This document shows, in pieces, positions 1-64,000 of a stretch of DNA of 64,000 nucleotides. Position numbers and translations under genes: made by a program. The DNA lies in NCBI RefSeq assembly GCF_900119495.1, contig NZ_LT632435.1, positions 1,126,781 through 1,190,780 on the forward strand, written 5' to 3'. The DNA comes from Arcanobacterium urinimassiliense (GTDB lineage Bacteria > Actinomycetota > Actinomycetes > Actinomycetales > Actinomycetaceae). Position 1 is the first letter of the stretch; every line of letters starts with the position of its first letter. The notes under the pieces were generated by a model. It made no database searches, had not been told where the DNA came from, and saw nothing but the letters and a program-made list of their open reading frames with translations.

Positions 1-130
1 CCTTGCGGCGGTTTATTTTCTGTGGCACTTTCCTGCGGGTCGCCCCGAGTGGGTGTTACCCACCGCCGTTCCCTGTGGAGCCCGGACGTTCCTCGAATAT
101 CTCTACTCGCGACCGCCTGAACAGCTCATT
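1..130 (-). ncRNA. rnpB: RNase P RNA, 5' portion (cut by window edge)
   Basis: Read on the minus strand, this stretch has the hallmarks of the 5' half of bacterial RNase P RNA: the GAGCTGTTCAGGCGGTCGC opening, the GAGGAACGTCCGGGCTCC block, the GGTGGGTAACACCCAC hairpin, and the GAAAGTGCCACAGAAAA segment with AAACCGCC near the left edge. The RNA is the catalytic subunit of RNase P, which matures tRNA 5' ends. The 3' part lies outside the window. The 5' end is placed near 127-134 by comparison with the E. coli and actinobacterial RNAs and is accurate to a few bases. Confidence 0.95.
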
Positions 131-140
131 CCGTGGGTCT

Positions 141-169
141 AGTCTACGCAGATTATTTTCTACTCGCTA
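141..169 (-). promoter_or_regulatory. possible rnpB promoter
   Basis: A TAGACT -10-like hexamer (141-146) lies about 7 bases upstream of the inferred rnpB 5' end, with a weak -35 candidate TAGCGA (164-169) at 17-base spacing. Position fits a sigma-70 type promoter, but the -35 match is only three of six, so this is a guess from placement. Confidence 0.3.
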
Positions 170-229
170 GCGCTATGGAAAAATTTTGCGTCACTTATTT
201 ACTCGCAGCACCTATTACTGCGTCACTTA

Positions 230-964
230 TTAAGAATCTAGCACTACCACGATGCATTCATATTCTTCCGAGAGATATATTTCTTCCCGATTAGCAGCTC
301 TTACGGCTGCTACTTCCATAGGTGAAAGCTGAATTCCCCCGGTAGAAGTGCCATCAGGATGCAATCCAATTACGCTCAATCCACCACTCGCTTGCGAACG
401 CTGATAAGCTGCCTGCAAATCCGGAGCCAAAGGTTGATAGAGCGCGGCTCGTGCTTCTTCTATCTGTATTTTTTCAGTCTGTAATTCTTCAATAGCCGCC
501 TGGAATTGTAATGCAATTCCTTGCCGCTTTTCCCTAGCTTCTTTAGCTGCATTGTCTAGCTCTTGCAACCGCAATTCTGCTGCGTCGATTTTTTCTAACA
601 CCGCCAGCGCTGCTGCTTCCTGCTTTTCTAAAAGCTCTTTACCTTGAGCTATCTCCGTCTGCAGCGCTACCAACATCCGCGAATCCATCCCGGCGCCACT
701 GTGCAGCTTTTGCATTTTTTCTGCAATAAGTGCACTGCTCTGATTCGCCTTTTGCTCCCAGCTCTGCACTTCTTCCTCGGCCGCCCTAATCTCTTGACCA
801 ATAGCAGCTATCTGCGTGTCTATCTGCTCAATCTCTGCATCTACTGTAGCAAGCTGCGCCTTCCCCGGATGATTCTCCAGCTGCGTCTGTATTTTATTAA
901 TTTGCGCATCCAGTTGCGCCACTTCCATGAGTGCCAATTGGTCACGATGCGGGGCAAAAGCCAT
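230..964 (-). CDS. coiled-coil protein of the C4-type zinc-ribbon family, with degenerate zinc ribbon
   Basis: 244 residues. Residues about 12-165 form a long heptad-rich hairpin, and placement between Nif3 and rnpB matches the actinobacterial zinc-ribbon (CT398-like) family. Members normally end in a ribbon with two CxxC pairs (CGGC and CEEC type). Here the equivalent tail, about residues 195-244, has a single Cys (YECIVV) and no CxxC, so it probably does not bind zinc. The start has a strong ribosome binding site (AGAAGGAGAG). The gene follows the Nif3-like gene by 26 bases on the same strand and is probably co-transcribed with it. The biochemical role of the family is not established. Confidence 0.8.
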   Translation of the reverse strand: MAFAPHRDQLALMEVAQLDAQINKIQTQLENHPGKAQLATVDAEIEQIDTQIAAIGQEIRAAEEEVQSWEQKANQSSALIAEKMQKLHSGAGMDSRMLVALQTEIAQGKELLEKQEAAALAVLEKIDAAELRLQELDNAAKEAREKRQGIALQFQAAIEELQTEKIQIEEARAALYQPLAPDLQAAYQRSQASGGLSVIGLHPDGTSTGGIQLSPMEVAAVRAANREEIYLSEEYECIVVVLDS

Positions 965-990
965 ATCTCTCTCCTTCTAGATATTCTCTT

Positions 991-1788
991 TTAGATACGC
1001 ATACTCCACGGATCGGTTTGCAATATCGATATATAGGTTTCTACCGCAAAATTTTCGGCAATCCGCTTTTGCAATGCCGGTAAAAGTGGCCATTCGGAAG
1101 CAAAATGAGTAAGGCCAATCAGCGGGCAACCTCCATCCCACAGATGATCAGTAGCTGGATGGTGGCGTAAATCAGCAGTAATATACACATCCGCTTCGCT
1201 CTCCCGCACAGCAGCAAGAAAAGAATCTCCGGAACCAGGAGAAAGCGCCACTCTTTTCACAATTCTTTCTGCGTCTCCGCCAATAGTTATCCCCGCCGGA
1301 GTGGGTGGAAGCAGCGCCTTTAATCTTTCCGCCACTTCTCGCACGCTCATGCTCATTGGCAGATCTCCTATTTTTCCCAGCCCGATTGCGGAATTTACAT
1401 ACGGAACTAGCGGGCGCTGATTTTGCAGCTCCAGTAAATTAGCGAGAGCAGTAGCCGATCCATCCGGCGCCGCATCCGCATTAGTATGCGCAGCAAAAAG
1501 CGCACAACCGCCACGAATCAATTGCGTCACCCACCGACCTTTCGCATTAGTGGCCGCCACGCTAGAGGTGCCGCGCAGATAAAGAGGATGATGGGTAATC
1601 AATAGCTGCGCTTGCTTATCGAGCGCTTCTTCGACTGTGCTTTGGCAGGGATCTACCGCAAAACCAATTTTAGTTATTTCAGCCTGCGGATCTCCTACTA
1701 TTAGCCCTACTCGATCCCACTCTTCTGCCGTTTCCGGAGGGTAATACTTATCTAGCAGCGCTAAAATATTTTCTAATTTTTCTGCCAT
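991..1788 (-). CDS. Nif3-like dinuclear metal centre protein
   Basis: 265 residues, the usual length for the compact Nif3/YbgI family (annotated in places as GTP cyclohydrolase I type 2). Metal-site motifs are all visible: THHP (H66, H67), HTNAD with D105, and THFASEW near the C-terminus (H228, E232). The family forms hexameric toroids with a two-metal centre; the physiological substrate is uncertain. ADLRHHP in the last quarter is also typical. It lies directly upstream of the coiled-coil protein gene, a pairing common in actinobacteria. Confidence 0.9.
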   Translation of the reverse strand: MAEKLENILALLDKYYPPETAEEWDRVGLIVGDPQAEITKIGFAVDPCQSTVEEALDKQAQLLITHHPLYLRGTSSVAATNAKGRWVTQLIRGGCALFAAHTNADAAPDGSATALANLLELQNQRPLVPYVNSAIGLGKIGDLPMSMSVREVAERLKALLPPTPAGITIGGDAERIVKRVALSPGSGDSFLAAVRESEADVYITADLRHHPATDHLWDGGCPLIGLTHFASEWPLLPALQKRIAENFAVETYISILQTDPWSMRI

Positions 1789-1869
1789 AGCTAAATTCTA
1801 GCAAGCTTTATTAAGGCTGGCATACTGCCAAGCAGGCATCCTACGAAAGCTGCCTATATAATCTCTCAG

Positions 1870-1942
1870 TGGACTCTACCGGACTCGAACCGATGACAAC
1901 CTGGGTGTAAACCAGGTGCTCTACCAACTGAGCTAAGAGTCC
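1870..1942 (-). tRNA. tRNA-Val (anticodon TAC)
   Basis: A 73-base cloverleaf on the minus strand: acceptor GGACTCT/AGAGTCC, D stem GCTC/GAGC, anticodon stem CCTGG/CCAGG around loop TTTACAC (anticodon TAC), T stem with TTCGAGT loop, and discriminator A. The CCA end is not encoded (CT follows). TAC reads GUA and probably other GUN valine codons. Confidence 0.95.
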
Positions 1943-2155
1943 GTAATGAATCTTAATCAGAATCTACCCACTGGCGCAAACTACCAGCTAAAAAAGTGAC
2001 GTGCAGCGCAGTATACGGGCATAATTTTCTCTTTACGTATCTATTTCCGTAAATATACCTATGCAGCACGCGCGCCAAATATGGCGACTACCAGCGCAAC
2101 CGCCCTAGTTTTACCCACTGAAATACTCTTTACCATTTACAGAGGCAAAGAAAAC

Positions 2156-2186
2156 ACTAAAATCCGCGCAATACTAAAATCCGCGC
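2156..2186. repeat. 14-base direct repeat across a stop codon
   Basis: ACTAAAATCCGCGC occurs exactly twice, at 2156-2169 and 2173-2186 (period 17). The second copy contains the stop codon of the minus-strand DUF3052 gene (stop at 2174-2176). It looks like a short duplication at the 3' end of the gene. Confidence 0.8.
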
Positions 2187-2584
2187 GCTGTAATATGAAA
2201 TGCCGTCCAGCCACTGTGCAGACTAAAGGTGGTGGTAACCGACTGCCCCGCTAGTTTTGCTGCTTCGTCAATATCTGCCGCCGCCACCTGATAGGGGCTT
2301 TCGCGGTCGGGAACTACTAAAAATATACTGCCACTGCCCGATTCAAGTGAAGCAGCACCGTCCATTAAATAGTCTGCTAAGTCTTCTACATCACCGTCAT
2401 CGGAGCGCCACCAAGCCAATACCACATCGGCTATTCCCCGATAATCTTCGTCTTCCAAGTTTTCGCCCGTTATCTCCTGAATGGAATCGCGAAATTGGAA
2501 ATCGATATCATCGTCGTACCCAAATTCCTGGACTATATAGCCCTGCTTAAATTCTGCTTTTATACCGGTACTTTCGCCGGACAC
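2174..2584 (-). CDS. DUF3052 family protein
   Basis: 136 residues. The acidic motif GYDDDIDFQFRDSI near residue 22, the following block with LVDEDY-like LEDEDY, and the WWRSDDGD segment are characteristic of DUF3052, a small actinobacterial family of unknown function. It is divergent from aceE, the same neighbourhood seen in mycobacteria (Rv2239c beside aceE). The GTG start at 2584 is supported by AAAGGCGG upstream. Nothing in the sequence suggests catalysis; the C-terminal half has alternating hydrophobic strands. Confidence 0.85.
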   Translation of the reverse strand: MSGESTGIKAEFKQGYIVQEFGYDDDIDFQFRDSIQEITGENLEDEDYRGIADVVLAWWRSDDGDVEDLADYLMDGAASLESGSGSIFLVVPDRESPYQVAAADIDEAAKLAGQSVTTTFSLHSGWTAFHITARGF

Positions 2585-2727
2585 GGCAACCGCCTTTCAA
2601 GACGCTAGTTCTACTCCTCTAAGTTACCCCAGATTTAGCGTAAATGTCTTGTATTGACGAAAACCACTTTTATTTTCTTTTCCACTAGCACTGCCTGCGT
2701 CCACAGCGTTACCGTAAGCATAAAAAC

Positions 2728-2743
2728 TAGGTCATTTGACCTA
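2728..2743. promoter_or_regulatory. palindromic operator candidate upstream of aceE
   Basis: TAGGTCATTTGACCTA is a perfect inverted repeat (7-base arms, 2-base spacer) 73 bases before the aceE start. A -10-like TAGATT lies at 2751-2756, which would put the palindrome over the -35 region, a usual place for a repressor site. The regulator is unknown. The spacing does not match the usual GntR/FadR consensus that I remember. Confidence 0.5.
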
Positions 2744-2816
2744 TTTCAGGTAGATTAGTGCCGAGTGGATTTTTCATAAAATTTTTCCGCAGATATTTTC
2801 CATATAAGGAGCAGAA

Positions 2817-5525
2817 GTGAGCCAGATTCCTATTCGTCCCTTGATTAACGGGTTGCTAAGCCAAGTACCGGATGTAGATAAGGAAGAAACGCAGGAATGG
2901 TTAGATTCTTTAACGGCTCTTATTGATAGTCAAGGTAATCCGCGCGCCCGTTATATTTTAATGGCTTTGGAACGGAAAGCGCGGGAACGAGGTGTGCAGC
3001 TACCAGGAAATTTAGTGACTCCGTACGTAAACACTATTTCCGTAGACGATGAGCCTTTCTATCCGGGAGATGAAAAATTAGAACGAGAATACCGGCGCTG
3101 GATTCGTTGGAATGCAGCAGTACTGGTCACGCGTGCACAACGACCGGGAATAGCCGTAGGAGGCCATATTTCTTCTTTCGCTTCCCAAGCCACTCTCTAC
3201 GAAGTGGGATATAACTGGTTTTTCCGTGGGAAAAATTCGCCAGGAGGCGGAGATCAGGTCTATTTCCAAGGCCACTCCTCCCCCGGTAATTACGCCCGCG
3301 CTTTCTTAGAAGATCGGCTCACTGTAGCTGATTTAGATTCTTTCCGCCAGCAGGCAGCTCCCCAACCGGGTGGGCGCGGCTTGCCATCTTATCCGCATCC
3401 GCGCCAACTTCCGGATTTTTGGGAGTTTCCTACCGTATCGCTGGGTCTTGGCCCCATTGGTGCTATTTATCAGGCGTGGTTTAACCGCTATTTACAAGAG
3501 CGGGGCATAAAAGATACATCGCAACAGCATGTATGGGCTTTTATGGGCGACGGCGAAATGGACGAAGTGGAGGCGCGCGGTCTTTTACACTTAGCGGCGG
3601 CGCAGAATCTGGACAATCTCACCTTTGTGGTCAATTGCAATTTGCAGCGGCTAGATGGGCCAGTGCGCGGAAATGGGCAGATCATTCAAGAACTGGAAGC
3701 CTCCTTTAAAGGAGCAGGCTGGAATGTAATTAAAGTGATTTGGGGGCGGGAATGGGATGAGCTGCTACATGCCGATAAAGACCGCGCCCTCGTAAATATC
3801 ATGAATAATACGCTCGATGGCGATTATCAGACCTTTAAAGCTAATAACGGCGCTTATGTGCGCGAACATTTCTTTGGCCGCGATCCCCGCACTAAAGCGA
3901 TGGTGGCGGATTGGTCAGATGAAAAAATCTGGTCACTTAAGCGCGGCGGGCATGATTACCGCAAAGTCTATGCAGCTTATAAGGCAGCTACGGAGCATAA
4001 AGATCAGCCGACAGTAGTGCTGGCCCACACTATTAAGGGCTATGCTTTAGGCTCTAATTTCGCTGGGCGCAATGCCACCCACCAGATGAAGAAATTAAAT
4101 TCGGAAGATCTGAAATTACTGCGTGATACCTTGCACCTAGATTTTTCCGATAAAGAGCTGGCCGATCCGTATAATGCACCTTATTTCCGCCCAGATCCAG
4201 ATTCCCCTGCTTTGCAATATATGCTCGAACGCCGGCAAAAACTCGGCGGCTTCCTTCCGGAACGCCGGGTGCTAAGCAATGGTATAAAATTGCCGGAAGA
4301 AAAAGTGTGGGACGTATTGAAATCTGGTTCCGGCAAACAAAAAATTGCCACTACCATGGCTTTTGTACGCCTTCTCAAAGATTTAATGCGAGATAAGGAT
4401 TTCGGGCATCGAATTGTACCAATTGTGCCCGACGAGGCGCGTACCTTCGGTTTGGATGCTATCTTCCCGACGGCAAAGATTTTTAATGTGCACGGTCAGC
4501 ACTATCATTCTGTAGATTCTGATCTATTGCTCTCCTATAAAGAATCTACCCGTGGCCAGATTTTACATACCGGAATTACCGAAGCTGGCTCCACTGCCGC
4601 TTTCACTGCTGCCGGCACCTCCTACGCTACGCACGCTGTGCCGATGATTCCGGTATATATTTTCTACTCTATGTTTGGTTTCCAGCGGACGGGAGATCAA
4701 TTCTGGTTAGCAGCCGACCAGTTAGCACGCGGCTTCATTATCGGCGCTACTGCTGGGCGCACTACGCTCACCGGCGAAGGGCTCCAACACTTAGACGGTC
4801 AATCGCATGTATTGGCTTCCACTAATCCGGCAGTTGTGCAATATGATCCCGCCTACGCCTACGAAATTCGCCATATTATGCGTGACGGTATTGTGCGCAT
4901 GTATGGAGATGGCAGTGACGGGCGCGATCAAGACGTCATGTACTATTTAACTCTCTACAATGAGCCACTTTCCCAGCCGGCCGAGCCAGAGAATGTAGAC
5001 AAAGAGGGGATACTGCGCGGAATTCATCAAATTGCAGCACCGGCTAATAACGGAATGCCGCAAGTCCAGTTGCTCGCTTCCGGAGTAGGCGTACCTTGGG
5101 CCCTCGAGGCTAAAGATATGCTGGCACAAGATTGGGGGGTAGACGCCGGAGTTTGGTCAGTCACCTCTTGGTATGAATTGCGCCGCGATGGTTTAGCCAC
5201 CGATGATTACAATTTATTGCACCCACAGGAAACCCCCCGTTCCGCTTATTTAACTACAAAATTAGCTGCTGCACAGGGGCCGTTTATTGCTTCCTCGGAT
5301 TGGGAGAAGCAGGTACCAGACGCTATTCGCCCATGGGTACCTGGTGATTACTATGTACTAGGCGCCAATGGCTTTGGTCTTTCGGATACGCGCGCCGCCA
5401 CGCGGCACCATTTCCGAATTGACGCTCCCGCTATGGTGCTGCGCAGCTTGCAGGCCTTGGCAGATAAAGGCGTTATCGAACGCGCCAAAGTAGCAGCGGC
5501 ACTAGAGAAATATCAGATTTCTTAA
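2817..5525 (+). CDS. aceE: pyruvate dehydrogenase E1 component, homodimeric type
   Basis: 902 residues, close to the 887 of E. coli AceE. It decarboxylates pyruvate with thiamine diphosphate and acetylates the lipoyl group of E2, linking glycolysis to acetyl-CoA. The TPP/Mg signature GDGEMDE is at residues 244-250, followed by the long N-terminal catalytic domain, the HTIKGYALG segment, and the transketolase-like middle and C-terminal domains ([25 protein letters not shown]). The GTG start at 2817 follows AAGGAG at good spacing. E2 and E3 genes are not in the window. The upstream palindrome suggests specific transcriptional control. Confidence 0.97.
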
Positions 5526-5569
5526 GCGCTACTTTTGCTGCTTTCGCAATTTCCCGCCAGAATAAAAGA

Positions 5570-7363
5570 GTGACTCTTATTGACTTAGCAAAAAATTTTC
5601 TGCGTGCCCATAAATGGCAGGTGGTGGCACTCGTCCTCTGCCAAATTGGGCAAGTGCTGCTGAGTCTCTGGCTTCCAGCTATCAATGCCCGCATTATTGA
5701 CGAAGGAATTATTCCGCAAAATACCTCGCTTATTTGGCAGCAGGGAATCATCATGCTGATCGTCTCCCTCCTCCAAATTTCTCTCTTGGCTACTGCGGCT
5801 TATTTAGCTTCGCGAATTGCCATGAGTTTTGGAAAAGACTTGCGCAGCCAGATATTTCGCAAAGTGCAAAATTTTTCTGAAATCGAGCGGCAAGAATTTG
5901 GCGCTCCTACTTTAATTACGCGCGCTACTAATGATGTGGTGCAGATACAGATGGTACTTTTATTCAGCTTCGTCATTATGATAATTGCGCCCATTATGGG
6001 AATAGGCGGAATAATAATGGCGCTGGCGCAAGATAGATATCTCTCCATCCTCTTGGTGATTATGGTGCCACTTTTAGCCCTAATAATTGGGGTAGTGATG
6101 GCAATGCTCATACCGCGCTACCAAATACAGCAAAAAAGAATTGACCGCATCAATACTTTGCTACGGGAACAACTAAGTGGAGTGCGCGTGATTCGCGCCT
6201 TTGGTCGAGAGGGCTATCTACAAGAAAAATTCGCCACGGCAAGTGGAAAATTACGCCAAGTTGGCCTGCAAATTGGCTGGCTCTGGGCTTTCCTTATTCC
6301 AAGTACTTCGCTAATAGTCGGATGGAGCAGCGCCGGGGTACTGTGGCTAGGGGCATCGCGTATCGCCGCTGGAAAAATGCAGATAGGGGCACTTACTGCA
6401 TATATTACCTACTTACTTCTCATATTCTTTTCCATAATGGCGGCCGGAATGATGGCCATGGTGCTACCGCGCGGTGAAGTATCGGCTCGCCGAATAAAAG
6501 AGATACTGGAAATTCAACCGGCTATCGCTTCCCCGCTTCATCCGCAACCCCTGCCAGCCCAGCCACATTCGCTGCAGCTACGCAAAGTATCTCTGCAGTA
6601 TCCGCAGGCAGAAGCAGCCGTATTGCAAAATATAGATTTTACAGTGCAACCAGGGAAGATTTACGGAATTATCGGTTCTACCGGAGCGGGAAAATCTTCT
6701 TTACTGCGGCTTCTCCCCCGCCTAATTGATCCCAGTGCCGGCGAGATCTATCTGGGGAATATTCCGCTCACGAAATTTGCTTTGCCGGAGCTACGGCAAA
6801 AAATAGCTTATGTACCCCAAAAAGCATTTCTTTTTTCTGGTTCGATTGCCAGCAATATAGCTGGATCACTACCCGGCAGCTCCGCAGCGGCACGCCAATA
6901 TGCAGTATCTATTCCGCGCATTAAAAAAGCACTACATATAGCGGGGGCAGATTTCGTAGAAAAATTGCCCAATGGAATAGAGAGCAAAGTAGAGAGTAGC
7001 GGCAGTAATTTTTCTGGCGGGCAGCGCCAACGCCTGAGTATTGCTCGCGCCGTCTATCGCTGCCTATCTGATACGAATGGAGAAAACGCAGCCGATTTTC
7101 TGCTTTTGGATGATTCTTTTTCTGCTCTCGACTACGCCACAGAGGCGGCGATACGCAAAAATTTACGCCAAGAGTTGAGCCACATCGGCATAGTGATCGT
7201 GGCACAGCGCGTAGCGTCTATACAAGCAGCCCAAGAAATTATCGTCTTAGACTCCGGAAAAATTGCTGGGCGCGGAACTCACGCAGAGTTACTAGCTACC
7301 TGCCGTATTTATCAAGAAATTGTCGATTCTCAAGGCGCCGCAGCGGAGGAAGATAATGAGTAA
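5570..7363 (+). CDS. heterodimeric ABC exporter, subunit with degenerate ATPase site
   Basis: 597 residues: about six membrane helices (roughly 15-300), then an ABC domain. Walker A GSTGAGKSS is near 369-377, signature SGGQ near 480, Walker B LLLDDSFSALD near 509-520. The catalytic Glu after Walker B is Asp, and the switch His is Gln (Q546 in VAQRVAS). These are the changes expected in the non-catalytic half of heterodimeric multidrug-type exporters (TM287/288, BmrCD class). The start is GTG at 5570, 44 bases after aceE. It overlaps the next gene by 8 bases, so the two are translationally coupled. Substrate unknown. Confidence 0.9.
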   Translation: MTLIDLAKNFLRAHKWQVVALVLCQIGQVLLSLWLPAINARIIDEGIIPQNTSLIWQQGIIMLIVSLLQISLLATAAYLASRIAMSFGKDLRSQIFRKVQNFSEIERQEFGAPTLITRATNDVVQIQMVLLFSFVIMIIAPIMGIGGIIMALAQDRYLSILLVIMVPLLALIIGVVMAMLIPRYQIQQKRIDRINTLLREQLSGVRVIRAFGREGYLQEKFATASGKLRQVGLQIGWLWAFLIPSTSLIVGWSSAGVLWLGASRIAAGKMQIGALTAYITYLLLIFFSIMAAGMMAMVLPRGEVSARRIKEILEIQPAIASPLHPQPLPAQPHSLQLRKVSLQYPQAEAAVLQNIDFTVQPGKIYGIIGSTGAGKSSLLRLLPRLIDPSAGEIYLGNIPLTKFALPELRQKIAYVPQKAFLFSGSIASNIAGSLPGSSAAARQYAVSIPRIKKALHIAGADFVEKLPNGIESKVESSGSNFSGGQRQRLSIARAVYRCLSDTNGENAADFLLLDDSFSALDYATEAAIRKNLRQELSHIGIVIVAQRVASIQAAQEIIVLDSGKIAGRGTHAELLATCRIYQEIVDSQGAAAEEDNE

Positions 7364-9158
7364 AGCTACACCCGCTAATCCCGCTGCGGTGGCAAAAAAT
7401 AGCCGCTACGCGCTGCGCCGTATTTTACATTTAGTTTTTTCGGAGCGCCGGCGCCTATTTGCAATCCTCTTCTTATTACTTCTCGCTACGAGTGCCAACG
7501 TGATAGCCCCGAAGCTACTCGGAGATGGCACCAATATAATAGTGGCTGGCATCCAGAGCCCAAATGGAATAGATTTTTCGGCACTTTCCTGTATTTTAAT
7601 TACGGTATTGATTTGTTATAGCGTCTTCGCACTTATGAACTTTTTAGGTGGAGTCCTAATCCGAATTGTGGTGCAGAATATCGCCTATCGGCTGCGGGAA
7701 AAAGCGCAGACAAAAATTGCCCGACTCTCGCTTTCGGTGCTCGATAGTCAAAAGAAAGGCGATCTACTTTCGCGCGTAACTAACGATATAGATAACCTTC
7801 ATCAGAGTCTGATGCAGACTCTCAACAGCATTATTAGCGCTTTCTATACCATATTGGGAATTACCGCCCTCATGTTCTGGATTTCTTGGCGACTCACCCT
7901 AATCTCCCTGCTACTTTTCCCAATCGGAATTTTTCTTATCGGGAAAGTCTTAGGCCGTTCGCGCCCCCAGTTTCATCGGCAATGGGAATTAACCGGAAAA
8001 GTTTCCAGCATTATTGAAGAATCTTTTACCGGGCAAGAAATAATAAGCGCTTTCACTATGGAAGATGAATGTGACGAGATCTTTACCCAAGCGAACGAAG
8101 AACTCTTTCAAGCAAGTTTTCGCGGGCAATTTCTCTCGCAACTTCCCTATCCCATAATGAGTTTTATTTCTAATTTAAGTTTCGTAGTAGTGGCCATTTA
8201 CGGCGGTTTACAAGTGATTTCGGGCGCACTCACTATTGGCGGAATGCAGGCTTTTATGCAATACTCCCGCCAACTCAATCATCCGATTTCTTCAATCGCA
8301 CAAGTGGCAAATTTACTGCAATCAGGAGCTGCTTCCGGCGAAAGAATATTCGATTTCCTTGATCTCCCCGAAATGCCAACCGAGAGGCTTCCGCGCTACC
8401 AAGATCTACTTCCACGTGTGGAGCAAAAAGGCCGCGTAGAATTTTCTCATCTCTGCTTCGGATATAATCCCGACATTCCAATAATTAAAAATTTCGATCT
8501 CCAAGTACCACCCGGGCAACAAATAGCTATTGTGGGGCCGACGGGCGCCGGAAAAACCACTCTCGTCAATCTATTGATGCGTTTTTACGAAAGCACCAGC
8601 GGCACTATCGCAATTGACGGCATACCGATAGAAAAAATCTCTCCCGAATCTCTGCGCGCCCAGATTGGAATGGTGCTGCAAGATACCTGGCTTTTCTCCG
8701 GCACTATTAGCGATAATATCGCCTTTGGAAATCCAAATGCCGATATATATCAAGTTGAAAAAACAGCAACCGAGCTGGGAATTGATCAACTTATTCGGCG
8801 TTTTCCCCACGGCTATTCCACTCTTATTGACGTCGAAGGAAGTGGAATTTCTGCCGGCGAAAAGCAACTTTTGACGATTGCGCGAGCTTATATAGCTGAT
8901 CCAGCAATTTTAATTCTCGACGAAGCAACTTCGTCGGTGGATACTCGCACCGAGATGCTGATTCAACAGGCAATGAAAAGACTACGTAAAAATCGCACTT
9001 CTTTTGTAATCGCCCATCGCCTCTCTACAATTCGGGAGGCAGATCAAATAGTGGTGATGGAAGACGGAGAAATAGTAGAGCAGGGTAAGCATACCGAACT
9101 ACTAGCCGCCCACGGTGCCTACTATCACCTTTATAAGGCACAATTAGGCGAGCAATAG
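7356..9158 (+). CDS. heterodimeric ABC exporter, catalytic subunit
   Basis: 600 residues from ATG 7356, which overlaps the previous stop in ATGAGTAA and has GCGGAGGAA upstream; a longer frame from 7320 lacks such support. Six predicted membrane helices precede an ABC domain: Walker A GPTGAGKTT near 394-402, Walker B ILDEATSSVD near 520-530, and a canonical switch His in IAHRLST. The signature is altered to ISAGEK instead of LSGGQ. It therefore carries the catalytic Glu and His while its partner provides the intact signature, giving one active and one degenerate ATP site. The 3' end overlaps the convergent HAD gene by 15 bases. Confidence 0.9.
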   Translation: MSKATPANPAAVAKNSRYALRRILHLVFSERRRLFAILFLLLLATSANVIAPKLLGDGTNIIVAGIQSPNGIDFSALSCILITVLICYSVFALMNFLGGVLIRIVVQNIAYRLREKAQTKIARLSLSVLDSQKKGDLLSRVTNDIDNLHQSLMQTLNSIISAFYTILGITALMFWISWRLTLISLLLFPIGIFLIGKVLGRSRPQFHRQWELTGKVSSIIEESFTGQEIISAFTMEDECDEIFTQANEELFQASFRGQFLSQLPYPIMSFISNLSFVVVAIYGGLQVISGALTIGGMQAFMQYSRQLNHPISSIAQVANLLQSGAASGERIFDFLDLPEMPTERLPRYQDLLPRVEQKGRVEFSHLCFGYNPDIPIIKNFDLQVPPGQQIAIVGPTGAGKTTLVNLLMRFYESTSGTIAIDGIPIEKISPESLRAQIGMVLQDTWLFSGTISDNIAFGNPNADIYQVEKTATELGIDQLIRRFPHGYSTLIDVEGSGISAGEKQLLTIARAYIADPAILILDEATSSVDTRTEMLIQQAMKRLRKNRTSFVIAHRLSTIREADQIVVMEDGEIVEQGKHTELLAAHGAYYHLYKAQLGEQ

Positions 9159-9815
9159 CTTTTCTAGATCTAGTGCTGAATCTGCTAGCTGATAGGCTTG
9201 CTGATACTCCTCAGCCGGAGCTGCTCCCCAAGTAAGAAGAATAGTAGCTATATTATGAGTTTTTGCTCCGACGATATCGTAGATTCTATCTCCTACCATC
9301 ACCACATCGGAACGATAATTTTCCACATCGCTAGGCTTATCTAGCTGCCCAGCTTCGTAAAATCCTTGTAAAGCTCTTCCAATAATTGTGGCTTTATCCG
9401 CTTTTTTATCTGCCAAATCTGCACCACAAATTTTTGTAAAGAAATGCGCAATATCTAATTCTGCGCAGATTTGCTGTGCTAAATCTTCTCGCTTCGAAGT
9501 GGCTATCGCCATGAAAATTCCGCTATTTTGCAGCTTTTTTAGCAACTCCCGCACCCCCGGAAAGAGTGGCGTCTGATTGATAGTTTGTGAATAGAGACGC
9601 CGATATTCTTCTACATAAGCGCTAGTTTCTGCCCCGGCCCCTAAATTCCGAAAAGTGGTAGAAAGCGGCGGACCTACGAATTGTTGCAAATCAGCAAGCG
9701 GAATATGCTTACCCGTCTTATTTATCATCGTCTGCTGAATTGCCTGCGTCACTAAAGGCGCTGAATCTATAAGGGTGCCGTCCAGATCAAAAATAACTGC
9801 GCGTAGCTGCGTCAT
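9144..9815 (-). CDS. HAD-family hydrolase, phosphoglycolate phosphatase-like
   Basis: 223 residues. The HAD motif FDLDGTLIDSA carries nucleophile D10 and acid D12; ATSKRE is motif II/III-like and MVGDRIYDIVGAK is motif IV. The helical cap between them (residues 16-85) fits the Gph/PgmB subclass. It probably removes phosphate from a small metabolite; the substrate cannot be read from the sequence. It converges on the ABC exporter gene with a 15-base overlap of the coding ends, so no terminator fits between them. Confidence 0.85.
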   Translation of the reverse strand: MTQLRAVIFDLDGTLIDSAPLVTQAIQQTMINKTGKHIPLADLQQFVGPPLSTTFRNLGAGAETSAYVEEYRRLYSQTINQTPLFPGVRELLKKLQNSGIFMAIATSKREDLAQQICAELDIAHFFTKICGADLADKKADKATIIGRALQGFYEAGQLDKPSDVENYRSDVVMVGDRIYDIVGAKTHNIATILLTWGAAPAEEYQQAYQLADSALDLEKLLLA

Positions 9816-9953
9816 ACGCTAATACTCTCTTCCGTAAAATACACTATTTTCCTTATCAGTATATCGTGCAGAAGAAATTAATAAATTTTGGCATTAAGCC
9901 GGCAAAAGAGTGAAATTTTACGTACTCCTACCCAAAAATTTTCCCTACTTTCG

Positions 9954-10574
9954 CTAGAGAAAAGATGCCGTATCCCCTGCACCTTGCCGCACTACCTCAA
10001 TTGCGCCGGTAGAAAGATCTAGCACCGTCGTCGCCCCTTTTTCACCCACGGGGCCTTCCACCACTAAATCAAGTGCATTTCCCAGCTGTTCATTTATTAT
10101 CCACCCTTCAGTAAGTGGTTCAGTACTACCAGGAACTATAAGCGATGATGAATTTAAAGGCTCTCCCATTTCCGCCAAAATAGCTTGCATAATTTTATGC
10201 TGCGGAATCCGCACTCCTACTGTGGATTTCCGCGGATTTAAGCTCATACGCGGCACTGCTTTCGTGCCTTTAAGAATAAATGTATACGGCCCCGGAGTGA
10301 GCGATTTAATGAGCCGGAACGAAGCATTGTCGATTATTACCAGCTGCCCGAGTTGCGCAAAATCGTGGCAGAGCAAAGTAAAATCGTGCTTCTCTCCCAC
10401 TTGCCGAATCGTGCGTATTCTTTCTAAGCCAGCTTTATTTCCCAAGGCACACACTATTGCATAACCAGAATCGGTAGGAAGAGCAGCCACTTCTCCGCGG
10501 CGTAACCGATCTACCACTTTTTTCACTAGCCGCTGTTGTGGATTATCGGGATGAATTTCTATATAGCCTGCCAT
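9954..10574 (-). CDS. yciO: YciO-like protein of the Sua5/YciO/YrdC family
   Basis: 206 residues. The opening IHPDNPQQRLV, then LPTDSGYAIVCALGN, FTLLCHDF, LTPGPYTFILKGTK and VGVRIPQH, match E. coli YciO more closely than TsaC. The family binds nucleotide and makes threonylcarbamoyl-AMP for tRNA t6A; YciO itself is considered a weak or divergent member, so the cellular role is uncertain. The VREGVGD-like ending (VRQGAGDTASFL) is also YciO-like. The gene is divergent from the ACP-like gene at 10670 with about 95 bases between them. Confidence 0.85.
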   Translation of the reverse strand: MAGYIEIHPDNPQQRLVKKVVDRLRRGEVAALPTDSGYAIVCALGNKAGLERIRTIRQVGEKHDFTLLCHDFAQLGQLVIIDNASFRLIKSLTPGPYTFILKGTKAVPRMSLNPRKSTVGVRIPQHKIMQAILAEMGEPLNSSSLIVPGSTEPLTEGWIINEQLGNALDLVVEGPVGEKGATTVLDLSTGAIEVVRQGAGDTASFL

Positions 10575-10669
10575 AGTAATCTCCTGCCCGTAGTGCCAAC
10601 TACTTTTCTATACTCTATATTCTAGCTATATACTGGCAATACGATAAGAGGCATTGGGAAAGGAAATTG

Positions 10670-11170
10670 ATGCCTAGCATTTCATCTCTCCAACCGGATC
10701 AGCAGTTGGCTTTAGCCCAAATTCGCGTAGAGCTATCCCACATCGCTCCGGAAATTCCGGAAGTAGAAATTCTCCCAGATTCTGAGCTAGAAAAAGATCT
10801 TTGCCTCGATCTTCCTTCTCGCTGGGTACTAGCCACTGCCTTAGAGCGCCTCTGTAAAGTACAGCTAAAAGACGCCGACATTTCCCAGGCCGGCACCGTC
10901 GCCGATTTAATGAAACTCATTATCCAGGATTCTCCTACCTTTCCTGATTCCGCGGTAGTTTCGCCTAGTTCTACTGGAGGCTCAGCAAATTCCGGAGCAG
11001 GAAATACTAAATCAACGGCGAAAAATACTGCAACTGCCGCAGCTATATCCGCTACTTTATCTCCAGATACGAAAATATCCGCGGCAGATTCATCGCCTAA
11101 TTCGCCAGCCACCGAAGCCGATGCCCTTGCCGCAGCTACCGCAGAGCTAGCTAATTTTTTCAATAGCTAG
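10670..11170 (+). CDS. acyl-carrier-protein-like protein lacking the usual phosphopantetheine serine
   Basis: 166 residues. Residues about 5-82 resemble a four-helix acyl carrier protein: ILPDSELEKDLCLDL, then a helix with ALERLCKVQL, then a TVADLMKLI final helix. The attachment motif is normally D-S-L; here it reads LDLPSRW, so the Ser is absent at the aligned position and a Ser occurs two residues later. The last 80 residues are low-complexity Ala, Ser and Thr. ATG 10670 has AAAGGAAA upstream; a TTG just before it is less likely. It could be a true but shifted carrier or a non-carrying relative. Confidence 0.6.
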   Translation: MPSISSLQPDQQLALAQIRVELSHIAPEIPEVEILPDSELEKDLCLDLPSRWVLATALERLCKVQLKDADISQAGTVADLMKLIIQDSPTFPDSAVVSPSSTGGSANSGAGNTKSTAKNTATAAAISATLSPDTKISAADSSPNSPATEADALAAATAELANFFNS

Positions 11171-11276
11171 CACTGGCGTAATCAAAAAGCGCATGTAAGT
11201 TCTCCATATACCCAAAACGCGCACAAAATTTCTCCGTATGTGAAAAGTACCAGACGCCCGCAAAGACGCTATTTTC

Positions 11277-11783
11277 CTAACCGACACGATGCAACCAGCG
11301 TACTGGCGCTCCGGCACCTGCATAGCGGAATACTTCTAATTCATCATCCCAGGCCTGCCCCAAGGCCACATCGAGGAGCCGCCGCAATTCGTTCGCATCC
11401 CCTGCCGACTGCTCAATAGCTGCCCGAATACGATTTTCGGGCACTACCACATTTCCTACTAAATCAGTCTGAGCGTAAAAAATACCTAATCCGGGGGTGC
11501 AAGACCAGCGCCCACCGTCAGAGATTGGAGTAGCTTCTTCGGTGATCTCAAAACGCAGATGCTCCCAGCCTCCTAAGGCCGAAGCTAAAATAGCGCCGGT
11601 ACCAGCTTCACCTGTCCAAGATAATTCTCCCCGATTCATATTTGGGAGGGCAGGCTGTTTCGTCCACTCAATATAGACTTGGTATCCGAGCACACTAGTA
11701 ATAGCCCACTCTACGTGCGGTTGCACAGCGGGCGGAACCGAATGAATAAATATGACACCACGGGTGGTGTATTTTTTGCTCAC
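11277..11783 (-). CDS. DUF3145 family protein
   Basis: 168 residues. The sequence matches the conserved actinobacterial DUF3145 family: TRGVIFIHSVPPAVQPHVEW at the start, WTGEAGTGAILASAL in the middle, and a C-terminal WDDELEVFRYAGAGAPVRWLHRV. The function is unknown; in streptomycetes it is found beside fatty-acid synthesis genes, which makes the ACP-like neighbour at 10670 of interest. The GTG start at 11783 has a perfect AGGAGG five bases upstream. Confidence 0.88.
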   Translation of the reverse strand: MSKKYTTRGVIFIHSVPPAVQPHVEWAITSVLGYQVYIEWTKQPALPNMNRGELSWTGEAGTGAILASALGGWEHLRFEITEEATPISDGGRWSCTPGLGIFYAQTDLVGNVVVPENRIRAAIEQSAGDANELRRLLDVALGQAWDDELEVFRYAGAGAPVRWLHRVG

Positions 11784-11885
11784 CGTGACCTCCTGCGTTT
11801 GGGTGAAATTCCCCTTAACACCTAAACCGGGTCACTTGATTTTAGAATATCGGCAATTAGCAAAAAAATCTATTCGCCACACCCT

Positions 11886-11909
11886 TTTATATGCCGCTTT
11901 ATATGCCGC
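11886..11909. repeat. 12-base tandem duplication at the def stop codon
   Basis: TTTATATGCCGC occurs twice head to tail (11886-11897, 11898-11909). The right-hand copy carries the stop codon of def on the minus strand (TAA at 11899-11901), so the gene end has been duplicated into the downstream spacer. Confidence 0.85.
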
Positions 11910-12390
11910 GCTCACTCATCTCTTTTAAGGCAGCTTTTCGATATTTGCGCTGTAATCTATCGATGTAAATATGACCATCGAGATGGTCCACTTCATGCTG
12001 AATAAGCCGTGCCCAGATTTCCTCCCCCTCTAGCACCACTTTTTCACCATTAAGATCAATTCCCTCTGCCTTGGCATACCAGGCTCGTTCGCAGGGATAC
12101 CATAAACCGGGTACGGAAAGGCATCCTTCTTCCCCATCTTGATATTCCTCTTCCGAAAGTTCCACTATCACCGGATTTAGAATATAACCACGCTTTCCTT
12201 CGATATTCCACGAAAAAGCCCGATAGGTCTGCCCAATCTGGTTCGCCGCTAAACCAGCTCGACCATCCTCATTCACCGTCTCTAAAAGATCTTCTACCAG
12301 CTGGTGAATTCCAGGAGTTATTTCTTCAATAGGGCTGCACACCGTGCGTAGTACCGGATCGCCAATTACGCGGATATCTCTATAAGTCAT
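11899..12390 (-). CDS. def: peptide deformylase
   Basis: 163 residues. It removes the formyl group from the N-terminal methionine of new proteins. All three family motifs are present: GLAANQIG (Q51), EGCLSVPG (metal ligand C90) and QHEVDHLDG (H132 and H136 metal ligands, E133 catalytic). The FSW segment and short C-terminal helix fit the actinobacterial type. A tandem duplication spans its stop codon. It lies alone on the minus strand upstream of DUF3145 with about 115 bases between them. Confidence 0.96.
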
Positions 12391-12470
12391 AGCTATATTC
12401 TACGGGATTTTTAAAAATATTATTTTTCAAGCCACTTTTAGCGACGAATTAGTTTTAGCCGAATAATTTT

Positions 12471-12489
12471 AAAACTAGGCGCTGCCTAG
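12471..12489 (-). terminator. probable terminator of tRNA-Asn
   Basis: On the minus strand CTAGGC-AGC-GCCTAG (12489-12475) is followed by TTTT. It lies about 60 bases beyond the 3' end of tRNA-Asn and is the only strong hairpin there. The stem is short (6 pairs). Confidence 0.55.
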
Positions 12490-12547
12490 AATCAGAATAA
12501 TTTTCGAATCAAAATAATTTGCAAACTATGCGCTATCTAAAAACTAA

Positions 12548-12622
12548 TGGCTCCTGCGGTTGGATTCGAACCAACGACCGCCCGATTAACAGTCGGGAGC
12601 TCTGCCGCTGAGCTACGCAGGA
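12548..12622 (-). tRNA. tRNA-Asn (anticodon GTT)
   Basis: A cloverleaf on the minus strand: acceptor TCCTGCG/CGCAGGA, D arm GCTC/GAGC, anticodon stem CCCGA/TCGGG around CTGTTAA (anticodon GTT), T arm GGTTCGAATCC, discriminator G and an encoded CCA (12548-12550). It reads AAC and AAU. Confidence 0.96.
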
Positions 12623-12749
12623 TTGGAACTCATTTAGGATACCAAATTTTTGCCGGTAGGCAAATTCTTAACCGCAGCTTAGGTAGACTGTGCTAATCAA
12701 CACAGGTAAATCTAGGGAAGAATACGGCAGAAAATCTACCTACCACTAC

Positions 12750-13259
12750 CTACTCCACCCCGTTTAGACCTGCCGCGTCCCGTAAATCTGCTTCTAAATT
12801 CCACAAAACTTCTTGATCTTCGGGAGCAGGAGCCGCATCAGCAATTATTTGGGTAAAAAGCGATTCATCTGCATTGCGCCGCACTTGCCCGCGCGCAATT
12901 CCTCCACTCGGCAATTCAGTAAACTGCTGGAAAACAACTGAGCGATCAATGCGCTCCCGAATCATTAAAATAAGGGTTTCGTCATAGTCAGCAGGAAATT
13001 GAAATATAAGCGCCTCTAGCTTTGGATTCACAAAAGTGAGAGTGAGGGTGCGCGATTCACTATCCCAAGTTCCCCGCAAGAAATCAGCCCACTCAATAAA
13101 GTCACATACCTCGGCGCCAATAATTCCCAATTTTTGCGGCCAAGCGGCAAGCCAGAGCTCGGTATCAGCGGCAGTTTCGAGCACTGAAGCAGCGAGCGGC
13201 GGCTGGGTGGCAGCAGCATAGATAAAATCCGGTAAAGACGCTCTGCGGCGATTAAACAT
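12750..13259 (-). CDS. conserved hypothetical protein
   Basis: 169 residues, soluble, with no membrane segment, signal peptide or recognisable catalytic motif. The N-terminal half is Ala-rich and amphipathic; the middle (WDSESRTLTLTFVNPKLEAL) looks like a beta-strand pair. Its ATG directly abuts the stop of the upstream membrane protein gene (TAGATG), so the two are almost certainly one transcription unit with coupled translation. I do not recognise the family; the codon pattern supports a real gene. Confidence 0.7.
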   Translation of the reverse strand: MFNRRRASLPDFIYAAATQPPLAASVLETAADTELWLAAWPQKLGIIGAEVCDFIEWADFLRGTWDSESRTLTLTFVNPKLEALIFQFPADYDETLILMIRERIDRSVVFQQFTELPSGGIARGQVRRNADESLFTQIIADAAPAPEDQEVLWNLEADLRDAAGLNGVE

Positions 13260-13508
13260 CTACATCCTTTCCATTCCGGCAGATATTCCTAGATAAGAGA
13301 AATCCGAATCCCATACTACTACTGCAGATGCGTGAGGTTCTTTTTCCGCTTGCACCGCCCGGCCGGCAAAAAACCCTAAAGTCATTAGTATTGCTCCTAG
13401 CCCACAACCGACTATAAGCGCTTTCCGGCGCGATTTTCGCCGGAGTTCCACCCATTCAGTATCGGAGATTTCGGGCGCAACCTCCGGCATTTCTGCCTTA
13501 TCTGCCAT
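13260..13508 (-). CDS. small single-pass membrane protein, hypothetical
   Basis: 82 residues: an acidic N-terminus, a basic stretch (RRKSRRK), a membrane helix at about 30-50 (ALIVGCGLGAILMTLGFFAG) and a short tail predicted outside. It is followed without a gap by the 169-residue hypothetical gene, suggesting a shared function. No known family is recognised. Upstream lies a duplicated 22-base segment that may carry its promoter. Confidence 0.65.
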   Translation of the reverse strand: MADKAEMPEVAPEISDTEWVELRRKSRRKALIVGCGLGAILMTLGFFAGRAVQAEKEPHASAVVVWDSDFSYLGISAGMERM

Positions 13509-13600
13509 ATCCTTTACTTCTTTCCCTTATTTTGGAGATATCACAGTACCCCCGGGATACCACAATATTCCAACTGCACTACTTACTTTGCGCACCGCAC

Positions 13601-13649
13601 GCTATTTCCGTACCTTATAAAGTGCAGGCTATTTTCGTACCTTATAAAG
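13601..13649. repeat. near-perfect 22-base direct repeat
   Basis: GCTATTTCCGTACCTTATAAAG (13601-13622) recurs at 13628-13649 with one mismatch (period 27). Read on the minus strand each copy contains TATAAG, a plausible -10 element, upstream of the small membrane protein gene that starts at 13508. The remainder of 13509-13863 holds this repeat and the nested inverted repeat; no gene is seen. Confidence 0.75.
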
Positions 13650-13706
13650 CAATTATCTAAATTGCCAAGCTAATTTCTAAAAACCATACTTTTAGGAAAA
13701 TAAAGT

Positions 13707-13798
13707 GCGGAGAATCCAAAGACCTCGGTAAGACCTCCCCTTTTATCTTAATATTTCACCTCTCCGGTAGGTGAAATCCGCTTCTTTGGATTCTCCGC
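13707..13798. repeat. 92-base nested inverted-repeat element downstream of ribH
   Basis: A perfect 16-base outer pair, GCGGAGAATCCAAAGA (13707-13722) and its complement (13783-13798), encloses a second perfect 9-base hairpin (ATTTCACCT 13753-13761, AGGTGAAAT 13769-13777, 7-base loop). The enclosed single-stranded part contains ACCTCGGTAAGACCTCCCC. It follows the rib operon in its own direction, but the 60-base interior is too large for an ordinary intrinsic terminator. It could be a structured RNA, a small non-autonomous mobile element, or a 3' stabilising structure. Confidence 0.7.
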
Positions 13799-13863
13799 GT
13801 ATGCTTACTATAGCAAGCAAAACTCGCAAATAAAGCAGTTTTCCACAGAAATTTTTTGCAAAT

Positions 13864-14328
13864 TTAGGCGAATTTCGCGCAGATATTCACCATCTCGATA
13901 GCTCCTAAAGCGGCGTCATATCCCTTATTCCCTGCCTTAGTGCCAGCTCGCTCGATAGCTTGCGTAATTGTATCGGTAGTGACCACCCCGAACATCACTG
14001 GAATGCCCGATTCCATACTCACTTGCGCAATTCCCTTTGCCGCCTCATTGCATACGTAATCATAATGCGAAGTGCTGCCCCGAATCACCGCTCCGAGGCA
14101 AATTACTGCATCATACTTACCGCTTTCCGCCATCTTTTTCGCCAGCAAAGGAATCTCAAAAGCTCCTGGCACCCAGGCAATCTCCACATCCGCTTCTGCC
14201 ACCCCATGCCGGCGTAATCCGTCAAGCGCTCCTTCTAAAAGCCGAGCAGTAATAAAATCATTAAATCGAGAGACGACGATGCCAAATTTCTTTCCACTCG
14301 CCGTATAGTCTCCTTCGTATACCTGCAT
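13864..14328 (-). CDS. ribH: 6,7-dimethyl-8-ribityllumazine synthase
   Basis: 154 residues from ATG 14328, which has GGAAAGGAAAAT upstream; the frame stays open 30 bases further without a binding site. RibH condenses 5-amino-6-ribitylaminouracil with 3,4-dihydroxybutanone phosphate and assembles into icosahedral or pentameric shells. Typical features: SRFN near the start, WVPGAFEIP, and [14 protein letters not shown] with the catalytic His (GSTSHYD). It is the last gene of the FMN-riboswitch operon. Confidence 0.97.
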
Positions 14329-14378
14329 AATTTTCCTTTCCACTTTATTTATAAGCAATTTCTTTATAAACAGATATC

Positions 14379-15581
14379 TTATAGAGCATCGAGAATATGC
14401 CCCATTTTTTCTTTCTTAGTACGAAGATAATTTTCATCTGCACTGGTAGGCGGAATTTCAATAGGTACCCGCTCCACAATGTCCATACCGAATTCTTGGA
14501 GCTGGTATACCTTATCGGGATTATTGGTAAGTAAACGCAAAGTTTTAATCCCTAAATCTTGCAAAATTTGTGCTCCGATATAGTATTCTCGGGCATCTCC
14601 CGGCAGTCCGAGTGCCAAATTAGCTTCTAAGGTATCCATGCCTTCTTCTTGCAACTTATAGGCGCGCAGTTTATTAATTAAACCAATTCCGCGCCCTTCT
14701 TGATGCATATAAAGCAAGACTCCCCGGCCGGCCGTTTCAATAGCGCGCAAAGCACTGTGCAACTGTTCTCCACAATCGCAGCGCAAAGAAGAGAAAGTAT
14801 CGCCAGTTAGGCACTCAGAATGAACTCTGCACAGCACCTCTTCCCCACTACTAATATCTCCTTTTACTAGCGCAATATGGTTTTCTTGATGTAAATGATC
14901 AATATAGCCATAGGCAGTAAAATCTCCATACGCAGTCGGTAGATGTACTCCCTCTATCCGCTCCACAAATTTTTCGTGGGTCTTTCGATAATGCTGTAAA
15001 TCGGCAATGCTAATAATCGGAATTTGCATCTTTTCCGCCAAAGCGTGCAATTCACTCCGCGGCATCATATCGCCATCTGCGCCGATTATTTCGCAGCAAA
15101 GCCCCACTTCTTTACAACCCGCCAAGCGCAGCAAATCCACGGTAGCTTCGGTGTGACCATTGCGTTCTAGTACCCCATTTTTCTTAGCTACCAGGGGAAA
15201 CATATGCCCTGGCCGGCGAAAATCTTCCGGACGCGCCGTTTCCGCTACAAATTCTTGCGCCGTCACCGCTCGTTCTCGGCAGGAAATACCGGTACGGGTA
15301 GATACATGATCAATCGAAATAGTAAAAGCAGTGCTGTGATTATCAGTATTGTGCTCCACCATCTGCGGTATCTGCAGTTTTTGCGCATACTTTTCACTAA
15401 TTGGCATACAGAGCAACCCTTTGCCAATAGTCACCATTTCATTAAGCAATTCATTAGTAGCGTACTGCGCAGCAGCGATGAAATCTCCTTCGTTTTCTCG
15501 CTCTTGATCATCCACCATAATGATGAGCCCACCGGCAGCTAGCTGCGTTAAGGCTGATTCTATCGAAGCAAATTTTTCCAT
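14379..15581 (-). CDS. ribBA: bifunctional 3,4-dihydroxybutanone phosphate synthase / GTP cyclohydrolase II
   Basis: 400 residues. Residues 1-200 are RibB ([24 protein letters not shown]), which converts ribulose 5-phosphate to dihydroxybutanone phosphate. Residues 205-400 are RibA, with Zn ligands in ECLTGD and RCDCG and the HQEGRGIGL motif, opening the GTP ring. Together they supply both branches of riboflavin synthesis. Length and order are as expected for an intact fusion. About 50 bases separate it from ribE and from ribH. Confidence 0.97.
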
Positions 15582-15635
15582 CCCTATATCCCTTTTGTTC
15601 TATTTCCGAAGTCGAAATAATTCCTGGTAATTCCC

Positions 15636-16295
15636 TTAAAATCCATTTTTTGCTAAAAATTCCGCATCTATTTCCTCATCCACCTGCGAGTGCGCAGTAT
15701 CGATAGACGTAGCGTGCAGCATTTTTTCCACGTATTTTCCTAGCACATCGCATTCCACATTCACCCCTCCGCCTAACGGCACTTCCGGCAGATTAGTATG
15801 CGCCAAGGTATGCGGTATTACGGCGACGGAGAAAGTACTCTCATCTACTGCACTCACCGTGAGGCTAATTCCGTTGAGAGCAATTGAACCTTTTTCCACT
15901 ATGTAGCGCAGCAACTGCGGCGCAGCAGCGAATTTATAAATCTGCGCAATTCCATCAACTTGCCGCGAAAGCAGCTGCGCTACCCCATCTACATGCCCTA
16001 ATACAATATGCCCATCAAAACGGCCATTAGCTAGGAGCGGACGCTCTAAATTCACTTTATTGCCAATACGTAGATCCCCTAAATTAGAACGCTGCAGACT
16101 CTCGTGCATCACATCGCAAGTAAAACCACCACTCGGCAAAGAGGTAGCCGTGAGGCAGACGCCGTTTACCGCTATAGAATCACCAATTTTTAAGCCTGCC
16201 CCTATTTCGCGGCAGCTGATTAAGAAACGCCGCGCGTTCGCGCCTTCTTCTAACTCGCGAATTTCACCTATTTCCGAAATAATTCCCGTAAACAT
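15636..16295 (-). CDS. ribE: riboflavin synthase alpha chain
   Basis: 219 residues made of two lumazine-binding repeats (1-97 and 98-200), beginning MFTGIISEIG and repeating with GHVDGVAQL. The enzyme dismutates two lumazines to riboflavin. ATG 16295 overlaps the ribD stop by one base (TAATG), so translation is coupled. The last 20 residues (VDEEIDAEFLAKNGF) are an acidic extension. Confidence 0.96.
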   Translation of the reverse strand: MFTGIISEIGEIRELEEGANARRFLISCREIGAGLKIGDSIAVNGVCLTATSLPSGGFTCDVMHESLQRSNLGDLRIGNKVNLERPLLANGRFDGHIVLGHVDGVAQLLSRQVDGIAQIYKFAAAPQLLRYIVEKGSIALNGISLTVSAVDESTFSVAVIPHTLAHTNLPEVPLGGGVNVECDVLGKYVEKMLHATSIDTAHSQVDEEIDAEFLAKNGF

Positions 16296-17602
16296 TAGGG
16301 CCTCTTTTCTTCGTTATTAGACGTTACAGAGCTATTGAGAAAAAATAGCGAATCAGCAGCATTTTCGGCCGCCGGGGCGCCGGCAGCTGAGCTCGGTATT
16401 TCTCCGGTGAGAAGTAAATCTTTCCCCAATTTCCGACTTTCCAAGTTCTGCAATTTCCAACTCTCCGCAAGTATCGGGAATCCCGCTCCTTCTACCGGAG
16501 TCAAAGCTGCAGCTCCACCAATAATCACCGGAGCAATAAATGCATAAACCTTATTTACTAAACCACTTTCTATAAAAGACCAGTGCACACGGCCGCCGCC
16601 TTCTACAAAAACTGAATCAATTTTTTGGGCGGCTAGTTTCTTCAATAAGGGGGCAATAGCTATTTGCCCATCCACCAACTCCGTCTGCAGAATCTGCACC
16701 CCTTTTGCTTCTAAGAGCTGCGCTTTTTCTGCGCGTGCCGCCTGATTTGTACTAGTAGACTGAACTGCACTAGCGCCCTGAGCTACCTTAGAGAGCGACG
16801 CCGCAGATTTCTCAGCAAAGGGCAAAAGAAAATCAGTGGCAATAATAGTGGGAATTTCGCCAGCAGTTTCCACTAGCTTAGCTTGCGGAGAAATGCGTAA
16901 CTGTGAATCTAATACAATGCGCACCGGCTGATTAGCACCGCTAAAACGCGCAGTTAAGAGCGGATCATCAGCTTGCGCAGTACCTCTCCCAATTAGCACC
17001 GCTTTATACTTGTGCCGCAGCCGATGACCATAACTACGGGCTTCAGCTCCGGTAATCCATTGCGAATCACCGCGGCAAGTTGCGATTTTCCCATCTAAGC
17101 TCATCGCATATTTAAGCGCCACATAGGGAAGACCTGTGGTGATGTAATGAAAAAATATCGGATTGAGCTTATCGCATTCGCCGCGCAGAAAATCAGCTGT
17201 AACCGCAATTCCAGCTGCAGCTAATTCAGCTTGCCCTTTTCCGGAGACGAGCGGATTCGGATCGCGGGAGCCGATTACCACCCGCGTAATTCCGGATTTT
17301 TTAATCGCTTCCGTGCAGGGCGGCTGCTGACCTTGATGGCAGCAAGGCTCCAAAGTGCAATACAAAGTAGCGCCCCGGGCATTTGCTCCGGCCGCAGCGA
17401 TTGCACGCACCTCGGCGTGTTCTGCTCCGTATTTTTGATGACAAGCAGCCGCTAGCACTTGCCCATCTTTTACAATTACCGCTCCCACTAAGGGATTAGG
17501 AGATACGAACCCGGTACCTTCCCATGCAAGGCTTATGGCTTGGCGCATAAAGACAGCATCATTCCGTTGCTGAGCTGCTATCTGCGTAGAAGATATGCGC
17601 AC
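16295..17602 (-). CDS. ribD: riboflavin deaminase/reductase RibD
   Basis: 435 residues from GTG 17602, chosen because AGAAAGG lies six bases upstream and because the longer frame would begin inside the riboswitch terminator. The deaminase domain (about 1-145) has the zinc motif HAEVRAI and PCCHQGQQPPC; the reductase domain follows (KYAMSLDGKIA, SRTAR-type RGTAQADDPLLTAR, VEGGGRVHWSF). A roughly 30-residue Ala/Ser/Gln stretch interrupts the reductase domain, in keeping with low-complexity insertions in other genes here. First gene of the rib operon. Confidence 0.95.
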   Translation of the reverse strand: MRISSTQIAAQQRNDAVFMRQAISLAWEGTGFVSPNPLVGAVIVKDGQVLAAACHQKYGAEHAEVRAIAAAGANARGATLYCTLEPCCHQGQQPPCTEAIKKSGITRVVIGSRDPNPLVSGKGQAELAAAGIAVTADFLRGECDKLNPIFFHYITTGLPYVALKYAMSLDGKIATCRGDSQWITGAEARSYGHRLRHKYKAVLIGRGTAQADDPLLTARFSGANQPVRIVLDSQLRISPQAKLVETAGEIPTIIATDFLLPFAEKSAASLSKVAQGASAVQSTSTNQAARAEKAQLLEAKGVQILQTELVDGQIAIAPLLKKLAAQKIDSVFVEGGGRVHWSFIESGLVNKVYAFIAPVIIGGAAALTPVEGAGFPILAESWKLQNLESRKLGKDLLLTGEIPSSAAGAPAAENAADSLFFLNSSVTSNNEEKRP

Positions 17603-17620
17603 CGGTTGCCTTTCTCGTAT

Positions 17621-17645
17621 AAAAAATGCCCCAATCTTCGGGGCA
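17621..17645 (-). terminator. riboswitch-controlled intrinsic terminator before ribD
   Basis: On the minus strand TGCCCC (17645-17640), loop GAAGATT and GGGGCA are followed by six T residues (17626-17621). It lies between the FMN aptamer and the ribD start, so it is the expression platform: FMN binding should favour this hairpin and stop transcription before ribD. Confidence 0.9.
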
Positions 17646-17716
17646 CTATTCAACGCCAGCACTTAGCTGACTCGGCAAGCCACAGCTCCACAGCTGCTTC
17701 GCTTTCAGAATTTCAT

Positions 17717-17820
17717 CTTCTTTCATCCAGACTTTACGGTCGGCTTCGGAATCACACCGAATCATGCCTTGCGGCGCGTGGGCTATAACCACCGGTCGGG
17801 AATCGCACCCTGCCCTGAAG
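17717..17820 (-). ncRNA. FMN riboswitch (RFN element)
   Basis: The minus strand carries the conserved RFN blocks in order: CTTCAGGGCAGGGTG, ATTCCCGACCGGTGGT, AGCCC, GATTCGGTG, ATTCCGAAGCCGAC, AGTCTGGATG and the closing GAAG that pairs with the 5' CTTC. It senses flavin mononucleotide and controls the whole ribD-ribE-ribBA-ribH operon through the terminator at 17621-17645. Confidence 0.97.
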
Positions 17821-17839
17821 ATTTTTATTCAGTACCTCA

Positions 17840-17868
17840 ATTCTATACTGCTCAACCTCGGTATTCAA
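17840..17868 (-). promoter_or_regulatory. probable rib operon promoter
   Basis: On the minus strand TTGAAT (17868-17863) and TAGAAT (17845-17840) are separated by 17 bases, placing the start near 17832, a dozen bases before the FMN aptamer. Good hexamers and position. Confidence 0.65.
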
Positions 17869-18012
17869 CGTACAGATGGAAAATGCGCAGATAGAATCAG
17901 TAAAAAATCTCCGACTGCTACTTTTCCCCTCCATATCGCCCATCTAAATATCTTTTTCCAAATAATGAAACATAGATTGCCGTATTTGTATCAAAATATG
18001 AAATAGATAGCG

Positions 18013-18170
18013 TTGGCGTGGAATCTATAAAGCGCGCCAGCTATATTAAAAGATGTCAATACGGCTTTAGATTTTAAAGGATACTTTGGGCGCACAAACA
18101 CCAAAGTTCCAGCTAGAGCTGCTGGCAGCTCTAAAAAGCACGTCTTTATTCCACGCCGAGACTTCGGAGG
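18013..18170 (+). ncRNA. structured leader upstream of purE, candidate riboswitch
   Basis: A long-range stem pairs 18015-18024 (GGCGTGGAAT) with 18148-18157 (ATTCCACGCC), extendable to 18013-18159 with one G-U pair and inward by AAAG/CTTT (18029-18032, 18144-18147). It encloses two hairpins: ACTTTGG/CCAAAGT (18083-18107) and TAGAGCTG/CAGCTCTA (18114-18133). The 3' arm shares bases 18156-18159 with a small stem CCGA/TCGG (18156-18167) whose right arm covers the purE ribosome binding site GGAGG (18166-18170). Closing stem and site-blocking stem exclude each other, which is riboswitch-like logic. No known aptamer consensus is recognised. Confidence 0.55.
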
Positions 18171-18174
18171 GCTC

Positions 18175-18672
18175 GTGAAAAAAATTGGCATCGTAATGGG
18201 GTCAGATTCTGACCTCCCAGTTATCGAAAAAGCAATCAAATATTTGCAGGAAGTAGGTGCCGATTTTACAGTCAATGTATATTCCGCACATCGCACTCCT
18301 GATGAAGCAATAGCTTTCGCGCGCAATGCAAAAAATAATGGCTACGGGGTACTTATTGGTGCGGCAGGTATGGCCGCCCATCTCGCCGGCGTCCTCGCTG
18401 CCAATACCACCCTGCCGGTGATTGGCATTCCCTGTAAAGCAAAAGCTCTGGAAGGAATGGACGCTCTCTTGGCCACGGTAATGATGCCTCCAGGAATACC
18501 GGTGGCCACGGTAGGCATAGACGGCGCCAAAAATGCCGCTATTCTCGCTTGTGAAATTATTGCTCTTACCGATCCGGATTTAGCGGCGCGTTTAGAAGAA
18601 CAACGCCACGCCAATACGCAGGCGATTTTAGAAAAAAACGCCCAGATTAACGCCGAGTATTCCTCTCACTGA
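18175..18672 (+). CDS. purE: 5-(carboxyamino)imidazole ribonucleotide mutase
   Basis: 165 residues. PurE moves the carboxylate of N5-CAIR to give CAIR in de novo purine synthesis. GSDSDLPV and SAHRTPDE near the N-terminus, [14 protein letters not shown], and [15 protein letters not shown] are the substrate loops. GTG 18175 has GGAGG four bases upstream. PurE of this class normally needs PurK for its substrate; purK is not in the window. First gene of the purine operon, directly behind the structured leader. Confidence 0.96.
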
Positions 18673-18766
18673 CGATTCCGCTACTAGTAAATCTTTTTGC
18701 ACCAAATTTTAACCACTTAGATCTTTAACCATCCCAAACACAAATCACTAACTCAAAGGAGTAAGT

Positions 18767-19456
18767 ATGGAAAAGAAGCTCGTCTATAAAGGAAAGACCA
18801 AAGATCTCTTTGCTCTTCCGAATGGCAATTTCGAGCTGAAATTCAAGGACGACGTGACCGGAAAAGACGGTAAGTTCGATCCCGGGGAAAATCAGGTAGG
18901 GCTTTCCATCGCGGGGGTGGGAGATATTAACCTCAAGATGACCACCTACTTCTTCGAAATTTTAAAAGAAAAAGGCATCAAGACGCACTGGGTAGCTTCC
19001 GATATGGAAAACACCACCATGGAAGTACTCCCCTGTACCGTATTTGGTAAAGGGCTGGAAGTGATTTGCCGCTATAAAGCAGTCGGCTCTTTCTATCGGC
19101 GCTACGGCGAATACTGTGAACTGGGGCAGGATCTTCCCGCTTATGTGGAAATGACCTTTAAGAATGACGAAAAGGGAGATCCGCTAGTCACCAAAGACGC
19201 CCTCGTAGATTTAGGGGTAATGAGCGGTGAACAGTACGATGCCACTAAAGCAGCTACGCAGGAAATTACGGCCGTAGTAGCAGAAGAAATGACTAAGCGC
19301 GGCCTAGAACTCTACGATATTAAGTTCGAATTCGGCTACGATGCGGAGGGCGAAGTAATCCTGATTGATGAAATTGCCTCCGGAAATATGCGCGTATATC
19401 GCGACGGCGAGTATGTGGAACCACTAGAGCTAAATAAGCTCTTCTTCAATTTATAA
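18767..19456 (+). CDS. purC: SAICAR synthetase (short form)
   Basis: 229 residues, nearer to the compact Firmicutes form than to the roughly 300-residue form common in actinobacteria. It ligates aspartate to CAIR using [15 protein letters not shown] opens the ATP-binding lobe; [17 protein letters not shown] and [24 protein letters not shown] are family motifs. A clear AAAGGAG precedes the ATG. Short length and neighbours suggest an origin outside the actinobacteria. A GC-rich 140-base spacer with alternative hairpins separates it from purF. Confidence 0.95.
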
Positions 19457-19464
19457 AATTGCCT

Positions 19465-19517
19465 GCGGGAGGCCGGCACAGCTAGAGAGCGCGCGACCTC
19501 CCGCTCGCCAGCGCGCT
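19465..19517 (+). promoter_or_regulatory. overlapping alternative hairpins between purC and purF
   Basis: GCGGGAGG (19465-19472) can pair with CCTCCCGC (19497-19504), while AGCGCGC (19488-19494) can pair with GCGCGCT (19511-19517). The two stems cannot form together. No T-run follows, so this is not an obvious terminator; it could affect mRNA processing or stability between the two genes. Confidence 0.4.
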
Positions 19518-19596
19518 TCTAAATAGAGCCGCCTGCCAAACCAAATATCGGAAATCTGCACGCATATGCGCAAAGATACAAACTGAAAGAATAGCT

Positions 19597-21195
19597 GTGG
19601 GTGGATTTTTTGCACTGACCTCTCGCCGGCAAATTAGCGAAGACATTTTTTTCGGCACTGATTACCATAGCCACTTAGGCAACTACCGCGCTGGGCTAGC
19701 TCTCTGGGATAAAGAGCTCGGTTTCCAACGGGAAATTCACAGCATTCAAAAAGATTCTTTCCGTTCCCGTTTCTCCGATTTTCTTTCTGAAGCACGCGGT
19801 ACTGCTGGCATTGGCTGTATTGCTGACGACGCCCCTTCGCCCCTCATTATTTCTTCTCACCTTGGGGTATACGCTATTTGTTTCGTCGGAGTAGTCAATA
19901 ACCTCTGTGAACTGCGCGATGAGCTTCTGAATAGTAAAAGCATTCATTTTAATGCTCAAAGTGCAGCGCGCATCAACCCAACTGAGCTCATAGCAGCACT
20001 TATAAATACGCAGACAGATTTCGCCGCCGGAATAAAGTATGCCCAAGAACGTATTATTGGTACCTGTAATTTGGTGCTAATGCAGGAAGATGGCACCCTA
20101 ATCGCCGCCCGCGATCGCTTGGGGCGGTTGCCGATAATTATTGGTAAAGACGAAGATGGCTATGCCCTCTCGGTGGAGTCTTTTGCTTTTGAAAAACTCA
20201 GTTACACCTACTGTTATGAACTGGGGCCGGCGGAAATTGTAGAGATTCACCCTAGAGAAATTCGCCAATTAGCTCCTCCGGGCAACGAAATGAAGATGTG
20301 CGCCTTTATGTGGAATTACTACGGCTACCCCACCTCTACTTATGAAGGGGTAAATGTGGAAATCATGCGCAATCGGAACGGCGAGATCATGGCAGCTAAT
20401 GAAAAAGATCCAGCCTTTTTCCAAAAACTCGATTACGTATGCGGCGTCCCAGATTCCGGTACTCCCCATGCGCTCGGCTACTCTTTTGCCAGCGGGGTAA
20501 AATTTGCGCGCTGCTACATTAAGTACACCCCCACTTGGTCGCGTTCTTTTATGCCGCATCTGCAGGGTTCCCGCAATCGCATAGCAAAGATGAAACAGGT
20601 GCCGGTAAAAGAACTAATTGATGGAAAAGATATTCTTTTTGTAGATGACTCGATAGTGCGCGGCACGCAGCTGCGAGAAACGGTAGAGTTCTTAAAAGCT
20701 AATGGTGCGAAAGAAGTGCATATGCGCTCCGCCTGCCCGCCGATGATGTACTCTTGCCCGTTCTTAAATTTCTCTTCTTCTACTTCCCAGATGGAGCTAA
20801 TTACTCGGCGCATCATTATGGAATGTGAAGGCGAAGCCGGCTTTTCCCATATTGATGAATACGCCGATACTCATACGGAGCGTGGGCAAAAACTGCGAAA
20901 AATTCTGGCGGAGCGTTTCAATTTTGCCACCCTCGAGTTTCAGTCTCTAGAGGGCATTATTAAAGCAATCGGCATAGATCGCAGTAAACTCTGCACCTAC
21001 TGTTGGAGTGGCAATAAAGCCGATTTTGGAAGTAGCTATAAAGCAAATCCCGCAATAACGAACCCAGAGCAGCCAGCGCAATCCGAAAATCCAACGCAAC
21101 CAACCAATCCGGAGCAATCATCACAAAAAGAAAATTCCGGCATTGACCCTTGCCTTAAGCAAAACTCACAGCCCAACCCAGACCTAAAAAATTAA
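19597..21195 (+). CDS. purF: amidophosphoribosyltransferase, Cys-less N-terminus
   Basis: 532 residues. The phosphoribosyltransferase domain carries the PRPP motif ILFVDDSIVRGTQLRE, and CPPMMYSCPFLN with CTYCWSG near residue 466 could hold an iron-sulfur cluster. The N-terminal Ntn-glutaminase fold is present (TDYHSHLGNYRAGLA, GTAGIGCI), but the protein begins MGGFF instead of M-C-G, so the nucleophilic Cys is missing; no upstream in-frame codon supplies one. From memory this fits a PurF subgroup seen in Clostridia. It may use ammonia or another glutaminase. The last 50 residues are Pro/Gln/Asn/Ser-rich. GTG start with a weak binding site. Confidence 0.9.
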   Translation: MGGFFALTSRRQISEDIFFGTDYHSHLGNYRAGLALWDKELGFQREIHSIQKDSFRSRFSDFLSEARGTAGIGCIADDAPSPLIISSHLGVYAICFVGVVNNLCELRDELLNSKSIHFNAQSAARINPTELIAALINTQTDFAAGIKYAQERIIGTCNLVLMQEDGTLIAARDRLGRLPIIIGKDEDGYALSVESFAFEKLSYTYCYELGPAEIVEIHPREIRQLAPPGNEMKMCAFMWNYYGYPTSTYEGVNVEIMRNRNGEIMAANEKDPAFFQKLDYVCGVPDSGTPHALGYSFASGVKFARCYIKYTPTWSRSFMPHLQGSRNRIAKMKQVPVKELIDGKDILFVDDSIVRGTQLRETVEFLKANGAKEVHMRSACPPMMYSCPFLNFSSSTSQMELITRRIIMECEGEAGFSHIDEYADTHTERGQKLRKILAERFNFATLEFQSLEGIIKAIGIDRSKLCTYCWSGNKADFGSSYKANPAITNPEQPAQSENPTQPTNPEQSSQKENSGIDPCLKQNSQPNPDLKN

Positions 21196-21228
21196 GTAAT
21201 AAATACCTACGAACAGAGTGGAAAGAAA

Positions 21229-22275
21229 ATGCGTGATTCTCAGTCACAGAGCTACAAAGAGGCCGGCGTTGATATTGAAGCAGGCTACGAAGCAGTAGAA
21301 CGAATCAAGAAGCACATTAAGACTACCCTGCCCGGAGGGATGTCTTTTGACAGCACTGGTTTCGGCGGCATGCTTCCCTTGGCCGTAGCGGGAATGCGCC
21401 AACCTTATATTATTTCCGCGACTGACGGAGTGGGGACGAAACTGAAGCTTGCTTTTTTAATGGATAAGCACGATACGGTAGGTATTGATTGTGTGGCAAT
21501 GTGCGTAAATGATGTACTCTGCGCCGGCGCACTTCCCATCAATTTTCTCGACTATATCGCTTGTGGTAAGAATTTTCCGGAAAAAATAGAAGCTATTGTA
21601 CAGGGAGTAAGCGAGGGATGCCGGCAAGCGAATATTCCACTCGTAGGCGGGGAAACTGCTGAGATGCCGGGCTTCTACCCAGAAGACGAATATGATTTAG
21701 CCGGATTTTGCAACGGCATAGTAGATTTACCAGACGTATTAGATAAAAATACGGTAAATAGCGGCGATGTACTGATCGGCATTGCCAGCTCTGGGGTGCA
21801 TTCCAACGGTTTTTCTCTGGTGCGGAAAATTTTCGATATCACTACCCGCACTGGGCTCGAACAGCATTTTCCCGAGTTAGGAGAGCTAAATCTCGGTGAA
21901 GTACTACTAGAGCCCACAAAAATTTATGTGCAAGCAGTTGGGGCGCTTCTCCAGTGCAAGCTAGTGAAATCCCTAGCTCATATCACGGGCGGCGGTTTCT
22001 ATGAAAATATCCCTCGCTCCCTGCCGAGTGGCCACGGAGTCGTGATAGATAAGAGCGCTTGGGAAATACTGCCAATTTTCCGGCTAATTCAGCGTATTGG
22101 CAATATCTCCGCACACGATATGTTTAACACTTTCAATATGGGAATCGGAATGACGGCCATAGTTGCTCCCGAAAATGCCGATACGGTAATAGAGATTTTG
22201 GCGGAGCACGGAGAAAAAGCCTTTAAAATCGGTCAAGTAGTGAAATCTTCCCAGCTAATAACTTTTACGGAGTAG
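21229..22275 (+). CDS. purM: phosphoribosylformylglycinamidine cyclo-ligase (AIR synthetase)
   Basis: 348 residues, the usual length. PurM closes the imidazole ring of FGAM with ATP. SFDSTGFGG, SATDGVGTKLKLA, and GGETAEMPGFY are diagnostic, with MCVNDVLCAGALPINFLDYIA in the ATP-binding core and GGGFYENIPR in the C-terminal half. ATG 21229 has GGAAAGAAA upstream. It lies 33 bases after purF. Confidence 0.97.
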   Translation: MRDSQSQSYKEAGVDIEAGYEAVERIKKHIKTTLPGGMSFDSTGFGGMLPLAVAGMRQPYIISATDGVGTKLKLAFLMDKHDTVGIDCVAMCVNDVLCAGALPINFLDYIACGKNFPEKIEAIVQGVSEGCRQANIPLVGGETAEMPGFYPEDEYDLAGFCNGIVDLPDVLDKNTVNSGDVLIGIASSGVHSNGFSLVRKIFDITTRTGLEQHFPELGELNLGEVLLEPTKIYVQAVGALLQCKLVKSLAHITGGGFYENIPRSLPSGHGVVIDKSAWEILPIFRLIQRIGNISAHDMFNTFNMGIGMTAIVAPENADTVIEILAEHGEKAFKIGQVVKSSQLITFTE

Positions 22276-22334
22276 GCACTTAATTAGCAAAGTAGGTATC
22301 TGGTTGAGTAATAGAGTGGTAGCAGGTTAGAGAT

Positions 22335-23057
22335 ATGGAAGTAACGAGCGAGCGGCAGGAAACGAAGAAAAAAGCGCGCGTAGCGGTGCTTATTTCCGGC
22401 GGCGGCACCAATCTGCAAGCCATCATAGATGGCGTAGAATCTGGCGCGCTTCCCCATGTAGAGATAGCTCTAGTGGTGAGCAATAAGGCAACAGCCTACG
22501 GTCTAAAACGCGCCCAAGCAGCTGGAATTCCTAGCGCCGTAATAGCCAGCCCCACATATAGCACCAAAGCAAGCCAGGAAGCTGCTCTGCTCCAGATTCT
22601 GCGCGCGCAAAATATCGATCTAGTAGCACTGGCCGGATTTTTATCTATCCTCAGCGCCGATTTTATCGCCCACTGCCCCGCCCCGATTGTAAATATCCAC
22701 CCCTCCCTTATACCCGCTTTTTCTGGCCCTGGATTTTACGGCCGGCGAGTGCACGAAGCCGCCCTGGCAGCAGGGGTGAAAGTATCGGGCGCTACCGTAC
22801 ACCTGGTAAATGAAGTTTGCGACGGCGGGCAGATTCTCGCGCAAGAAACGGTGCGCGTACAGGAATCTGATACTCCCGATACCTTACAGCAAAGAATCCT
22901 CCACGAAGTCGAACACGTAATTTTTCCGCGCGTTATCGAGCAACTCAGTAAAGAGATTACTGGCCAAAGTTCGCCTCATTTCTTAGCGCCTAGCACCTCC
23001 ACGTCTAGCTCTTCTTCCTCCAGCACTTCTAGTCCTTCCAGTTCCTCCCCGAATTAA
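22335..23057 (+). CDS. purN: phosphoribosylglycinamide formyltransferase
   Basis: 240 residues. PurN transfers formyl from 10-formyl-THF to GAR. The catalytic NIHPSLIPAF (Asn and His) and GATVHLVNEVCDGGQIL (Asp in the DGG position) are intact. The GFYGRRVHEAAL segment resembles clostridial PurN. After about residue 210 the protein ends in a 28-residue tail made almost only of Ser, Thr and Pro, not needed for the fold. The formyl donor is probably supplied by fhs at the end of the operon. Confidence 0.95.
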   Translation: MEVTSERQETKKKARVAVLISGGGTNLQAIIDGVESGALPHVEIALVVSNKATAYGLKRAQAAGIPSAVIASPTYSTKASQEAALLQILRAQNIDLVALAGFLSILSADFIAHCPAPIVNIHPSLIPAFSGPGFYGRRVHEAALAAGVKVSGATVHLVNEVCDGGQILAQETVRVQESDTPDTLQQRILHEVEHVIFPRVIEQLSKEITGQSSPHFLAPSTSTSSSSSSSTSSPSSSSPN

Positions 23058-23112
23058 CCGTATTTCACTAAGCAACAAACCAGCCCAAACACCTAGAAAA
23101 GAAAGAAAGAAT

Positions 23113-23811
23113 ATGGCTCTGCAGCAACTTACGGAATATCTTGGCGCAAAATCTTATCCCGGGCGCACCTTGGCAATAGCCAGCGATCCGACCGGCAGCA
23201 GCGCCACAATTATTTACTTCATTATGGGGCGCTCTGCCAATAGTCAGAACCGTATTTTTGTGCAAGAGGGAGAGAGCGTGGCTACGCAGGCTTTCGATGA
23301 ATCGAAAGTCGAAGATCCACGGCTAATTATCTATCCGGTCTATAAACGCTACGGAAATACTCATATCGTCACCAATGGTGATCAGACTGCTACTATCTAC
23401 CAGGCTCTTCATTCTGGTATTGCCCCTGCCGAGGCCTTATTGCAGCGCGAATGTGAACCAGATGCACCTAATTTTACTCCCCGTATTTCTTTAACTACTG
23501 ACCCCCAGGGATACGGATTAAATATCATTAAGGCTGCCACCAAAGCTGGGGAAAAATCCTTACATTTCGATTATCGTTTTCCCTATTTGCCTGGTCTTGG
23601 CCACTGTATCCACACATATATCGACGACGGCAATCCCCTGCCGAGCTTTTGCGGCGAACCAATCGCTTTCCCGTATACCGCTGACTTAGGAGAAAAAGTT
23701 TGGAAAGCCATTAATCCGAATTATCGAATATCGCTTCTGGAATGTGTATTAGACCTGCACACTTGGGAAATGCAAAGTATACGAATTTTTAACCGCCACA
23801 CTGGAGATTAA
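23113..23811 (+). CDS. purO: IMP cyclohydrolase, PurO-like
   Basis: 232 residues. YPGRTLAIASDPTG, then FIMGRSANSQNRIF, and RISLTTDP match the IMP cyclohydrolase-like family related to archaeal PurO. It closes FAICAR to IMP, the last step of the pathway. Most actinobacteria use the N-terminal domain of bifunctional PurH instead. The downstream AICAR formyltransferase lacks that domain, so this gene fills the missing step. ATG has AAGAAAGAAAG upstream. Confidence 0.85.
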   Translation: MALQQLTEYLGAKSYPGRTLAIASDPTGSSATIIYFIMGRSANSQNRIFVQEGESVATQAFDESKVEDPRLIIYPVYKRYGNTHIVTNGDQTATIYQALHSGIAPAEALLQRECEPDAPNFTPRISLTTDPQGYGLNIIKAATKAGEKSLHFDYRFPYLPGLGHCIHTYIDDGNPLPSFCGEPIAFPYTADLGEKVWKAINPNYRISLLECVLDLHTWEMQSIRIFNRHTGD

Positions 23812-23871
23812 TACTTTCTCCTCCCGGTAACCTCGCTAAAAAATTGCCAATAGAAAAGAGAAGTTAAGAAT

Positions 23872-25056
23872 ATGAAGTCTTTAGCTCTGAAATATGGAAA
23901 TAACCCCCATCAACAGCCCGCCTATATCGATATGCCAGATGGCAATGATTTACCTTTAGCGGTACGCAACGGGCGGCCGGGTTATATTAATCTATTAGAT
24001 GCGCTAAATTCCTGGCAACTGGTGCGCGAGCTGCGCACCGCCACCGGGCAAGCCTGCGCCGCTTCTTTTAAACACGTTTCTCCTACTTCCGCCGCGGTAG
24101 GCAAGCCGCTTTCTCCAGAGTTGAAAAAGGCAGTTTTTGTAGATGATATAGCTGGTTTAGATGATTCTCCGCTCGCTTGTGCCTATGCACGGGCCCGCGG
24201 CACCGACCGGCTCTGCTCTTTCGGGGATTTTATTGCACTTTCAGATATTTGCGATGTAACTACTGCGCAACTAATTCGCCGAGAAGTTTCCGATGGCGTG
24301 ATTGCCCCTGGCTATGATCCAGCCGCTTTAGAAATTTTACGCGCGAAACGCGGGGGAAATTATACTGTCTTAGAAATTGACCCCGCTTATACCCCGGACG
24401 CAGAAGAAATAAAGACGGTATTTGGAATTCATTTCCATCAAGGGCGGAATGACCGGCAGATTGACGAATCTTTATTACAAGAGATAGTGACGAAAAATAA
24501 AAATTTGCCTCCGCAAGCCCGCTTAGATTTGATTATTGGCCTAATTACTTTGAAATATACTCAATCTAATTCAGTATGTTTTTCCTATGATGGGCAAGCC
24601 ATTGGTGTGGGAGCCGGCCAGCAGTCTCGTATCCACTGCACTCGCTTAGCGGCTGGGAAAGCTGATACGTGGTTTCTCCGCCAGCATCCGCTGGTACTTG
24701 CCTTACCATTCCGCGCTGAACTCCACCGCGCCGAACGCGATAATCTGATTGACGGCTATATTAACCAGAACGAAGAAGATGTATGCGCTGAAGGCACGTG
24801 GCAACGGTATTTCACGAGCCGCCCCACCCCGCTGAGTGCGGAGATGAAGGCAGAATACCTGGAAAAAATTACCGGCGTGAGCCTCACTTCGGATGCTTTT
24901 TTCCCTTTTTCCGACAATATCAAGCGCGCAGCCAAAAGCGGCGTATCTTATGTAGCGCAACCGGGCGGCTCGATTCGAGACGATGCGGTAATTGCTGAAT
25001 GTGATGAGCACGGAATAGTAATGGTCTTTAACCATCTACGGCTTTTCCATCACTGA
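23872..25056 (+). CDS. purH: stand-alone AICAR formyltransferase
   Basis: 394 residues, corresponding only to the AICAR transformylase domain of PurH. LKYGNNPHQQPA opens the domain; AASFKHVSPTSAAVG holds the catalytic Lys-His pair, and the C-terminus has DAFFPFSDNIKRAAKSGVSYVAQPGGSIRDD and HGIVMVFNHLRLFHH. The IMP cyclohydrolase domain normally fused in front is absent and replaced by the PurO-like gene upstream. It uses 10-formyl-THF. Confidence 0.92.
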   Translation: MKSLALKYGNNPHQQPAYIDMPDGNDLPLAVRNGRPGYINLLDALNSWQLVRELRTATGQACAASFKHVSPTSAAVGKPLSPELKKAVFVDDIAGLDDSPLACAYARARGTDRLCSFGDFIALSDICDVTTAQLIRREVSDGVIAPGYDPAALEILRAKRGGNYTVLEIDPAYTPDAEEIKTVFGIHFHQGRNDRQIDESLLQEIVTKNKNLPPQARLDLIIGLITLKYTQSNSVCFSYDGQAIGVGAGQQSRIHCTRLAAGKADTWFLRQHPLVLALPFRAELHRAERDNLIDGYINQNEEDVCAEGTWQRYFTSRPTPLSAEMKAEYLEKITGVSLTSDAFFPFSDNIKRAAKSGVSYVAQPGGSIRDDAVIAECDEHGIVMVFNHLRLFHH

Positions 25057-25103
25057 GTTTTAGTTACCAGAAATTTCCATATGCACAAAGAAAGAAAATA
25101 GCT

Positions 25104-26381
25104 ATGAAACTGAGCATTATTGGCAGCGGCGGGCGGGAATATGCAATCGCCCAAAAACTTTTAGCAGATAATCCCCAGCTGGAGTTGCACATATTGCCCG
25201 GAAATGCCGCAATGGAAGATTTTGCCTATATCCATCCGGAAATTACTGCAGAAGACATCACTGGGGTGCGCGAATTTTGCCAGAAAGAAAAAATTGATTT
25301 CTGCGTGGTCACCCCCGATAACCCGCTAGTGCTCGGTATGGTAGATGCTCTCGAAGAAGTGGGAATTCCCTGCTTTGGGCCTCGCCGTGCCGGAGCGATG
25401 CTGGAAGGCTCCAAGAGCTTCGCTAAAGAGTTTATGATGCGCCACGGCATTCCTACTGCTAAATATCAACATTTTACCGATTTTTCGGCCGCCTTAGAGT
25501 ATGCCCGTAATTCCAGTTATCCTTTGGTGATTAAGGCTGATGGGCTAGCACTCGGCAAAGGTGTAGCTATTCCAGATAGTTTCACTGCCGCAGAAGAAGT
25601 ACTGCGCGATTTCATGCTCGGGCAGAAATTTGGGGAATCGTCGCGGCAAGTGGTGATTGAAGAATATCTGACGGGGCCCGAAATTTCGGTACTCAGTTTC
25701 TGTGACGGTAAAACAATTAAACCCTTGGTATCTTCTATGGATCACAAGCGGATTTATGACGGCGATAAAGGGCCGAATACTGGCGGTATGGGAGTAATTG
25801 CCCCTAATCCCGTATTTAGCACTGCGGTGGCGCAAGAATTTCAAGAAAAAATCATGCTCCCTACTCTGGCCGGATTGCAGGCAGAGCATATCGATTTCCG
25901 GGGGTGTCTCTATTTTGGGCTAATGCTCACCGCTTCCGGGTTAAAAGTAATTGAGTATAATGCGCGCTTCGGCGATCCAGAAACGCAGGTAGTACTCCCC
26001 TTACTCCGCGGAAATCTCTTGGAAATTTTCCAGGCTGTGGCTCGGGGAGAACTCGAAAAAGTAAAAGTAGAATCCACCGCCCAGCATGCCGCCTGCGTAG
26101 TAATGGCGGCGGCGGGCTACCCGGGGCCGGTAGAAAAAGGGCAAGAAATTACCTATCCTCCAGAAATACTCCCCTATCTAGTATTTGCCGGAGTAAAGCG
26201 CAGCGCAGCCGGCACCCTGTTAAGTAACGGCGGGCGCGTAATTAACGTATTAGGATACGGCGATTCTCTAACAGCAGCACTGAATAAAGCCTATGAAAAT
26301 GTAGAAAAAGTAAAGTTCGGCTCATGCCAGTTCCGCCGGGATATTGGCAAACGGGCTCTAGAGATTGAGGCAGGAAAATGA
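25104..26381 (+). CDS. purD: phosphoribosylamine-glycine ligase
   Basis: 425 residues, ATP-grasp fold. PurD joins glycine to phosphoribosylamine. GSGGREYAIAQKL opens the N-terminal domain; DGLALGKGVAI and EEYLTGPEISVLSFCDG lie in the ATP-grasp region, and EYNARFGDPETQVVLP is the Mg/ATP site. Its stop overlaps the purL start (ATGA), so the two are translationally coupled. Confidence 0.97.
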   Translation: MKLSIIGSGGREYAIAQKLLADNPQLELHILPGNAAMEDFAYIHPEITAEDITGVREFCQKEKIDFCVVTPDNPLVLGMVDALEEVGIPCFGPRRAGAMLEGSKSFAKEFMMRHGIPTAKYQHFTDFSAALEYARNSSYPLVIKADGLALGKGVAIPDSFTAAEEVLRDFMLGQKFGESSRQVVIEEYLTGPEISVLSFCDGKTIKPLVSSMDHKRIYDGDKGPNTGGMGVIAPNPVFSTAVAQEFQEKIMLPTLAGLQAEHIDFRGCLYFGLMLTASGLKVIEYNARFGDPETQVVLPLLRGNLLEIFQAVARGELEKVKVESTAQHAACVVMAAAGYPGPVEKGQEITYPPEILPYLVFAGVKRSAAGTLLSNGGRVINVLGYGDSLTAALNKAYENVEKVKFGSCQFRRDIGKRALEIEAGK

Positions 26382-29300
26382 TTTACCGAATTTATGTAGA
26401 AGCAAAAGCAGAAACTAATCCGGCAGCCGCCTCTTTAGCTGGCGAACTGCGAGAATTCTTAGGAATTCACAATTTAGTGGGTCTGCGCATTATTAATCGC
26501 TACGATGTGGAGGGAGTGAGCAGCAAAGTATTCCAATCCGCAGTTACTAATGTATTTGCCCAGCCCCCACTCGATAATTACTTTAGTGAATTAAAGATTC
26601 CCGCTAATACTACCGCTTTCGCTGTCAGCTATCTGCCGGGGCAGTACGATCAGCGGGCAGATTCAGCTGCGATTTGTATTCAGATGCTGGCACAGGTAGA
26701 TAAACCGCTCGTCAATTATGCCTGCATATATCTGCTGGAAGGTGAGCTCACTAACGCCGAAATTGCCGAAATTAAAAAATATTTAATCAATCCGGTAGAT
26801 TCCCAAGAAGTGGGATTGGAGATGCCGGAGAGCCTAGAGCTGCGCACTACTCCCCCCGCTCCTGTACCTATTATTGACGGCTTTACCTCTTATGATACGG
26901 AGCGTTTAGAAAAATACTTAGCAGATAATTCTTGCGCGATGGATTTAGCAGATTTGCAGCTAGTGCAGAGCTATTTCCAATCGGTGCAGCGCGATCCGAG
27001 CGAAACCGAATTAAAAGTAATTGACACCTATTGGTCTGACCATTGCCGGCATACTACCTTTAATACTGCCCTGCGCCAGGTAGAAATTGCAGATGCCCGC
27101 GTACAAGCCACCTACGATTCTTATCTGAAGATTAAGGAAGAAATTAACCCTGACCGCCCCGTCACTCTTATGAGTATGGCGACTATGGCGATGAAGCAAT
27201 TGCGGCGGGAAGGGAAATTGGAGCAGCTGGATATTTCGGAAGAAATTAATGCTTGCACTATAAAAGTAGCGGTAGATGTAGACGGGAAAAACGAAGATTG
27301 GCTACTCCTTTTCAAAAACGAAACTCATAATCACCCCACTGAAATTGAGCCTTTTGGCGGTGCGGCTACCTGTATTGGTGGAGCAATTCGCGATCCACTT
27401 TCCGGGCGTTCTTACGTATATGCGGCTATGCGCGTCACAGGCGCAGCTGATCCGCTCACAAGCCGAGAAGATACTCTGCCTGGAAAATTACCGCAGCGGA
27501 AAATCGTAACTACCGCTGCCGATGGTTACTCATCTTATGGTAATCAAATAGGTTTGGCTACTTCATTTATTGATGAAGTATATGACCCCTCTTATGCCGC
27601 AAAGCGCCTGGAAATCGGGGCAGTTTTAGGAGCGGTACGGCAAGCAGATATTAAACGCGAGACTCCCATTCCGGGCGATATCGTAGTCCTAGTAGGCGGA
27701 GCTACTGGCCGGGATGGCATCGGCGGAGCTACTGGCTCTTCGCGAGCACATAATTTAGATTCCGTATCGGAATGTGGAGCACAGGTGCAAAAAGGTAATG
27801 CTCCAGAAGAGCGAAAATTGCAGCGACTTTTCCGCCGGCCAGAAGTGACGCGCTTCGTAAAGAAATGTAATGATTTCGGTGCGGGCGGCGTCTGTGTAGC
27901 GGTAGGAGAATTAGCTGCGGGTCTCGATATCCATTTAGATGCGGTTTATAAGAAATATGAGGGACTGAATGCTACCGAAATTGCGGTGAGCGAATCTCAA
28001 GAACGCATGGCGCTAGTAATCGCCAAAAAAGATTTAGCGGAGTTGGCCAAATACTGCGCAGAAGAAAATCTACGCTATGCAGTGGTGGCCGATGTGACGG
28101 CAGCACCAGTACTAAGAATGAGCTATCAGGGGCAAGAAGTGGTGAATATTGAGCGCTCTTTCCTCGATACAAATGGCGCTCCGAAGCAGATAGATGTGAA
28201 AGTAGCCGAGCCGAAAGCAGCTACGCGGGCGGAAGCAAATACCGCAGAAATATCTGCTCATGCGGATTGGCGCAGCCGCTTAGCCGATATGCTTACCGAT
28301 TTGAATCACTGCGCGAAAGAAGGCCTAATTCAGCAATTTGATTCCACTATTGGAGCCGGCACCGTGCTCATGCCTTTAGGAGGAAAGCTACAAAAGACCC
28401 CTATTCAAGCTATGGTACATAAATTCCCGGTATTGGGAGCAGAAACCACTACTTGCTCCGTCATGGCTTATGGCTTCAATCCCACTATCAGTAAAGCTGA
28501 CCCCTACCGCGGCGCTTATGAAGCCGTAATAGATTCAGTAGCGAAAGTAGTAGCGGCAGGAGGAGATCCCGCGCAGGTACACTTAAGTTTTCAAGAGTAC
28601 TTCCCCTCTCTCCAAACAGATCCAGAGAAATGGGGTCTGCCTTTCGCTTCACTTATGGGGGCCTTTCAAGCCCAGCTAGATTTAGAGATGGCCGCAATCG
28701 GTGGCAAAGATTCCATGAGCGGCACTTTCGAAAATTTAGAAGTGATTCCTACTCTGGTATCTTTTGCCGTCACCTTAGCCCAACTTGATCAGGTGATTTC
28801 CCCGGAGCTGAAAGAAGCAGGCGGAAAATTACTAGTTGCTGCCCCGCGCAAAGGCACCAAACTTTCTAAGGCGTATTTCCTGAAAGTAGCTCAGCTGCTG
28901 GCGAGCGGAAAGATCCGGGCTGCCTACTCTTTGACTGGTTCTTCGATTCATGAAGCAGCTTTCAAAATGGCACTCGGAAACCAGCTAGGAGTTCAATTTA
29001 ACTCTGATTTTGCGCCAGAGACGGGGTTTGTCCCTATTTGTGGCGGCTTCCTGCTCGAGGCAGCGGCAGATTTTTCACCTCATCCAGCCGAAGAAGAATT
29101 AGTAGAGATACAAGAAATCGGAGAAGTAATTTCTCCGTATGAGTTACGGGCAGCTGGACAAAAAGTAGCTATTGCCGAGCTCCAAAAAGGCTATGAGGCC
29201 AAGTTGGAACCGGTCTATCACGTACATACTCCAGCTCCGGATGCGGGGTCTGGGGCTAATTCTTCATCGGCAGCAGACTCACTAGCAGACTCTCTAGCAC

Positions 29301-30178
29301 CGGTAAATTCCACCCCCGCGCTCCGGCCAGAGGTCAAAAGCTATCCGTGGATTAAAAACAACCTGCCCGCCCGCAAATATAGCGGTCAGCCGCACCCTAA
29401 TCCCCAAGTACTAATTCCGGTATTCCCTGGCACTAACTGTGAATTTGATACGGCACGGGCTTGGGAAAAGGCTGGGGCCAAAGCAGATATTATGGTCGTC
29501 AAGAGCCTTACAGTGGCGGATATTGAAAGAAGTATTAGCGAGTTTGCTGCTAAGTTGGCAGCAGCGCAGATTCTTTTCATTCCGGGTGGTTTCTCGGGCG
29601 GTGATGAACCAGATGGATCAGCTAAGTTCATTACTTCGTTTATGCGCAATGAACAGGTAGCAGAGGAAATTAACCAGTTGCTGGAAGAACGCGATGGGCT
29701 AATTGGTGGCATCTGCAACGGCTTTCAAGCTTTAATTAAATTAGGGCTACTCCCCACTGGGCGAATTTGTGAACCAAAAGTTGATATGCCTACTCTCACT
29801 TATAATACGATTGAGCGCCACCAATCGGGAATCGTCAATGTGCGTATCTGCAATACGAGCAGTCCGTGGCTGCAAAAAACTGAAATGGGCGCAATTTATC
29901 AAGTGCCCATATCGCATGGTGAAGGGCGAATCGTCGGAGAAGTAAAAGCGCAGAATATAGCCACCCAATATGTGGATTTAGCGGGCACTCCGACTTCTGA
30001 TATTCGATTCAATCCAAATGATTCACAGCTAGCTATCGAAGGAATGGTATCTGATTGTGGGCGTATTTTTGGAAAGATGGGGCACGCAGAACGTTTCTCC
30101 GCTGGCACCTATCAAAATGTACCCGGCCGTTATGATATGCAAATTTTTGCGGCGGCAGTGGATTACTTTCGTAGCTAA
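26378..30178 (+). CDS. purL: phosphoribosylformylglycinamidine synthase, single chain (PurS-L-Q type)
   Basis: 1266 residues. It converts FGAR to FGAM with ATP and glutamine. The central synthase domains show DTYWSDHCRHTTF, ETHNHPTEIEPFGGAATCIGGAIRD, and GGKDSMSG. The C-terminal amidotransferase (about 1007-1266) has PGTNCEFDTARA, the nucleophile C1113 in GGICNGFQAL and SHGEGRIVG. Actinobacteria usually encode separate PurS, PurQ and PurL; the fused form is seen in Clostridia, bifidobacteria and proteobacteria. A Ser/Ala-rich linker of about 30 residues precedes the amidotransferase. Confidence 0.97.
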   Translation: MIYRIYVEAKAETNPAAASLAGELREFLGIHNLVGLRIINRYDVEGVSSKVFQSAVTNVFAQPPLDNYFSELKIPANTTAFAVSYLPGQYDQRADSAAICIQMLAQVDKPLVNYACIYLLEGELTNAEIAEIKKYLINPVDSQEVGLEMPESLELRTTPPAPVPIIDGFTSYDTERLEKYLADNSCAMDLADLQLVQSYFQSVQRDPSETELKVIDTYWSDHCRHTTFNTALRQVEIADARVQATYDSYLKIKEEINPDRPVTLMSMATMAMKQLRREGKLEQLDISEEINACTIKVAVDVDGKNEDWLLLFKNETHNHPTEIEPFGGAATCIGGAIRDPLSGRSYVYAAMRVTGAADPLTSREDTLPGKLPQRKIVTTAADGYSSYGNQIGLATSFIDEVYDPSYAAKRLEIGAVLGAVRQADIKRETPIPGDIVVLVGGATGRDGIGGATGSSRAHNLDSVSECGAQVQKGNAPEERKLQRLFRRPEVTRFVKKCNDFGAGGVCVAVGELAAGLDIHLDAVYKKYEGLNATEIAVSESQERMALVIAKKDLAELAKYCAEENLRYAVVADVTAAPVLRMSYQGQEVVNIERSFLDTNGAPKQIDVKVAEPKAATRAEANTAEISAHADWRSRLADMLTDLNHCAKEGLIQQFDSTIGAGTVLMPLGGKLQKTPIQAMVHKFPVLGAETTTCSVMAYGFNPTISKADPYRGAYEAVIDSVAKVVAAGGDPAQVHLSFQEYFPSLQTDPEKWGLPFASLMGAFQAQLDLEMAAIGGKDSMSGTFENLEVIPTLVSFAVTLAQLDQVISPELKEAGGKLLVAAPRKGTKLSKAYFLKVAQLLASGKIRAAYSLTGSSIHEAAFKMALGNQLGVQFNSDFAPETGFVPICGGFLLEAAADFSPHPAEEELVEIQEIGEVISPYELRAAGQKVAIAELQKGYEAKLEPVYHVHTPAPDAGSGANSSSAADSLADSLAPVNSTPALRPEVKSYPWIKNNLPARKYSGQPHPNPQVLIPVFPGTNCEFDTARAWEKAGAKADIMVVKSLTVADIERSISEFAAKLAAAQILFIPGGFSGGDEPDGSAKFITSFMRNEQVAEEINQLLEERDGLIGGICNGFQALIKLGLLPTGRICEPKVDMPTLTYNTIERHQSGIVNVRICNTSSPWLQKTEMGAIYQVPISHGEGRIVGEVKAQNIATQYVDLAGTPTSDIRFNPNDSQLAIEGMVSDCGRIFGKMGHAERFSAGTYQNVPGRYDMQIFAAAVDYFRS

Positions 30179-30181
30179 TTC

Positions 30182-30218
30182 CGGTATATAGCCAATTGGA
30201 AGAATGTGGAATATACCG
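30182..30218 (+). promoter_or_regulatory. hairpin between purL and fhs
   Basis: CGGTATAT (30182-30189) pairs exactly with ATATACCG (30211-30218); the loop contains the palindrome CCAATTGG (30192-30199). No T-run follows, so complete termination is unlikely. It starts three bases after the purL stop. Confidence 0.4.
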
Positions 30219-30266
30219 CGAAAAGCTTCGGCCAAAATAGCACTCAGCAGTGGAGGATTCATTTAA

Positions 30267-31970
30267 GTGGCGCAACTATCCGATATTGAGATTGCCCAGC
30301 AATCCCAGCTTCGCCCTATTACAGAGATTGCCGCAAAACTGGGAATCGACGCAAAATACCTCGTACCCTATGGGCGTGCTAAAGCAAAGCTAGATTTACA
30401 GTTGATAAATGACGAGCAGATTACCCGTAATAAGCTTGTGCTGGTGACCGCGATGTCTCCTACTCCGGCCGGAGAAGGAAAAACTACCACCACAATTGGA
30501 CTAGCGGATGGTTTAGCGCACATCGGAAAACGAGTATGTGCAGCCTTACGTGAGCCTTCTTTGGGGCCAGTTTTCGGCTTGAAAGGCGGCGCCTGCGGAG
30601 GTGGCTATGCGCAGGTGCTTCCGATGGAAGATATAAATCTACATTTTACCGGCGATTTTCACGCTATTTCAGCAGCCAATAATCTACTAGCCGCCCTGCT
30701 AGATAACCATATCTACCAAGGAAATGAGCTCCGTATCGACCCTCAGCGCATCGTCTTGAAGCGCTGCCTCGATATGAACGACCGCCAATTGCGTAATATC
30801 GTAGATGGTCGGGGAAAGACCAGCGACGGGCGAGAACGCGAAGACGGCTTTGAAATTACTGTAGCTACCGAAGTGATGGCTATTTTTTGCTTAGCTTCTT
30901 CCTTAGCTGATCTAAAACGCCGGTTGGGGAAAATAATCGTCGCCTATAATGAAGACGGCAAACCGGTGACGGCCGCTGATTTACAGGCAGCTGGAGCCAT
31001 GACGGCCTTGCTTAGAGAAGCCTTATTACCGAATTTAGTGCAGAGTATAGAAGGGACGCCGGTGATTATGCACGGTGGACCTTTTGCTAATATCGCCCAC
31101 GGATGTAATTCAATTATTGCCACAAAAATGGCGCGTTCTCTCAGCTCTTACACAGTTACAGAAGCCGGTTTCGGGGCAGATTTAGGGGCCGAAAAATTTA
31201 TCGATATCAAGTGCCGCCTAAGTGGTATGCAGCCAGATTGCGCCGTAGTAGTGGGCACAATTCGCGCCTTAAAAATGCACGGCGGAGTAGATACGAAGGA
31301 TTTAGAGTATGAAAATTTGCCTGCCTTACAGGCGGGGCTGCCTAACTTACTGCGCCATATTTCCACTTTGCAGAATGTATTTAATCTGCCAGTTGTGGTG
31401 GCTTTAAACGTATTTCCCAGCGATACGGCGGCAGAAATAGCTTTGGCTAGCACCGAATGTGCAAAGCTTGGAGTGAAGCTAGTGAACTCTACGGTATGGG
31501 CAGATGGAGGAGCTGGCGGAGAGGAGCTAGCTCAGGAAGTGGTGCGCCTCTGCGAAGAAAATAAAGGAAACGAAACAGGCCGCAAAAATTTGGATCTGCT
31601 TCGCTTTGCTTATCCACTTGGAATGCCGATAGCCGAAAAACTTAATCTGCTAGTGCAGAACGTATACGGCGGTTCCGGAGTAGATATTGCTCCGGCAGCG
31701 CGGCGAGAAATTTCTCAGCTCACAGAGTTAGGCTTTGCAGATTTACCTATATGCATGGCGAAGACCCAATATAGCTTCTCAGATAATCCCCAGCTCCGTG
31801 GAGCTCCGCGTGATTTCCAGGTGCATGTGCGGCATATTAAAGTAAATGCGGGTGCTGGTTTCTTGGTGGCTTATTCGGGAAGCCTGCTAACTATGCCGGG
31901 GCTTCCGAAAGTACCAGCCGCAAATTCTATTGACGTAGCTGAAGATGGCCGTATTACGGGGCTTTCTTAG
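30267..31970 (+). CDS. fhs: formate-tetrahydrofolate ligase
   Basis: 567 residues. It makes 10-formyl-THF from formate, THF and ATP. The P-loop is [11 protein letters not shown] (64-74); [24 protein letters not shown] and [12 protein letters not shown] are typical. The GTG start at 30267 has TGGAGG about ten bases upstream. As the last gene of the purine operon it would feed both formyl-transfer steps (PurN and PurH). It is followed by a clear terminator. Confidence 0.96.
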
Positions 31971-31979
31971 GGTAAAAAA

Positions 31980-32025
31980 TACCCTCTGAAAGGTCGAAAC
32001 CATCCAGAGGGTAAGAAAATTTTTC
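31980..32025 (+). terminator. terminator after fhs
   Basis: TACCCTCTG (31980-31988) pairs with CAGAGGGTA (32005-32013), 16-base loop, followed by AGAAAATTTTTCTTT. It marks the end of the purine operon; the gene beyond it is on the other strand. Confidence 0.8.
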
Positions 32026-32054
32026 TTTAGAAAATATATTTTTGCTACAGGGGC

Positions 32055-32321
32055 TTACTTCTTATCTTTTGCAGAAAAACCCATGTAGATTCCGATAAGT
32101 ACCATAGCAGCGATTATCGATACGATCCACTGTATCCAGGAAATACCGCCGTTCGCATTAGAGTAACCAAATAGGCCTACTATCCAGCCTCCTAGCCCCG
32201 CTCCTAAGGCACCGAGGATAATAGTCCACAGAATACCAATAGGCTGTTCACCTTTCTTAAAGAATCGGGCTAAGGCTCCTACTATAGCACCGGTAATAAT
32301 CATTCCAATTAGCTGACCCAT
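32055..32321 (-). CDS. GlsB/YeaQ/YmgE family small membrane protein
   Basis: 88 residues with three hydrophobic helices. The opening GMIITGAIVGALARFFKKGEQPIG and the glycine-rich LGALGAGLGGWIVGLFG are typical of the family named transglycosylase-associated or GlsB/YeaQ/YmgE, small stress-linked membrane proteins without assigned enzymatic activity. ATG follows GAAAGGAGCG. Convergent with fhs. Confidence 0.88.
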   Translation of the reverse strand: MGQLIGMIITGAIVGALARFFKKGEQPIGILWTIILGALGAGLGGWIVGLFGYSNANGGISWIQWIVSIIAAMVLIGIYMGFSAKDKK

Positions 32322-32538
32322 GAAACGCTCCTTTCTTATTCGCGTTTGTTTTCGTCAGCTACTGCAGTAAATTTCTTTCACTCCAGTAGTTCTATTCCAG
32401 TTTATCAAAAATACAACAGATATTTTAATTTTGAACTTTCTTGCGATGTGTTATACATATAAGGAATTCTATAAAGTGGCTATGCGAAAAATTTCTGCCT
32501 AACTTTATTCGCTTATTAGTTAAGGCTAGATAGAAACT

Positions 32539-32589
32539 GGCGGGTTAATCCCAACAGGAGCCGTAACTACCCGCTGGAATTAACCCGCC
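32539..32589 (-). terminator. probable terminator after pckG
   Basis: GGCGGGTTAAT (32539-32549) and ATTAACCCGCC (32579-32589) form a perfect 11-pair stem with a 29-base loop, starting 44 bases beyond the pckG stop. On the minus strand AGTTTCTATC follows, so the T-tract is weak. The rest of 32322-32632 is AT-rich and shows no gene. Confidence 0.55.
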
Positions 32590-32632
32590 TAGAGGAAATC
32601 CACCCGTCGCTAGTACAAAACCAGATGGCCAA

Positions 32633-34480
32633 TTAGGCGTTAAACGCCTGTGCTATCCGCTCGTGCGCGGCCCAGATTTGCTCAGGTAGATTCTTGAACT
32701 GTGCAAGGTGTTCGCGGCGGTAGTCCATCTCCTTTTTCCACAGTTCAGTGTCAATGGAAAGAAGCTTATCCAGATCGGCGTCGTCACCTTCGAAACCATC
32801 CAGATTTAGCTCTTCCTTCTTCGGCAAAATACCTACCGGCGTTTGCACGCCCTCAGCGCGTCCTTCCTTAACATCTAGCAACCAAAGCAGCGCCCGCAGG
32901 TTGTCGCGGTAGCCAGGCCAGAGAAAGTGGCCGTCTTCCGGATCGCGTTGGAACCAGTTCACGTGCGCAAAAATAGGCTGTTCCCTCGCGGAACCAATCA
33001 TCTCCAACCAGTGGGCCGCGTAGTCCCCTTCGGGGTAGGACATGAAGGGGCGCATCGACATCGGATCATAACGCAACACGCCTTCCTTGCCCTCGGCCGC
33101 GAAAGTAGCCTGGGCACCCAGGGTCAAACCGTCGTAAACCCCCTCGGTTAGGTCGGTGATTGCCCGAATAAGCGGCTCCCTGTCCTTTACTCGTCCGCCA
33201 AAGATGATGGCGTCAATTGGCACACCTTGCGGTTCTTCATAGTCGGGGGCCACGTTGGGCACGTTAGCCAAAGACGTGGTGAAGCGGGAATTGGGGTGTG
33301 CCCACTCGTCGCCCTTGGCCTCGGAGCGTTGCCGATCGGCCGGGCGGTCGGAAATCTTTTCGCCCTTCCAATCCAGCCAGCCAGTAACATCTTCGGGGTA
33401 ATCCGGGGTCTTACCTTCCCACCACAGCTCTTGGGTTTCGGGGTTGTAAGCGACATTGGTGAAGAGCGTCTTCGAGCCTTCTTTGATGGCGTCCATGGCG
33501 GTGGGATTAGAGTTCCAGTTGGTGTCCTTTGCCACGCCGAACGCGCCGTATTCTGGGTTCATGCCGTAAAGCTTGCCGTCTTCGCCAACGCGCAACCACA
33601 CGATGTCATCGCCGTAGAAGTAAACTTCGTAGCGCTCCCCCAAAGCGTCGGGGGCTAGCATCATAGCGAGATTGGTTTTACCGGAAGCTGAGGGGAAGCC
33701 GCCGCACACGTAGTAGGTGCGATTCTTGAGCTTATCCTTAATACCGATCAACATGAACTGTTCGGAAAGGAATTCCCCGGAAGCCCAGCCATCGTAAGAG
33801 GCTTGGCGCAGACCGTGGGCAATCTTCCCGAGCAGCGCGTTGCCGCCGTAGGAGGAACCGAAATGCAAAATTGTGCGCTCGTCGGCCACCGTGGCAAACA
33901 GGCGCTTATCCTTATCGGTACCCTGCCCCAAGTTCTCCAGGTCGCCGGTCACGTGCACTGCACGCACGAATTGTCCCGGATCTTCCAAATTGTTCAGGTG
34001 TTCTATGCCAACCCGAGCCATGCGGATCATGTGCAGAACCACGGTGAGGTTGTCGGTAAGCTCCACCCCGCGAGCCCACTTTTCTAGCGGCGATTTCGGC
34101 GGTGCCATCAAGTAGGGCACCACGTACATTGTTTTACCCCGGGAGGCCCCCTTCATGCTTTCCAGCTGCCGGGCAGTTACTTCCGTGGCGTCGTACCAGT
34201 TGTTGTAGATTCCGGCTTCCTGCGGATTGTGGGTGGCAACGACGGTGCGTTCCTCGCTGCGCGCCGTGTCCTTGTAGTAGGAACGGGAGTAGTAGAGTCC
34301 ATCGCCCGCAGGTGCGATTTCACCGGTGGATAGGCCTTCAGTGATGAGCCGGTCGTCATCCTTTGCAGAAATGACTTCGATGGCAGCGGGTTCGGTAATT
34401 CCGGCCCAGTACGCTACGTACTCAGCTACTGCAGGATTTTTCAGCCCGGCGTCGCTGAGAATCTTGGCAATATTATCCAT
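32633..34480 (-). CDS. pckG: phosphoenolpyruvate carboxykinase (GTP)
   Basis: 615 residues, standard for the GTP-dependent class. It interconverts oxaloacetate and PEP with GTP/GDP. FGSSYGGNALLGKIAHGLRQ, GGFPSASGKTNLAMM, and RFTTSLANVPNVAPDYEEPQGVP are diagnostic. The P-loop normally reads FPSACGKTN; here the reactive Cys is Ser (S266). The codons are visibly richer in G and C than in neighbouring genes, which may reflect high expression or transfer. ATG 34480 has TAGGAGTG upstream. Confidence 0.96.
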   Translation of the reverse strand: MDNIAKILSDAGLKNPAVAEYVAYWAGITEPAAIEVISAKDDDRLITEGLSTGEIAPAGDGLYYSRSYYKDTARSEERTVVATHNPQEAGIYNNWYDATEVTARQLESMKGASRGKTMYVVPYLMAPPKSPLEKWARGVELTDNLTVVLHMIRMARVGIEHLNNLEDPGQFVRAVHVTGDLENLGQGTDKDKRLFATVADERTILHFGSSYGGNALLGKIAHGLRQASYDGWASGEFLSEQFMLIGIKDKLKNRTYYVCGGFPSASGKTNLAMMLAPDALGERYEVYFYGDDIVWLRVGEDGKLYGMNPEYGAFGVAKDTNWNSNPTAMDAIKEGSKTLFTNVAYNPETQELWWEGKTPDYPEDVTGWLDWKGEKISDRPADRQRSEAKGDEWAHPNSRFTTSLANVPNVAPDYEEPQGVPIDAIIFGGRVKDREPLIRAITDLTEGVYDGLTLGAQATFAAEGKEGVLRYDPMSMRPFMSYPEGDYAAHWLEMIGSAREQPIFAHVNWFQRDPEDGHFLWPGYRDNLRALLWLLDVKEGRAEGVQTPVGILPKKEELNLDGFEGDDADLDKLLSIDTELWKKEMDYRREHLAQFKNLPEQIWAAHERIAQAFNA

Positions 34481-34492
34481 ATTTACACTCCT

Positions 34493-34534
34493 ATTTTCGG
34501 TAGTCTGAACAATAATTTTAGTTTAACCGAAAAT
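34493..34534 (-). promoter_or_regulatory. inverted repeat in the pckG leader
   Basis: ATTTTCGGT (34493-34501) and ACCGAAAAT (34526-34534) are perfect 9-base arms separated by 24 AT-rich bases, immediately upstream of the pckG ribosome binding site. It could be an operator pair or an RNA hairpin next to the translation start. Confidence 0.5.
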
Positions 34535-34654
34535 TTTGAAGCGAATTTGGATTTAAGTCCCGCCTAGAAGAAATATGGTTTACATCGGGATAATCCTTGG
34601 CAGGTAAGGAGTTTCATTAGCTGGCAAATCTAACCGGCACTTACGTTATAGCAA

Positions 34655-34800
34655 AACAATTATTTCTCACATTCCACCTCTTTCACTAGATCAAGATAGG
34701 CATGTTCTTTTCCGCCGTGCAGGCAAGTAATCCCGGCTGAATCACCCGTGTAATCGGCATACGGCGCAAAATAGCGCTGCCATACTTCTCATCCAGCTCC
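34655..34800 (-). other. possible coding remnant between pckG and the cell-wall protein gene
   Basis: The spacer 34481-34890 contains a stretch of more balanced composition than its AT-rich flanks. On the minus strand one frame reads about 45 codons without a start codon (ending LDLVKEVECEK, stop near 34660) and another gives a 38-codon frame from ATG. Neither has a convincing ribosome binding site or family. A decayed gene end is one reading; a non-coding spacer is as likely. Confidence 0.25.
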
Positions 34801-34812
34801 ATTGCATAGAGC

Positions 34813-34849
34813 GAAACCGCCCATACGCAAAACACATATGGGCGGTTTC
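34813..34849. repeat. 13-pair hairpin downstream of the LPKTG protein gene
   Basis: GAAACCGCCCATA (34813-34825) pairs perfectly with TATGGGCGGTTTC (34837-34849), 11-base loop. It lies 42 bases beyond the stop of the minus-strand surface protein gene and may end its transcription, although no T-run follows on that strand. Confidence 0.6.
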
Positions 34850-34852
34850 AAT

Positions 34853-34895
34853 TATCTATTTCTTAGATCTTAGCTATCTATTTTTAGATTTTAGC
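34853..34895. repeat. 21-22-base tandem duplication across the stop codon of the surface protein gene
   Basis: TATCTATTTCTTAGATCTTAGC (34853-34874) is followed directly by TATCTATTTTTAGATTTTAGC (34875-34895). The right-hand copy includes the stop codon of the minus-strand gene (34891-34893). Confidence 0.75.
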
Positions 34896-37269
34896 GTTCG
34901 ATTCTTCTCTTTCTATTCAGAGTAAGAGCTCCACCGGACGCAAGGAGGATTGCAGAAGCAAGCGCGGAGAATGCGATTTCTGCTCCCGTCTTAGGAAGAG
35001 AAGAATTGCCCTTCTTCCCCGCTGCGTTACCACCCGGAGTTGAACCTTTCGCATCCGGAGCAGGAGCGGGAATGTCTTCCCAGACAGCTTCTACCTTGGT
35101 GTCTTCCTTAACCGTAATCTCATCACCAGGAGCATACTCAGTATCGCCAATCTTCCAGCCCTTAAACTTCTGATTCTCAGGAGCAGTAAAGCCATTAGCA
35201 ACCAACTTATAAGTGCTGCCCTTCTTCATAGTCGCACCTTCTGTTGCACCGGTACCGCCGTTACCGTCGTAGGTGACAGTGACCTGGATGTCTTTCCAGA
35301 TAGCTTTAACTACCGTATCTGCCTTGACTATAAATTTGTCATTAGCAGCATATTCTTTGTCGCCTATCTGCCAGGTCTTAAATTCTTGATTCTCATTAGG
35401 AGCAGTAAAGATATTAGCCAAAATTGCATACTCAACGCCCTTGTTCAGAGTCTTCCCAGCCATACTGCCCTTACCACCGTTGCGGTCATAGCTGACAGTG
35501 GCAGTTTCGAGCGTCTTGGTTGCCGGAGCTGAATCAAGCTTATCGGTGTCACCCTCCAGACCGCCTTTATCTTTCGCTTTTGCCGTGACAGTTCCACCAA
35601 CTTCGATGTCTTCAACTTTCAGAGTAATCACACCGGTGTTCGCATCAACCGTGGCATTATCTGCTGACCAAGTGGTCTTACCGGAAGCTTCGTCCACAGT
35701 TCGCGTTGCGGTGACGGTTTTCTCTGCTCCAGAAGCATCCTTATAGGTGACGGTGTAAGACAGCAAGTCGGTATCATCACCGGGATCTTTATAAGCCGGT
35801 GGAGTAATGGTAACTTTGCCAGTATCCGTATCTACCGCAATCGCAGGAGAATTAGGTTTGATATTTTTCACCAGATCCTTGGCTGGGATTGTTCCTTTTG
35901 GTTCAGCTCCGTCTTTTACCTTGACTGAACCATCTGCATTTTTTACAGGTACCGGATTCCAATTACTATCATAAGTAACTTCCGCATCATTACCGCTAAA
36001 TATCTTAACGTTTCCGTTGTCATCAAATTGTATAACTGCCGGAACCCCATCCCAGTCTCCAGTCCCATCGGGAAGTTTAGATGTACCATTTACCGTATTG
36101 GCATCTCGAATAGCTTTCTCGATGGCTTTTTTATCGGCATCAGTTAATTTGTGAGGATCCCTCACGGCGACTTTGTCGGGGGTTGTTATTACCGGCTCAG
36201 ACTTCGCGCAAGAACGGAATTTATGTGGCTCTTTGACAAGGATACCGAACTCTTTTCCGAGTTTTAAATCGTTAACCTTATCATTGATTGGGAAAGTAAC
36301 TGTTGTTCCGTCTTTGGATACTGTTTGAGACATATCATCTGAGGTAGATTTGTCCACTTTGCAGCTTCCATTTTCGCTAAAATTCTTGTCCTCTCCATCC
36401 GTAAAATTTTTGACAAAATAAAATTTCGTACCTTCGGCAACCTCTTTATCAAGCGTAACGATAATCTGTCCGTCTGTTACCTGAACTTTTTGTATTGTCG
36501 GAGCGGCAGATGTATCCGTTACCGTTTCGATTTTTAGGTCCGTAGCTTCAACTTTGCCTGATGTCGAACCATCAGTATAAGTTACTTCATAATAAGCATG
36601 GTCAGTACCATCAATAGAAAACTCAACTGATTTAATATCCCCTGCTATTGCAGTGTTTGCATCTTTCAACATTTGAACAGCTTCTGCTTGTTCATCTGTA
36701 CTAACTTGGTTGGATGAAGTTTGTTCTATCCAAATTTCACCTTTTGGCATTTTCAAATCATCTTTATGCTGATCCTTTAAAGATGGTTGAACCTCAATAG
36801 TGATGGTCTTAGAGGTCTCGCCTACTTCCGTCACAGTTACCTTGTCACCTTCGGCAAGGGCACTACCTAAAGTTACACTCCATTTTGTTTTTCGCTCGGT
36901 GGGTGGGATAGAGACCGTTTTTTCTTCGGTTCCTCCGGCTTTGCGATTCACAGTTACAGTAATCGTAAAGGTTAGGTTTTTATGTGTCCGTTGACCTTTA
37001 CCCATTTTTATGTCTCCGGAAATAGTTTTATTGCCGACAGATATTGTATCGACCTTCGGCTCGCCCGCTGCACGCACACTTTGGCTAGCGAGCGGTTCAC
37101 TTATCTCTAAATCTTCTGCCTGCACCAAAGCTGGCATAGCCAGCGTAAAGCATAAGGCACAGAAAAGAAACATAGTTAGCAGTTTCCGGTAAATACTGCC
37201 GCGTTTACGCGCTAATTCACCCGAATTCTCTGCGGAAAAAACTTCGGATTTATTTTGAAAGTTAAGCAT
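34891..37269 (-). CDS. LPKTG-anchored cell-wall protein with InlB-type repeats
   Basis: About 792 residues from ATG 37269; ATG 37284 is an alternative. A signal peptide (KLLTMFLFCALCFTLAMPALVQA) ends around residue 60. The long middle part is made of beta-rich, Lys/Asp/Thr-rich domains, including one like Rib or cadherin-type surface modules (AIAVDTDTGKVTITPPAY). Two InlB B-repeats follow near 620-750 (SYDRNGGKGSMAG... and TYDGNGGTGATEG...). The protein ends with a proline-rich wall linker, LPKTG, a hydrophobic helix and RKRRIER, so a sortase should attach it to peptidoglycan. Probable adhesin; ligand unknown. No sortase gene is in the window. Confidence 0.88.
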   Translation of the reverse strand: MLNFQNKSEVFSAENSGELARKRGSIYRKLLTMFLFCALCFTLAMPALVQAEDLEISEPLASQSVRAAGEPKVDTISVGNKTISGDIKMGKGQRTHKNLTFTITVTVNRKAGGTEEKTVSIPPTERKTKWSVTLGSALAEGDKVTVTEVGETSKTITIEVQPSLKDQHKDDLKMPKGEIWIEQTSSNQVSTDEQAEAVQMLKDANTAIAGDIKSVEFSIDGTDHAYYEVTYTDGSTSGKVEATDLKIETVTDTSAAPTIQKVQVTDGQIIVTLDKEVAEGTKFYFVKNFTDGEDKNFSENGSCKVDKSTSDDMSQTVSKDGTTVTFPINDKVNDLKLGKEFGILVKEPHKFRSCAKSEPVITTPDKVAVRDPHKLTDADKKAIEKAIRDANTVNGTSKLPDGTGDWDGVPAVIQFDDNGNVKIFSGNDAEVTYDSNWNPVPVKNADGSVKVKDGAEPKGTIPAKDLVKNIKPNSPAIAVDTDTGKVTITPPAYKDPGDDTDLLSYTVTYKDASGAEKTVTATRTVDEASGKTTWSADNATVDANTGVITLKVEDIEVGGTVTAKAKDKGGLEGDTDKLDSAPATKTLETATVSYDRNGGKGSMAGKTLNKGVEYAILANIFTAPNENQEFKTWQIGDKEYAANDKFIVKADTVVKAIWKDIQVTVTYDGNGGTGATEGATMKKGSTYKLVANGFTAPENQKFKGWKIGDTEYAPGDEITVKEDTKVEAVWEDIPAPAPDAKGSTPGGNAAGKKGNSSLPKTGAEIAFSALASAILLASGGALTLNRKRRIER

Positions 37270-37542
37270 AGTGCATTCCAACATATCTTCATTTACAGAC
37301 AATACAAGGCAATTCTATCATCTCCGTTTTAAAAGATATATCCTTCAATAAATGGTGAGGTATCTTATGTAAATCCAGCAGATAAATTGTAGGATAGGAA
37401 AACCGTAGTACGGATATTTTTACCTCGAACTTTTTATTTAAATACAAATTAACGAGTAGCTATTTTTGCAATAAAATTTGCGCGCTAAAAGCAAGACTAC
37501 AAAACCTTAAAACAAATAAACGAATAAAATTGAGCGTTCATA
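37270..37542. other. AT-rich spacer upstream of the surface protein gene
   Basis: No open frame of note. It should contain the promoter of the minus-strand LPKTG protein gene; several AT-rich hexamers are possible and I cannot pick one. Composition is lower in G+C than the flanking genes. Confidence 0.5.
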
Positions 37543-37543
37543 G

Positions 37544-37577
37544 AAAAAAGCTTCTGCCTAGAAAACCTAGCAGAAGC
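37544..37577 (-). terminator. terminator of tRNA-Ala
   Basis: On the minus strand GCTTCTGCTAG (37577-37567), a short T-rich loop, and CTAGGCAGAAGC (37561-37550, one bulged base) are followed by TTTTTT (37549-37544). It lies directly after the tRNA CCA end. Confidence 0.85.
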
Positions 37578-37579
37578 AC

Positions 37580-37655
37580 TGGTGGAGCATAGGGGATTCG
37601 AACCCCTGACCTCTTCCATGCCATGGAAGCGCGCTACCAACTGCGCCAATGCCCC
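37580..37655 (-). tRNA. tRNA-Ala (anticodon GGC)
   Basis: A cloverleaf on the minus strand: acceptor GGGGCAT/ATGCTCC with one G-U pair, D arm GCGC, anticodon stem CTTCC/GGAAG around ATGGCAT (anticodon GGC), T arm GGGGTTCGAATCCCC, discriminator A and encoded CCA (37580-37582). Confidence 0.96.
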
Positions 37656-37743
37656 GCAGAATTAAAATAATTCAGCCAACTGTTTAATGATATGCAGAGC
37701 GCAGAAATTTTGCCACTTCGCATCTCAGATTAGGCGGTGATTC

Positions 37744-38403
37744 TCACCACGGGCGATCAAATACCGCTGTATCGGCATATTTTCTATTGTAGGTGCTGAT
37801 TCTCCACGGCGGATTAGCTCCTATCCGCGGCACGAGCACTGACCAATGGCAATTATCCATTCCTTGAAAACCCACCCACGTAGAGGGATTCATGCCAAGC
37901 AAGCTCATAATACCGTTGGCACTAACTCCCCCATGCGATACGAAAACTAGATTTTCTTCGCGCCCGGAATCAGCTTTTTCTACCGTTGCCACTGCATCTA
38001 GTACTGCATCACGAAAACGAATTCCACAGTGTTCGCGCGTCTCCAGCCCCACTCCATCCGGCTGTTCCCCGCGCCTCCAAACTTGCCACTGCTCGTACCA
38101 GCCGGCTTTGATTTCTTCATTAGTGAGCCCTTCCCATAACCCATAGCTGCGCTCGCTGAGCCGCTCATCAACTTCGAGAGGTACTCCCGCTAATTCCTGT
38201 AATACAGCTGCCGTAGCTCGCGCGCGCCGCAGATGTGAAGTATAGATTCGCGTAGGGTGAAGTTTCAGTAATTCTGGTGCAACCTCTTGCGCCTGGAGCA
38301 CGCCAGCTTCATTCAGAGGATTATCGGTAGAGCCTTGAATGCGCAGCTGGATATTCTGATCAGTCTGCCCATGCCGCCAAAATATTAATCGCTTTATAGT
38401 CAT
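37744..38403 (-). CDS. histidine phosphatase family protein
   Basis: 219 residues. The RHG motif FWRHGQTDQN (phosphorylated His near residue 10), the SHLRRARATA block, the acidic ERSYGLWEG, and VSHGG with the second His define the phosphoglycerate-mutase-like phosphatases. In actinobacteria a relative directly after rsfS acts on glucosyl-3-phosphoglycerate; the same position here makes that plausible but unproven. Nine bases separate it from rsfS. Confidence 0.88.
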   Translation of the reverse strand: MTIKRLIFWRHGQTDQNIQLRIQGSTDNPLNEAGVLQAQEVAPELLKLHPTRIYTSHLRRARATAAVLQELAGVPLEVDERLSERSYGLWEGLTNEEIKAGWYEQWQVWRRGEQPDGVGLETREHCGIRFRDAVLDAVATVEKADSGREENLVFVSHGGVSANGIMSLLGMNPSTWVGFQGMDNCHWSVLVPRIGANPPWRISTYNRKYADTAVFDRPW

Positions 38404-38412
38404 ATGCTCCAG

Positions 38413-38844
38413 CTATTCCGATCCTAAATCAGTAAAATCAAAATAATTAGCCAACGGTATCTCAGCCGCCGGAGCCGCCTTTATATCTTCTGGCAAAGCT
38501 ATACTCGGGCAATCTCCCCACAATTTATCCAAGGCGTAGTGGGCAAGATCTTCTTCTTGCTGAACATGCACCATAACTTCACCATAATCCAGCAATACCC
38601 AGCGCGCTTCCCCTTCTAGGCCTTCGCGCCGCAGCCGCTTATATCCTGCTTTGCCGAGTGTTTCTTCCACTTTGTCCACAATTGCTCGTACTTGCCGTTC
38701 CGTGGATCCAGCTAAAATCAAGAAGACATCCGTCAGCACCATCCGCTCCGACACGTCTAAAGCCTGCAGAGAAGTAGCTTTCACTTCCGCAGCGCCGCGC
38801 GCGGCCAGTATCGTCATTTCAATTGCTTTATCTGTAGCGCTCAC
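38413..38844 (-). CDS. rsfS: ribosome silencing factor
   Basis: 143 residues. RsfS binds L14 on the large subunit and blocks subunit joining during starvation. SERMVLTDVFLILAGSTERQVRAIVDKVEE and GEARWVLLDYGEVMVHVQQEEDLAHYALDKLWGD are the family core. The last 25 residues are a lineage-specific acidic tail. GTG 38844 follows GAGGAAAGGG. It lies in the usual nadD-membrane protein-rsfS-phosphatase order. Confidence 0.95.
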   Translation of the reverse strand: MSATDKAIEMTILAARGAAEVKATSLQALDVSERMVLTDVFLILAGSTERQVRAIVDKVEETLGKAGYKRLRREGLEGEARWVLLDYGEVMVHVQQEEDLAHYALDKLWGDCPSIALPEDIKAAPAAEIPLANYFDFTDLGSE

Positions 38845-38970
38845 TATTCCCTTTCCTCAGCGGCAATTTTTCTCACTTCTCCGCCACATTATTTTCACCG
38901 CAAACACTTAAACAACTATTTTTCCATAGTTGCGCTAGCTTTTCCGCTTTTATATTTCCAAAGAGCTTCT

Positions 38971-39975
38971 CTAGAGTAATAGCGCGGTGCTCACCGCAAA
39001 ATCACTTAGTTCTCCCGCGGCACTGAAAAAGAATAAATTTATTAGCGAGCCGCCTAGATAGCCGACAATAATCCCGATTGCTATGAGCACGAATAGCACA
39101 AACCAGGCTCGGCGGGAAGAACGCTCCCCACCGCTGTTAGCTTTCTTTTCTTTATCGCTCTTTTCGGATTTTATCTCCGCTGCTTTTTCTTCTACGGCAG
39201 CGGCGGCTTTTGTATCCACCTTTTTTGCTGGCTCTACTGATTCTGCTGGCTCGGCTACCTCTACAAGCTCTGCCGCTGCTACTTTTCCGCCCGCTACGCT
39301 CTCCTCGCTAGCTGCTGCTTCCAGATTTTCATCTGCAGAATTTTCCTCATGCGCAGTGGCAGCAGAATCGTCTGCCGCTTTCCCACTCGGCACCTCTGGA
39401 GCAGCTGCCTCTACTTCTTCTGCAGATATTTCTTCTGCCGCAGGGCTCTCATTCGCTTTAATCTTATCGCGCCGCGTACGCATCACCAGCCGCTCACGCA
39501 AGCTACGCGGAGCGGCGTCGTTATCAGCATCCGTTGCTAAAGCTGCATCCAAATCTATATCAGCATCCGCAGCCGCATCTGCATCAGCAGTTGCTTCTTT
39601 ATCCAGCTCTTTCTCAGGTGTAGCGGTGCTTTCGGGTTTTTCGGTAAGTTTTTCCGCCGCAGCTGGCTGCACTACAATTGGCTCCTCCGCCGTTATTACC
39701 GGTGATTCTCCATTCGCTGTACTTGCCGGCGTTTCCACTTCTCCGTCTTCACTTTGAAAACGCGAAAATACGGATTTCCGCTCTAACTTTTCCGGCGCCT
39801 CTGCTGCCGCCCGAGCTGCAGCACGCAGCTTCTCTGCCTCACGTAATTCTTTTCGAGATGGACGGCGCAAACGCAGCTCTTGCGTATCAGTAAGAGAAGG
39901 AGCATCAGGAGATTTAACTTCCAATTTTCCCAACTCACGTAGCTGTTTACGAGTTAAACGCGGGGTATCGCTCAT
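38971..39975 (-). CDS. Ala/Glu-rich membrane-anchored protein, hypothetical
   Basis: 334 residues. The N-terminal 60 residues are basic and helical with two LTRKQLRE / SRKELREAEK repeats, followed by about 200 residues of Ala, Glu, Ser and Asp-rich, probably disordered sequence, then one membrane helix (about 290-312) and a short outside tail. The start overlaps the nadD stop by one base (TAATG). Proteins of this design occur between nadD and rsfS in actinobacteria; the function is unknown. Confidence 0.75.
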   Translation of the reverse strand: MSDTPRLTRKQLRELGKLEVKSPDAPSLTDTQELRLRRPSRKELREAEKLRAAARAAAEAPEKLERKSVFSRFQSEDGEVETPASTANGESPVITAEEPIVVQPAAAEKLTEKPESTATPEKELDKEATADADAAADADIDLDAALATDADNDAAPRSLRERLVMRTRRDKIKANESPAAEEISAEEVEAAAPEVPSGKAADDSAATAHEENSADENLEAAASEESVAGGKVAAAELVEVAEPAESVEPAKKVDTKAAAAVEEKAAEIKSEKSDKEKKANSGGERSSRRAWFVLFVLIAIGIIVGYLGGSLINLFFFSAAGELSDFAVSTALLL

Positions 39976-40694
39976 TACAGTCCCTTTCCTTCAAACTCTT
40001 CTAACTTCTCTTCTGTAGCTTCCGAAATACCGGCACCACTTAAAGCAGTAGTATCTAACTGCCCGTCCTGATACAAATTATACTTACTAATATATTGTAC
40101 GACGCCATCTGGCACTAAATACCACACCGGCCGATTGTTATGCGCCCGGTGGCGAATATCGGTAGAAGAAATAGCCATAGCTGGCACTTCCAGAAGGGTA
40201 ATCCCGTCTGCCGGCAATCCCGAGATATCTAGCTTATGCCCGGGGCGAGTGACCCCTACGAAATGCGCCAATTCCCAAAGTTCATCATTATTTTTCCATC
40301 GCAGTATCTGCGGAAGTACATCTGCACCAGTGATAAAAAATAAATCAGCATCTGGATACTGTTTAGAGAAATCTCGCAGCGTATCGATTGTATAGGTAAT
40401 ACCGCCTCTATCGATATCTACACGCGATACGGAAAAACGCGGATTATTAGCTGTAGCAATCACCGCCATTAAATACCGGTGCTCAGCGTAAACCACCTTT
40501 GCATCCTGCTTGAAAGGTTGCTGGCCAGTAGGCACAAACACCACTTCGTCTAAAGAAAAATAGTGCTGCACTTCCGATGCTGCCACCAAGTGCCCGTTAT
40601 GGATAGGATCAAAAGTACCACCCATAATTCCAATACGGCGACGCCCCGGCGCGGGATTTACATTATTCGAGGTGAAAGCGTTTATTTCGTCCAC
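39975..40694 (-). CDS. nadD: nicotinate-nucleotide adenylyltransferase
   Basis: 239 residues. NadD adenylates nicotinate mononucleotide in NAD synthesis. [17 protein letters not shown] holds the nucleotidyltransferase HxGH-type motif (HNGH), and [11 protein letters not shown] is the second ATP motif. The C-terminal 35 residues extend beyond the usual domain. The GTG start at 40694 is preceded by AAGGTTAGG. Confidence 0.95.
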
Positions 40695-40786
40695 AGCCTA
40701 ACCTTAAGGAATTATTTCACGCTATTATGCGTTGTAGTTAATGACAATTGTAACGCAGAACCTGCACACAACTGAAAGGATATTTC

Positions 40787-41140
40787 ATGGCAAGCGTAGA
40801 AGTAACCGCGAAGAATATTGAAGAATTGACGAAAGACGGCATTACTATATTGGATTTCTGGGCACCTTGGTGCGGGCCCTGCCAAAAATTTGGACCAGTA
40901 TTCGAGGCAGTTTCGGAAAATCATTCTGATGTTACCTTTGGAAAGGTAGATACGGAAGAGAACGGCGATTTAGCTCAGTCGTATGGAATTATGTCGATTC
41001 CTACCCTCGTGGTCTACCGCGATGGCATTAAAGTTTATTCGAAACCAGGCGCCCTCGATAAAAACGCTTTAGAAGATCTAATTGGGCGCGTAAAAGATCT
41101 GGATATGGATAAAGTGCGCGCACAAGAAAATAATAACTAG
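40787..41140 (+). CDS. trxA: thioredoxin
   Basis: 117 residues, a single thioredoxin fold. The active site WAPWCGPC is at about residues 28-35, with cis-Pro in SIPTLVVYRDG. It reduces protein disulfides in the cytoplasm. ATG has GAAAGGATAT upstream; it is divergent from nadD with about 90 bases between. The C-terminal DMDKVRAQENNN is an extension. Confidence 0.95.
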   Translation: MASVEVTAKNIEELTKDGITILDFWAPWCGPCQKFGPVFEAVSENHSDVTFGKVDTEENGDLAQSYGIMSIPTLVVYRDGIKVYSKPGALDKNALEDLIGRVKDLDMDKVRAQENNN

Positions 41141-41158
41141 GAGTGCGAACTAAGAGCG

Positions 41159-42256
41159 CTAATAGCGAAATAACGGCAAATCTTTTTGCCCTTTGGCGCG
41201 CTCTTGGAGTAGTGGCAGTACGCCACGCATAATCGAAGCCAAATCGGTGGGGAGTGAAGCTGGGCGGAATACGATTCCGTCCGCCACTCCCCTCTTTATA
41301 TAGTCTTCTATCTGATACGCAGCGTCGTATACCGTACCGATTACTGCCGCAATATCCGAAAAAGCCGGACGCTGCGTAAGTTGCTCAATAAGCACTAATC
41401 TTTCTTCCGCTGCCCGCAGAGTAGCCGAAATAGCCACCCCTAGTTCTAGAATTATCGGCAACGGCGCGCTATTTTTTGCTCGCTCCTGCTGCAGGGAGAT
41501 ACGCCCGCGGCGAATTCCCTCTATATCCGCACTCCGGCACCACACCGCCTGAAAATATTTACTGAGGAGAGCAGATTTATTCTGCAATAGCTCCGCTTCC
41601 GTAATTACCGCACTCAACTGTACTTTTCGTGCAACTGCGCCGCGGGCAAAGCCAGCTAACTGCTCTGCAGAGGGGAAATCTGCCGCCGATAAGGGCAGCA
41701 GAATTTCGCGGCAGCTCTTTAAGTCAAGAGCCGAATTACTGAACACTTCGGAAGCGGCGGCGAGCGGAATCTCTACGGCGAGAGTAGCCGGCGGAATCAA
41801 ATCCTGCAACTTTGCCGCTGCCTTTAGCCCGTCTAAAAAATTAGCACTCTGCTTGCTAGCAATAGGCTGCCTACCTGTAGCAAAATTCCCGCTGGCCGGG
41901 CGCTGTGCACCTACTGCAAGCCGCTTATCTAGTGAAGAATCGTCACCCCGCGTAGCTTGCTCTGCGGCAGCTTGGATATGAAAATCTTGCTTTAAAGCTA
42001 CAAAATCCAAGCCTCCTTGCTGCGCAGCATTAATCGCCCCTGCTAGGCGCGGCAAATTGAGATGCCCAGCTAATTCCTCTACCCCATATTCACCCGGCAC
42101 CCGCATACTATGAGCACCCAAGGGAGAAAGATCAATACCCATAAATACTTCTCGGCGAATATCTACTTCACCAGTATTATCGGCATCACCAGCCGTGAGC
42201 ATACTTTCTGAGCTACCTAATACAGCAGCTTTTCTCGCTGCCAACTCAATCGGCAT
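41159..42256 (-). CDS. divergent luciferase-like (LLM) flavin-dependent protein
   Basis: 365 residues. The C-terminal part (GTVYDAAYQIEDYIKRGVADG, then LPTDLASIMRGVLPLLQERA) matches the conserved end of LLM flavin monooxygenases of the NtaA/SnaA/DszA group, and the N-terminal NLPRLAGAINAAQQGGLDFVAL fits the first barrel strand and helix. The middle is strongly diverged, shortened and Ala-rich, so activity and cofactor cannot be inferred. GGGGAGAAAT precedes the ATG. It lies downstream of obg. Confidence 0.6.
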   Translation of the reverse strand: MPIELAARKAAVLGSSESMLTAGDADNTGEVDIRREVFMGIDLSPLGAHSMRVPGEYGVEELAGHLNLPRLAGAINAAQQGGLDFVALKQDFHIQAAAEQATRGDDSSLDKRLAVGAQRPASGNFATGRQPIASKQSANFLDGLKAAAKLQDLIPPATLAVEIPLAAASEVFSNSALDLKSCREILLPLSAADFPSAEQLAGFARGAVARKVQLSAVITEAELLQNKSALLSKYFQAVWCRSADIEGIRRGRISLQQERAKNSAPLPIILELGVAISATLRAAEERLVLIEQLTQRPAFSDIAAVIGTVYDAAYQIEDYIKRGVADGIVFRPASLPTDLASIMRGVLPLLQERAKGQKDLPLFRY

Positions 42257-42326
42257 ATTTCTCCCCTTAGTTCAAGAATATTTCCACTGCGAATACTCCG
42301 GAATACTCTCGCGATATATTCTTTCC

Positions 42327-43856
42327 TTAATCCAAAGCAGATTCTACTTCCGGATTCGTCCAATGCCCAGCTTCTCTCTCTTGCTGTAGCTCTTGCCGGG
42401 CAGCTTCTTTTGCATCCATCGACTGGTGATAGGCAGCTTTCCGCTCGCGCCGCGTGGGGCGCATTTGCTGAAGCAAACGAGAATCCTCACCACGCGGAGC
42501 TACATTCTCTTCTACAGAGAGCACACTCGGCTCCCAATCAAAAATCATTCCTCCCTCGAGCGGACCAATTACTACCATATCGCCGGCTCGCGCACCCTGG
42601 CGTGCCAGCTCCTTTTCAATACCCAGACCAGCTAAACGCTCTGCCAAATATCCCACTGCTTCATCGTTACTAAAATCAGTTTGCCGCACTAGGCGCTCCG
42701 CCTTATCGCCGCGAATTTGATAAAATTCCTGATCTCCCTGCCGCTGCTTTTGCACATTAATAGAAGCGCTGCGTTTATCTAGCGGGCGAAGCACTGGGCG
42801 TGGTTGCGTAGCTGCCACTATTTCTTCGCGCTCCCGCACTCGTTTAACCATAATCCCTAAATCATAGCCCAGCTTATCTAGCCCTTCCCGACTGACAGCG
42901 GAGACGATAAATACCGGCAAACCCCGCTGCTTTATATCTCCGGCCACGAACTGGGCTAATTCTTTAGCTTCTGGCACATCAGCTTTATTCAGCACCACTG
43001 CCCGCGGGCGTTCACTTAGTGGCACAATTCCCGGCTCATAGGTAATTTGCTGGCTGTACTCCGTAAGTTCATATTCAATTGCCGCTAAATCACTGAGCGG
43101 ATCGCGGCCATTTTCTAAAGTGGCGCAATCGATTACGTGCAAAATAATTGCGCAGCGCTCGATATGGCGTAAAAATTCCAGCCCTAAGCCTTTACCCTGC
43201 GCTGCACCCGGAATCAGCCCCGGCACATCTGCAATGGTATAGCGCATATCCCCTTTTTCTACTACCCCTAGATGCGGCTGTAAAGTAGTGAAAGGATAAT
43301 CAGCTATTTTCGGGCGAGCAGCACTCAAAGAAGATATTAAAGAAGATTTACCTGCGGAGGGAAAACCTACTAGAGCCACATCCGCCACCGATTTCAACTC
43401 TAGACGCAAATCGCGCTTCTCCCCGATGTCACCTAGCAAAGCAAAACCAGGAGCTTTCCGCTTACGGGAAGCTAAAGCGGCATTTCCGTATCCACCCTGC
43501 CCTCCGGCAGCAGCTACGTATTCAGCTCCCAGATTCACTAGATCAGCGAGAATATTTCCTTCCATATCTTTTACGACTGTGCCCGCCGGTACGCTTACAA
43601 CCAGATCTTCCCCACGCTTGCCATTTTGTAAATCTCCCGCTCCCGGAGCACCTTTTTCTGCACGCAGATGCGGGCTGTGGCGCAGATGCAACAAAGTAGT
43701 TTCTTGCCCATCTACCCGCAAAATAATATCGCCGCCATGCCCGCCGTTTCCTCCGTCCGGCCCTCCGAGTGGCTTAAATTTTTCCCGGCGTACCGAAGCT
43801 ACACCGTTTCCACCGGCACCGGCTTCTAAATGCAAAGTCACTTGGTCTACAAACAT
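42327..43856 (-). CDS. obg: Obg family GTPase
   Basis: 509 residues: glycine-rich Obg domain (1-158), G domain with [10 protein letters not shown] (G1), DVPGLIPGA (G3) and LNKADV (G4), an OCT domain (about 365-450), and a charged 60-residue tail. Obg acts in large-subunit maturation and stress signalling. It stands in the classical rplU-rpmA-obg order, 195 bases after rpmA with a hairpin between them. Confidence 0.96.
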
Positions 43857-43983
43857 TGCGTTTTCTTTCTTAAAGAGTGCTCACCCAGAATGTATTGGCT
43901 TTTTCCGAAATTCTAATTCTGAGTATTTTCTCGTCTAGTATTTTCTCGTCTTCCGAATTAATAGCTATCTCTAGGATATACAA

Positions 43984-44014
43984 GAAGGACGGAGATTAAA
44001 GCTCTCCGCCCTTC
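43984..44014 (-). terminator. hairpin between rpmA and obg
   Basis: GAAGGACGGAGA (43984-43995) pairs with TCTCCGCCCTTC (44003-44014), twelve pairs with one mismatch that becomes G-U on the minus strand, 7-base loop. On the minus strand the following T-tract is weak (TTGTATAT), so partial termination or a processing site after rpmA is likely. Confidence 0.6.
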
Positions 44015-44051
44015 CTAAAATATTATTACCGTGAATCGGCGCCTACTGCTC

Positions 44052-44306
44052 CTAGGCGTTCGGTACGATGCTGATGGTCTTCCGGTTCCGCCGAACTCCA
44101 AATTCTACGGTACCTTCTGCCAGCGCAAAGAGCGTATCGTCTTTACCACGACCCACATTGGCACCTGGATGGTACTTAGTGCCACGCTGACGCACGAGGA
44201 TTTCTCCTGCATTTACCATCTGACCGCCGAAACGCTTAATTCCTAAACGTTGGGCGTTAGAATCGCGACCATTGCTAGTAGAACTAGCGCCTTTCTTATG
44301 TGCCAT
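44052..44306 (-). CDS. rpmA: 50S ribosomal protein L27
   Basis: 84 residues. [29 protein letters not shown] is the conserved N-terminus reaching toward the peptidyl transferase centre; there is no Firmicutes-type cleaved extension. It is 56 bases after rplU. Confidence 0.98.
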
Positions 44307-44362
44307 TTTATCCTGCTCCCTTAGAGTTAAAAGCTCGTTAACGAAAATTCCGGAGAATCAGA

Positions 44363-44668
44363 TCACTTAATAGCGGTGACTTGCAGGCGCGTCAATGCTT
44401 GGCGATGCCCCATGCGCTTCCGATAGCCCGTCTTATTCTTGTACTTGACGATATTAATCTTCGGACCTTTTGCCGCCCCGAGAATCTCTGCAGTTACCTT
44501 AGCGGTAATTCCTTCTGCAGCAGTGGTGATCTTTTCGCCGTCCACGAGCATTATCGGCTCCAGCTCTACCTTATCGCCGGCTTCGCCCTCTAGTTGATTC
44601 ACTAAAAGAATCGAACCTACAGACACCTTCTCCTGGTGTCCGCCCGCCTTTACAATCGCGTAAACCAC
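44363..44668 (-). CDS. rplU: 50S ribosomal protein L21
   Basis: 101 residues, standard length. VYAIVKAGGHQEKVSVG at the start and NIVKYKNKTGYRKRMGHRQALTRLQV at the end are diagnostic. The start is GTG 44668. About 210 bases lie between it and rne, enough for its own promoter. Confidence 0.97.
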   Translation of the reverse strand: MVYAIVKAGGHQEKVSVGSILLVNQLEGEAGDKVELEPIMLVDGEKITTAAEGITAKVTAEILGAAKGPKINIVKYKNKTGYRKRMGHRQALTRLQVTAIK

Positions 44669-44878
44669 GTTCTGCTCATCTCTGTCGATTTGATTATGAA
44701 TGCTTTACACATTCACCCTGAAAATTCTTAGCGCATAAATGCGCCGACACATCACTCTACTAAAATCTCGCCACCACTAACAAGTGGAGAAATCGCGACA
44801 ATCACCACACTCTGGAATCAGGTGCCTTTTTCTTATCTGTTTCGCCGCCATTTCTTCCCTATTTTTCTTTAGTTTTTC

Positions 44879-47431
44879 CTAGTTCTTTTCGACTGGGAAA
44901 CTCATAATAGTAAAAGAATCAGCGGAAACAGGGGTAATAGTACCCGCAGAGCTGACCCGGCGATGCCCATTTTCTTCTGCAGCGGGCGCCGCCGCTTCAG
45001 CTGCCGGAGCAACTTTTTGCGCAGCTTTCTTTACATTCTTCTGCGTATTTTTCTTCGCATCTTTCGGCGCAGTTTCTTTCGGCGCCCGCGCTTTACGCGA
45101 CTCTTTCGCCGCTTCTCGCCCTCTCGCCTTAGCTGCTTTTTCCGCCTTAAGCTGCTGCTCCGCAGAATCTTCCATCGAGTTTCCTACCGGTTTTTCTACC
45201 GATTTTTCTGTCTCTTCTGACTCTTCTTCTGCTTCCTGCTCATGTTTCTGGGCTGCCGCCGCAGCAATATTGGCTAAAGCTGCCTTCACCTCTGCCTGCT
45301 TTGGGTCTTCTTTCTCGGGAGCTTTATGCACCTTTCCGCCCAAAGTAGCTTTATTTTCTTCGCTATTCTCTTCGCCTTTTTCAATCGGATGGTCATGGCT
45401 AATATAGCCACGCCCCGCACAAGCAGTACAGACCGTCGAGAAAGCTTCCACTAGGCCTTGCCCGACCCGTTTCCGCGTCATCTGCACCAATCCTAGGGAA
45501 GTAACTTCCGCTACCTGGTGCCGAGTGCGATCGCGCCCCAGGCATTCGATCAATCTCCGCAGCACTAAATCCCGGTTTTCTTCCATAATCATATCGATGA
45601 AATCAATGACTATGATTCCGCCAATATCGCGCAAACGCAGCTGCCGCACAATTTCTTCTGCAGCTTCCAGGTTGTTCTTAGTTACGGTTTCTTCTAAGGT
45701 GCCCCCCGAACCAGTAAACTTACCGGTATTTACGTCAATCACCGTCATAGCTTCAGTTCGATCTATTACTAAGGAACCGCCAGAAGGCAAAAATACGATT
45801 CGATCAAAAGCTTTCTGCAACTGCTCATCAACCCGATATTTGTGGAAAATATCTGCGTCTTTATCGGCTTTTATGAGGCGCTCTTCCAACTCAGGCGAAA
45901 GCTCTTCTACATATTCTTTTACAGTTTTCCAAGTATTTTCCCCAGAAACTGTGAGGGAAGCGAAATCTTCATTAAATACATCGCGCACTACCCGCACAGC
46001 TAATTCGGGCTCCGCTTTTAATAGTGACGGCGCATTCTTCGAGCTCTTAGACTTAGCCGAGATATCTTTCCACTTCTTCAGCAGTCTTTCAATATCACTT
46101 GTAAGCTGCTCTTCTGTGGCTCCTTCTGCCGCCGTGCGGACAATTACTCCGTACTCTTCCGGCACTATCTTCTTCAAAATTCGCTTCAACCGCGTGCGCT
46201 CTTTTTCGGGAAGTTTGCGCGAAATTCCCGTCATATTGCCATTCGGCACCAATACTAAGTGCCGCCCCGCCAAGGTAATCTGCGCCGTCAATCGAGCCCC
46301 TTTATGGCCGATTGGATCTTTCGTGACCTGTACCAATACCGGATCACCAGATTTAAGTGCATCTTCAATTTTGCGCGGCTGCCCCTTGATTCCGGTAGCT
46401 TCCCAATTCACTTCTCCGGCATAGAGCACCGCATTGCGGCCTTTACCTATATCCACGAAAGCAGCTTCCATAGAGGGCAATACATTCTGTACTCGCCCTA
46501 AATAGACGTTTCCAACCATAGAAGTTTGGGTATGCCGGGCCACGAAATGCTCTACTAGCACTCCATCTTCGATTACAGCAATCTGATTTAAGCCATCCCG
46601 CTCTTGGATGAGCATCTCCCGCTGCACTGATTCGCGCCGCGCCAAGAATTCCGATTCAGATACGGCATAGTGCCGTTTCCCTGCCGCGCGCTTCTTCTTC
46701 CGCCGCAACTTTTTCGCTTCCAATCGAGTAGAACCACGCGGAGCGGTGACCTCATCTTCTGCTCCAGCTTTATTCCCACTCCGCCGCCGGCGCAGGCGCA
46801 CTTTGGGAGAATTTTCTTCATCATTCTCGCCACTAGCAGCACTCTCTCCGGAAGTTTTTGCCGCTTTTTCTGTTCCACCCGCTGCTGCGTCTATCTCGGC
46901 AGCTTCCGCTTTCGCTTCTGCTCGCTTGGAGCTTCTCGAACCAGCACCTTTAGATGTTGCTCCGCGCTGCCCCTTATCTACGCTGTCTTCTTCTGCACTA
47001 TTTTCTAAATCTTCGGGCGTATTCTCGTTTTCCACTATTTCTGTGCCGCGGCGCCGTTTACTGCGAGTACCCCCACGCGATCCACGCCGAGAACGCCGCG
47101 AAGTAGCAGCCGGCTCTTCTACCAATGCTTCCGAATTATCTTCTACAGCACTCGAAAAATCTTCGCCAGCAGCGTCCGCTTTTTCTTGGCTCTTCTGCCG
47201 GCGCACTCTCCGCGCTTCTGCCACTTTCGTAACGTCTGGCTCTTGGAAGAGCAAAGTGGTGAGAGGAGCTGCTTTCTGCACTGGCTTTACCGGCTTTGAC
47301 TCTTTTTCCGCCGGCATCTCGCTGAGCCCTGCCGAAAAAGTAATATCGGCATTCAACTTTTTCACATTGCGCCGCCGGCGCTTTTCTGCAGTGTTATTTA
47401 ATTTTTCTTCTGATTTCTTATCAGCAACCAT
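44879..47431 (-). CDS. rne: ribonuclease E/G family protein
   Basis: 850 residues. The catalytic core (about 265-690) includes the S1 domain (VGNVYLGRVQNVLPSMEAAFVDIG), the DNase-like segment with VIDVNTGKFTGSGGTLEETVTKNNLEAAEEI, and the zinc-link CTACAGRG. It is flanked by an approximately 260-residue N-terminal and a 150-residue C-terminal charged, Ala/Lys/Glu-rich disordered arm, the actinobacterial RNase E/G layout. These arms generally bind RNA and degradosome partners. The order rne-rplU-rpmA-obg is conserved. Confidence 0.95.
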   Translation of the reverse strand: MVADKKSEEKLNNTAEKRRRRNVKKLNADITFSAGLSEMPAEKESKPVKPVQKAAPLTTLLFQEPDVTKVAEARRVRRQKSQEKADAAGEDFSSAVEDNSEALVEEPAATSRRSRRGSRGGTRSKRRRGTEIVENENTPEDLENSAEEDSVDKGQRGATSKGAGSRSSKRAEAKAEAAEIDAAAGGTEKAAKTSGESAASGENDEENSPKVRLRRRRSGNKAGAEDEVTAPRGSTRLEAKKLRRKKKRAAGKRHYAVSESEFLARRESVQREMLIQERDGLNQIAVIEDGVLVEHFVARHTQTSMVGNVYLGRVQNVLPSMEAAFVDIGKGRNAVLYAGEVNWEATGIKGQPRKIEDALKSGDPVLVQVTKDPIGHKGARLTAQITLAGRHLVLVPNGNMTGISRKLPEKERTRLKRILKKIVPEEYGVIVRTAAEGATEEQLTSDIERLLKKWKDISAKSKSSKNAPSLLKAEPELAVRVVRDVFNEDFASLTVSGENTWKTVKEYVEELSPELEERLIKADKDADIFHKYRVDEQLQKAFDRIVFLPSGGSLVIDRTEAMTVIDVNTGKFTGSGGTLEETVTKNNLEAAEEIVRQLRLRDIGGIIVIDFIDMIMEENRDLVLRRLIECLGRDRTRHQVAEVTSLGLVQMTRKRVGQGLVEAFSTVCTACAGRGYISHDHPIEKGEENSEENKATLGGKVHKAPEKEDPKQAEVKAALANIAAAAAQKHEQEAEEESEETEKSVEKPVGNSMEDSAEQQLKAEKAAKARGREAAKESRKARAPKETAPKDAKKNTQKNVKKAAQKVAPAAEAAAPAAEENGHRRVSSAGTITPVSADSFTIMSFPVEKN

Positions 47432-48162
47432 TTAAAAGGTACTTTCCCTGCTCCGTAGCCGCCTGCATCTGACCACTAGCGAAGCAATTTTTCCCGCAAC
47501 CACTTCGGCTGCAAAAGTCTATGGGGGCATTTCCCTCCGGCAGCTACGCAGTACAAACCGCGGCGCTCAGGTAAGGAAAATTTTAAGCTGATGCTCGCTC
47601 AAATTGCCTAATGCTACTTTAGCACGCTTCCGCTCTCCAACCACCATAGCAAAGCTGACTATCTCAAAATCGCTTGTGGAGCTACTCACTTACCTCGCAA
47701 TTTCCTATTTATTTAGCCAACTTCCCCTATCGATAAAGTACCGCTCACTTAGCTAAAAATATCGAGCCACCCTCACTATTAAAAAATAAGTAAAATCAGA
47801 ATAAGTAAGCATTTTTCCTTACTTAGCCACCTAATTATGAAAGACTTTCCTTGCAAAAATAGTTTTCCTGCCTACTTAGTGCCTGCCGCGGGATTTTTTC
47901 TAAAGAATAAGTGTAATAATAGGTTACGAGAATAGTATTCAACGCGTAAGTTTTTACTTCGAAAGTAGATAACAACGCAGTTGAACGGATTTTTCCCGAA
48001 AAAATACTGGCTCTGGCATACACGGCGTTACAGTGCCTTAGGTCCCACAGCCTTTAGATTTTCGCATTATCCGGCTCCGCTGGCATAGCACCCGTTTCGG
48101 GGAGCCAATGCCGGCGCCTATTCATAGCTGTAAATTTATACGTCTGACGAAAGGTAATCGAG
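47432..48162. other. 731-base intergenic region between rne and cydA
   Basis: This divergent spacer should hold the leaders and promoters of both genes. A hairpin TAAGTAAG/CTTACTTA lies at 47802-47825 in an AT-rich stretch with several TACTTAG-like words. Before rne, 47470-47600 is more GC-rich and may be a structured 5' leader, as rne mRNAs often are. A possible cydA promoter is TTGAAC (47981-47986) with AATACT (48003-48008). No coding frame is convincing. Confidence 0.5.
48071..48115 (+). promoter_or_regulatory. competing hairpins in the cydA leader
   Basis: GGCTCC (48073-48078) can pair with GGAGCC (48101-48106); GCTGGCAT (48079-48086) with ATGCCGGC (48108-48115, one G-U); CCGGC (48071-48075) with GCCGG (48110-48114). 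These stems exclude one another. They lie about 50 bases before the cydA start, so a leader RNA switch or attenuator is possible. Confidence 0.4.
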
Positions 48163-49671
48163 GTGGAAGCTCTAGACCTTGCCAGGTGGCAGTTTGGAAT
48201 TACCACGGTCTACCATTTTATTTTGGTACCGCTGACCATAGGTCTTTCCCTGCTAGTGGCAATAATGCAGACCAAGTGGCTCAAGAGTGGTGAAGCTAAA
48301 TGGCTAAAAATCACTGAGTTCTTTGGCAAAATTTTAATAATTAACTTCGCACTCGGCGTGGCCACCGGTATTGTGCAAGAGTTTCAATTTGGTATGGGTT
48401 GGTCGGAATACTCCCGCTACGTAGGAGATATTTTCGGAGCCCCCCTCGCTTTCGAAGCTCTGCTTGCCTTCTTCCTAGAGTCCACTTTCTTGGGCGTCTG
48501 GATTTTCGGTCGGGGGCGCGTATCGCCGAAAGTACACACTGCCTCGGTATGGCTCTTCGCCATCGGCACGAATGTATCGGCCCTCTTTATTCTGGCCGCA
48601 AATTCCTTTATGCAGAATCCAGTGGGAGCCATCTTTAATCCGGAGACGGGGCGGGCCGAACTTGACGGCGCCACCGGCTTCTTAGATGTGATTTTCTCCC
48701 CCACGTCGATGTACGCCTTTGCACATACTTTCACCGCTTCCTTATTACTCGCTGGCTCACTAATTGCTGGAGTGTCCATGTGGTGGCTAGTGCGGAGAGT
48801 AAAGGCTGGCGACAAAGCCGAAGCTCTCGAGTACTGGAAGCCTGCCGCTCGATTCGGTTTCATTGCTATGCTGATTGGCGCACTACTCGTCATCACTACC
48901 GGGCATTTCATGGGGCAGCATATTTATAAGGCTCAGCCCACGAAGATGATTGCCGCAATGGGAATCTCCCAGACCGAAGAATCGGCGCCACTCGGCTTAA
49001 TTATGAAGGGCACAGAGCTCAATGCGGATTCAGTAATCACTTTGCCGATTCCGGGCTTAGAATCCTTTATGGTCACCAACCACTTCAGTGGCCCTGAATC
49101 GCAGATCACCGGAGCTGACGATATTAATAAGCAGTTCCAAGAGTACTTTGCCGATACCTACGGAGCAGATCAAAACTATCTTCCCAATCCTTTCATCTCG
49201 TTCTACTCGTTCCGAATCATGATGGGGCTGGGCTTTGCTTCGACTCTGCTAGCGTTGCTAGGGCTCTTCGTACTGCGAAAAGATAAGCTACCTGATTCCC
49301 AGGGTTTAGCAAAGCTTTTCGTATGGACGATTCCTTTCCCCTATCTCGCTTCTACATTCGGCTGGATTCTCGCGGAAATGGGTCGCCAACCTTGGGTGGT
49401 ATATCCGAATTTCCAAGCCCAGCCCATGGAAAGCACTCCGCCTACGCAGTTAATTAATCAACTTACTGACTATGGTGTATCGCAGAACGTACTCAGCATT
49501 GAACTGCTGGCTTCGTTAATCATTTTCACTCTCCTTTACTTGGCGCTCGGTATCGTCTGGTTCTTACTGGTAAAGCGCTATGTAGTAGAGGGCATCAATC
49601 CGCGCGCAGAAATATCAGTAGAAACTATTGATGTAGATGCGGAAGATGCCAAGCTGAGTTTCGTCTACTGA
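48163..49671 (+). CDS. cydA: cytochrome bd oxidase subunit I
   Basis: 502 residues with about nine membrane helices. It is the haem-bearing quinol oxidase subunit that works at low oxygen. The N-terminal LARWQFGITTVYH gives haem ligand H18; AFEALLAFFLEST has the conserved Glu; FAHTFTAS carries a second His, and GRQPWVVY is the signature after the Q-loop. The GTG start at 48163 follows GACGAAAGG. First gene of the cyd cluster. Confidence 0.96.
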   Translation: MEALDLARWQFGITTVYHFILVPLTIGLSLLVAIMQTKWLKSGEAKWLKITEFFGKILIINFALGVATGIVQEFQFGMGWSEYSRYVGDIFGAPLAFEALLAFFLESTFLGVWIFGRGRVSPKVHTASVWLFAIGTNVSALFILAANSFMQNPVGAIFNPETGRAELDGATGFLDVIFSPTSMYAFAHTFTASLLLAGSLIAGVSMWWLVRRVKAGDKAEALEYWKPAARFGFIAMLIGALLVITTGHFMGQHIYKAQPTKMIAAMGISQTEESAPLGLIMKGTELNADSVITLPIPGLESFMVTNHFSGPESQITGADDINKQFQEYFADTYGADQNYLPNPFISFYSFRIMMGLGFASTLLALLGLFVLRKDKLPDSQGLAKLFVWTIPFPYLASTFGWILAEMGRQPWVVYPNFQAQPMESTPPTQLINQLTDYGVSQNVLSIELLASLIIFTLLYLALGIVWFLLVKRYVVEGINPRAEISVETIDVDAEDAKLSFVY

Positions 49672-49694
49672 GGAATGCAGGTTAGGAAATCATA

Positions 49695-50828
49695 ATGGAA
49701 CTTTCAATCTTACAAATCATTTGGTTTATCCTTATCATCGTCCTCTGGGCGGGATATGTGACGCTGGAAGGCTTCGGCTTCGGCACCGGCATGCTCCTCA
49801 ATATTTTGCCAAAAGATGCAAAAGAAAAGCGGGCATTGCTCAATTCAATTGGACCGCACTGGGATGGAAACGAAGTATTCCTCCTCACCGCAGGCGGTGC
49901 CACCTTCGCCGCTTTCCCCGAGTGGTACGCCACTATGTTCTCCGGAATGTACTTAGCACTCGTACTAGTACTGGTCATGCTGATTGTGCGCATATGCGCA
50001 ATTGAATGGCGTGGCAAGATTAATTCAGCGCGCTGGCGTGCTGTATGGGATAACCTGCATACCGGTTCAGCTTGGATCGTATCGATACTCTGGGGCGTAG
50101 CTTTCGCTAATTTAGTACAAGGAATGCAGATTCAAGTAGGAAACTACGTAGATGGCGAATTTATCGCCGCTGCTCCCGAAAATGTAGATGCTGCCCTGCT
50201 CGACGGAGCACAGCACTTCCTCACCGGTGGATTTTTCTCCCTCCTCACGCCTTTTACCATTGTCGGTGGCGTGGTAGTGTGCAGCCTCTTCCTTAACCAT
50301 GGAGCTCTCTGGATTGCTTTGAAGACGCAAGGAGATATCCGGACTCGGGCAATTGCTCTGGCGAAGAAGACTTCTATCTTCTCCACCGCAATAACCGCTA
50401 TCTGGGCACTCTGGGCACAATTTGCATACTCCGCTAGTATCTGGGCTTGGATTCCGCTCCTGCTCACTGCGGTACTGCTTATTGGCGCAGTGGTTCTCAC
50501 CTGGATGGGTAACGAGAAAGGCGCTTTCTTCGTACACTTCGGAGCACTAGCCGGTGCAGTAGCCTTCATATTCTTGACTTTCGGGGCCAACGCTCTGAAG
50601 TCGAGCATTAACGAAGCCTATAACCTCACTTTGGTACAGGCTTCCGCTACTGCTCCTACCCATACGGTAATGCTTATTGCCGCAGTAATTTTCGTGCCAA
50701 TCGTACTTGGCTACACTGCTTGGGCTTATAGCATATTCACCAAGCGTATTTCGGTACAGAATATTCCGGACGAATTTGCCGGACTACATCCTACCGAGGT
50801 GCGAGAATTTGCTTCCACGCAGGCTTAA
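49695..50828 (+). CDS. cydB: cytochrome bd oxidase subunit II
   Basis: 377 residues, about eight membrane helices. The opening LQIIWFILIIVLWAGYVTLEGFGFGTGML and the following GPHWDGNEVFLLTAGGATFAAFPEWYA are diagnostic. It pairs with CydA and has no haem of its own in most systems. It lies 23 bases after cydA and ends at a strong terminator. Confidence 0.96.
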   Translation: MELSILQIIWFILIIVLWAGYVTLEGFGFGTGMLLNILPKDAKEKRALLNSIGPHWDGNEVFLLTAGGATFAAFPEWYATMFSGMYLALVLVLVMLIVRICAIEWRGKINSARWRAVWDNLHTGSAWIVSILWGVAFANLVQGMQIQVGNYVDGEFIAAAPENVDAALLDGAQHFLTGGFFSLLTPFTIVGGVVVCSLFLNHGALWIALKTQGDIRTRAIALAKKTSIFSTAITAIWALWAQFAYSASIWAWIPLLLTAVLLIGAVVLTWMGNEKGAFFVHFGALAGAVAFIFLTFGANALKSSINEAYNLTLVQASATAPTHTVMLIAAVIFVPIVLGYTAWAYSIFTKRISVQNIPDEFAGLHPTEVREFASTQA

Positions 50829-50849
50829 ATTAAAGCTATAAAAATGTAG

Positions 50850-50884
50850 AAGGTGGAGGGTCACATGGCCCTCCACCTTTTACT
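50850..50884 (+). terminator. terminator between cydB and cydD
   Basis: AAGGTGGAGGG (50850-50860) pairs exactly with CCCTCCACCTT (50869-50879), 8-base loop, then TTTTA. It would separate cydAB from cydDC transcription or lower the level of the latter. Confidence 0.85.
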
Positions 50885-50936
50885 TCGTATTTTATCCACC
50901 TATAATCACTTACAAATTCTTTAGGAAAGTTTGGTA

Positions 50937-52829
50937 GTGAAACCTTTTGATGCTCGTCTCTTAAAATACGCCCACAGCGCCCGGCGCTATATTGCTTTTT
51001 TAGTGCTGCTGGGATTCATAATGACGCTACTTATAGCAATACAAACTATTCTCATTGCCGCGGCACTCTCCCCCATTTTTTATGGCACAGCTAACCGGGC
51101 AGATATTATTCCATTACTACTCTGGTTGGCGTTAATCTTTTTACTCCGTACCGCTCTCCAATATCTGCGCAGCAGCGTCGGACATCGAGCTGCTTTACAA
51201 GTAATAAGCACTTTCCGCACCCAGGTATTGCGTCACGCTGCAAATCTAGGCGAGCGCTGGCTTTCCCAAGGAAATACTACGCGCGTAGTCACCCTAGCTA
51301 CTCGCGGTTTAGACGATTTAGAGGCTTACTTTGTCTCTTTCCTTCCCCAATTATTTCTCTGCGTCACTGCTTCTCCGGTACTAATAGTAGTTATGCTGGC
51401 TATCGACTGGGTATCAGCTTTAGCTGTAGTGCTTTGTATTCCGCTCATACCACTTTTCATGATCTTGATTGGGAAAATGACCGCTAGCTACTCGGGGCAG
51501 CGGCTTCGCGCTATGCAGAAGCTAGGAGCGCAGTTGCTAGATTTACTAGCAGGTTTAGCTACTTTGAAAGCGGTCGGGCGCGAAAAAGGCCCACAGAAGC
51601 GGGTATATAAACTTGGGAAAGCTTTTACCGAAAAAACTATGCAGACTCTCTATGTAGCTTTTCTTTCTGGAGCTGCTCTCGAATTCCTCACCACCCTTTC
51701 CACCGCCATAGTGGCAGTGGAAGTAGGATTCCGAATGGTGGCCGGGCAACTAATGCTTTTTGAAGGATTAGTACTGATTATGCTCACTCCCGAAGTATTC
51801 AAGCCCCTCCGCGAAGTAGGTACCCAATTCCATGCTTCATCAAACGGCATGGCCGCCGCAAAGCAAGCCTTCGCTATTTTAGAAACGCCCTTGCCAGCAG
51901 ATACCCCGTTGCCGGCGGATGCGCAGTTACCGTCCGCTAAACTTCTATCTCCAGCTACGGCGAATCCGACTTTAAATTCCGCTGCTTCTGCACAAAATAT
52001 CTCTGAACTAAGCTCTGATTCACCAGTAGATTTAGACTTAAAAAATACGGTAATACGCTTAGAAGACTTAAGCGTCTACGCTCCTGGGCGCGCTACGGTA
52101 GCTCCATCTAACCTGAGTGGAACAATCAGCCCCCGAAAAATTACCGTCTTGCGTGGGCCAAGCGGAGCTGGTAAAAGCACCACTGTGCAGGTCCTTCTAG
52201 GGCTACTTTCCCCAGATAACGGCACCGTCTTTATCGACGATATTCCACTTTCCCAGATTGATAAAAATTGGTGGTGGAAAAATATCTCGTGGGTGCCGCA
52301 GCAACCTGTGTTGGTGCCGGGCACTATTAGCGAAAATTTAGAGGTAACTGATCCCGAACACAATCTCCCCCTCTTAGAAGCCGCAAAACTCACCGGCTTT
52401 TTAGAGGTGATTCACTCTCTTCCCGCCGGTTGGAATACTAAGGTCGGGCAAGGCGGAGTGGGGCTTTCTGTCGGCCAACGCCAGCGCCTCGCCCTCACGC
52501 GCGCGCTTATCTCGGAAAAACAAATAATAATTTTAGACGAACCTTCTGCTCATCTAGATGCAGTTAGTGAAGAGTACGTGGCAAATGCGCTGCAATTCCT
52601 GAAAGCGCGCGGGCATACGGTAATCGTAATCGCACACCGCGCCGCGCTAGCTAAATTAGCAGATACCGTGATTGATATTGAATCCGGTACTCGCGATATT
52701 TCCACAGAGATTGCTCTACAGAAACAACAGGCAGAAGATGCTGCCACTAAAGCACATCGGGAAATGCAAAAATATGACTATGCACTGCCCACTTCGTGGG
52801 GAAAAAAGACCGGAGGAAATAATGACTGA
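50937..52829 (+). CDS. cydD: cytochrome bd assembly ABC transporter CydD
   Basis: 630 residues from GTG 50937, seven bases after AGGAAAG; a TTG six bases earlier is too close to that site. Six membrane helices (1-315) then an ABC domain with GPSGAGKST, signature LSVGQRQRLALTRAL and ILDEPSAHLD. CydDC exports thiol compounds or handles haem in the periplasm and is needed for active cytochrome bd. A Pro/Ala/Ser-rich linker (PLPADTPLPADAQLPSAK) joins the halves. It overlaps cydC by 8 bases. Confidence 0.93.
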   Translation: MKPFDARLLKYAHSARRYIAFLVLLGFIMTLLIAIQTILIAAALSPIFYGTANRADIIPLLLWLALIFLLRTALQYLRSSVGHRAALQVISTFRTQVLRHAANLGERWLSQGNTTRVVTLATRGLDDLEAYFVSFLPQLFLCVTASPVLIVVMLAIDWVSALAVVLCIPLIPLFMILIGKMTASYSGQRLRAMQKLGAQLLDLLAGLATLKAVGREKGPQKRVYKLGKAFTEKTMQTLYVAFLSGAALEFLTTLSTAIVAVEVGFRMVAGQLMLFEGLVLIMLTPEVFKPLREVGTQFHASSNGMAAAKQAFAILETPLPADTPLPADAQLPSAKLLSPATANPTLNSAASAQNISELSSDSPVDLDLKNTVIRLEDLSVYAPGRATVAPSNLSGTISPRKITVLRGPSGAGKSTTVQVLLGLLSPDNGTVFIDDIPLSQIDKNWWWKNISWVPQQPVLVPGTISENLEVTDPEHNLPLLEAAKLTGFLEVIHSLPAGWNTKVGQGGVGLSVGQRQRLALTRALISEKQIIILDEPSAHLDAVSEEYVANALQFLKARGHTVIVIAHRAALAKLADTVIDIESGTRDISTEIALQKQQAEDAATKAHREMQKYDYALPTSWGKKTGGNND

Positions 52830-54783
52830 ATCTATATTTCCGCCCGCTGAGCGGGCCGCCCTCCGCCGGATATTGCATATGCTGGAGATCGATAAAAAAC
52901 GCTTTGGACTTTCTATAGTCTTAGGATCCGGAGCTATTGGCTCTGGTGTGGGACTAGGTGCCGTCTCGGCTTGGCTAATTGCGCGCGCTGCCCAACTTCC
53001 CCCGGTACTCGATCTTTCTATTGCTGCCACTTCTGTGCGCGCTTTCGGAGTAGGAAAAGCTATTTTTCGTTACCTGGAACGCATTTCCTCCCACCGTGTA
53101 TCTCTCAACGGCATGGCGGCACTCCGCACCCAGGTATATAGCCAACTAGCTGATTCTCCAACCGATGTAGTTGCTTCAATCCGCCGCGGAGATCTGCTGG
53201 CGCGCACAGGCTCGGATGTAGATGAAATCGGGCAGGTAGTGGTGAAATCGCTACTTCCCGCTGCTATCGCTGTGGTAACTTCGCTTATTTCTATTGCAAT
53301 TGTGAGCGCTCTCTGCTTACCTATCGGTCTAGTATTGGCTTTTTGTTTATTACTATCTGGCTTGGCTGGCCCGTATTTTGCCGCTCGCAGCGCACGCAGA
53401 GCCGAAATAAACCAGGTAAAGGAACGCAGTCAGCTAAATATAGAAGCTCTCACACTTCTCGAATCAGCTAGTGAATTGCGGGTAAGCGGCAAACTTTCAC
53501 ACTTAGAAGCAGCGCAGCAAAAAACCGAAAAATTGATTCAGCAAAACCGAAATAAAGCTGCTTTTTCTACTGCTTTTGCCAGCGCCATAGATGTATTCGC
53601 TTTAGGAATCTCCGTAATTGCCGCTATTTTAATTGGCAGTGGGCAAGTATTAAACGGCAATTTATCTGCGGTGGGGTTAGTAGTTTGCACCCTCACGCCC
53701 CTTTCCGCCTTTGAATCCACTCAAAGATTGCCAGATGCCGCTATTCAACTAGTGCGCTCTGCCCGCGCCGCCCTGCGCATTACCGAACTGCTAGATACCG
53801 GCAAAAATACTGCTACAAATTCCGCCAATGATGAGGTAGCTACCGAATTACACTCGCCTGCACCTTCCACCCCCATGTCTTCCACACCCGTAACTTCCGA
53901 AGCCGCAACTTCCACACCTACAACTCCGGTTACAAGTACTCCTCTTACAAATACTCCCCTTTTAGAGGCAAAAGATATTGTACTGGGGTGGCCTAGCGGC
54001 CCCGATCTTAGCGAAAAGCTAAATCTGCGCCTCGTGCCTGGGAAAACTATTGCTATAGTCGGAGCTTCGGGAATCGGCAAATCTACCCTGCTCTACACCT
54101 TGGCCGGGATGATTCGCCCTCATCAAGGCGTAGTAGAAATATCGGGAGCCGATATCGCGGCCCTGGAACGCACTACCGTAGCCGATAAAGTAACACTCAC
54201 AGCGGAAGATGCCCATATTTTCCACACTTCAGTGCTGGAGAATCTCCGCGTAGCACGCGCCGATATTACTCCGGAAGAAGCCGTAGAACTCCTGGAAGCG
54301 GCCGGCTTAGGAGAATGGCTAGCACAATTACCGGAAGGAGTAGAGACGGTGCTGGGCGAAAATTCTCGCACTCTTTCCGGCGGAGAACGCCGCCGCATTT
54401 TACTGGCGCGCGCTTTCGCGTCTCCAGCAGATTTCTTCCTCCTCGATGAGCCCGGCGAGCATCTCGATTCTGCAACGGCAGATAAGTTGATTCGCGATTT
54501 ACTAGCTGCCGGAAATCCTCCTCTCTCTCCGCAAATGCTTGCTTCTGCCGAAGTAGAATCAACAGCCACAGCCACTGATACCTCCGAGGAAAACAAAAAA
54601 ATCTCTTCTATTCCCGCCAAACAACGCGGGGTAATATTGGTTACGCATCGTCTACATCCACTCGATGCCGCTGATGAAGTGATAGTTTTAGGTGAACATC
54701 CGGCACGGATACTAGCCCGAGGCACCCACAAAGAAGTAATGCAGCAACTCCCAATTTACCGCTGGTCTGCAGAACAGGAGTAA
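52822..54783 (+). CDS. cydC: cytochrome bd assembly ABC transporter CydC
   Basis: 653 residues from ATG 52822, inside ATGACTGA at the cydD stop and behind GGAGGAAAT. Membrane domain (about 20-315), then a 45-residue Ser/Thr/Pro linker rich in STP and TTP words, then the ABC domain: GASGIGKST, TLSGGERRRILLARA, FFLLDEPGEHLD. A second Ser/Thr-rich insertion lies before the H-loop (VTHRLHP). Partner of CydD. Confidence 0.93.
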   Translation: MTESIFPPAERAALRRILHMLEIDKKRFGLSIVLGSGAIGSGVGLGAVSAWLIARAAQLPPVLDLSIAATSVRAFGVGKAIFRYLERISSHRVSLNGMAALRTQVYSQLADSPTDVVASIRRGDLLARTGSDVDEIGQVVVKSLLPAAIAVVTSLISIAIVSALCLPIGLVLAFCLLLSGLAGPYFAARSARRAEINQVKERSQLNIEALTLLESASELRVSGKLSHLEAAQQKTEKLIQQNRNKAAFSTAFASAIDVFALGISVIAAILIGSGQVLNGNLSAVGLVVCTLTPLSAFESTQRLPDAAIQLVRSARAALRITELLDTGKNTATNSANDEVATELHSPAPSTPMSSTPVTSEAATSTPTTPVTSTPLTNTPLLEAKDIVLGWPSGPDLSEKLNLRLVPGKTIAIVGASGIGKSTLLYTLAGMIRPHQGVVEISGADIAALERTTVADKVTLTAEDAHIFHTSVLENLRVARADITPEEAVELLEAAGLGEWLAQLPEGVETVLGENSRTLSGGERRRILLARAFASPADFFLLDEPGEHLDSATADKLIRDLLAAGNPPLSPQMLASAEVESTATATDTSEENKKISSIPAKQRGVILVTHRLHPLDAADEVIVLGEHPARILARGTHKEVMQQLPIYRWSAEQE

Positions 54784-54787
54784 ATAG

Positions 54788-56431
54788 ATGCCTGATAATT
54801 CTTTTCTTACCGAGCTGCTGGCCAAGGCGCTAGAATTAACCGGAAAATTAGAGCGACCCGAGGCGATGAAATTCTTCGTCGATACTGCCCGTGAACTCAC
54901 TGGAGCGCACTACAGCGCCTTAGGAGTACTCGATGCCCACGGAGATACCGTAGAGTTTTTCTTTTCCGGTTTAGACGCAACGCATGCCAGCAAAATCGGC
55001 TCTCCACCTGCGGGGCTAGGAATAATAGCTGAGATTCCCGCCCAAGGAGCACTCATTATAAATGATTTGCCGCATCACCCCCGCGCCGCTGGATATCCTA
55101 AGCACCATCCCCATATGGAAAACTTTTTAGGCGTAATAGTACCGGTAAATGAGCAAGTATGGGGGCGGCTATATCTGACCGATAAACCGGGTGGATTCAC
55201 GAAAGACGACGCCACCAAGATGGAGATGCTGGCTCATGCCGCATCTATCGCCGTACAAAATTCCTATCTCTACACAGCTTCGCAAAATCGCGCCCGCTGG
55301 CTAGCTGCTTCGCAAAATATCGTTTCCTCCCTTCTCGAAGGTACCGAAGAAGAAGAATCTCTACAGGTAATTACGGAGGAAATGCGCATAGCTGCCCGCG
55401 CCGATGTGGCGTTGATGATTCTGCCGTCTATAAAGAATAATTGGATGTGTGAAATAGTGGCTGGAGCGGGAAGTGAAAAATTCCGCGGCCTCAATTTTCC
55501 TCCGGATGGGCGCGCCCAGACGGTGATTCGAGAGCAAAATGGGCTCGTAATAGACTCTATGCAGCGTCTAACTACTGTGCGTATTCCCTTAATGCGGGAA
55601 TATGGCCCGGCGCTCTATGCTCCACTGGTATCGAAAGGAGTAGGGCGCGGAGTAATTATCCTGTTGCGGCATCTAAAGGCTGCAGAATTTGATTTGCATG
55701 ATTTAACTATGGCGGAAAATGTGGCCCAACAAGCCGCTTTCGCGATGGAACTAGTACAGGCTCGCCACGCACAAGAAATGGCTTTGGAGCTAGATGAGCG
55801 CGCCCGCATCGCCCGCGATTTACACGATTTAGCTATTCAGCAACTTTTTGCTTCCGGCATGCATATTACGGCAGTAAAAGAAGATTTAGATGCCAATGCC
55901 AGCCCAGAAGTAAAGAACGCTCTAGATAATGCCATATGGGCTTTAGACGAATCGGTGACGCAGATTCGAAAAATAGTGCGTTCGCTGCGCGATGATTCTC
56001 CGGCGGCGGCACTGCTCGAACGTCTCCAACATGAAACTACTCTTTCACTGCAGTCACTGGGATTCGCTCCCTCGCTAATTATCCGAAAGGATGGCGAAAT
56101 ACCACCGGCAGATTTTGATTACACCACTATCGACGATTTAATCGGAGCTGATATTGCCGACGATGTGACGGCAGTAGTACGAGAAGGTCTTTCCAATGTG
56201 GCTCGCCACGCCCACGCTGCCTCAGTAATAGTAGAGATTAATGTAGATGCCCAGCAGATAGAGGTACAAGTACTAGATGACGGCGTGGGTATTACTGCGG
56301 CGGCAGCTCGCCGTTCTGGATTGGCTAATTTAGCAGCCCGCGCCCGGCGGCATCATGGCAGTTTCACGATTGGCCCGCGCCGCGATGGCACCCGGGGTAC
56401 GCGCACTTACTGGCAAGTGCCACTCGCTTAA
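54788..56431 (+). CDS. GAF-domain sensor histidine kinase, DosS/DevS-like
   Basis: 547 residues, no membrane helix. The first GAF domain (about 20-165) contains YPKHHPHMENFLG (H106-H107), matching the segment of mycobacterial DosS/DosT that holds the haem-ligating His; a second GAF follows (165-325). The H-box RDLHDLAIQQLF has H346 (HisKA_3), then the ATPase domain with VREGLSNVARHAHA and DDGVGI. It follows cydC by four bases, so it is co-transcribed with the oxidase assembly genes. Oxygen or redox sensing is inferred from similarity and context. Confidence 0.88.
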   Translation: MPDNSFLTELLAKALELTGKLERPEAMKFFVDTARELTGAHYSALGVLDAHGDTVEFFFSGLDATHASKIGSPPAGLGIIAEIPAQGALIINDLPHHPRAAGYPKHHPHMENFLGVIVPVNEQVWGRLYLTDKPGGFTKDDATKMEMLAHAASIAVQNSYLYTASQNRARWLAASQNIVSSLLEGTEEEESLQVITEEMRIAARADVALMILPSIKNNWMCEIVAGAGSEKFRGLNFPPDGRAQTVIREQNGLVIDSMQRLTTVRIPLMREYGPALYAPLVSKGVGRGVIILLRHLKAAEFDLHDLTMAENVAQQAAFAMELVQARHAQEMALELDERARIARDLHDLAIQQLFASGMHITAVKEDLDANASPEVKNALDNAIWALDESVTQIRKIVRSLRDDSPAAALLERLQHETTLSLQSLGFAPSLIIRKDGEIPPADFDYTTIDDLIGADIADDVTAVVREGLSNVARHAHAASVIVEINVDAQQIEVQVLDDGVGITAAAARRSGLANLAARARRHHGSFTIGPRRDGTRGTRTYWQVPLA

Positions 56432-56517
56432 TAAAGCTATATAAAGTTAGAACCAGCCGCTCCGGGCACTAGTCAATAGCGCATAATCAATGCGTTAAAT
56501 TACAACTGTAATCAGAG

Positions 56518-57159
56518 TTATTGTTGGCGCCAACCAGAAGCCCGTTGCCCAGCTACCCAGGCCGCCACTTGGGTACGGCGCTCCATCCCCATTTTCGACA
56601 GCAACGAAGTAATATGGTTCTTCACGGTTTTTTCTGCCACTCCGAGTTTCTCCCCAATTTCTCGATTAGAGAGCCCTTCCCCAATCAAATTGAGTACTTT
56701 CCGCTCGGAAGGAGTTAAATCAGCGGTTGGATCGTCATGGTCAGCCCGCCGGCGCGTCACAGTGCGTTCATCTAATAAGACCCGCCCATCTGCTACTGCT
56801 TTAATTACATCCGTAATTTCTGCCCCGCGCACCGTCTTAAGCAGAAAAGCTTTTGCGCCCGCTTCGAGGGATTCAGCTACGGCGTCGTCGTCATCAAAAG
56901 AAGTGAGCACAATGCATTGTGTATGCGGAGAATATTCACGCAGCTGCTCGATAATATCTAGCCCGGTTCCATCCGGCAGACGTAAATCAATTAATGCTAC
57001 TTCCGGCTGCATAAGCTCCGCCCGACGCAAAGCTTCACTTACAGTACCGGCTTCTGCCACCACATTTAGCCCTTCAGAGCGGTCTATGACTTCCGCTATT
57101 CCGCGTCTTACCACTTCGTGGTCATCGATAATCATCACATTAATCAATTTGTTCTTCAT
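56518..57159 (-). CDS. NarL/LuxR-type response regulator, DosR/DevR-like
   Basis: 213 residues. The receiver domain has IDDHEVVRRG and the phosphorylation site D58 in ALIDLRLPDGTG. The C-terminal helix-turn-helix (about 147-200) includes EGLSNREIGEKLGVAEKTVKNHITSLLSKMGMERRTQ, nearly the DosR recognition region ([23 protein letters not shown]). It is the likely partner of the convergent kinase that ends 86 bases away, yet it is transcribed from the opposite strand, twelve bases after mutM. Confidence 0.9.
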   Translation of the reverse strand: MKNKLINVMIIDDHEVVRRGIAEVIDRSEGLNVVAEAGTVSEALRRAELMQPEVALIDLRLPDGTGLDIIEQLREYSPHTQCIVLTSFDDDDAVAESLEAGAKAFLLKTVRGAEITDVIKAVADGRVLLDERTVTRRRADHDDPTADLTPSERKVLNLIGEGLSNREIGEKLGVAEKTVKNHITSLLSKMGMERRTQVAAWVAGQRASGWRQQ

Positions 57160-57171
57160 AGATTTCTCCTC

Positions 57172-58044
57172 TCATCTTGGCCTTTGGCATTGTGGGCAGT
57201 AGTACGAAGATCGTCCGGAAATTTTTTCTCTTACTAAAAGTGTGCCACATCGCGCGCAAGGCTGCCCAGCGCGGCCATAAGCCTGCAAAGAACGCGAAAA
57301 ATAACCGGATTCGCCATTTACGTGCACATAGAGCGCGTCAAAAGAAGTGCCACCAGCTGCTATCGCCGCGCGCATTACTTCTTGTGCCTGCTGATAAAGC
57401 ATAATTATTTTCGCCGCCGCGAGCTTATCAACTGCCGTGCCCGCATAGATCTGTGCGGCATAGAGGGCTTCATCGGCATAGATATTGCCAATTCCAGAGA
57501 TACAATTCTGCTCCAGAAGCAGAGCTTTTATCGAAATTTTCCGGTTTTTTACCCGCTCTACACAAGCGGAAATATCTACTGCCGGGTCTAGTGCGTCGCG
57601 GGCAATATGAGCCGCGCTGCGAGGAATAAAAGCTAAATCTGTGCCGCATCCTCCCGCTTTCTCATCAAAAGTAGGAATTAAAATATCGGGAAGTAAATAA
57701 CCGAAAGTGCGCTGATCAATGAAATCAAGCCGCGTGCCATCTTCTAAGTGCAGAGCGGCACGCCGATGTGGGCTAGGAGCACTATTTATCCGAAATTGCC
57801 CCGACATCCCGAGATGCGCCACTAAAGCTTCCTTTTCGGGCTGGTTTTCTTCCTCTAATACAAACCAGAGAAATTTTCCGCGCCGCGCCACCTCTTTTAT
57901 GCGTTTTCCTGCTAATTCTTGCAGACCAGCAGGCGATTTCCGTGCTACGCGCTTATGAAATTCTTCCGCTCGCACAATTTTTTTGTTGAGCACATGTGGA
58001 AGCAGCCCGCGCCGAATCGTTTCCACTTCTGGCAACTCTGGCAT
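57172..58044 (-). CDS. mutM: formamidopyrimidine-DNA glycosylase
   Basis: 290 residues. MPELPEVETIRRGL supplies the catalytic Pro2 and Glu3, and the C-terminal zinc finger CARC with CPQC closes the protein. It excises oxidised purines and cleaves the strand. LLEQNCISGIGNIYADEALY is the helix-two-turn-helix DNA-binding part. It starts one base after the rnc stop. Confidence 0.96.
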   Translation of the reverse strand: MPELPEVETIRRGLLPHVLNKKIVRAEEFHKRVARKSPAGLQELAGKRIKEVARRGKFLWFVLEEENQPEKEALVAHLGMSGQFRINSAPSPHRRAALHLEDGTRLDFIDQRTFGYLLPDILIPTFDEKAGGCGTDLAFIPRSAAHIARDALDPAVDISACVERVKNRKISIKALLLEQNCISGIGNIYADEALYAAQIYAGTAVDKLAAAKIIMLYQQAQEVMRAAIAAGGTSFDALYVHVNGESGYFSRSLQAYGRAGQPCARCGTLLVREKISGRSSYYCPQCQRPR

Positions 58045-58045
58045 T

Positions 58046-58849
58046 TTACTTTGCTGCCTTCCGCTGGCGTGCCTGCCACTGCCGAGCAGCTTCCCGCATT
58101 GGAGTAAGCATATCTACTCCGTGCTCCGCAAGTAGGGCATCGTTTCGTGAATTCCCCAAAGGCTCTCCAGCTAGAAAATGCGCATACGCATCCCGGCAAG
58201 CAGTCAGTTTAGCTGCCTTTTGCGATGTTTCCTGTCCTTTTCCCCACTCTAATCCGTGCAAGAGCACATAGGCAGTGTAGCGTTTGGCATGATCGGGACC
58301 GCTCGCTTCGATTCGATAACTCACTTCTTCGCTAATTCCCAATTCGCGAATTAATTCATCGACCGCAGTGCGCCAATCTAGTGCTGGCCCCATTTCGCGC
58401 GCCTGCGCAATCTGCGCCACGAGATGTTTTTCCACTACCGCGCGGGTGACATCCATTCCTTGCGTTTTATAGGTAGCGGCAATTAGCGCCTCCACCGTAT
58501 CGGAAAGCAGCGAATCTTTTTCCCGACCGCCGCTTTTTTCTTCTCCCTTTCCAAGGCGCATATAAGCACCTAAATCGAGACTGCGCGCAATCTCAGCCAA
58601 AGCTTTTTCCGATACACTGGCCGATTTTATCTTCGACATATCCCCTTCTGAGCTCTGCGGATAGTCAGAAAAAATCCGATCTGCAGCAATAAAGCCCAGT
58701 ATTGAATCTCCGAGAAACTCAAGACGCTCGTTATGCTCAGTTTCATTCTCATACGCCCAAGAACGATGCGTAAGAGCAATCTCCAGTAACTGCGGATCAA
58801 TATCTGCTCCCCATTTTTCCAGGAGCAGAGTGCGGTCGGAATTATGCAT
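58046..58849 (-). CDS. rnc: ribonuclease III
   Basis: 267 residues from ATG 58849, which lies inside the DUF177 stop region (8-base overlap); a longer frame has no binding site. The signature NERLEFLGDSILG and the second acidic site DTVEALIAATY build the double-strand cutting centre; the C-terminal dsRNA-binding domain (about 168-240) is diverged but recognisable (GPDHAKRYTAYV). It processes rRNA precursors and structured RNAs. Confidence 0.94.
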   Translation of the reverse strand: MHNSDRTLLLEKWGADIDPQLLEIALTHRSWAYENETEHNERLEFLGDSILGFIAADRIFSDYPQSSEGDMSKIKSASVSEKALAEIARSLDLGAYMRLGKGEEKSGGREKDSLLSDTVEALIAATYKTQGMDVTRAVVEKHLVAQIAQAREMGPALDWRTAVDELIRELGISEEVSYRIEASGPDHAKRYTAYVLLHGLEWGKGQETSQKAAKLTACRDAYAHFLAGEPLGNSRNDALLAEHGVDMLTPMREAARQWQARQRKAAK

Positions 58850-59432
58850 TATCTTCAGAATCCGTTTCTTTCGCCTCTTCTGCTTGCAGCTGCGCACGTA
58901 GCTCCTCAAGAACCGCAAAACGCGGATCTAGCACTTCGTGGTGGTGAGAATCGGGCAAGTCGTCCCATTTCTCTCCGCAGCCAGGGCAAAGCCCTGGGCA
59001 ATCTCTTCGGCACAGCGGGCGGAGTGGCAGAGCAAGCACCACTACATCGTGCAGTAGCGGCTCCAAATCTACTTGCCCATCTTGAATTGCTGGGAAATCT
59101 TGTGCTTCACTATCTCCTTCGGCAAGGAGCCGGGCAATTTCTTCCGGAGTGAAAATTACTTCTGAGACTCGTTCGTCGAGGAAAATCTGCAAAGGATCTA
59201 GGCAGCGAGCGCATTTGCCGCGCGCCTCCACCTTTATACTTCCCTGTACTAGCACGCCTTCCGATATGAGCTGCAACTGCAAATCAATTTCTAACGGGGT
59301 GCCAGCAGGAATTTCCACTAAATCTAGCGAAATCTCCTCCGAAATAGGCAGAACTTTTTGATAAGAGAAAATGCCGCCAGCAGCCGCCGCAATATCGGCT
59401 AAATAAACTATAAAAGGTGAATTATTCTGCAT
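58842..59432 (-). CDS. YceD/DUF177 family protein
   Basis: 196 residues from ATG 59432, overlapping the DivIVA-like gene by 11 bases. DUF177 proteins act in ribosome or rRNA biogenesis. GKCARCLDPL is the first Cys pair, followed by CRRDCPGLCPGCGEKWDD, a probable zinc site. In most bacteria rpmF (L32) comes next; here the coding end overlaps rnc directly and no rpmF is present. Confidence 0.9.
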   Translation of the reverse strand: MQNNSPFIVYLADIAAAAGGIFSYQKVLPISEEISLDLVEIPAGTPLEIDLQLQLISEGVLVQGSIKVEARGKCARCLDPLQIFLDERVSEVIFTPEEIARLLAEGDSEAQDFPAIQDGQVDLEPLLHDVVVLALPLRPLCRRDCPGLCPGCGEKWDDLPDSHHHEVLDPRFAVLEELRAQLQAEEAKETDSEDNA

Positions 59433-59994
59433 CTTCTTCAGCCTGAGCTCCTTGCTCCCGCTCAGCCAACATTTCTTGACCGGCCGCGATTTGCGCTTGT
59501 ATCTGCGCGAGATATTCTTGTACGCCTTGTAGCTGCTCAGCAAGGGCGCTGAGAGTATCGGCAGAATACTTATCGGCGCCGCGCTTTATTTTTGCCGCGC
59601 GCGATTTTGCTTCATCTATTATCTTCGTGCTCTGCGATTTAGCACTCACGGTGATGGAATCCTGAGCCACTAGGCGCGAAGCCTGCTCCCGTGCTTCCGC
59701 CACAATCTCTTGTGCCTTTTTCTTAGCATGCGCAGTGACGCGGTTAGCTGCTTCCTGCGCCTCATCCGATACCCGCTCTACATCTTGCAATACTGAATCT
59801 GCTTCCACTATTTGCGCCGGCACAATAGCGCGAGCAGTTTCTAAAAGATCGAGCATTTCTTCTTTATTGATTAATACTGAGGCAGAAAGAGGCATCGATT
59901 TTGCCTCATCTACCAGAGTGGTAGCTTCTTCTAATACTTCTAATAGCGAAGCTCCGGATTCAGATTTTTCTACTTCTGGATTATTTTCCTGCAT
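59422..59994 (-). CDS. DivIVA-like coiled-coil protein
   Basis: 190 residues, almost entirely helical with Ala/Glu/Gln heptads. It resembles the mycobacterial Rv2927c type found beside DUF177, rnc and mutM, distantly related to DivIVA. It is probably a scaffold in cell envelope growth, but this rests on position. The start overlaps coaD by 14 bases. Confidence 0.8.
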   Translation of the reverse strand: MQENNPEVEKSESGASLLEVLEEATTLVDEAKSMPLSASVLINKEEMLDLLETARAIVPAQIVEADSVLQDVERVSDEAQEAANRVTAHAKKKAQEIVAEAREQASRLVAQDSITVSAKSQSTKIIDEAKSRAAKIKRGADKYSADTLSALAEQLQGVQEYLAQIQAQIAAGQEMLAEREQGAQAEEDAE

Positions 59995-60469
59995 TTTTCC
60001 TGACTTTCTCTTTCAGTGCACTGGCTACGGCGCCTGGCACCAGATCATCGATTTTCCCGCCATAAAAAGCGATATCTTTTACAAAAGAAGAAGCGATATG
60101 AGCTAGATTGGGATCTCCAATAATAAATACCGTTTCTATGCCCGATAGATGCCGATTCAATAGCGACATCGCCTGCTCGCCGTCGTAATCTGCCGCTCCT
60201 CGCAACCCTTTCACTATAGCGGCTGCCTGATGTGCTTTTGCGAAATCAGCAATCAGACCTTCCGCTATCTCTACTCGTACCCGCTGCAGCGGAGCCATTA
60301 CTTCCTGTGCCATCTTTAACCGCTCATCAGCGCTGAAAAGATATTTCTTCTGCGAATTTCGGGCTACTGCCACGATTACTTCGTCAAACATACCAAGCGC
60401 GCGCTCTACTACGTCAATATGGCCGTAGGTGATGGGATCGTAAGATCCTGGGCATACCGCAATACTCAT
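59981..60469 (-). CDS. coaD: phosphopantetheine adenylyltransferase
   Basis: 162 residues from ATG 60469, which overlaps the rsmD stop as ATGA; the longer frame has no support. CPGSYDPITYGHIDVVERAL carries the TxGH nucleotidyl-transferase motif, and ISSFVKDIAFYGG is the second motif. It makes dephospho-CoA in CoA synthesis. Confidence 0.96.
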   Translation of the reverse strand: MSIAVCPGSYDPITYGHIDVVERALGMFDEVIVAVARNSQKKYLFSADERLKMAQEVMAPLQRVRVEIAEGLIADFAKAHQAAAIVKGLRGAADYDGEQAMSLLNRHLSGIETVFIIGDPNLAHIASSFVKDIAFYGGKIDDLVPGAVASALKEKVRKNAGK

Positions 60470-61035
60470 GTATTTAGCATACTTGGATTTTCCCCGCGCA
60501 CGGCACTCCACACCCGGGTATCTCCCCATTTTCTACAATCATCGAGAAAAATTCCAGCCGGCCAGCCCGGTTCAGGAGATTTTTTGCTTCTTTCCACCAG
60601 AATCATTCCATCTTCCGCCAAATGCATAGCACATAGCTCTAAATCAGCAGTTAGCTTGGATTCTTCTAAAGCATAAGGAGGATCGAGCATAATTAGATCA
60701 AACTTAGGTAAATCTTCCTGCTGTAAATAACTCTGTACTTTCTGGGCAACTACCTCCACAGGAAGATCGCAAGAACGGCGATTTTCTTTTATTATTTGCA
60801 CAGCAGCCGAAGCTGCTTCTACACATATGACGCGCGCAGCTCCCCGGGAAAGCGCTTCCAGCCCCAGAGCTCCCGAGCCTGAATAGAGATCTAGTATGCA
60901 GCATCCTTTGATATAGCCATAATGCTCTAGCCGCGAAAAAATACCTTCCCGAGCTCGCTCCGAAGTGGGGCGAGTACCTGCTTTCGGCACTTTTAATTTT
61001 CTTCCTTTAGCTGTACCCGATACGATGCGCGTCAT
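60466..61035 (-). CDS. rsmD: 16S rRNA (guanine966-N2)-methyltransferase
   Basis: 189 residues. RIVSGTAKGRKL and RPTSERAREGIFSRL open the protein; LDLYSGSGALGLEALSRGA binds S-adenosylmethionine, and DLIMLDPPYA is the catalytic (N/D)PPY motif. It lies one base after recG and overlaps coaD by four bases. Confidence 0.95.
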   Translation of the reverse strand: MTRIVSGTAKGRKLKVPKAGTRPTSERAREGIFSRLEHYGYIKGCCILDLYSGSGALGLEALSRGAARVICVEAASAAVQIIKENRRSCDLPVEVVAQKVQSYLQQEDLPKFDLIMLDPPYALEESKLTADLELCAMHLAEDGMILVERSKKSPEPGWPAGIFLDDCRKWGDTRVWSAVRGENPSMLNT

Positions 61036-61036
61036 T

Positions 61037-63415
61037 TCAGCTCTTTTCCAAATAATCCACTTCGGCAGCTTGCTCTGCCTCCGCCACTAAGCGCCATAAC
61101 TCTGGGCAGCTTTCGGCACTTTCAGTGCTTTCTGCCTCCACTAGCTGCAGAGCAGTTTCTTTTGCTGCCGCTATAATATCGACATCCTGTAGTGCACTCA
61201 AAAAACGCAGCGCTGTCTGCTTTCCCGATTGCCGCGCTCCCAACACATTACCTTCTGCGCGCAATTCTAAATCTTTTTCTGCCAGTTGAAACCCATCTCG
61301 CGTGGCCGCAAAAGCAGTTAAACGAGCAAATGCAAAAGTGCCCGGCGGAGATTGATGCAGGGCTATACAAAGGGAATCTTTTTTTCCGCGCCCAATTCGC
61401 CCGCGCAGCTGATGAAGTTGGGAAAGTCCAAATCTTTCCGCGTCCATAATCACCATCATGGTCGCTTCGGGTACGTCAATCCCCACCTCCACCACTGTGG
61501 TACAAACTAAAAGCGGAGTACGCCCGGCGGCAAAATCAGCCATGGCGGCATCTTTTTCTTCACTACTCAGTTGCCCGTGCAGTATTCCCAAATTAGAGGT
61601 GGCGAAGCCCGAGCGTGCTTGCAGCATTTGGTAGACGTCTTCCACCGTATGCAATGGTTTTTCTGAGTTTTCTGAGTTTTCTGAGTTTTCCGCAAAGGCC
61701 GGTAACAAGGTATCACCTACTGAATCGATAACTGGCACTCCCCCTGATTCCGCCGACCCCCTTGCTTCCCCTGCTTCGGCAAAAAGCTCTCCTTCCGCAG
61801 CTGTTTCTGCCGTATATGCGGAAATACGCGGGCAAACTACATACACTCTTCCTCCCGCCGCAATTTCTTCTTGTGCCCGCTCCCATACTCGTTCAGCTAA
61901 AGCGTTATCCCAATAAGGCACCAAGAAGGTACTTATTTCGGGGCGGCCGGCTGGTAAATCGGGAAGCGTTGATATTTCTAAATCACCAAAAGTGGTCATA
62001 GCGATAGTGCGTGGAATCGGCGTAGCCGTCATTACCAGCATATGCACCCCAGCTGCCAATTTTGCTCGTTGATTTACGCCAAAGCGATGCTGTTCATCTA
62101 TAACTAATAAAGCTAAATCGGGGATCTGCACCCGCTCTTGTAAAAGCGCATGTGTGCCCACTATTAACTGCGCTTGCCCGCTGGCGATTCTCCCTAAAGC
62201 AGCCCTTTTTTCCTTCATACTCAGAGAACTGCTCAATACCTCAATATGTAACTCACGCTCCCAGTCGGCGCGTTTTTCTCCATCCCAAGGGTGATAACGA
62301 GCAGAAGCCAAATCGCCAAGCAACCGATACAGGCTAGCGGCGTGCTGGTAGGCCAATACTTCAGTGGGAGCCAATAATACTGCCTGTTTACCATTATCGA
62401 TTGCCTGCAGCATTGCCCGTAACGCCACTACCGTCTTTCCCGATCCGACATCGCCTTGCAGAAGCCGACGCATGGGAGTAGCAGAGTGCATATCTGCCGC
62501 AATTTCTACTCCTGCTTGCACCTGCCCCGGCGTAAGCGCAAAAGGCAGTTCCGAAAGTAGTTGCGCAGCTAATCCCTCCGAGCGCAGCGGGCATTCCGGA
62601 GCCGCCTGCCCCTGTGCCTGCACTTTTCGCCGCGCCAGGACGGTTTGCAGTATCAGCGCTTCTTCATGTTTCATACGCCGGCGCGCCGACGCTAAGGAAT
62701 TTTCCGAATCGGGGCAATGCAGCTGCCGTAAAGCTGTATAACGATCTGGCAATTCATGCTGCCGCCGATAAGTTTCTGGAAGCGGATCTGGAAACTGCTG
62801 CGGATTAAAAAGGGGCCAAATCGTTTTTACGGCTTTCTCTATTTTCCACGAAGGCACTTTTGCAGTGGCGTGGTAAATAGGAATTGGCTGGTCAAAATGA
62901 GCAGCAGCTGCATCTTCACTAGCTTTCAGTACTTGATATTCCGGGTGATTTAGCTGTAGAGCCCCCCGATAAGTGGAAATAGTGCCAGAAAAGACGGCAC
63001 GCGCCCCCACTGGTAATTGCATTAAGTGAAAATTCAGAGGTCGCGAATTTTTTGCAAAGAAAGTCAGCCCGAGATCGTGTGCACCATCGCTAATTACCAT
63101 GCGCAAAATAAAGCCGCGGCGGGCCCGCATAGGGCGTATATTAGCTTCTACCACTTTTGCTACTACGGTGACGTCTTCCCCCTCCCGCACTGCCTCAATT
63201 GGCAAAAGTTCGCCGCGTTTCGCGAAGCGGAAAGGCACGTGGAAAAGCAAATCTTCGGCCGTATATAGCTGCAGTTTTTCTAAGGCTTTTGCCGAGCGCC
63301 TCCCGATGAGCCTTTCCAAAGGAGTGGAAAGCAAGGTGTAGTCTTCTGCGGGCAGAGCTGAGGCAGGCGCTCCTGCGGGCGCAAGTTTTTTCTGGCTTTC
63401 CATACTCTCCAGCAT
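61037..63415 (-). CDS. recG: ATP-dependent DNA helicase RecG
   Basis: 792 residues from ATG 63415, five bases after GGAGAG; a TTG start 15 bases earlier is less likely. The wedge/OB domain (about 50-180) precedes the helicase core: [37 protein letters not shown], and [37 protein letters not shown]. It remodels stalled forks and Holliday junctions. Between the helicase lobes a spacer contains three 9-base repeats giving ENSENSENS. Confidence 0.96.
61661..61687. repeat. in-frame 9-base microsatellite within recG
   Basis: TTCTGAGTT occurs three times head to tail (61661-61669, 61670-61678, 61679-61687), encoding Glu-Asn-Ser units on the minus strand. Copy-number change would keep the frame. Confidence 0.9.
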
Positions 63416-63455
63416 ACCCTCTCTCCGCAAAGTGCCCTATCCCACTGCTATCGCC

Positions 63456-63485
63456 TTGGATTCAGAGCAGTTTTTAAGTTATGAT
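63456..63485 (+). promoter_or_regulatory. probable rpmB promoter
   Basis: TTGGAT (63456-63461) and TATGAT (63480-63485) with 18-base spacing, about 55 bases before the rpmB GTG. Divergent from recG. Confidence 0.5.
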
Positions 63486-63539
63486 TCTTTAGTTGCAATT
63501 CTTATATGGGCCTGTGCCCAAACGATGGAGGAGATAATC

Positions 63540-63731
63540 GTGGCTGCTGTTTGTGAAGTATGCGGTAAAGGTCCGCGTTTCGGCAAGAGCGTCTCGCATT
63601 CCCACGTGCGCACCAATCGTCGTTGGAATCCGAATATTCAGCGGGTTCGCGCATTAGTAGATGGCACTCCCAAGCGGCTGAACGTCTGCACCTCTTGCCT
63701 AAAAGCAGGTAAGGTTACGCGCAATATCTAG
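63540..63731 (+). CDS. rpmB: 50S ribosomal protein L28, zinc-binding form
   Basis: 63 residues from GTG 63540, which follows GGAGGAG. The two CxxC pairs (CEVCGKGP and CTSCLKAG) show the zinc-dependent type. [23 protein letters not shown] is the conserved core. It stands divergent to recG, as often in bacteria. A terminator follows. Confidence 0.97.
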
Positions 63732-63755
63732 CAGAAATACTTGATAACCATAAAG

Positions 63756-63785
63756 AGAAGGTCTCGTAGAGGCCTTCTTTTTATT
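63756..63785 (+). terminator. terminator after rpmB
   Basis: AGAAGGTCTC (63756-63765) pairs with GAGGCCTTCT (63769-63778, one G-U), 3-base loop, followed by TTTTTATTT. It is a clear Rho-independent terminator. Confidence 0.9.
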
Positions 63786-63795
63786 TCTCTGCCCA

Positions 63796-63846
63796 CTTGA
63801 AAGTTCTGTCTATTTGAACGTTTTGCTGGTGTGAAAGTTCTGCCTG
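63796..63846. repeat. three imperfect 17-base tandem units downstream of rpmB
   Basis: CTTGAAAGTTCTGTCTA, TTTGAACGTTTTGCTGG and TGTGAAAGTTCTGCCTG follow one another at 63796, 63813 and 63830. The first and third share TGAAAGTTCTG exactly, 34 bases apart. The remaining bases to the window end show a short GTGCT/AGCAC hairpin and no gene. Confidence 0.7.
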
Positions 63847-64000
63847 TGCTTTGTGAGCACAAGGAGATACATATCCCATTTTTTATTTTCTTGCTCTTTT
63901 AAAGCTCTCCTACCAATAAACTGAACAGATATAGGTATTTTGGGTGGAGATTACCCTAATTTCCCCCGCCTATACCGCAATTGTATATATCAATTGGAGA

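Follow-up and report, generated by a model that had tools for sequence, protein, structure and literature searches.

A PurF homologue without its glutamine site is the only PurF found in the genome of Arcanobacterium urinimassiliense

We found that a PurF homologue lacking the N-terminal catalytic cysteine (Cys-less PurF) stands in place of ordinary PurF in 11 of 200 genomes of the Actinomycetaceae, the family of Arcanobacterium urinimassiliense, and this gene replacement is our main evidence. The loss of its glutaminase active site is wider than Cys1 alone and takes in Arg26, Asn101, Asp127 and eight loop residues. In the textbook enzyme, glutamine hydrolysis and phosphoribosylamine synthesis are coupled by a channel for ammonia. 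On sequence grounds, we think it fairly probable that the PurF of the window (the whole 64,000-nucleotide stretch of DNA that was analysed) forms 5-phosphoribosylamine from PRPP and ammonia, with no glutamine hydrolysis of its own.

Gene start, fold and active-site residues

The window gene starts with GTG-GGT-GGA and its product with (M/V)GGFFALTS, leaving no Cys at position 1 or 2; the protein fails to show the catalytic Cys that marks PurF after removal of Met or of a propeptide. The open reading frame and the alignment of relatives confirm the preliminary description, which had noted a PurF that begins Met-Gly-Gly-Phe-Phe and has no N-terminal Cys. That description had also held the upstream frame to be free of Cys codons and of starts. 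Two in-frame Cys codons (19534 and 19567) in fact lie between the upstream in-frame stop at 19483 and the GTG, but no ATG, GTG or TTG precedes them in frame, and the upstream start supplying a Cys that would have spoken against the proposal was not found among ordinary start codons. The second Cys codon directly follows an ATA (ATA-TGC, 19564–19569); an ATA start exposing Cys is too rare to assume, and the relatives give it no backing. Four members of the family align from the same M-G-G as the window protein, as do 103 clostridial and other rows of the tree set, although for the latter the agreement is by construction, these rows having been picked by an M/V/L-GG-x-F start.

Against the NCBIfam purF model TIGR01134, the window protein scored 163.5 bits (E 1.1e-47; 154 bits in the genome search) and did not reach the curated cut-off of 350. 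A PDB search nevertheless returned PurF chains with E values down to 2.8e-37, and an AlphaFold2 model (pLDDT 82.4, pTM 0.81; 47-row alignment) matched whole PurF chains over both domains with Z scores of 35.8–38.2, the highest being for plant PurF 6lbp (VIA-align, 434 residues). PurF chains were the best full-length fold matches. The model also matched the isolated glutaminase domain of GlmS (Z 25.4 over 210 residues), but a PRTase domain follows the glutaminase domain, in place of the SIS or synthetase domain of GlmS or AsnB. From the matches to PurF chains and to the GlmS domain, we infer an intact Ntn fold whose active site is gone.

The PRTase half is preserved. The window protein and its relatives retain the PRPP motif and the PRTase domain, and DDSIVRGT, K326, R332 and F334 are present in nearly all of the 115 Cys-less rows described below. 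Nearly all of these rows also have the flexible loop KYTPTWxRSF, compared with KNxYVGRTF in ordinary PurF. Four cysteines (235, 387, 466 and 469) match conserved cysteines of the ordinary rows. By analogy with the Fe–S ligand positions of B. subtilis PurF and with PurF of Arabidopsis (PMC7953260, PMC7056826), they would hold a 4Fe–4S cluster. The window protein ends in a tail of about 55 residues (21025–21195) in which N, P, Q, S and E abound; the three family relatives aligned lack it, and its pLDDT in the model of the window protein is below 50.

The extent of the active-site loss was read from an alignment of 115 Cys-less rows (114 distinct sequences, with the window protein entered twice and some near-copies), 45 ordinary PurF rows and E. 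coli PurF, which provides the numbering. Because the Cys-less rows were picked by their M/V/L-GG-x-F start, their lack of Cys1 is by construction; their other losses are not. Nine ORFs fitting neither start pattern were left out, eight of them of the Cys-less type (including Met-Ala or Met-Ser-Gly starts and one truncated ORF) and one ordinary. All 115 rows have Leu for Arg26 and Val, Ile or Thr for Asn101, lack Arg73, Tyr74 and Thr76 through deletion, and retain Gly102; Asp127 is replaced in 114. By comparison, ordinary PurF rows keep Cys1, Arg26, Arg73, Tyr74, Thr76 and Asn101 in 45/45 cases and Asp127 in 44/45. Among the glutamine-site residues Arg73, Asn101/Gly102 and Asp127, the window protein has only Gly102, and it lacks the eight residues that begin the glutamine loop at Arg73 (E. 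coli 73–80). In PurF, Asn101 provides the oxyanion hole, and Asp127 is the residue to which the amino group of glutamine binds. One structural paper places the glutamine loop at R73–E84, where R73 and T76 make contact with DON, a glutamine analogue, and Y74 touches I335 in the flexible loop of the PRTase domain (PMC7953260). The earlier view that the rest of the glutaminase fold and the PRPP motif are kept therefore stands for the fold, by structure comparison, and for the motif, by alignment, but not for the residues that bind glutamine.

Judged by its conservation in sequence, the degenerate glutaminase domain is not in decay. In the Cys-less type, the entropy per column averages 1.26 bits for the glutaminase half and 0.90 for the PRTase half, compared with 1.46 and 1.15 bits in ordinary PurF, and motifs of the clade's own (D22-Y-H-S-H-L-G28, I47-H48 and R56) occur in 114 or 115 of the 115 rows. 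A cysteine, Cys74, stands at the site of E. coli His71 in 102 rows. Some divergent clostridial copies (L142, L143, L144, L145, L135 and L147) start Met/Leu/Val-Ser-Gly-Phe-Phe, with Ser rather than Gly after the initiator.

Table 1 Features of the purine gene cluster in the window and of its PurF homologue
Feature	Position	Strand	Basis or remark
purE	18175–18672	+	TIGR01162 above cut-off
purC, short form	18767–19456	+	TIGR00081 E 1.2e-30, below cut-off; Pfam SAICAR_synt
Cys-less PurF, PRPP aminotransferase (predicted) with degenerate glutaminase domain	19597–21195	+	532 aa, GTG start
Degenerate Ntn glutaminase domain, residues ~1–225	19597–20271	+	Without Cys1, Arg26, Asn101, Asp127 and the Arg73-loop start; clade motif D22-Y-H-S-H-L-G28
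Altered PRTase flexible loop KYTPTWSRSF (309–318), replacing KNRYVGRTF	20521–20550	+	Alignment; model pLDDT <50 at 312–318
PRPP-binding motif DDSIVRGT (350–357), kept	20644–20667	+	Alignment
purM	21229–22275	+	TIGR00878 above cut-off
purN	22335–23057	+	TIGR00639 above cut-off
IMP cyclohydrolase-like (PurO-like)	23113–23811	+	Pfam PF07826 E 2e-38
AICAR formyltransferase (PurH without cyclohydrolase domain)	23872–25056	+	NF005492 above cut-off
purD	25104–26381	+	TIGR00877 above cut-off
purL, single-chain FGAM synthase with its own glutaminase domain (GICNGFQ and SHGEG stretches)	26378–30178	+	TIGR01857 above cut-off
Formate–tetrahydrofolate ligase	30267–31970	+	NF010030 above cut-off

Replacement of ordinary PurF and the origin of the cluster

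A second complete PurF, which the preliminary description had named as evidence against its reading, was sought by profile across the window genome (98.22% complete, 2 contigs). The PurF and glutaminase (GATase_7) profiles each matched two places, the Cys-less purF and a second gene whose ORF starts MCGIVGYVG and is, judged by eye, GlmS-like over its whole length; these profiles detected no second PurF. The same pattern extends to the family. At E 1e-15, the Cys-less profile matched 178 of 200 family genomes and left 22 without a match. Eleven of the 200 carry the Cys-less type (>600 bits), each with a single match, so that none of the 11 carriers has another PurF match at this threshold, while matches with scores typical of ordinary PurF occur in 167 of the remaining 189 (classes assigned by score, among the matches listed). 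The two types exclude one another in the family with a Fisher p of 5e-10, a value that ignores kinship. When seven of the 11 carriers (the window genome and six others) were searched again with the purF profile, no ordinary PurF was found; three of these six are single-contig genomes (G033, G439 and G530).

Mutual exclusion holds in this family but fails as a general rule. In a clostridial family, 32 of 80 genomes are carriers of the Cys-less type; 13 of these have no other PurF match and 19 have both types (Fisher p 0.13 for exclusion). Thirty clostridial genomes, taken from 30 of the best 80 loci and mostly metagenome assemblies with no completeness given, divide into 13 with an ordinary PurF above cut-off and 17 without. 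All 20 carriers in a Bacillota sample of 299 genomes also exceed the ordinary-PurF cut-off; at least 95% completeness was requested for this sample and for the clostridial family. An Actinomycetota sample of 296 genomes contains 25 carriers including the window genome, and of the remaining 24, ordinary PurF is present in 21 and absent from three (G632, G689 and G896). Where both types occur, the Cys-less copy could have an accessory or a regulatory role. In five Actinomycetota genomes with both (L197–L201), which we read as Coriobacteriia-like, the Cys-less gene is remote from recognisable pur genes. The two types share a locus in 10 of 80 clostridial loci (L071, L080, L095, L097, L098, L099, L109, L111, L112 and L113), possibly as a pair of isozymes or as a hetero-complex.

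Cys-less PurF is a real clade that is abundant in Clostridia: at least 589 loci with relatives were detected, the best 80 of which are all Bacillota records, in agreement with the clostridial PurF subgroup with this start named in the preliminary description. The cluster in the window runs purE-purC-purF-purM-purN-purO-purH-purD-purL, followed by the formate–THF ligase gene (Table 1), and a purE to purL cluster surrounds the Cys-less purF in seven of the eight family carriers inspected, the window genome included. The purC of one carrier (G034) is only 31% alike to that of the window, and on a short contig of another (G526) only purE, purF, purM and purN were found. Among the 80 clostridial loci, 77 have at least one other pur gene beside the Cys-less purF and 38 have the set purE, M, N, O, H, D and L. 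In a same-genus relative with ordinary PurF (G009), the other pur genes of the window were not seen beside purF at the sensitivity of the search. Two further features of the window cluster are a low-complexity Ser/Thr-rich tail at the C terminus of PurN (22950–23057) and the division of the final two steps of IMP synthesis (23113–25056) between a PurO-like IMP cyclohydrolase and a PurH with formyltransferase only.

A quick tree placed the 11 family sequences in four places inside clostridial ones, with several forks below 95 support. On a 51-row subset, a test of one clade for seven of these sequences, a group chosen with the tree already in view, rejected it at p-AU 0.016. The clostridial cluster was probably transferred into the family more than once, each time with loss of the ordinary PurF, a claim drawn from the tree and the gene order only. 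The gene and its cluster would have come from Clostridia by horizontal transfer, displacing purine genes of the ordinary actinobacterial type. Base composition was considered as a sign of recent transfer and rejected, as the GC content of the cluster (0.483) does not contrast with that of its flanks (0.475 and 0.493).

Source of the amino group in the first purine step

With an intact PRTase half and a dead glutaminase half, ammonia-dependent synthesis is the simplest reading of the window protein, and since the glutamine site is lost from the only PurF found in the genome, purines are probably built from ammonia. The preliminary description had listed free ammonia, supply by another amidotransferase and a new role for the fold as its readings; the loss of the whole glutamine site and the sole-copy status together favour an enzyme that uses ammonia. 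Ammonia would enter the PRTase site from the surrounding solution, perhaps by way of the emptied glutamine pocket, which is without the eight loop-start residues that would close it. The glutaminase domain would remain as a scaffold to keep the PRTase loop in order, or would bind something new. According to one paper, PurF uses ambient NH3, and a figure legend there gives a proposal that outside NH3 enters by the glutamine site (PMC12017579). E. coli PurF engineered to carry Ala or Ser instead of Cys1 is described in another as having lost the use of glutamine while retaining that of ammonia (PMC3261824), which is the behaviour predicted here; unlike those single changes, the present case is a natural clade in which the whole site is lost.

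The window genome has no match to an ammonium transporter, so free ammonia would have to diffuse in or arise inside the cell. As a clue to the mechanism the transporter is uninformative, because the ordinary-PurF relatives tested also lack it; the single positive among 13 genomes tested was G530. Glutamine shortage is not supported as the cause of the loss of the glutamine site, since each of the 15 genomes tested, the window genome among them, has glutamine synthetase. The state of the glutaminase domain counts against the ammonia reading, as a pure relic might decay and this domain does not.

The main rival to free ammonia, although we judge it unlikely, is a partner protein: a separate glutaminase or amidotransferase would dock on the degenerate domain and pass ammonia to the PRTase site, leaving the step dependent on glutamine. 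The conserved D22-to-G28, I47-H48 and R56 positions could form the docking face, glutamine synthetase is available, and PurL of the same cluster has a glutaminase domain. However, the cluster holds no unassigned glutaminase gene, and a search of the window genome confined to GATase_7 glutaminases finds only the Cys-less purF and the GlmS-like gene. The presence of ordinary PurF in most carriers of the wide samples, together with the Cys-less copies that lie outside pur genes, would fit a regulatory paralogue or one with a different substrate, phosphoribosylamine then coming from elsewhere. We consider this improbable for the window protein, given that no other PurF was found in its genome or in those of the 10 other family carriers and that the rest of the pathway adjoins the gene in seven of the eight carriers inspected, including the window genome.

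Continued use of glutamine through another nucleophile, such as Cys74, or from a rare start codon that would expose a Cys, is more improbable again. The frequency of Cys74, the in-frame ATA-TGC and the Met-Ser-Gly starts of some relatives (L142 to L145 and others) speak for it, but the further loss of Arg73, Asn101 and, in nearly every row, Asp127 tells against it, and 13 of the 115 rows have no Cys74, including rows from genomes with no other PurF (L158/G530, L085/G077, L167/G594, L170/G590 and L171/G596); we therefore rejected Cys74 as a general replacement nucleophile. Errors in purF start sites are on record, at about 5% in archaea according to PMC3261824, and an ordinary PurF could in principle be disguised by faulty sequencing or start calling. 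The alignment refutes this, with the same losses in 114 distinct sequences and deletions deep within the reading frame, and we give it next to no weight.

Beyond the window protein, we put forward a wider reading more tentatively, as possible but not the likelier outcome. A widespread bacterial clade would depend obligately on ammonia in the first purine step, its dead domain having become a new conserved DYHSHLG site that gates ammonia, senses a ligand or docks a partner, and the clade would have spread across phyla and repeatedly displaced ordinary PurF.

Comparison with known enzymes and consequences

The window protein resembles PurF (EC 2.4.2.14; E. coli 1ECF/1ECC, B. subtilis 1AO0, A. 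thaliana 6LBP) in fold, PRPP motif, place in the pathway and positions of the Fe–S cysteines. It differs in lacking the N-terminal Cys, the Arg73 end of the glutamine loop, Asn101, Asp127 and Arg26, in the one extra residue of its flexible loop, in an additional stretch at about 411–440 and in falling below the TIGR01134 cut-off. Strictly defined, it falls outside the glutamine PRPP amidotransferases, and its mode of action is probably that of their PRTase half.

The nearest precedent is the crenarchaeal PurF′ of Brown et al. (2011), described there as lacking the N-terminal Cys, lying near purine genes and always occurring beside an ordinary PurF; its role as an ammonia-dependent PRPP aminotransferase is put forward by the authors as one possibility (PMC3261824). 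The window protein shares with PurF′ the missing Cys and the proximity to purine genes. Unlike PurF′, it occurs in a genome in which no ordinary PurF was found, many other genomes have only the Cys-less type, and the clade is bacterial; loss of the remaining glutamine site is documented for the bacterial clade, which was compared with PurF′ by description only. A literature search, with most subscription literature outside its scope, brought up no earlier description of such a Cys-less clade in bacteria.

If our reading is correct, a sole PurF with its glutamine half erased would mean that the coupling of glutamine to ammonia is dispensable for life, and the old question of whether free ammonia is a donor in vivo would become directly testable. 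It would provide a cleaner system for the PurF′ idea of Brown and colleagues, because no ordinary PurF masks the effect. The first purine step would be predicted to resist glutamine analogues. Nitrogen bookkeeping would change in models of many gut bacteria, in which the gene may be labelled as a glutamine amidotransferase.
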